This document shows, piece by piece, positions 1 through 20,187 of a DNA stretch of 20,187 nucleotides; position 1 is the first letter of the stretch, and every line of letters begins with the position of its first letter. The notes under the pieces were generated by a model, which was not told the origin of the DNA, did not search any database, and saw only the letters and a program-made list of their open reading frames with translations. A program made the translations under genes and the position numbers. The DNA comes from a virus: positions 1 to 20,187 of the IMG/VR virus record IMGVR_UViG_3300021959_000538. The stretch is one strand, 5' to 3'.

Positions 1-1
1 T

Positions 2-109
2 TCTAACACCAAGAAAGCTAAAGTTCGCAATTTAAACATGGGTGGCGAAGTGAGTCGTGGGTGTGGGGCAATCATGTCTAACCGTAAAAAAAGAACACGG
101 TATGCATGA
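2..109 (+). CDS. C-terminal end of a truncated gene, small basic virion-region protein
   Basis: The frame is open from the left edge and ends at TGA 107-109, giving 35 visible residues. The end is basic, with a Met-Gly-Gly-Glu-Val stretch followed by Arg-Gly-Cys-Gly-Ala-Ile-Met and a Lys/Arg run. I recall this type of ending (GG-x-V, RGCG, then a basic tail) from small proteins next to structural genes in uncultured marine phages; their function is unknown. Its last 8 nt overlap the next gene. The double-glycine motif recurs in several later proteins here. The N-terminus is outside the window, so nothing can be said about total length. Reality of the gene is likely; function is unassigned. 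Confidence 0.7.
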   Translation, partial: SNTKKAKVRNLNMGGEVSRGCGAIMSNRKKRTRYA

Positions 110-674
110 ATTCTTTGTTGACGACGAAAAAAAGATTTACAATGAAATCAGAGAGTGGTCAAAAACACTCTTAGAAGAAAACAACCCAGATTTCAACGGG
201 TTACCCGCTTGCCCATATGCCAAAGCAGCTTGGGCAGCGCAACGGGTTTCGGTTATTTTTAAACGCGATCCCGCGAATTATCATGACTTGTGGTCAGTCA
301 TATCTACCTGGGACGACAAGGTGGATTTGGTAATCATCGTGGACCTGGCGTTTCCCGAAGACTCGGAAGCCTTCCACGAATACCTCGATGACATCAATCA
401 AGCCATATCTGACGGTGTGTTTATAGACAGGGACATCTGGGTTATGGGATTTCACCCAGACCAGGAGCCCAATGAGCTTGTAGACAACGGCTCTTTTGAG
501 CCAACAACCGCAGAAGAATATGCGATGATATTCGTTCAGCGCCTTAGTAAGCTGGAGGAATCAGCGGATAAGATACGAAAATTAGGTTATTATGAGCGTT
601 ATTTTGACGCATATGACGTCGAAAACATGTACAAGGTTCGTCACGAATTTTACAGGAGATTGATAAGTGGATAA
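102..674 (+). CDS. Conserved hypothetical protein, DUF1415-like pattern
   Basis: The product is 190 aa from ATG 102. A longer reading from GTG 57 is open but lies inside the upstream gene, and the ATG gives a natural short overlap. Residues 37-44 read Cys-Pro-Tyr-Ala-Lys-Ala-Ala-Trp, a hydrophobic strand (VDLVIIVDL) lies near residues 74-82, and Gly-Phe-His-Pro-Asp occurs at 117-121. That order (CPxAK, hydrophobic strand, FHPD) resembles DUF1415, an uncharacterised bacterial family with a CPFAK motif and an FHPDY motif. The resemblance is from memory and is an inference. The C-terminus (about 145-190) is helical and charged. There is no signal peptide or membrane segment. It sits between basic virion-associated proteins, so it may be a virion or morphogenesis accessory, or an unrelated passenger gene. 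Confidence 0.8.
   Translation: MHEFFVDDEKKIYNEIREWSKTLLEENNPDFNGLPACPYAKAAWAAQRVSVIFKRDPANYHDLWSVISTWDDKVDLVIIVDLAFPEDSEAFHEYLDDINQAISDGVFIDRDIWVMGFHPDQEPNELVDNGSFEPTTAEEYAMIFVQRLSKLEESADKIRKLGYYERYFDAYDVENMYKVRHEFYRRLISG
654..659 (+). promoter_or_regulatory. Shine-Dalgarno site fixing a GTG start
   Basis: AGGAGA lies about 8 nt before GTG 667, inside the last codons of the upstream gene. It supports the GTG at 667 over the in-frame ATG at 694 and implies translation coupled to the preceding reading frame, which stops at 674. Confidence 0.7.
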
Positions 675-1026
675 ATCCAGAGTTAATTTAGGGATGGGTG
701 CCTCGAAGAGAAAATCTTCTAAAAAAGTTGGCGCATCGATTATAGGTGCGTTTCGGAAAAAAGATGAATTTAATCCTATGCTTGCCGCCGATGGCGGTCC
801 CGCTAAAAAACCCAAAAAGATGAGGGGCGGTGGAAATGTGGGTGGCCCACTAAAAATGAAAGATGGTGGTTTCCCTGATCTAAGCGGCGACGGTAGAGTC
901 ACGCAAAAAGACATTTTGATGGGAAAAGGCGTTATTAAACGGAACATGGGCGGAAAGGTCTCTAAAAAGTCTGGTGTGATTAAAGGCATGCGTTCTGGCG
1001 GCATAGCTAAGAAGAAAGGTGGATAA
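667..1026 (+). CDS. Small basic Lys/Gly-rich protein with EF-hand-like loop
   Basis: This is a 119-aa protein starting at GTG 667 behind a good AGGAGA site; it overlaps the previous gene by 8 nt. It is rich in Lys and Gly. Residues 71-82 (DLSGDGRVTQKD) fit the 12-residue EF-hand/dockerin calcium loop, with acidic or oxygen-bearing side chains at loop positions 1, 3, 5, 9 and 12. I recall similar loops in small marine-phage proteins. Double-glycine motifs occur at about 43-44, 54-56, 67-68, 95-96 and 111-112. Residues 35-41 (FNPMLAA) followed by a GGNV at 55-58 match the C-terminal tail of the next gene's product. A DNA- or virion-associated role is plausible from charge and position. Function is not established. 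Confidence 0.8.
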   Translation: MDKSRVNLGMGASKRKSSKKVGASIIGAFRKKDEFNPMLAADGGPAKKPKKMRGGGNVGGPLKMKDGGFPDLSGDGRVTQKDILMGKGVIKRNMGGKVSKKSGVIKGMRSGGIAKKKGG

Positions 1027-1028
1027 CC

Positions 1029-1454
1029 ATGGTTGTTGCGACTATTGCTAGAAAAGCACTTACTAAAGGCACTCAAGCGGCAAGACGAGCCGCAGCCGCA
1101 GCGAAAAAGAAAGCCGCTAAAAAAGCTAGAGAAGCGGCTAAAACCGCCAAAAAAAAGACGGCTAAAGTTGCAAAAAAGACGTCTAAAAGAGCTAGTCAAG
1201 CCACACGAAGAGCCACTAGTTCCGCAAAAAAGAGGGCTAAAAAAACCGTGGGCGCTACTAAACGTGCGGTTAAAAAAGCTAATACAGAGGGTATTGTTTT
1301 AGGTGGTTTAGCTGTAGAGGGCTCGAATATGGCGGGGAAAGCTTTGATGGGCAAGGATAAAAAAGAAAAGCCCAATCCTGCTCGATTTGATCCTGTTCTT
1401 GCGGCAAGAGGAATGAAGAAAGGCGGTAATGTTAGAGGAAGAAGTAAGAAATGA
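1029..1454 (+). CDS. Histone-H1-like Ala/Lys-rich basic protein
   Basis: This is a 141-aa protein starting at ATG 1029, with AAAGG about 9 nt upstream. Residues 13-96 are almost entirely Ala, Lys, Arg, Thr and Ser, in runs such as AAKKAREAAK and AKKKTAKVAKK, the composition of histone H1 C-terminal tails and of bacterial H1-like proteins. Such tails bind DNA without sequence specificity through charge. A more ordinary segment follows (about 86-110), then a C-terminal tail with FDPVLAARG at 120-128 and KKGGNV at 130-135 that matches the neighbour upstream. In this structural cluster a packaged-DNA-binding or condensing virion protein is the simplest idea (inference). Low complexity could mislead similarity searches. 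The gene overlaps the next by 4 nt (ATGA). Confidence 0.8.
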   Translation: MVVATIARKALTKGTQAARRAAAAAKKKAAKKAREAAKTAKKKTAKVAKKTSKRASQATRRATSSAKKRAKKTVGATKRAVKKANTEGIVLGGLAVEGSNMAGKALMGKDKKEKPNPARFDPVLAARGMKKGGNVRGRSKK

Positions 1455-2119
1455 CCGTTTCTGGTTCTAAAAACTTTGAGTTAGACGTCACCGAGTACAT
1501 CGAAGAGGCGTTTGAGCGTTGCGGCAAAGAGGTTCGTACAGGTTACGACATCAAGACCGCTAAACGCTCTATGAACCTGTTGTTTGCTGATTGGGCAAAC
1601 AGGGGGCTTAACTCCTGGACGATAGAGCAGTCCACACAGGCTCTGGTTGCTGGGACGGCAGAATATACGCTTGGGTCAGATACCATAGATATTCTGTCAG
1701 CAGCCGTTCGCCGCGATAACGTGGATTACAACATAGAGCGGTTAAGTCGTGACGATTACCTGGGTGTGCCTAATAAAACCACTCAAGGACGTCCCTCACA
1801 GTGGTTTCTGGACCGTCTAATAAGTCCTGTGTTAAAGCTGTGGCCTGTCCCGGAGAACAGCACAGATGTGATCGTGTTTGATCGTTTGGTCCGAATGGAT
1901 GACGCAGACACGGCTCAGAACACGGTGGAAATGCCGTTTAGATTTTACCCTTGTTTGGCTGCCGGGTTGGCTTACTACATAGCCATTAAGAAGGCTCCGG
2001 ACAGGGTGCAGTTATTGAAAGCTGTGTATGAAGAAGAGATGGAGCGGGCCATCAGTATGGACCGTGACCGGGCTTCCTTTAACATTGTGCCAAGCTTGGC
2101 GTACTCGCAGAACCTGTAA
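1451..2119 (+). CDS. Putative head-tail adaptor / neck protein
   Basis: This is a 222-aa soluble protein whose start overlaps the previous stop as ATGA, with AGAGGAA about 10 nt upstream. The N-terminal half is helical; it carries a Tyr-Ile-Glu-Glu-Ala-Phe segment near residue 16 and a segment around 41-60 (MNLLFADWANRGLNSWTIEQ). I recognise this pattern from a family of marine-phage connector-region proteins that I associate with P22 gp4-type and T7 gp11-type adaptors. Adaptors sit under the portal ring and form the upper tail channel. Adjacency to a second adaptor-like gene (2421-3068) supports the role. The fold assignment is from memory and context, not a search. Confidence 0.72.
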   Translation: MTVSGSKNFELDVTEYIEEAFERCGKEVRTGYDIKTAKRSMNLLFADWANRGLNSWTIEQSTQALVAGTAEYTLGSDTIDILSAAVRRDNVDYNIERLSRDDYLGVPNKTTQGRPSQWFLDRLISPVLKLWPVPENSTDVIVFDRLVRMDDADTAQNTVEMPFRFYPCLAAGLAYYIAIKKAPDRVQLLKAVYEEEMERAISMDRDRASFNIVPSLAYSQNL

Positions 2120-2424
2120 TGGCTAAATTTGCTGTTGGTAAAAATGCCTATGGCATATCAGACAGAAGCGGATTTCGCTACAAGCTAAACGAAATGAAGC
2201 GGGAGTGGAATGGTCTCCTGGTGGGCAAAGATGAGTGGGAAAAGAAACAACCCCAGTTAGAGCCCCGAAGAACCATTACAGACCCGCAGGCTTTGCGTAA
2301 TCCCAGACCGGATCGCGTAGAGCCTATGGACGTTTATGTAGGCTTGCCTACCCCGGATGCCCCCGATTTACGGCCTGTAACCGGATTTGGTCAGGTTGGT
2401 AGCGTGACAGTGGTGATTTCATGA
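2119..2424 (+). CDS. Conserved small neck-region protein ending in GSVTVVIS
   Basis: The product is 101 aa; its start overlaps the previous stop by one base (TAATG). The N-terminus (FAVGKNAYGISDRSGFRYK, residues 4-22, then WNGLLVGKDEW at 30-40) is a pattern I recall as highly conserved in uncultured marine phages, always between neck genes, with no known function. It is polar with several Pro-rich stretches at 45-85 and has no membrane segment. Its last residues (VTGFGQVGSVTVVIS, 87-101) resemble the repeat core of the 451-aa protein at 6727-8082 and the C-terminus of the protein at 13950-14252. A short docking or capping piece of the neck is plausible. Confidence 0.8.
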   Translation: MAKFAVGKNAYGISDRSGFRYKLNEMKREWNGLLVGKDEWEKKQPQLEPRRTITDPQALRNPRPDRVEPMDVYVGLPTPDAPDLRPVTGFGQVGSVTVVIS

Positions 2425-3068
2425 GTTTTACTTATGACGAGTTAAAAACGGCGATACAAGACTACACTCAGAATTCTGAAACCAGTTTTGTAAATAACCT
2501 GCCTGTTTTTATTCGCGTGGCTGAAGAGCGTATCTTAAAGAACGTTCAGCTTACGCTTTTTCGTAAGAATGCCAGCGGAACCACCACAGCAAGTAACCAG
2601 TATTTAGCGGCACCTAGTGATTTTTTGGCTCCGTTTTCTTTATCGTTTACCACGGGTGGGGATAAAACGTTTTTAGACTACAAAGACGTTAACTTTGTGC
2701 AAACCTACAACCCAGATCCAACGGACACAGGCGCACCAAGGTATTACGCTTTTTTTGACGACTCCAACTTTTTGCTCGGACCCACGCCCGATGCAAATTA
2801 CGACGTGGAGTTGCACTACTTTTATCGCCCAACAAGTTTGACTGCGGGGGCAGGAAGCGGAACTACCTGGCTAAGTGAAAACGCTGAAATAGCCTTGTTA
2901 TACGGGTCTTTGATAGAGGCGTACACTTACATGAAAGGTGAGCCGGACATGATGCAAGAATATGAAAAACGGTTTGCTGAAAGTGTGGTTGCTATGAAGA
3001 ACTTTGGTGAGGCCAAAGAAGTCACCGACGCATATCGAACAGGTTTGGTTATTAGAGATAAGGCATGA
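2421..3068 (+). CDS. Putative phage adaptor protein (SU10-adaptor-like)
   Basis: This is a 215-aa protein overlapping the previous gene by 4 nt (ATGA). The order of elements is: an N-terminal helix (YDELKTAIQDYTQN), a helix with FIRVAEERILKNVQL near 30-44, a beta-rich middle with YLAAPSDFLAPFSL near 60-73, a PRYYAFFDDSNFLLGPTPD strand pair near 108-126, and C-terminal helices containing LLYGSLIEAYTYMKGEPDMMQEYEKRF (about 157-183). This is the arrangement of the podovirus adaptor family typified by phage SU10, whose members form a ring between portal and nozzle. The length is ordinary for the family. It closes the first neck block; the nozzle-like partner is about 9 kb downstream. Confidence 0.8.
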   Translation: MSFTYDELKTAIQDYTQNSETSFVNNLPVFIRVAEERILKNVQLTLFRKNASGTTTASNQYLAAPSDFLAPFSLSFTTGGDKTFLDYKDVNFVQTYNPDPTDTGAPRYYAFFDDSNFLLGPTPDANYDVELHYFYRPTSLTAGAGSGTTWLSENAEIALLYGSLIEAYTYMKGEPDMMQEYEKRFAESVVAMKNFGEAKEVTDAYRTGLVIRDKA

Positions 3069-3090
3069 TTGAAAGCGTACAAACAACGCT

Positions 3091-3109
3091 AGGCAATGGC
3101 TAGTTGCCT
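3091..3109 (+). other. Small hairpin in the gap before the adhesion cassette
   Basis: AGGCAA and TTGCCT form a perfect 6-bp inverted repeat around a 7-nt loop, in the 93-nt gap between 3068 and 3162. One extra U-G pair is possible in RNA. No U-run follows, so it is not a standard intrinsic terminator. It could be an RNA-processing or stability element at the boundary between neck genes and fibre genes. No convincing promoter is visible in the gap. Confidence 0.4.
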
Positions 3110-3161
3110 GAAGAACTGGCCAACTCAGAATAGAACCGCGTTAATTTAAAAGGAAAGACAA

Positions 3162-3596
3162 ATGGCTATTACACAGGCTATGGCAACATCATTCAAAGTC
3201 GATATCCTTGACGGGACTTTTGACTTTAGCAGCGGCACATCACAGGTCTTTAAGCTGGCCTTGTATACGTCGTCAGCTACGCTAGATGCGACTACCACTG
3301 CGTATTCTGCGACTAACGAAGTCTCAGGTACGGGCTACTCTGCTGGCGGCGGTACGTTGACTATCTCAGCGAACCCTGCGTCTAGTGGCACTACGGCGTT
3401 CTTAGACTTCGCAGACCTTACGTTTTCTACCGCAACAATCACTGCCCGTGGTGCGCTTATTTACTTAGCTAACGGCGGCACTAACCCTGCGGTAGCGGTT
3501 CTGGACTTTGGCTCAGATAAAACTTCAACTGCGGGTGACTTTACTATCGTCTTCCCTGCTGCTGATGCGAGCAACGCCATTATTCGTATCGCCTAA
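3162..3596 (+). CDS. Small conserved virion protein, beta-rich
   Basis: This is a 144-aa protein preceded by AGGAAAG about 8 nt before ATG 3162. It is rich in Thr, Ser, Ala and Gly, predicted all-beta, with no signal or membrane segment. Residues 10-66 (SFKVDILDG, FKLALYTSSATLD, EVSGTGYSAGG) follow a pattern I recall as one of the most common small structural proteins of marine tailed phages, usually next to fibre genes. The exact place in the virion is not known to me; a fibre base, collar or decoration protein would fit. It is the first gene after the hairpin gap and may lead the fibre operon. Confidence 0.75.
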   Translation: MAITQAMATSFKVDILDGTFDFSSGTSQVFKLALYTSSATLDATTTAYSATNEVSGTGYSAGGGTLTISANPASSGTTAFLDFADLTFSTATITARGALIYLANGGTNPAVAVLDFGSDKTSTAGDFTIVFPAADASNAIIRIA

Positions 3597-3614
3597 AACT
3601 GAGAGACCGTAGCT

Positions 3615-6410
3615 ATGGTGACTTTAGTTAATAGAGCTAAGATGTCCACTGCTACGACAGGGACAGGGACGATTACGCTCGGTTCTGCTGTAGCAGGGTT
3701 TCAGACTTTTGCAGATGCTGGCGTAGCAAACGCCGAGACTGTCCGGTACACCATCGAAGATGGTGCTGCGTTTGAGATAGGCACTGGCACATACACTTCG
3801 TCAGGGACGACGCTTTCCCGTACGCTTATTGAAAGTAGCACAGGTTCCCTTCTTAACCTGTCTGGCAGTGCTATTGTCTATGTAACTGCCGCCGCACAAG
3901 ACCTCCAAAGTGATACCGCTAATACCGCTTCTACACTAGTCGCTAGGGACGCCTCTGGTAACTTTAGTGCGGGTACGATTACGGCTGCTTTGTCTGGTAA
4001 CGCTACTACTTCAAGCTCCACCACAGGTAATGCCGCAACGGCAACATCCCTTGAAACTGCTCGTACTATTGGTGGTGTTAGTTTTGATGGCACAGCTAAT
4101 ATCAACTTGCCCGGGGTTAATACCTCGGGAAACCAAGATACTTCGGGTAACGCTACTACCGCCACTGCTTTAGCTACAGGCAGGACAATCAGCTTAACGG
4201 GTGATGTCACAGGCACTTCGGGTAGTTTTGATGGTAGTGGTAACGTAAGTATTGCGGCGACTATCGCTGCTAATTCTGTTGCTTTGGGTACAGATACTAC
4301 GGGTAACTACGTTGCAACTATTGCAACTGGTACGGGCCTAGACGGAAGCGCCTCAAGCGAGGGGGCAACCCCAACAATCTCGTTAGATTTAAGCGAGCTT
4401 GCAACCTCTACTACAAACGGAGACGGTGACTTTTTCGTAGTTGTCGATACTTCAAACGTACAGAGGAAGCTGACCAAAGCCAACATTAACAATAGTGGCT
4501 TTAATAACAATGCGGGTTACACCACAAATACAGGAACAGTAACAAGTGTTACTGGTGGCTCTTACTTAACAGGTGGGACGATAACCACCACTGGAACTTT
4601 AGCTGTTGATGCAACCTCTGCCAACACTGCAAGTAAGGTTGTAGCTAGAGATGCCTCTGGTAATTTTAGTGCAGGTACAATCACGGCTTCTTTGTCGGGT
4701 AACGCCACGACTGCTACCACAGCAACAAACCAATCCGGCGGCACCGTTTCTGCAACGACAGGTACTTTTAGCACTTCTGCAACCATTGACGGTATTCTTT
4801 TACAAGACAGCACAAACCGCTCCGGTTTGCTTCAAGTGTCATCTGGAGGTGCTTGGGAAGGTTTCGCTATCGCTCCAACGGGTACGTCTCACTGGTCAAT
4901 TATGGGCGACCAAGATGACTTCGGTTTTTACGATGATGTAAATAACGAATGGATAATTCTATACAACGAAAACAGCACTCTTCAGCTACATGCTAACGGA
5001 AGCAACACAGTTACGGTTACTACATCTGGGTTAAGTGTCACAGGAAGTATTACAGTCTCTGGAACTGTAGATGGTCGTGACGTTGCTGCTGACGGCACTA
5101 AACTTGACGGTATTGCCGCTGGCGCTCAAACAGGAACAGTAACGAGCGTTACTGGCGGTACTTACTTAACCGGCGGCACGATAACTACTACTGGAACTCT
5201 AGCTGTAGACGCCACTTCGGCAAACACAGCATCTAAGGTTGTAGCTCGTGACGCTAGTGGTAACTTCTCTGCGGGTACGATTACTGCGGCTCTCTCTGGC
5301 AACGCCACCACAGCTACTACCCTGCAAACAGCCAGAACAATTAACGGCGTGTCGTTTGATGGTAGTGCAAATATCACCGTAGCTGACTCGACCAAACTGC
5401 CTTTAACCGGCGGTACTTTGTCAGGCAACCTTGCATTAGGCAACAACGACATTACCGGCGTTGACGAGCTAGTCTTTAATGACAACGTGCGACTTTTAGA
5501 TCAAGGTGATGACAAATACCTAAATCTTAAATGGAATAATTCTGGTGGTGGGGGTCTTATTCTTTATGATGGAGATGGGGTTAGGCACGGAACTTTCTAC
5601 GGCAATGGTAGTGGTGAAACAGGAATATTAGATAATGATTTTAGTTGGGCCGTCAGAATAAGAACTGGCTCAAACTCAAATATATATTACTGCAACGGCA
5701 ATGCAGAATTATATATTTTTACAACTTATGTCTACGCCCCCGGTTCTTTCCGTTCGCCCATATTTTATGATTACAACAATACGTCCTATTACCTAAATCC
5801 AAGCACTACAGGTGTGTCTGCAAACTTTGCAGGTACGGTAACCATAAACCAAGTAAATTATACAGGCACGGACGGAACGGCAGGACAAGTTCTAACAACA
5901 GACGGCTCTGGTAATGCTACGTTTGCTGATGCAGCAGGCGGTGGTGCCTTAGAACTAATATCATCAACAACTATTGGCACTGCTGTTTCCACAGTTGATA
6001 TTACGAGTGGTTTTTCTTCATCGTATGATACATACATGATTGATGTTACCGGAGTGGCGAAAAACGTAGCTCGTGACGCTAATGTTGAGTTACAGATATA
6101 CGACAACGGCACTCTTCTTACAGGGGCTAATTACGACTTTAAAGACGAAAGCGCAGCCAACGTAAATGGGGCCAATGAGTTTACAATAGGTGAATTTGAC
6201 TTGGCTAGTAATGATAACGGAGTTAACTTCACCATACGCAACGCAAACGATGCAACGTGGTACGTAGAAAGTATGGGCGGACGCAGGATATTCATGTTGG
6301 GTGGTTGGTACGACCAAAGCACTGGGCCTGTCACTGGTTTCAGACTATTGCTATCCAGAGATGACATGACGGGTGGCACCATACGGCTCTACGGCGTTAA
6401 AAATTCTTAG
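3615..6410 (+). CDS. Large tail fibre protein with internal repeats
   Basis: This is a 931-aa receptor-binding fibre. Residues 1-96 form a virion-attachment type N-terminus ([19 protein letters not shown], then a YTIEDG and [15 protein letters not shown] pattern) that I recall from many marine phage fibres. A repetitive shaft follows, with [22 protein letters not shown] and LSGNATT modules at about 102-132, 336-366 and 536-566; the last two lie inside a 61-residue duplicated block. [20 protein letters not shown] (about 486-505) is a familiar fibre motif. Around 715-735 a [13 protein letters not shown] element resembles a fibre motif seen before C-terminal tips. The final domain (about 780-931) ends with [19 protein letters not shown], typical of fibre tips. 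The DNA repeats are strongly diverged at silent sites. The chaperone-like gene follows 9 nt later. Confidence 0.9.
3918..4010 (+). repeat. Fibre shaft module, copy 1 (93 nt)
   Basis: Encodes 31 residues of the [28 protein letters not shown] module. The same peptide module occurs at 4620-4712 and 5220-5312. Those two copies have the residues SKVV where this one has STLV, so this is the most diverged copy at protein level. Confidence 0.85.
4530..4712 (+). repeat. Fibre shaft 183-nt duplication, copy 2
   Basis: Encodes 61 residues that differ from the block at 5130-5312 at only two positions (Ser/Thr and Ser/Ala). By my hand count about 42 of the 183 nucleotides differ, nearly all silent. The two blocks start exactly 600 nt (200 codons) apart. 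Confidence 0.85.
5130..5312 (+). repeat. Fibre shaft 183-nt duplication, copy 3
   Basis: Partner of 4530-4712. It encodes [25 protein letters not shown] and the [15 protein letters not shown] module. Three serines switch between TCN and AGY codons relative to the other copy, and each switch needs two base changes. Confidence 0.85.
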
Positions 6411-6419
6411 GAAAAGGCA

Positions 6420-6701
6420 ATGACTAGGTACAAACAGATAAACAATGAGGTCGTTCCATTTTCTGCCGAAGAGGAAGCTGCGTGGGATGCAAAAGAAACA
6501 GCGTGGGCGGCTGGAGCTGATGACCGCGCTGCGGAAGAAGCCAGAAAAGAACGAGATGAAAAACTAGCCGCTACAGATTGGAGAGCATCTAGCGACTTAA
6601 CACTGTCAACTGAATGGGCTACCTATCGCCAAGCACTTCGGGACGTACCGTCTCAAGCAGGGTTTCCGAACACAATAACGTGGCCCAGTGAGCCTGAATA
6701 G
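6420..6701 (+). CDS. Putative phage tail assembly chaperone (Phage_tail_APC-like)
   Basis: The product is 93 aa, with AGGAAAAGG a few nt before ATG 6420. The N-terminal part is acidic and helical (residues 14-50, many Glu/Ala/Asp). The C-terminal part carries the sequence ATDWRASSDL at 51-60, YRQALRDVPSQAGFP at 69-83 and WP at 88-89. This set (DW, YRQALRD, WP near the end) is the hallmark of the small tail-assembly chaperone family that is commonly encoded directly after fibre genes. Known members are thought to help fibre folding or attachment. Length is normal for a compact member. Its place 9 nt after the fibre stop fits that job. Confidence 0.82.
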   Translation: MTRYKQINNEVVPFSAEEEAAWDAKETAWAAGADDRAAEEARKERDEKLAATDWRASSDLTLSTEWATYRQALRDVPSQAGFPNTITWPSEPE

Positions 6702-6726
6702 AAGCAGTGTGTAAGAGAGAAGCGTC

Positions 6727-8082
6727 ATGCTAGGTTTTGCTCCATTAGCTTCAGCCCCTATAGCGGATGACGCTAATGTTTCTGTCAGCGTAAGCGTATC
6801 TGGCGTTGAGGCCACTGGCCAACTAGGTACTGCTGCGGTCTATGCGGAGGCCATAGTCTCACCTAGTGGTGTCTCCGCCACGGGTGCAACGGGCAGTGTA
6901 GCAGTAACAGCCGATGCAAACGTCTCGGTTACCGGTGTCTCTGCGACAGGTAACACTGGCTCAGTCACGATTGATCTACGCACCCGAGTAAATGCCACGG
7001 GCGTAGAAGGCACTGGAGAAGTCGGCACTCCTGTTGTTAACGCCGATGCCATAGTTAGCGTAACAGGGCTAGAGGCCACAGCTATCCTCGGCAATGTAGT
7101 CGCTGAAGCTGACGGAGCGGTTGAAGTCCTTGGTAATGCGGCTACCGGAGAGATTGGCACTGTCGCCGTAACAGGCGTAGCGATTGTTGCCGTTACTGGG
7201 GTTCAAGGCACTACTGCGCTAGGCACCGCCGCAGTCGAAGCAGATGCCATCGTGCAGGTCACGGGCGTCCAAGGCACCACAGCTTTAGGCACTGCCACAG
7301 CAGAAGCAGGGGCCACGGCAGAGCCTTCTGGAGTAGAGGCCACAGGTGCAGTAGGGTCGGTTGAAGTAACCGGCGTAGCGATTGTTGCTGTCACCGGAGT
7401 GGCGGGTACTACGGCTCTAGGCACCGCCCAGATAGAAGCAGATGCCAATGTATCTGTGACAGGTGTAGAAGCCACTGGCGATATTGGCACTGTTTCGGTA
7501 GAAGCTGATTCCAGTGTTGCTGTTACCGGCGTAGAAGCTACAGCAAGTGTCGGTTCGGTTACTGTAGAAGAAAGCGTTGCTTTCCTTGTCACCGGAGTTC
7601 AGGGTACTACAGCTTTAGGCACCGCCACTGCAACGGGCGAGGCTAATGTCAGTGTCACGGGGGTCGAGGGTACAAGCCAGCTAGGCACAGTAACCCTAAT
7701 AACCAACAACATCATAGATGTTACTGGGGTTCAAGGCACTACGGCACTGGGTACAGCCACCGCAGAAGCGGATGCCAACGTCAATGTTACAGGTGTCCAA
7801 GGCACCACGGCTCTAGGCGAGACCACTGAGACAGGCACGGCTAGGGTCTTCCCGACAGGCGTACAGGCGGTTGGGCAGATAGGAAATGTGTTAGTATGGG
7901 GACGAATTGTCCCAGATCAGAACCCAGATTGGACGAACATAGATAATAGTCAGACACCGGGTTGGACTGAAGTAAATGCAAGCCAGACACCGGGTTGGAC
8001 TGAGGTAGATGACAGCCAAACTCCGGGTTGGACTGAGGAAACCCCGGCACAAACACCGGATTGGACGGAGATTGCAGCATGA
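6727..8082 (+). CDS. Tandem-repeat virion protein: 17 x 22 aa plus 5 x 11 aa
   Basis: The product is 451 aa from ATG 6727. Residues 1-21 are a short leader (MLGFAPLASAPIADD and a VSVS run); similar MLGF starts occur on small phage virion proteins. Residues 22-395 are 17 uninterrupted 22-residue units with no insertion or deletion, consensus V-x-V-T-G-V-x-x-T-x-x-x-G-T-x-x-V-x-A-x-A-x. Pro396 follows, then residues 397-451 are five 11-residue units (SQTPGWTEVDD type). Alternating Val/Thr with Gly turns predicts short beta hairpins, so a beta-solenoid or fibrous stack is likely. No catalytic motif, Cys or membrane segment is visible. Position between two fibre genes suggests a fibre, whisker or collar component. 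Function is unknown. Confidence 0.85.
   Translation: MLGFAPLASAPIADDANVSVSVSVSGVEATGQLGTAAVYAEAIVSPSGVSATGATGSVAVTADANVSVTGVSATGNTGSVTIDLRTRVNATGVEGTGEVGTPVVNADAIVSVTGLEATAILGNVVAEADGAVEVLGNAATGEIGTVAVTGVAIVAVTGVQGTTALGTAAVEADAIVQVTGVQGTTALGTATAEAGATAEPSGVEATGAVGSVEVTGVAIVAVTGVAGTTALGTAQIEADANVSVTGVEATGDIGTVSVEADSSVAVTGVEATASVGSVTVEESVAFLVTGVQGTTALGTATATGEANVSVTGVEGTSQLGTVTLITNNIIDVTGVQGTTALGTATAEADANVNVTGVQGTTALGETTETGTARVFPTGVQAVGQIGNVLVWGRIVPDQNPDWTNIDNSQTPGWTEVNASQTPGWTEVDDSQTPGWTEETPAQTPDWTEIAA
6790..7911 (+). repeat. Tandem array of 17 units of 66 nt
   Basis: Each unit encodes 22 residues. Units 7, 8, 10, 13, 15 and 16 carry GTTALG; most others carry ATG-x-x-G. The 17-nt string from 7174-7190 recurs at 7372-7388, an offset of 198 nt or exactly three units, which points to a multi-unit duplication within the array. 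Being in frame, coding and diverged, it is a protein repeat and not a CRISPR. Confidence 0.9.
7915..8079 (+). repeat. Tandem array of 5 units of 33 nt (QTPxWTE)
   Basis: Five 11-residue units end the repeat protein. Each has Gln-x-Pro-Asp/Gly-Trp-Thr. The three central units share nearly identical DNA around cagacaccgggttggactga, which suggests recent expansion. The last unit also contains the GGAG ribosome site of the next gene. Confidence 0.9.
8067..8070 (+). promoter_or_regulatory. Shine-Dalgarno site inside the last 11-aa repeat
   Basis: GGAG lies 8 nt before ATG 8079 and within the Trp-Thr-Glu-Ile codons of the final repeat. It favours ATG 8079 over an in-frame TTG at 8061. Confidence 0.6.
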
Positions 8083-8291
8083 AAACGGTAAATGAAGCGG
8101 TAGATTTAGGTGAAACGATTGACCCTAAGCATGAAATTGAGATTGTCTGCGGCAATTGCGGTTACGATCTCGATGAGTCTGAACTTGAAGCAGATACCTG
8201 CTCTGATTGTGGACAGGCTTTGAATCTTAAACAAAGCACCAAGATTTATGCTACCTCGGTGCCTCCGGCAGCGGGCGATGCGGCATTATAG
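8079..8291 (+). CDS. Zinc-ribbon miniprotein
   Basis: The product is 70 aa; its start overlaps the previous stop as ATGA. Cys24-x-x-Cys27 and Cys41-x-x-Cys44, separated by 13 residues and each followed by Gly, form a small zinc-ribbon knuckle pair. The N-terminus is acidic and helical and the C-terminus is polar with Pro-Pro-Ala-Ala. There is no basic surface of the kind expected for DNA binding, so a protein-binding or fold-stabilising role in fibre assembly is one guess. It lies between the repeat protein and the second fibre, 10 nt from the latter's start. Zinc-ribbon miniproteins inside fibre cassettes are unusual in my experience. Function unknown. Confidence 0.8.
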   Translation: MKTVNEAVDLGETIDPKHEIEIVCGNCGYDLDESELEADTCSDCGQALNLKQSTKIYATSVPPAAGDAAL

Positions 8292-8301
8292 AGGCTGACA
8301 A

Positions 8302-9531
8302 ATGGCTACTTATGTAAACAACTTACGGCTCAAGGAAATCGCCACAGGCGATGAAGACGGCACCTGGGGAACCAGTACCAACACCAACCTTGAGCTAATC
8401 GGTGAAGCTCTGGGGTACAACACTCAGGACGGGTTTGCTACAGATGCTGATGCGACCACTACGGTGGCAGATGGCGCGGCTGACCCAGCCCGTGCGCTGT
8501 ATTTTAAGGTGACATCTAGTGCGACTCTTACAGCGACTAGAACGCTGACTATTGGGCCAAACACCGTCTCTCGTGTTATGTGGATTGAAAACGCTACTAC
8601 AGGCAGTCAGTCCATTAACATCTCACAAGGCTCTGGCGCTAACGTCACTATTGCTACGGGTAAGACTAAAGTAGTCTACCTAGACGGTGCTGGTGCAACG
8701 GCGGCGGTTGTTGACGCCTTAGCTCTAATAGAAAGTGTAACTGACGGTGATGTGATTGGGCCGGGCAGTTCAACCAACAACAACTTTACTGCGTTTGATG
8801 GCACTACAGGTAAGCTAATTAAAGACAGCGGTAAAGCCACGCCAACGGGTGATGTGGTAGGAACGTCAGATACACAAACTCTGACAAACAAGACCCTTAC
8901 CAGCCCAACCCTAACTACTCCAGACATAGGTACTCCGAGTGCTGGAACTCTTACTAATGCCACTGGACTGCCTCTTTCTACTGGTGTAACTGGCACACTT
9001 CCTGTTGCTAACGGCGGTACAGGGATTACTTCGTTTGGTTCAGGTGTCGCTACTTGGTTAGGCACACCCTCTTCTGCAAATCTAGCCTCTGCGGTAACAG
9101 ATGAAACAGGCTCTGGGGCGTTGGTTTTTGGTACTAGCCCAACCCTAACGACTCCTGTTCTTGGCACTCCGACAAGCGGGGATTTATCCAATTGTACAGC
9201 GGATGGAACTAATTCTGTGGGTACAAGCAATGTGTCTGCTGTCGGGACTAAAACAAGTAGTTATACTCTCGCCACGGGTGATGTAGGCAAATATGTTCAG
9301 GTAGGTACGGGTGGTTCTATTACGATTCCTGATGCTACCTTTAGCGAAGGAGACGCCGTTAGTATTTTTAATAACACCACAGGAAACATTACAATAACCT
9401 GTAGTATCACCACTGCGTATATTTCTGGAATAGACACCGACCAAGCCTCTGTTACCCTATCGACAAGGGGTGTTGCGACAATACTTTTTATTTCTGGAAC
9501 TGTTTGCGTAATTACTGGTAGCGTAGCTTAA
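8302..9531 (+). CDS. Second tail fibre protein
   Basis: The product is 409 aa, with AGAGG 7 nt before ATG 8302. Residues 1-120 hold the N-terminal anchor type I recall from marine phage fibres ([32 protein letters not shown], then [15 protein letters not shown]). The shaft contains [30 protein letters not shown] and a second [16 protein letters not shown] block, all widespread in phage fibre shafts. The C-terminal domain (about 312-409) begins [17 protein letters not shown] and is beta-rich, likely the receptor-facing tip. No enzymatic motif is visible. It differs from the 931-aa fibre in both anchor and tip, so the virion may carry two fibre types or one composite fibre. Confidence 0.88.
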
Positions 9532-10361
9532 TGTCTGGAATATTTCTTCAATTATTAGCTTCAGCGCCCTCAACCTCGGTAGATGTCAGCTATTTTGTAA
9601 TGGCTGGTGGAGGCGGTGGCGGCTATCTTAGTAGCAGCACTCAAGGTCACGGTGGTGGTGGCGGTGGTGGTCATCAAATATCGTCAGCCACTTTAGACAA
9701 GGGTACTTCGTATACCGTAACTGTTGGCGCAGGCGGTGCTGGTGATACTGCTGGATCAGATAGTACATTTAATAGCCTAACTTCAACAGGTGGCGGCGAA
9801 GGCTCAAGATCAAGAACTACTCCCGGTGGGGATGGTGGTTCTGGTGGTGGTGGTTCTGCTGGCGGTGCTGGTGCTGGCGTAGGTGGCTCTGGAACCGTTG
9901 GACAAGGAAACGATGGCGGTGATGCTTTGTCTGCTGGTGGTGAAGGCGGTGGCGGTGGTGGGGGCGGCGCAGATACAGCCGGTGCTAACGCCTCTGGAAG
10001 CCCTCCGAGCGGCGGAAATGGTGGGAACGGTTTAGATGCAAACTCCGTAACAGGCACTATCACAAAATATGGTGGCGGTGGTGGCGGGGGGTCTTCTCTC
10101 GCCACAAGAGGAAGTGGCGGTACTGGGGGTGGTGGAGATGGGGCAGACTCATCCACAGACGCGCAAGACGGTACTGTAAATACAGGCGGCGGGGGTGGTG
10201 GCGATGGGGCAGATAGAGATGTTGAGGGTTCTGGTGGTTCTGGCGTGGTCATTATAAGAACTTTGGCTACTGCTGCCTCTACTACTGGCTCTCCTACGCT
10301 TACAACAGACGGTTCTTATAATATTTACACTTACACTGGCTCTGGGAGTATTACATTCTAA
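9531..10361 (+). CDS. Glycine-rich adhesin, polyglycine-type
   Basis: The product is 276 aa; its start overlaps the fibre stop by one base. A short N-terminus is followed at residues 23-31 by VMAGGGGGG, then by many glycine runs broken by Ala, Ser and Asp up to SGVVIIRT at 237-244, and a beta C-terminus (TYTGSGSITF). The run pattern and the VVII-R closing strand match phage proteins with glycine-rich domains; in the Salmonella phage S16 gp38 adhesin such runs fold as stacked polyglycine-II helices with receptor loops between them. The lengths between runs vary, which would give variable loops. Placed directly behind a fibre gene, a tip adhesin is the best reading. Confidence 0.8.
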   Translation: MSGIFLQLLASAPSTSVDVSYFVMAGGGGGGYLSSSTQGHGGGGGGGHQISSATLDKGTSYTVTVGAGGAGDTAGSDSTFNSLTSTGGGEGSRSRTTPGGDGGSGGGGSAGGAGAGVGGSGTVGQGNDGGDALSAGGEGGGGGGGGADTAGANASGSPPSGGNGGNGLDANSVTGTITKYGGGGGGGSSLATRGSGGTGGGGDGADSSTDAQDGTVNTGGGGGGDGADRDVEGSGGSGVVIIRTLATAASTTGSPTLTTDGSYNIYTYTGSGSITF

Positions 10362-10735
10362 TGGCTCATTTTGCTCAATTAGATGATGCTAATAACGTCG
10401 TTAGAGTTATTGCTGTATCAAACGAAGAAGCTCCGACGGAGGCTTCGGGTGTAAGTTTTTGTCAGTCTCTTTTTGGGGACGAAACTAATTGGGTTCAAAC
10501 CAGCTATAACACCCGAGGAGGTGTTCATAGAAATAATGGAGAGCCTTTTAGGAAGAATTTTGCTGGAGTAGGTTTTAGTTACGATTCCAATAAAGACGCT
10601 TTCATACCGCCAAAACCATATGAAAGTTGGGTACTGAATGAGGCAAGTTGTAGATGGGAAGCCCCTACGCCTATGCCTAATGATGGCAATGACTATATCT
10701 GGGATGAAGATACAACCTCTTGGGCAATAAGTTAA
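10361..10735 (+). CDS. Conserved phage protein found near fibre genes
   Basis: The product is 124 aa; its start overlaps the previous stop by one base (TAATG). It starts MAHFAQLDDANNVVRVIAVSN and has FCQSLFG at 33-39, a YNTRGGVHRNNGEPFRKNFAG segment in the middle and a PKPYESWVLNEASCRWEAPTP segment near 85-105. I recall this family from T4-like cyanophages and many marine phages, usually beside fibre genes, with no proven function. It is soluble, aromatic-rich and without signal peptide. The WEAPTPMP and WDEDTTSW pieces look like two short beta hairpins of a carbohydrate- or protein-binding type, but that is a guess. Confidence 0.8.
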   Translation: MAHFAQLDDANNVVRVIAVSNEEAPTEASGVSFCQSLFGDETNWVQTSYNTRGGVHRNNGEPFRKNFAGVGFSYDSNKDAFIPPKPYESWVLNEASCRWEAPTPMPNDGNDYIWDEDTTSWAIS

Positions 10736-10751
10736 CGATATAGGTATAACA

Positions 10752-10758
10752 AAGGAGA
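10752..10758 (+). promoter_or_regulatory. Strong Shine-Dalgarno site
   Basis: AAGGAGA lies 6 nt before ATG 10765, the strongest ribosome site in the window. This gene is separated from its upstream neighbour by 29 nt, so it cannot rely on overlap coupling. Confidence 0.7.
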
Positions 10759-10764
10759 AATCTG

Positions 10765-10980
10765 ATGAGTAAAGACAACAAAGCTCAGACGATTACGATT
10801 GACGGTACAGAGTATAACCAAGCTGATTTAACAGAAGAACAGGTGGTCTTAACCAACCACTGTTTAGATTTGGACAGGAAGATTTCCAACATGAACTTCC
10901 AGCTTCAACAGCTACAGGTTGGCAAAGATTCATTTTTTAAAATGTTGAAAGAATCACTCGAATCGTCTGAAGAAGAATAA
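10765..10980 (+). CDS. Small coiled-coil protein, DUF6447-like
   Basis: The product is 71 aa behind a strong ribosome site. The N-terminus is a short beta pair (TITIDGTEYNQADLTEEQ), followed by a helix of about 40 residues with heptad-like Leu/Met spacing and an acidic Ser/Glu end. I recall this layout (ITIDGxEY-x-x-xDL then a helix) from small marine and cyanophage proteins grouped as DUF6447. Function is unknown. The helix suggests it dimerises or binds a partner. It lies in a string of small genes after the adhesin. Confidence 0.75.
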   Translation: MSKDNKAQTITIDGTEYNQADLTEEQVVLTNHCLDLDRKISNMNFQLQQLQVGKDSFFKMLKESLESSEEE

Positions 10981-10982
10981 AT

Positions 10983-11333
10983 ATGGCTATTACATATACT
11001 TGGGCAATCACCGAAATGCAGGTTCGTAATGAGACCATAGAAGGTACTACTTACGACAATACTGTAGTCCAGACTTTTTGGGAAAAAACAGGCACTGATG
11101 AAAACGGAAACACCGGCATGTTTGCTGGGGCAACTCCGTTTCAGTACAACCCAGAGTCTTCTACGTTTATCCCCTATACGGATTTGACTGAAGAAATTGT
11201 TCTGGGCTGGATTCAGGAAGTTGTTGTTGGTTCCTACGAAGAACATGTAAACGAGCGAATACAACAAGAAATTGACGAAAAAGTAAACCCAATTACAGAC
11301 CCCGGCCTGCCTTGGGCATCTGCGCCGGAGTAA
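10983..11333 (+). CDS. Conserved small phage protein (YTWxITxMQV type)
   Basis: The product is 116 aa; its start lies 2 nt after the previous stop. Recognisable segments are MAITYTWAITEMQV at 1-14, VVQTFWEKTGTDENGNTG near 28-45, ATPFQYNP near 49-56 and a helix EEIVLGWIQEVVVGSYEEHVN near 70-90, ending NPITDPGLPWA. I recall this family from cyanophages and marine phages, often near the two genes upstream, with no established function. It is acidic and soluble. Together with 10361-10735 and 10765-10980 it forms a trio that seems to travel together near fibres. Confidence 0.78.
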   Translation: MAITYTWAITEMQVRNETIEGTTYDNTVVQTFWEKTGTDENGNTGMFAGATPFQYNPESSTFIPYTDLTEEIVLGWIQEVVVGSYEEHVNERIQQEIDEKVNPITDPGLPWASAPE

Positions 11334-11345
11334 GAAGTATGAGAG

Positions 11346-11558
11346 ATGACTCACGTTTTTGTATTGGTTCTGATCATAGGAGGAGAACAGGCGTCTGAGA
11401 CTTGTGATCAGGCTATGTGCTTTTATGATCTGAATCGCTGCAATTATTTTGCTAACAGATTAAGACGCAACACAACACCAAGCACATCTAGTCCAATCTC
11501 AGCTTACTGTAAGCCAGTACTGGTAGACCCACAGCAAGGTGGAATAAGGGTTTACTAG
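11346..11558 (+). CDS. Small secreted or membrane-anchored Cys protein
   Basis: The product is 70 aa from ATG 11346. Another ATG at 11339 opens only an 18-codon frame and is rejected. Residues 4-13 (VFVLVLIIGG) are hydrophobic and could be a short signal anchor, though there is no N-terminal positive charge. Four cysteines at 20, 25, 32 and 55 could form two disulfides in the periplasm. I recall similar small proteins (MTxxFVLVxxIGG followed by an N-C-x-x-F/Y-A segment) in marine phages. Possible roles are a spanin-like or other envelope factor, but no lipobox is present. It overlaps the next gene by one base (TAGTG). Confidence 0.68.
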   Translation: MTHVFVLVLIIGGEQASETCDQAMCFYDLNRCNYFANRLRRNTTPSTSSPISAYCKPVLVDPQQGGIRVY

Positions 11559-12028
11559 TGGCAGCGGAGATCATAGCAGCAGTACAGATGTGTGCCTCGG
11601 CCTACCGCTTTATGAAAACGGCGGTGAATGAGGGCCGGGAGCTGAGTGACATGACCAGAGCTTTAGGTAAGTTCTGGGATGCCCGAGAAGAGGTTAGTGT
11701 ACTAGAGCAGAAAGCCACGAACCCCAGCAAGATAGAAAAGCTGTTTGGTGGCAAGTCTGTTGAGAGTCAGGCTCTGGAGATAACGCTTCAGAAACAGAAG
11801 GCAGAACAGTTAGAGAAAGAACTAAAGGATTTATTCTATTGGACGGGTAATGCAAATCTCTGGCATGACATGCTCAGAGAGCGCACTAAGATACGGAATA
11901 TGCGTATAGCTCAAGCCAGAGAAAAAGCGCAGTCCAGAGCGGCAATGATTGATATAGTAGTAATAGTAGGCACTTTTACGGTTCTTTTTGTTATAGGCAT
12001 GGCGATTACTAGCGTAGCGGTAGAATAA
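11558..12028 (+). CDS. Helical protein with C-terminal membrane anchor
   Basis: The product is 156 aa from GTG 11558, which overlaps the preceding TAG. Residues 1-130 are mostly helical and charged, with coiled-coil-like stretches at about 70-92 and 105-128. Residues 131-153 are a clear transmembrane helix (IDIVVIVGTFTVLFVIGM). The tail is therefore inserted in the inner membrane or a virion-delivered membrane. I recall the family (MCASAYRFMKTAVNEG start and SVES-x-ALEI middle) from marine phages without known function. With the preceding small hydrophobic protein it may form an envelope-acting pair; an i-spanin-like role is unlikely because the membrane segment is C-terminal, not N-terminal. 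Confidence 0.78.
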   Translation: MAAEIIAAVQMCASAYRFMKTAVNEGRELSDMTRALGKFWDAREEVSVLEQKATNPSKIEKLFGGKSVESQALEITLQKQKAEQLEKELKDLFYWTGNANLWHDMLRERTKIRNMRIAQAREKAQSRAAMIDIVVIVGTFTVLFVIGMAITSVAVE

Positions 12029-13950
12029 TGGCTCTTACAAAATTACAGTTTCGCCCAGGAGTAAACAAAGAAACCACCTCGTACAGCAACGAAGGTGGGT
12101 GGTTTGACTCGGATAAAGTTCGGTTTCGTTTTGGCTTTCCAGAAAAATTGGGTGGTTGGACGCGCCGCTCGGACTACAGTTTCCTACAGCCTTGCCGCGC
12201 TCTTCACTCCTATGTCACCCTGGCAGGCACCTCTCAGATAGGCATTGGTACGCGGTACAAGTTTTACATCGACGAAGGCGGATTTCCTTACGATGTGACC
12301 CCGATCCGAGTTACGACAGGGGCTGGCGACGTCACATTTTCCGCGACCAACGGCTCATCGACTATCACGGCAACGGACACGGCCCACGGCGCAGTTACTG
12401 GGGACTTTGTCACTTTTAGCGGTGCTGTCAGCTTGGGCGGTCAGATTACGGCAAACGTGCTTAATCAAGAGTACCAAATAGACGTAACTGACGAGAATAC
12501 CTACACTTTTACCGCCAGGACAGCGGGCACCTCTGTTCAAGATATTACGGAAAACGGTGTTTTAAACCCTGTTGAAGTCAACGCAGATGGGTCAGACACA
12601 GGTAATGGCGGTTCCAGTGTTGTTGGCACTTATCAAATTAACGCTGGTCTAGGCGTAGTAGTGACCGGAACTGGTTGGGGCGCAAGCACCTGGGGCCGCG
12701 GCACATGGGGTTCCGCATCAACCAGCACGGTGACTAACACCTTACGTCTGTGGGGCGTAGATAACCTGGGCGAAGACCTTCTATTCAACGTCAGAGATGG
12801 CGGCATTTTTTATTGGGATACCAGTGCCGACCAGTTGGGTACAGATCGTGCCACAGCTTTATCTTCTTTGCTTGGAGCAGATGCCACGACACCGACCATA
12901 GCCAAACAGGTCCTCGTCAGCGACAACGACCGCCACGTCATAGCTTTTGGGTGCGATCCAGAAAATAATATTGGTGTTCAGGACCCACTATTGATTCGCT
13001 TTAGCGACCAGGAGTCGATAACGACCTGGAAGACCGAGGTGACCAACACCGCAGGCGACATACGCTTGGGTTCAGGGTCAGAGATTGTGGCTGCGGTGGA
13101 GACCCGTAACCAAATCCTGATATTTACCGACATATCATTGCATAGTATGCAGTTTCTGGGTCCGCCGTTTACATTTGGTGTGGCTCAGATAGCCGAAAAC
13201 ACCACCATTGCAGGCCCCAATGCGGCTATAGCCGTGGATGACACGGTTTACTGGATGGGTAACGGAGACTTTTACGTCTATTCTGGCCAGACCCAGAAGA
13301 TGCCCTGCACGGTCCGGTCCTACGTCTTTAACAACATGAACACCAGCCAGATGAATCTGGTGACCTGCTCGCTGAACAGCACTTTTTCAGAGGTGTGGTG
13401 GTTTTATCCATCCACTAACTCTAACGAAAACGACAGCTACGTTATCTTCAACTACCTTGAGAACAACTGGGCCATAGGCACTTTGGCTCGCACCGCTTGG
13501 CAGGACAGCGGCTTGCTGCGTAACCCGCTGGGTGCGTCGCCTGACGGCTACCTGTATTTTCACGAAGATGGCATCAACGACGGCAGCACCAACCCGCCCA
13601 GCGCCATCACCAGTTATGTGGAAAGCAGCCAGTTGAGCATTGGCGAAGGCAATAATTTCGTATTCTTGAGCCGTCTGATACCGGATTTGACCTTTGACAA
13701 CTCCGTATCTGACGCTCCGGTGGTGAATTTTACGCTACAGACCCGTAATTTTCCTGGCGGGAACTATTTGCAGTCAAACCAGTCCGCAGTGACACAGTCT
13801 GCCACGACGCCGGTTGAGCTGTTTACCGATCAAGCGTTCGTTCGATTACGGGGCAGGTCTTTTGCGGTTAAGGTAGAATCTGACACGACTGATGTACAAT
13901 GGAAGCTAGGCACACCGAGGGTTGACGCACGGGCTGACGGGAGACGCTAG
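12028..13950 (+). CDS. Tail nozzle / P22 gp10-like protein
   Basis: The product is 640 aa; its start overlaps the previous stop by one base. The N-terminus (LQFRPGVNKETTSYSNEGGW at 6-25, then VRFRFGFPEKLGGW at 31-44) is the pattern I associate with the tail-hub or nozzle proteins of P22-like and marine podoviruses (packaged-DNA-stabilising gp10 type). The body is beta-rich, and the segments YWDTSADQLGTDR, ISLHSMQFLGPPFTFG and YWMGNGDFYVYSG have the repeated WxG/YxG blades of a beta-propeller. An Ig-like insertion may lie at about 95-200 (VTFSATNGSSTITATDTAHG). It would cap the adaptor ring and form the distal tail tube. Confidence 0.83.
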   Translation: MALTKLQFRPGVNKETTSYSNEGGWFDSDKVRFRFGFPEKLGGWTRRSDYSFLQPCRALHSYVTLAGTSQIGIGTRYKFYIDEGGFPYDVTPIRVTTGAGDVTFSATNGSSTITATDTAHGAVTGDFVTFSGAVSLGGQITANVLNQEYQIDVTDENTYTFTARTAGTSVQDITENGVLNPVEVNADGSDTGNGGSSVVGTYQINAGLGVVVTGTGWGASTWGRGTWGSASTSTVTNTLRLWGVDNLGEDLLFNVRDGGIFYWDTSADQLGTDRATALSSLLGADATTPTIAKQVLVSDNDRHVIAFGCDPENNIGVQDPLLIRFSDQESITTWKTEVTNTAGDIRLGSGSEIVAAVETRNQILIFTDISLHSMQFLGPPFTFGVAQIAENTTIAGPNAAIAVDDTVYWMGNGDFYVYSGQTQKMPCTVRSYVFNNMNTSQMNLVTCSLNSTFSEVWWFYPSTNSNENDSYVIFNYLENNWAIGTLARTAWQDSGLLRNPLGASPDGYLYFHEDGINDGSTNPPSAITSYVESSQLSIGEGNNFVFLSRLIPDLTFDNSVSDAPVVNFTLQTRNFPGGNYLQSNQSAVTQSATTPVELFTDQAFVRLRGRSFAVKVESDTTDVQWKLGTPRVDARADGRR

Positions 13951-14252
13951 TGTCCACGAGACAGGTTACACGGGTCTATTTCCCGAACCCGCCAGAACAG
14001 TACACGCAACGCAGTTTAGCGGCTGTACAGCAGGCTTACGAGCAGTTGGTCCGTCAGTTACAGAACCCTGGGGACGAGCGTTTGACCAATCTGACGCTGA
14101 CCGCCCTGCAATCGGGCAGTGATCAGGGCCTTGCGCCGGGGGACGTGTACGAAAAAGACGGTTTTTTGAAAGTAGCTTTAGCGGATAAGCCCAACGTGGC
14201 GGGTGTTTTAGGCACCACGGCCCTGGGCTCAGTGACTGTGGTCATAACTTGA
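13950..14252 (+). CDS. Small nozzle-partner protein ending in a repeat-like GSVTVVIT
   Basis: The product is 100 aa from GTG 13950, which overlaps the nozzle stop by one base. Residues 1-45 (RQVTRVYFPNPPEQYTQ, helix, NPGDERLTNLTL) and 60-85 are a pattern I recall immediately after the nozzle-like gene in marine phages. The last 17 residues (VAGVLGTTALGSVTVVI) match the 22-aa repeat core of the protein at 6727-8082 (VTGVQGTTALGTATAEA). The neck protein at 2119-2424 ends with the same GSVTVVI. It is probably a small tail-tip or nozzle-closing component. No membrane segment or Cys. Confidence 0.82.
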   Translation: MSTRQVTRVYFPNPPEQYTQRSLAAVQQAYEQLVRQLQNPGDERLTNLTLTALQSGSDQGLAPGDVYEKDGFLKVALADKPNVAGVLGTTALGSVTVVIT

Positions 14253-14353
14253 TATAGTGGCAGTATTTTGAGAGTGTTGGTAGAATCCCATATACGTTGC
14301 ACTCCTGCGGAAACAGCTTCCTACTTTTCAGGTCAGTGGCACTTAATTGGTTT

Positions 14354-14361
14354 AGGTGAGG
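14354..14361 (+). promoter_or_regulatory. Shine-Dalgarno site AGGTGAGG
   Basis: AGGTGAGG precedes ATG 14366 by 4 nt. It supports ATG 14366 over the adjacent TTG 14363, which leaves only 1 nt. It ends the 113-nt gap after 14252, the longest gap in the window; I see no clear promoter or terminator there, only a weak GGAA-ACAGC-TTCC hairpin. Confidence 0.55.
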
Positions 14362-14365
14362 CTTG

Positions 14366-16216
14366 ATGTCTGATACAATCCCATACACACGTCCAACTTC
14401 GTTTGAAGTCCCTGAAGGCGGCCTTGCGTCTTTTCTTACAGCTACCGTAGGTGATTGGGCAGATGAAAGTCTTCCAGAAACGGGTATTGCGACGGCAAAA
14501 GCGGCGGCTGATCAGTTGGCTGAGTACGGCCGGTACGAAGACACGTACATGGTTCACGCCGCAGAAGGCGAGACTGTCGTCCCAATGGCGGTCTTTGACG
14601 AAAACCCTAAGCTCCGAGCGTCTCTCTTTCGACAAATGCGTAGTATGGGTATTGATCCTGACCGCTACGTCGTTGGTAATGAGCTTAATTCAATAAACCC
14701 GGTCACCGGGCAACCCGAATTCTTTTTGAAAAAGCTGTTCAAGGGCCTGAAGAAGGCTGTCAAGTCGGTCGTCAAGGTCGTCAAGAAAGCAGCTCCTATT
14801 ATTCTAGGCATTGGCCTTAACATGATTCCGGGCCTTGGCGCGATTGCAGCCGGGGCCTTGAGCGGTGGTATTTCTAGCCTTGCTGCTGGCGGTAACTTTA
14901 AAGATGCGCTCAAGAGTGCCGCCATTGGCGGGGCCTTGGGTGGCTTGTTTAAAGGCGTGCAGGGCGGTATTCAAGCCAAGCAAGCGGGCGATACGTTTGT
15001 TTCGGGGTTTGGCGAGGGCGTAAGACGCGGCTTACCTGGGGCAGAACTTGCTGCACAGAAAGCGGGGGAGGCTGCCGTAGCTCAAGGTCTGAAGGACCAA
15101 ACGGCTATGCTGGCTGATATTGGTGTACCCGGCGCGCCGACCACAGAGACCATACTTCGAACCACGGGCGCGCCTGCCGCTAGTACGGCGTCTCAGGCGG
15201 CCCAGACCGCAGCTAGATTGCCTCCAGCAAACGTTCCTTCTATAACCGCAACTCCCGCAGCGGCAACGGCTGCGGCAGCACCGGTAGTCACGCTAGGCAC
15301 ACAAGCCGTTGACTCTGCAATATCGGGAGCTAGTGGGGCCGCTGGAGTTAGAAGAACGCCTTCCGAACTAGAATTATTGCAAACCGGTCCGCAACAACCG
15401 GCACCGGTTGCTACTGCACAAGTACCGGGCGGTTTAGTTACTCCAGAAAACGTCCCCGCAGGCTTTAGACAATCTGTCAAAGACGCTTTTACTTCCGAGG
15501 GTGGCACGTTTATAGAGGACATGAAGAAAGCCTTCTTGCCTCGTAGGGTTACGGCTGCGGACTATCTACCTAAAAATGTTACTGCCGAACAAGCGGCTAA
15601 CATGGCCAGTAATGTTCCGGGTCAGTCTTTGTTAGAAGCCGCTGAGGCAGCCGCTTCTTCTGCCAACGCCGCCGCAGGTTTGACCGAAGGCATAGGCGGT
15701 ATGGTCCGTCAGTTTGGTCCCGGCTTTGCCGCAGGCACAGGCATCCTCGCCGCCACAGGCGGTTTTGAGCAGCCTGAGATGGAAATACCACAGCCGTATG
15801 GTGGCGTGACCGGGAAGCAGTTGCTTGATGAAAATCCCGAATTATACAGAGCCGGACGTGTTCAGTACGCGGTCCCCGGCACAACGACCACGGCCGCTGC
15901 CCCTACTACGGTTTACACGCCATATGTTCAGTTGCCCAGGGCACAGGTTGCACAACCGGCGCAGCCCGTCATGGTGTCCGCACCGATTATTAGGCAGGCT
16001 GCCGATGGCGGAGCCATGACCAGAGAAAATTTCCCGCGTCAAAACGGGGCTATAGATGGTCCTGGAACGGGCACCTCTGATGACATCCCGGCGATGTTGA
16101 GCGATGGAGAGTTTGTATTCACTGCCAAGGCAGTACGCGGTGCTGGGAACGGCAGCCGAGACAACGGCGTCCGTAAGATGTACCAAATAATGAGACAATT
16201 TGAGAGCGTAGCGTAA
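14366..16216 (+). CDS. Large Ala/Gly-rich virion protein, candidate ejection protein
   Basis: The product is 616 aa. Residues 59-118 (DTYMVHAAEGETVVP, DENPKLRASLFRQM, YVVGNELNSINPVTGQPEFF) are a module I recall as conserved in marine phages. Residues 119-142 are a Lys-rich amphipathic helix (LKKLFKGLKKAVKSVVKVVK) and 143-176 a hydrophobic Gly/Ala segment with MIPGLGAIAAGALSGGIS: together they look membrane-active. Residues 205-530 are Ala/Pro/Thr-rich linker and helix. The C-terminus carries ADGGAM at 546-551 and GPGTGTSDDIPAMLSDGEFV at 565-584, a motif family I recall from marine phage virion and tape-measure-like proteins. An internal or ejected protein that inserts into the host membrane is the best inference. 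The next gene overlaps by one base. Confidence 0.8.
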   Translation: MSDTIPYTRPTSFEVPEGGLASFLTATVGDWADESLPETGIATAKAAADQLAEYGRYEDTYMVHAAEGETVVPMAVFDENPKLRASLFRQMRSMGIDPDRYVVGNELNSINPVTGQPEFFLKKLFKGLKKAVKSVVKVVKKAAPIILGIGLNMIPGLGAIAAGALSGGISSLAAGGNFKDALKSAAIGGALGGLFKGVQGGIQAKQAGDTFVSGFGEGVRRGLPGAELAAQKAGEAAVAQGLKDQTAMLADIGVPGAPTTETILRTTGAPAASTASQAAQTAARLPPANVPSITATPAAATAAAAPVVTLGTQAVDSAISGASGAAGVRRTPSELELLQTGPQQPAPVATAQVPGGLVTPENVPAGFRQSVKDAFTSEGGTFIEDMKKAFLPRRVTAADYLPKNVTAEQAANMASNVPGQSLLEAAEAAASSANAAAGLTEGIGGMVRQFGPGFAAGTGILAATGGFEQPEMEIPQPYGGVTGKQLLDENPELYRAGRVQYAVPGTTTTAAAPTTVYTPYVQLPRAQVAQPAQPVMVSAPIIRQAADGGAMTRENFPRQNGAIDGPGTGTSDDIPAMLSDGEFVFTAKAVRGAGNGSRDNGVRKMYQIMRQFESVA

Positions 16217-17376
16217 TGGCTGACGGCGTAACTACCCAGATAGTACAAGAAAACCCGGACATCGAGGCGTATCGCCTTGGTCTTTTGGCGGATGTTCAAG
16301 ATTTAGTTCAGCAACGTATCGCCGCAGGCACGGATGCTCTTCCTCCGGGCTATCAAGTAGCGGGTCTGAGTGATCTGGAGAAGTCGGCTATAGCTCTGGG
16401 ACAGCAGGGCGTTGGGTCTTTTCAACCCTTCCTACAAGGCGCAACAGGTCAAGTCTTAGCCGGACAGGAGGCTTTGCAGCAGTTTGCTTTGCCCACCTTA
16501 CAGCAGGGTCAGGCCACTCTAGCCGAAGCTCAGAAGCTGGCACAGCAAACTCGCGACGTGCCGTATGAGTTTCAGGGTGCTGCGGGTGAGCTTCTTTTAG
16601 GTTCGACGGGAACTTATGATCCTTCTATAAATTACCAGCAGTTCATGAGTCCATACACCGAAGAGGTGGTGGGACAGACACTCCAAGACATTGCAGACCA
16701 GGGCGCGCTTCAGCAACAGGCACAAGCCGCGCAGGCCGTGTCCCGTGGGGCTTTTGGCGGGTCGCGTCAAGGCATTATGGACACTGAGCTGGCCCGTAAT
16801 GTTCTTAGGGAGCAAGCTAGAGCAGGCGGTCAACTGCGCGCACAGGGCTTTGAATCTGCCCGGCAGGCGGCACAACAAGCCTTTGAACAGTCTCAAGCAC
16901 GCCGACAGGCCGCCGGACAAGGCATGGGTCAGCTAGGTCTGCAATACGGACAGCTTGCCCAGCAAGACGTAGGTCAGCTACAGAACATAGGTATGGGCTT
17001 AGGCTCTCTCGGCACCGCAGCCGGGGGCCTCGGCACACAGATCGGTTCTCTTGGTCTCCAGCAAGCGGGACTAGGCGAACTGGGACAAGCTTTAGGCCGA
17101 CAAGATATCGCTACCTTGACCGGGCTAGGCGGCCTCCAACGCCAGAACCAACAAGCTGGCCTGGATGCTTTACGACAAACTCGCGTAGAGCAGTTGGCCG
17201 CCCCTTATCAACAGTTTGGCTTTTTGTCTGACATATATCGTGGCACGCCAAGCTCGCAAGCCACTGTGACCAGCACGGCTAATCAACCGCCGTCCACGGC
17301 ACAACAAGTATTAGGCTACGGCATAGCCGGACTGGGCGCTTTGAGTGGCGCTAAAACAGCGGGATTAGGATTCTAA
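16216..17376 (+). CDS. Gln/Ala/Gly-rich virion protein with SPYT and GAFGGSRQG motifs
   Basis: The product is 386 aa; its start overlaps the previous stop by one base. Residues 1-125 are helical. A YQQFMSPYTEEVVGQTLQDI segment at about 140-159 is followed by a Gln/Ala-rich helix and AVSRGAFGGSRQGI at 174-187, a combination I recall from marine phage internal virion proteins. Residues 190-235 are Gln/Arg-rich helix, and 236-325 hold loose repeats such as LGSLGTAAGGLGTQIGSLGLQQAGLG. The C-terminus is a hydrophobic Gly/Ala stretch (YGIAGLGALSGAKTAGLGF). Long helices with few aromatics and a soft hydrophobic end fit an ejected or internal core protein. Function is not proven. Confidence 0.78.
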   Translation: MADGVTTQIVQENPDIEAYRLGLLADVQDLVQQRIAAGTDALPPGYQVAGLSDLEKSAIALGQQGVGSFQPFLQGATGQVLAGQEALQQFALPTLQQGQATLAEAQKLAQQTRDVPYEFQGAAGELLLGSTGTYDPSINYQQFMSPYTEEVVGQTLQDIADQGALQQQAQAAQAVSRGAFGGSRQGIMDTELARNVLREQARAGGQLRAQGFESARQAAQQAFEQSQARRQAAGQGMGQLGLQYGQLAQQDVGQLQNIGMGLGSLGTAAGGLGTQIGSLGLQQAGLGELGQALGRQDIATLTGLGGLQRQNQQAGLDALRQTRVEQLAAPYQQFGFLSDIYRGTPSSQATVTSTANQPPSTAQQVLGYGIAGLGALSGAKTAGLGF

Positions 17377-17377
17377 G

Positions 17378-20187
17378 ATGAACATTCAAAACGTAAGTCC
17401 GCTACAGAGTTTGTTGGATCAAATGACAGTGCGCCAAAACGATCAAATAGGGTCTGCTGGAGCACTTACTATGGCTCCCTCGTCTACCCCTTCCACTCTT
17501 GGAGCGAATACACCAGCTTCGATTGTGTCAAATATATCTGGGGATGTAGATGGATTGCAAACGGCACTAAATTTATCTGCCAATAATTTGCGCTCGGTAG
17601 CTTCTGGGTTAAGTGACTCAGGAGGAAACTCATCCGGGAACCCATTTGAAACTCTGGCAACACAATTGGGTATTGCTGGTTTAGGAAAACTTAAATCCAA
17701 TAACGCTACAGAGTTTGCTGACGGTGGGGCCGTCAATAATGTTTATAAAAGACCAATGTTTATGCAGCAGGGTGGGGTCGCTCCTAGCCCGATGCCCGCG
17801 GCTCAAGCGGTGTCTGGCGACATGGCCGCGCAGTTGCAGGCCACAGAGCAGATGGCTTCTCAAGAGATGGAAGCCGCCGGAGCCCAGTATGTCGACAACA
17901 TGGTATCTGGCCTGGACAACGCCGAAGACACTGAAGAGGTGATTAACGCGATCCGAGGTAACGAAAAGCCTATTCAAGACCGGTATCAGGAACTGGCCGG
18001 TATCGTGGGCTTACAAGATGCACAATCCACACCAGAGTCTGTTCTGGCGTTGGTTCAGCCGACTATGATGATGACCGAAGAAGGTGCGATGGACACCGGT
18101 ATCGGTGAGTTGGTGCAGAACCTGACCGGTGACATTGCTATGGAAACCGACACAGGCGAGCCGACTGCCATGGGTCAAGGCATTGGTGAGTTGATGATGG
18201 GCGCATCCGAGCCTGTTCAGCAGTATGCCAACGGTGGCATTGTGCAGAAGTTTCAAGACGGTGGATACGCCCAGCTTTTGCAGGGTTTTACGCCTATGAC
18301 GGACTACTCACCTGCTCAGTTGCAGACAGAGTATCAAGCTAGGTTGCCTCTGTACGAACAGCTTTTGGGCGATACAGCAAACCGTCAGAAGCAAGCGCAG
18401 TCGAAGCTGTCTTTTGATATAGCAAAAGCCGGTCTTGCTCTGGCCTCCGGCGTAGACCCCACTACTGGTCAAACTATGACCGGCCAACCTCTTGGGGCTC
18501 AGATAGCCCGCGCCGCAACGCCCGTGGCCCAGTCTGCCCAAGAGGCAGGTCAAATGGTAGCAGAAGCAGGCAGGGGCGCTAAAGTAGCGGCTTTGCAGGC
18601 AGCAGAACAGGCACAACAAGCACGTTTAGAGCAAGTTGGGCGTGAGCGCGCCGGGTTACTAGATATTGGCGGCCGAGGTTTTCTTCAGGCGAGCGAGCAA
18701 GCGTTTAGAGGCGAGCAGCTAGGCTTAGATCGTTCACTTCAAAGAGAATTGACGCAAAGCACACAGGATCATGAAACTGCTCTACAAGATCAAAGAGTAA
18801 ATCTTGAAAGAGATATGACTGAGCTTAGAGAAAGTGGCGCCATGGAGCGTTTGCTTGCAGACAATCGAGCGCGATCTCTGTTGCAAGACAAGCTAGGCAC
18901 TCAAGCCATTGATCAAATAGAAACTCGCGGCGCAATAACCACGGCTATAGCAGAATTAGATGCCGAAACTCGTCTTCAGCTTCAAGAAATTATTGGTGAA
19001 GATGCCATGGATCGCCTTATAAAAGAAGGCGAGTTAAACAAAGAAATATTTGAACTAGACACCGCGCGTCAAATTAACTTACTGGAACTTAACTTTGAAA
19101 ACCAGATGGAAGAGTTGGGTGTTCGACAAGCGCATGACATGGATAAGTTTAGCCAGCAGCTAGAAGTTGAAAAAGAAAGAATGGATCGTCAACTGGGCGG
19201 TGGCGGTGGCTTCCTTGGGTGGTTTGAAACTCCAACGGCCGCTGAATTGGCCGTAGAAAACCAGCGATTCATGCAGGATTACCAGAACAGACAGCTTTTC
19301 CTTAATGATCAGTATCGCACAGCAGACATAGCCTATAAAAACCGATTAGCGGACTTGGAGGCTCAAGGCGTTACGGACAGAAGAGAGATTGAAATGGCCA
19401 CTTTATCGGCCAGACAGACAATTGCGGCACTAGAAAACTTGCAAAAGTCCCAGTTCTCTTTTGGTAACACTCAGCAAGGCATTCTCAATGATTTGATTTC
19501 AAATCCTAGAGTCTTGCAGGGCTACGCAACAGGTAATTTAAATCCTAGTATGCAAAGTTATATGGAAACGGCAATCACTACACTGGCCACGCCAATTACG
19601 TCCTACAACCCGATTACAGGTGAAACTGAGACTACAACGCCTAGAATACCTAGAGCTTTACAACAGGCTTTGTCCATGCGCCGGGATGCAGGTCTGCCCG
19701 CTCCTTTTGCGAAGGGCGGGGAAGTCCAAAAAATGCAGACCGGCGGCGTTCCCGGCAGCGATTACAGCGCAGTCTTTGAAGCATTTGGTCTGGGACCCGA
19801 GCAACAAACTGTTGGAGAAGAGGACATTCAGCTCCCTGGACGAATCGTAGAGCCGGGCGTGGATTTAACCCAGGGCACCGGCTTGCTACGTGGCCCACGA
19901 GAAGCTGTTCGGGCAGCTTCTTCTTACGCAAAAGAATTGGGCGGTTTTGATTACGAGCCGGTTTTTGGCGAAACCGCAGAGGCCACGGCGCAGCTAACTA
20001 CATTAGGCAACGTCACACAGAGGTTTATTCGTGAATCTGTGGGCGGCCGAGCGTTAAAGGATGAAATCCAGGCTTTAGCAGAGGAGCTGGCAAAGCCCGA
20101 GGGTATCCAGACCAGAGAGCGCACTTACGAAAAATTAGTAAACATGCGTAATCAGTTGATGGAAATCCAGGATTTTGCAATTTCTAT
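17378..20187 (+). CDS. Very long helical virion protein, open at right edge
   Basis: ATG 17378, one nt after the previous stop and 7 nt after AGGA, opens a frame without a stop to the window end: at least 936 residues. Residues 1-110 are Ser/Ala/Gly-rich. Glycine pairs sit at 116-117, 132-133, 286-287, 295-296, 780-781 and 789-790. About 140-280 is an acidic Met/Glu-rich region with SVLALVQPTMMM; I recall related proteins (ESVLALVQP) from marine phages. About 330-700 is mostly Gln/Glu/Arg-rich helix with coiled-coil character. YANGGIVQKFQDGG at 283-296 and FAKGGEVQKMQTGG at 777-790 are near-duplicates. An ejection or tape-measure-like protein is likely; the missing C-terminus prevents more. 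Reverse frames here are shadows. Confidence 0.85.
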   Translation, partial: MNIQNVSPLQSLLDQMTVRQNDQIGSAGALTMAPSSTPSTLGANTPASIVSNISGDVDGLQTALNLSANNLRSVASGLSDSGGNSSGNPFETLATQLGIAGLGKLKSNNATEFADGGAVNNVYKRPMFMQQGGVAPSPMPAAQAVSGDMAAQLQATEQMASQEMEAAGAQYVDNMVSGLDNAEDTEEVINAIRGNEKPIQDRYQELAGIVGLQDAQSTPESVLALVQPTMMMTEEGAMDTGIGELVQNLTGDIAMETDTGEPTAMGQGIGELMMGASEPVQQYANGGIVQKFQDGGYAQLLQGFTPMTDYSPAQLQTEYQARLPLYEQLLGDTANRQKQAQSKLSFDIAKAGLALASGVDPTTGQTMTGQPLGAQIARAATPVAQSAQEAGQMVAEAGRGAKVAALQAAEQAQQARLEQVGRERAGLLDIGGRGFLQASEQAFRGEQLGLDRSLQRELTQSTQDHETALQDQRVNLERDMTELRESGAMERLLADNRARSLLQDKLGTQAIDQIETRGAITTAIAELDAETRLQLQEIIGEDAMDRLIKEGELNKEIFELDTARQINLLELNFENQMEELGVRQAHDMDKFSQQLEVEKERMDRQLGGGGGFLGWFETPTAAELAVENQRFMQDYQNRQLFLNDQYRTADIAYKNRLADLEAQGVTDRREIEMATLSARQTIAALENLQKSQFSFGNTQQGILNDLISNPRVLQGYATGNLNPSMQSYMETAITTLATPITSYNPITGETETTTPRIPRALQQALSMRRDAGLPAPFAKGGEVQKMQTGGVPGSDYSAVFEAFGLGPEQQTVGEEDIQLPGRIVEPGVDLTQGTGLLRGPREAVRAASSYAKELGGFDYEPVFGETAEATAQLTTLGNVTQRFIRESVGGRALKDEIQALAEELAKPEGIQTRERTYEKLVNMRNQLMEIQDFAIS

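Follow-up and report, generated by a model that had tools for sequence, protein, structure and literature searches.

What kind of protein is built almost entirely from one short unit repeated in perfect register, and what would it do in a phage? The question is raised by a reading frame, here called REP, which lies inside the tail and fibre gene block of a 20,187-nucleotide stretch of viral DNA (hereafter the window; Table 1). Residues 22-395 of REP consist of 17 units, each of exactly 22 aa and free of indels, and a sequence-only reading that had proposed this division has been confirmed by the self-identity of 0.446 at lag 22, compared with a maximum of 0.212 in 2000 shuffles over all lags from 5 to 59; further peaks occur at lags 44 and 66. 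Every one of the 17 units has G5 and G13, T9 is missing from a single one (16/17), and valine is strongly preferred at positions 1, 3 and 6. The mean identity between pairs of units is 51% at the nucleotide and 45% at the amino-acid level, and dN/dS against four relatives of full or near-full length (L002, L004, L006 and L009) is 0.14-0.18. The array is a protein-level feature, and its units are old and under purifying selection. A satellite or recombination array at the DNA level has been rejected, as TRF detects no array across the units (its sole detection in the gene is a 33-nt repeat in the tail) and synonymous divergence is strong.

Table 1. Features of the window that bear on REP and its module.
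Feature	Coordinates	Strand	Basis
h2119, small adaptor-region protein with C-terminus FGQVGSVTVVIS (REP half-unit)	2119..2424	+	CRP-902 homologue bears whole array
SU10-type head-tail adaptor	2421..3068	+	PF24175, E 7e-25
phrog_644 protein, conserved upstream neighbour of REP	3162..3596	+	PHROG match; 91/107 loci
Tail-fibre protein, gene flanked by phrog_644 and REP in the window's phage group	3615..6410	+	tail-fibre PHROGs, E 6e-34
REP, 451-aa repeat protein	6727..8082	+	ORF; 17 x 22 aa; family of at least 566 viral loci
REP N-cap, residues 1-21, MLGFAPLASAPIADDANVSVS	6727..6789	+	family comparison; alternative GWGxGxWGxxxWG in other members
17 tandem 22-aa units, residues 22-395	6790..7911	+	G5/G13 invariant; register kept in family; beta prediction
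REP C-cap VWGRIVPDQNPDW and about five 11-aa W repeats	7894..8079	+	W-repeat number differs among relatives
Zinc-ribbon protein, 70 aa, two CxxC pairs	8079..8291	+	weak zinc-ribbon Pfam matches; ATG overlaps REP stop (ATGA)
Fibre-like GTWGTxTNxNLxLI protein downstream of REP	8302..9531	+	phrog_31104, E 3e-10; HTVC023P gp69 of same type
P22-gp10/nozzle-like 'stabilization' protein with GWGASTWGRGTWG module (alternative REP N-cap)	12028..13950	+	phrog_3287, E 1e-68; PDB nozzle matches
100-aa protein, C-terminus a REP unit (half or whole), VAGVLGTTALGSVTVVIT	13950..14252	+	unit HMM

The array is framed by two distinct ends, for which the sequence-only reading had described a 21-aa leader and an 11-aa repeat tail. 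The leader exists, yet only about 15 of its residues are unrelated to the array since 'ANVSVS' can already be read as the final part of a unit; the tail has indeed been found to carry 11-aa repeats ('SQTPGWTEVDD'), although it extends over 56 residues with about five of them. Among the relatives the N-cap is of two kinds, either 'LGFxPLASAPIAD' or 'GWGxGxWGxxxWG', and the members of MW202675 and HTVC023P have the type xxGFxPLSxAPF in common. The C-cap reads 'VWGxIVPDQN' and is followed by a variable count of 11-aa W repeats, which within the loci compared are confined to REP proteins. A Pfam match to 'Spt5 CTD' (E 9.5e-4, below the cut-off) has been discarded, as it covers the W tail only and reflects compositional resemblance.

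REP belongs to a very common, unnamed family of marine and some freshwater phages, cultured Pelagibacter phages included. A conserved-motif scan of IMG/VR has returned at least 566 confirmed related loci, whereas profile and sequence searches of Pfam, PHROG, NCBIfam and PDB have given no meaningful match. The proposal that no described family has this architecture therefore holds for these databases, but unnamed homologues are widespread: tblastn finds relatives in the phages DSL-LC04 (WJZ48131.1), HTVC023P (gp68, QGZ17697.1) and MW202675 (UOF80312.1), HTVC027P gp68 (QGZ17849.1) has been recognised by its gene position and its several GWG modules, and further ones occur in UniProt/BFVD. The four phage proteins, all annotated as hypothetical, share the repeats, the N-cap or GWG modules and the neighbourhood with REP, from which they differ in having fewer and more diverged units; UOF80312.1 moreover ends in a 'WNGSAWVxKP' motif, not in QTPxW repeats. 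No near relative of the window has been found in the phage records searched, and the plasmid search has returned no relatives of REP. Scans of genome contigs for a bacterial REP have given none in the first round and a single phage contig (L219) in the second, which had been binned in a Verrucomicrobiales MAG and shows the gene order of the REP loci. By eye, this contig also bears two oxygenase-like ORFs and one halogenase-like ORF. The open-licence papers searched have yielded no description of the repeat, and as far as these searches reach, neither the family nor the occurrence of its module in other proteins has been described.

The layout of the family is constant (N-cap, n x 22 aa, C-cap, W repeats), while the number of units per member varies from 4 to 34 by span, with a median of about 12. 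Across 113 proteins, 932 of the 1084 spacings between units (86%) equal a whole-number multiple of 22, so that the register, which had been argued to matter, is kept across the family; the absence of indels, true for REP of the window, is not absolute among its relatives. The commonest deviating spacings are 20 and 24, which would preserve the alternation of strand residues pointing in and out. One relative, L003, is about 99% identical to REP over the common part and exactly four units shorter, which may be a true contraction or an assembly collapse, as whole-unit differences among metagenome contigs can be. All family traits are found in REP of the window, namely the G5/G13 register, both caps and the place after phrog_644 within the adaptor-fibre block.

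Regular beta structure rather than disorder throughout, as the sequence-only reading had anticipated, is predicted both for REP and for a construct of eight in-register units. In the AlphaFold model of full-length REP (pLDDT 58, pTM 0.46) every unit contains short strands, and pLDDT falls below 50 only at the ends, N-cap and tail being predicted with very low confidence; the eight-unit construct (36 aligned segments) reaches a pLDDT of 74.7 and a pTM of 0.71 with two strands per 22 residues, values that mark a moderate model confidence and come from a program that can over-regularise repeats. The conservation of the unit would fit a rung in which the odd positions from 13 to 3 and the even positions from 6 to 12 point inward and the invariant glycines occupy the two turns. 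The composition, rich in G, A, V and T, and the low pLDDT of N-cap and tail would also be expected of a linker or surface coat that is low in complexity and largely disordered, with a periodicity that stems from recent duplication and not from a fold. This we regard as improbable, since units as old as their 51% nucleotide identity indicates have kept G5, G13, T9 and the alternating valines in register under a low dN/dS, and since strands are predicted in every one of them.

Comparison of the REP model with PDB by Foldseek has given no significant match. The non-significant neighbours are mostly solenoids (LpxD, GlmU, CsgA, FapC and ice-binding proteins), and in BFVD the matches are uncharacterised phage proteins (best E 1.5e-8). 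The left-handed beta-helix and RTX or S-layer solenoids among the top neighbours (LpxA, GlmU, RsaA; E 0.04 or worse) differ from REP in repeat length and motif. The curli subunits CsgA and CsgB have 22-residue, two-strand stacking repeats, and if the solenoid model of REP is right, these proteins would also work somewhat alike. Some pelagiphages that carry type VIII secretion genes have been described as exporting curli-type proteins (PMC9599517), and with its 22-aa strand-turn-strand units and the CsgA fibril among its fold neighbours, REP might be taken for a secreted amyloid, an analogue of CsgA/B exported by infected cells. We disfavour this origin as highly improbable, as the unit consensus is devoid of the curlin N/Q ladder, Pfam reports no curlin match, REP sits in a virion gene block, and CsgG has been found in 0/10 REP-bearing phage records, several of them near 60 kb and with controls detected, the window itself being a 20-kb fragment.

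The neighbourhood of REP is conserved. Most relatives with enough flanking sequence share the order tail adaptor, h2119, SU10-type adaptor, phrog_644, in some cases a fibre gene, REP, zinc ribbon and 'GTWGTxTN' fibre, and the REP relatives of DSL-LC04, HTVC023P, HTVC027P and MW202675 are similarly placed among tail genes. The phrog_644 protein occurs in 91/107 REP loci, the SU10-type adaptor in 85/107 and a downstream fibre-like protein in 62/107, counts that describe the neighbours of REP and not the share of phages with REP, since the loci were fetched for holding it. The linkage to fibre genes, from which a fibre had been suggested for the window, extends as a constant association with head-tail adaptor and fibre genes across the REP loci. 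The zinc-ribbon gene lies directly 3' of REP in 41 of 74 relatives and shows the exact ATGA overlap in 24 of the 74 (the copy of the window counted); by this overlap of stop and start the two proteins may be made together, which suggests translational coupling. The fibre gene upstream of REP contains long internal near-duplicates of a 52-aa stretch. Relatives of the phrog_644 protein occur in very different phages, among them Caulobacter giant phages, Gordonia phages and the satellite phage MiniFlayer.

Taken with the register and the predicted strands, this placement leads us to consider REP, with a probability of roughly 60%, a structural protein of a podovirus-like particle that forms a long adhesive fibre or shaft, built like a beta-solenoid, at the head-tail or tail region. 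We infer its presence in the virion, its attachment site, the solenoid as against another beta stack, and the binding of a receptor or surface. One 22-aa unit would form one rung of the stack, with small and hydrophobic side chains turned inward along the long alternating stretch G13-V15-V17-A19-A21-V1-V3-G5 and likewise along the short one from V6 to L12. The length of the fibre would be fixed by the number of units and change in whole units, while attachment, binding or both would fall to the N-cap and the W-rich C-cap, which are conserved. Some members may have acquired a lectin domain between rungs, directed to sugars of the host surface. That REP contains no other domain is true for the window and fails as a rule of the family: in the 828-aa homologue L095:4586-7069, the one homologue with such an insertion, a LamG_3 lectin-type domain (residues 545-679, E 8.6e-15) lies between units, and this insert favours an adhesive fibre. 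A further homologue (L025:2956-4740) bears about 300 aa extra at its C-terminus, in which Pfam and PHROG have given no match. The family is encoded at the point where attachment to the host and delivery of the genome are settled. If REP is the adhesive fibre, the family could help to account for the way in which abundant ocean phages recognise their hosts; it is testable now in the cultured phages HTVC023P, HTVC027P and CRP-902.

The unit is not restricted to REP, a recurrence that the sequence-only reading missed. Searches with the 22-aa unit profile also pick out the extreme C-termini of other proteins of the virion region. That of h2119 includes VGSVTVVIS, part of a REP unit, and the terminal unit of the 100-aa protein, which may also be given as GTTALGSVTVVIT, is matched by the unit HMM with E 0.007 in the window and 2.6e-5 in its L010 homologue. 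The half-unit '[VLIFC]Gx[VAILTE]xV' stands within the last 11 residues of 54/66 proteins of the h2119 family compared with 6/1794 other ORFs of at least 100 aa, a contrast that is descriptive because the pattern was drawn up from these very ends; four of the six are relatives of the 100-aa protein. The h2119 homologue of Roseobacter phage CRP-902, gp53 (L109:4452-5378), adjoins the tail adaptor and bears roughly eight units in array together with a GWG module; the annotation of that phage shows no separate REP gene from phrog_644 to the nozzle region. Such fusions of h2119 with an array are also present in about 30 related environmental loci (L181-L212). Outside REP, the GWG N-cap module has been found in the loci compared in nozzle proteins only, that of the window included, and in L041:7877-9992 and L106:11622-13706 the nozzle or stabilization gene is broken up into two neighbouring ORFs, and REP-type units lie where it is divided.

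This distribution gives rise to the main rival of the adhesive fibre, in which REP would be a non-adhesive sleeve, spacer or stabiliser round the adaptor and nozzle, its repeats packing on virion proteins and not reaching the host. The units at the ends of h2119 and of the 100-aa protein, the CRP-902 fusion and the units in nozzle genes all place the module on connector and nozzle proteins, and the phrog_644 and adaptor neighbourhood points the same way; the wide range of unit numbers, the lectin insert and the adjoining fibre genes are, however, more typical of an exposed fibre, and we hold a sleeve to be unlikely. A more speculative proposal, which we put forward with considerable doubt, is that the 22-aa unit serves as a docking or assembly module, the half-units at the ends of h2119 and the 100-aa protein and those of the nozzle gene lending edge strands which would cap or nucleate the REP stack and thereby continue one beta-solenoid across several tail proteins. 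If so, phages could exchange fibres, fuse them as in CRP-902 or lengthen them by adding rungs, which would be a new way of assembling and diversifying phage tails.

Fibres of repetitive beta structure are already known from phage tails, and REP as an adhesive fibre would be of this kind. P22 tailspike and T4 gp5 and gp12 are beta-helical, and in tail modules repetitive beta rungs form the exposed shaft. REP differs from these tailspikes and fibres in that it has neither a sequence match nor a significant fold match to them, and we know of no beta-helical tailspike or fibre for which both a perfect short repeat and the occurrence of its module in h2119 and nozzle genes have been described. The virion block of the window also encodes, at 1029-1454, a 141-aa protein that is very rich in Lys and Ala, resembles histone H1-like tails and could be a packaged DNA-binding protein.
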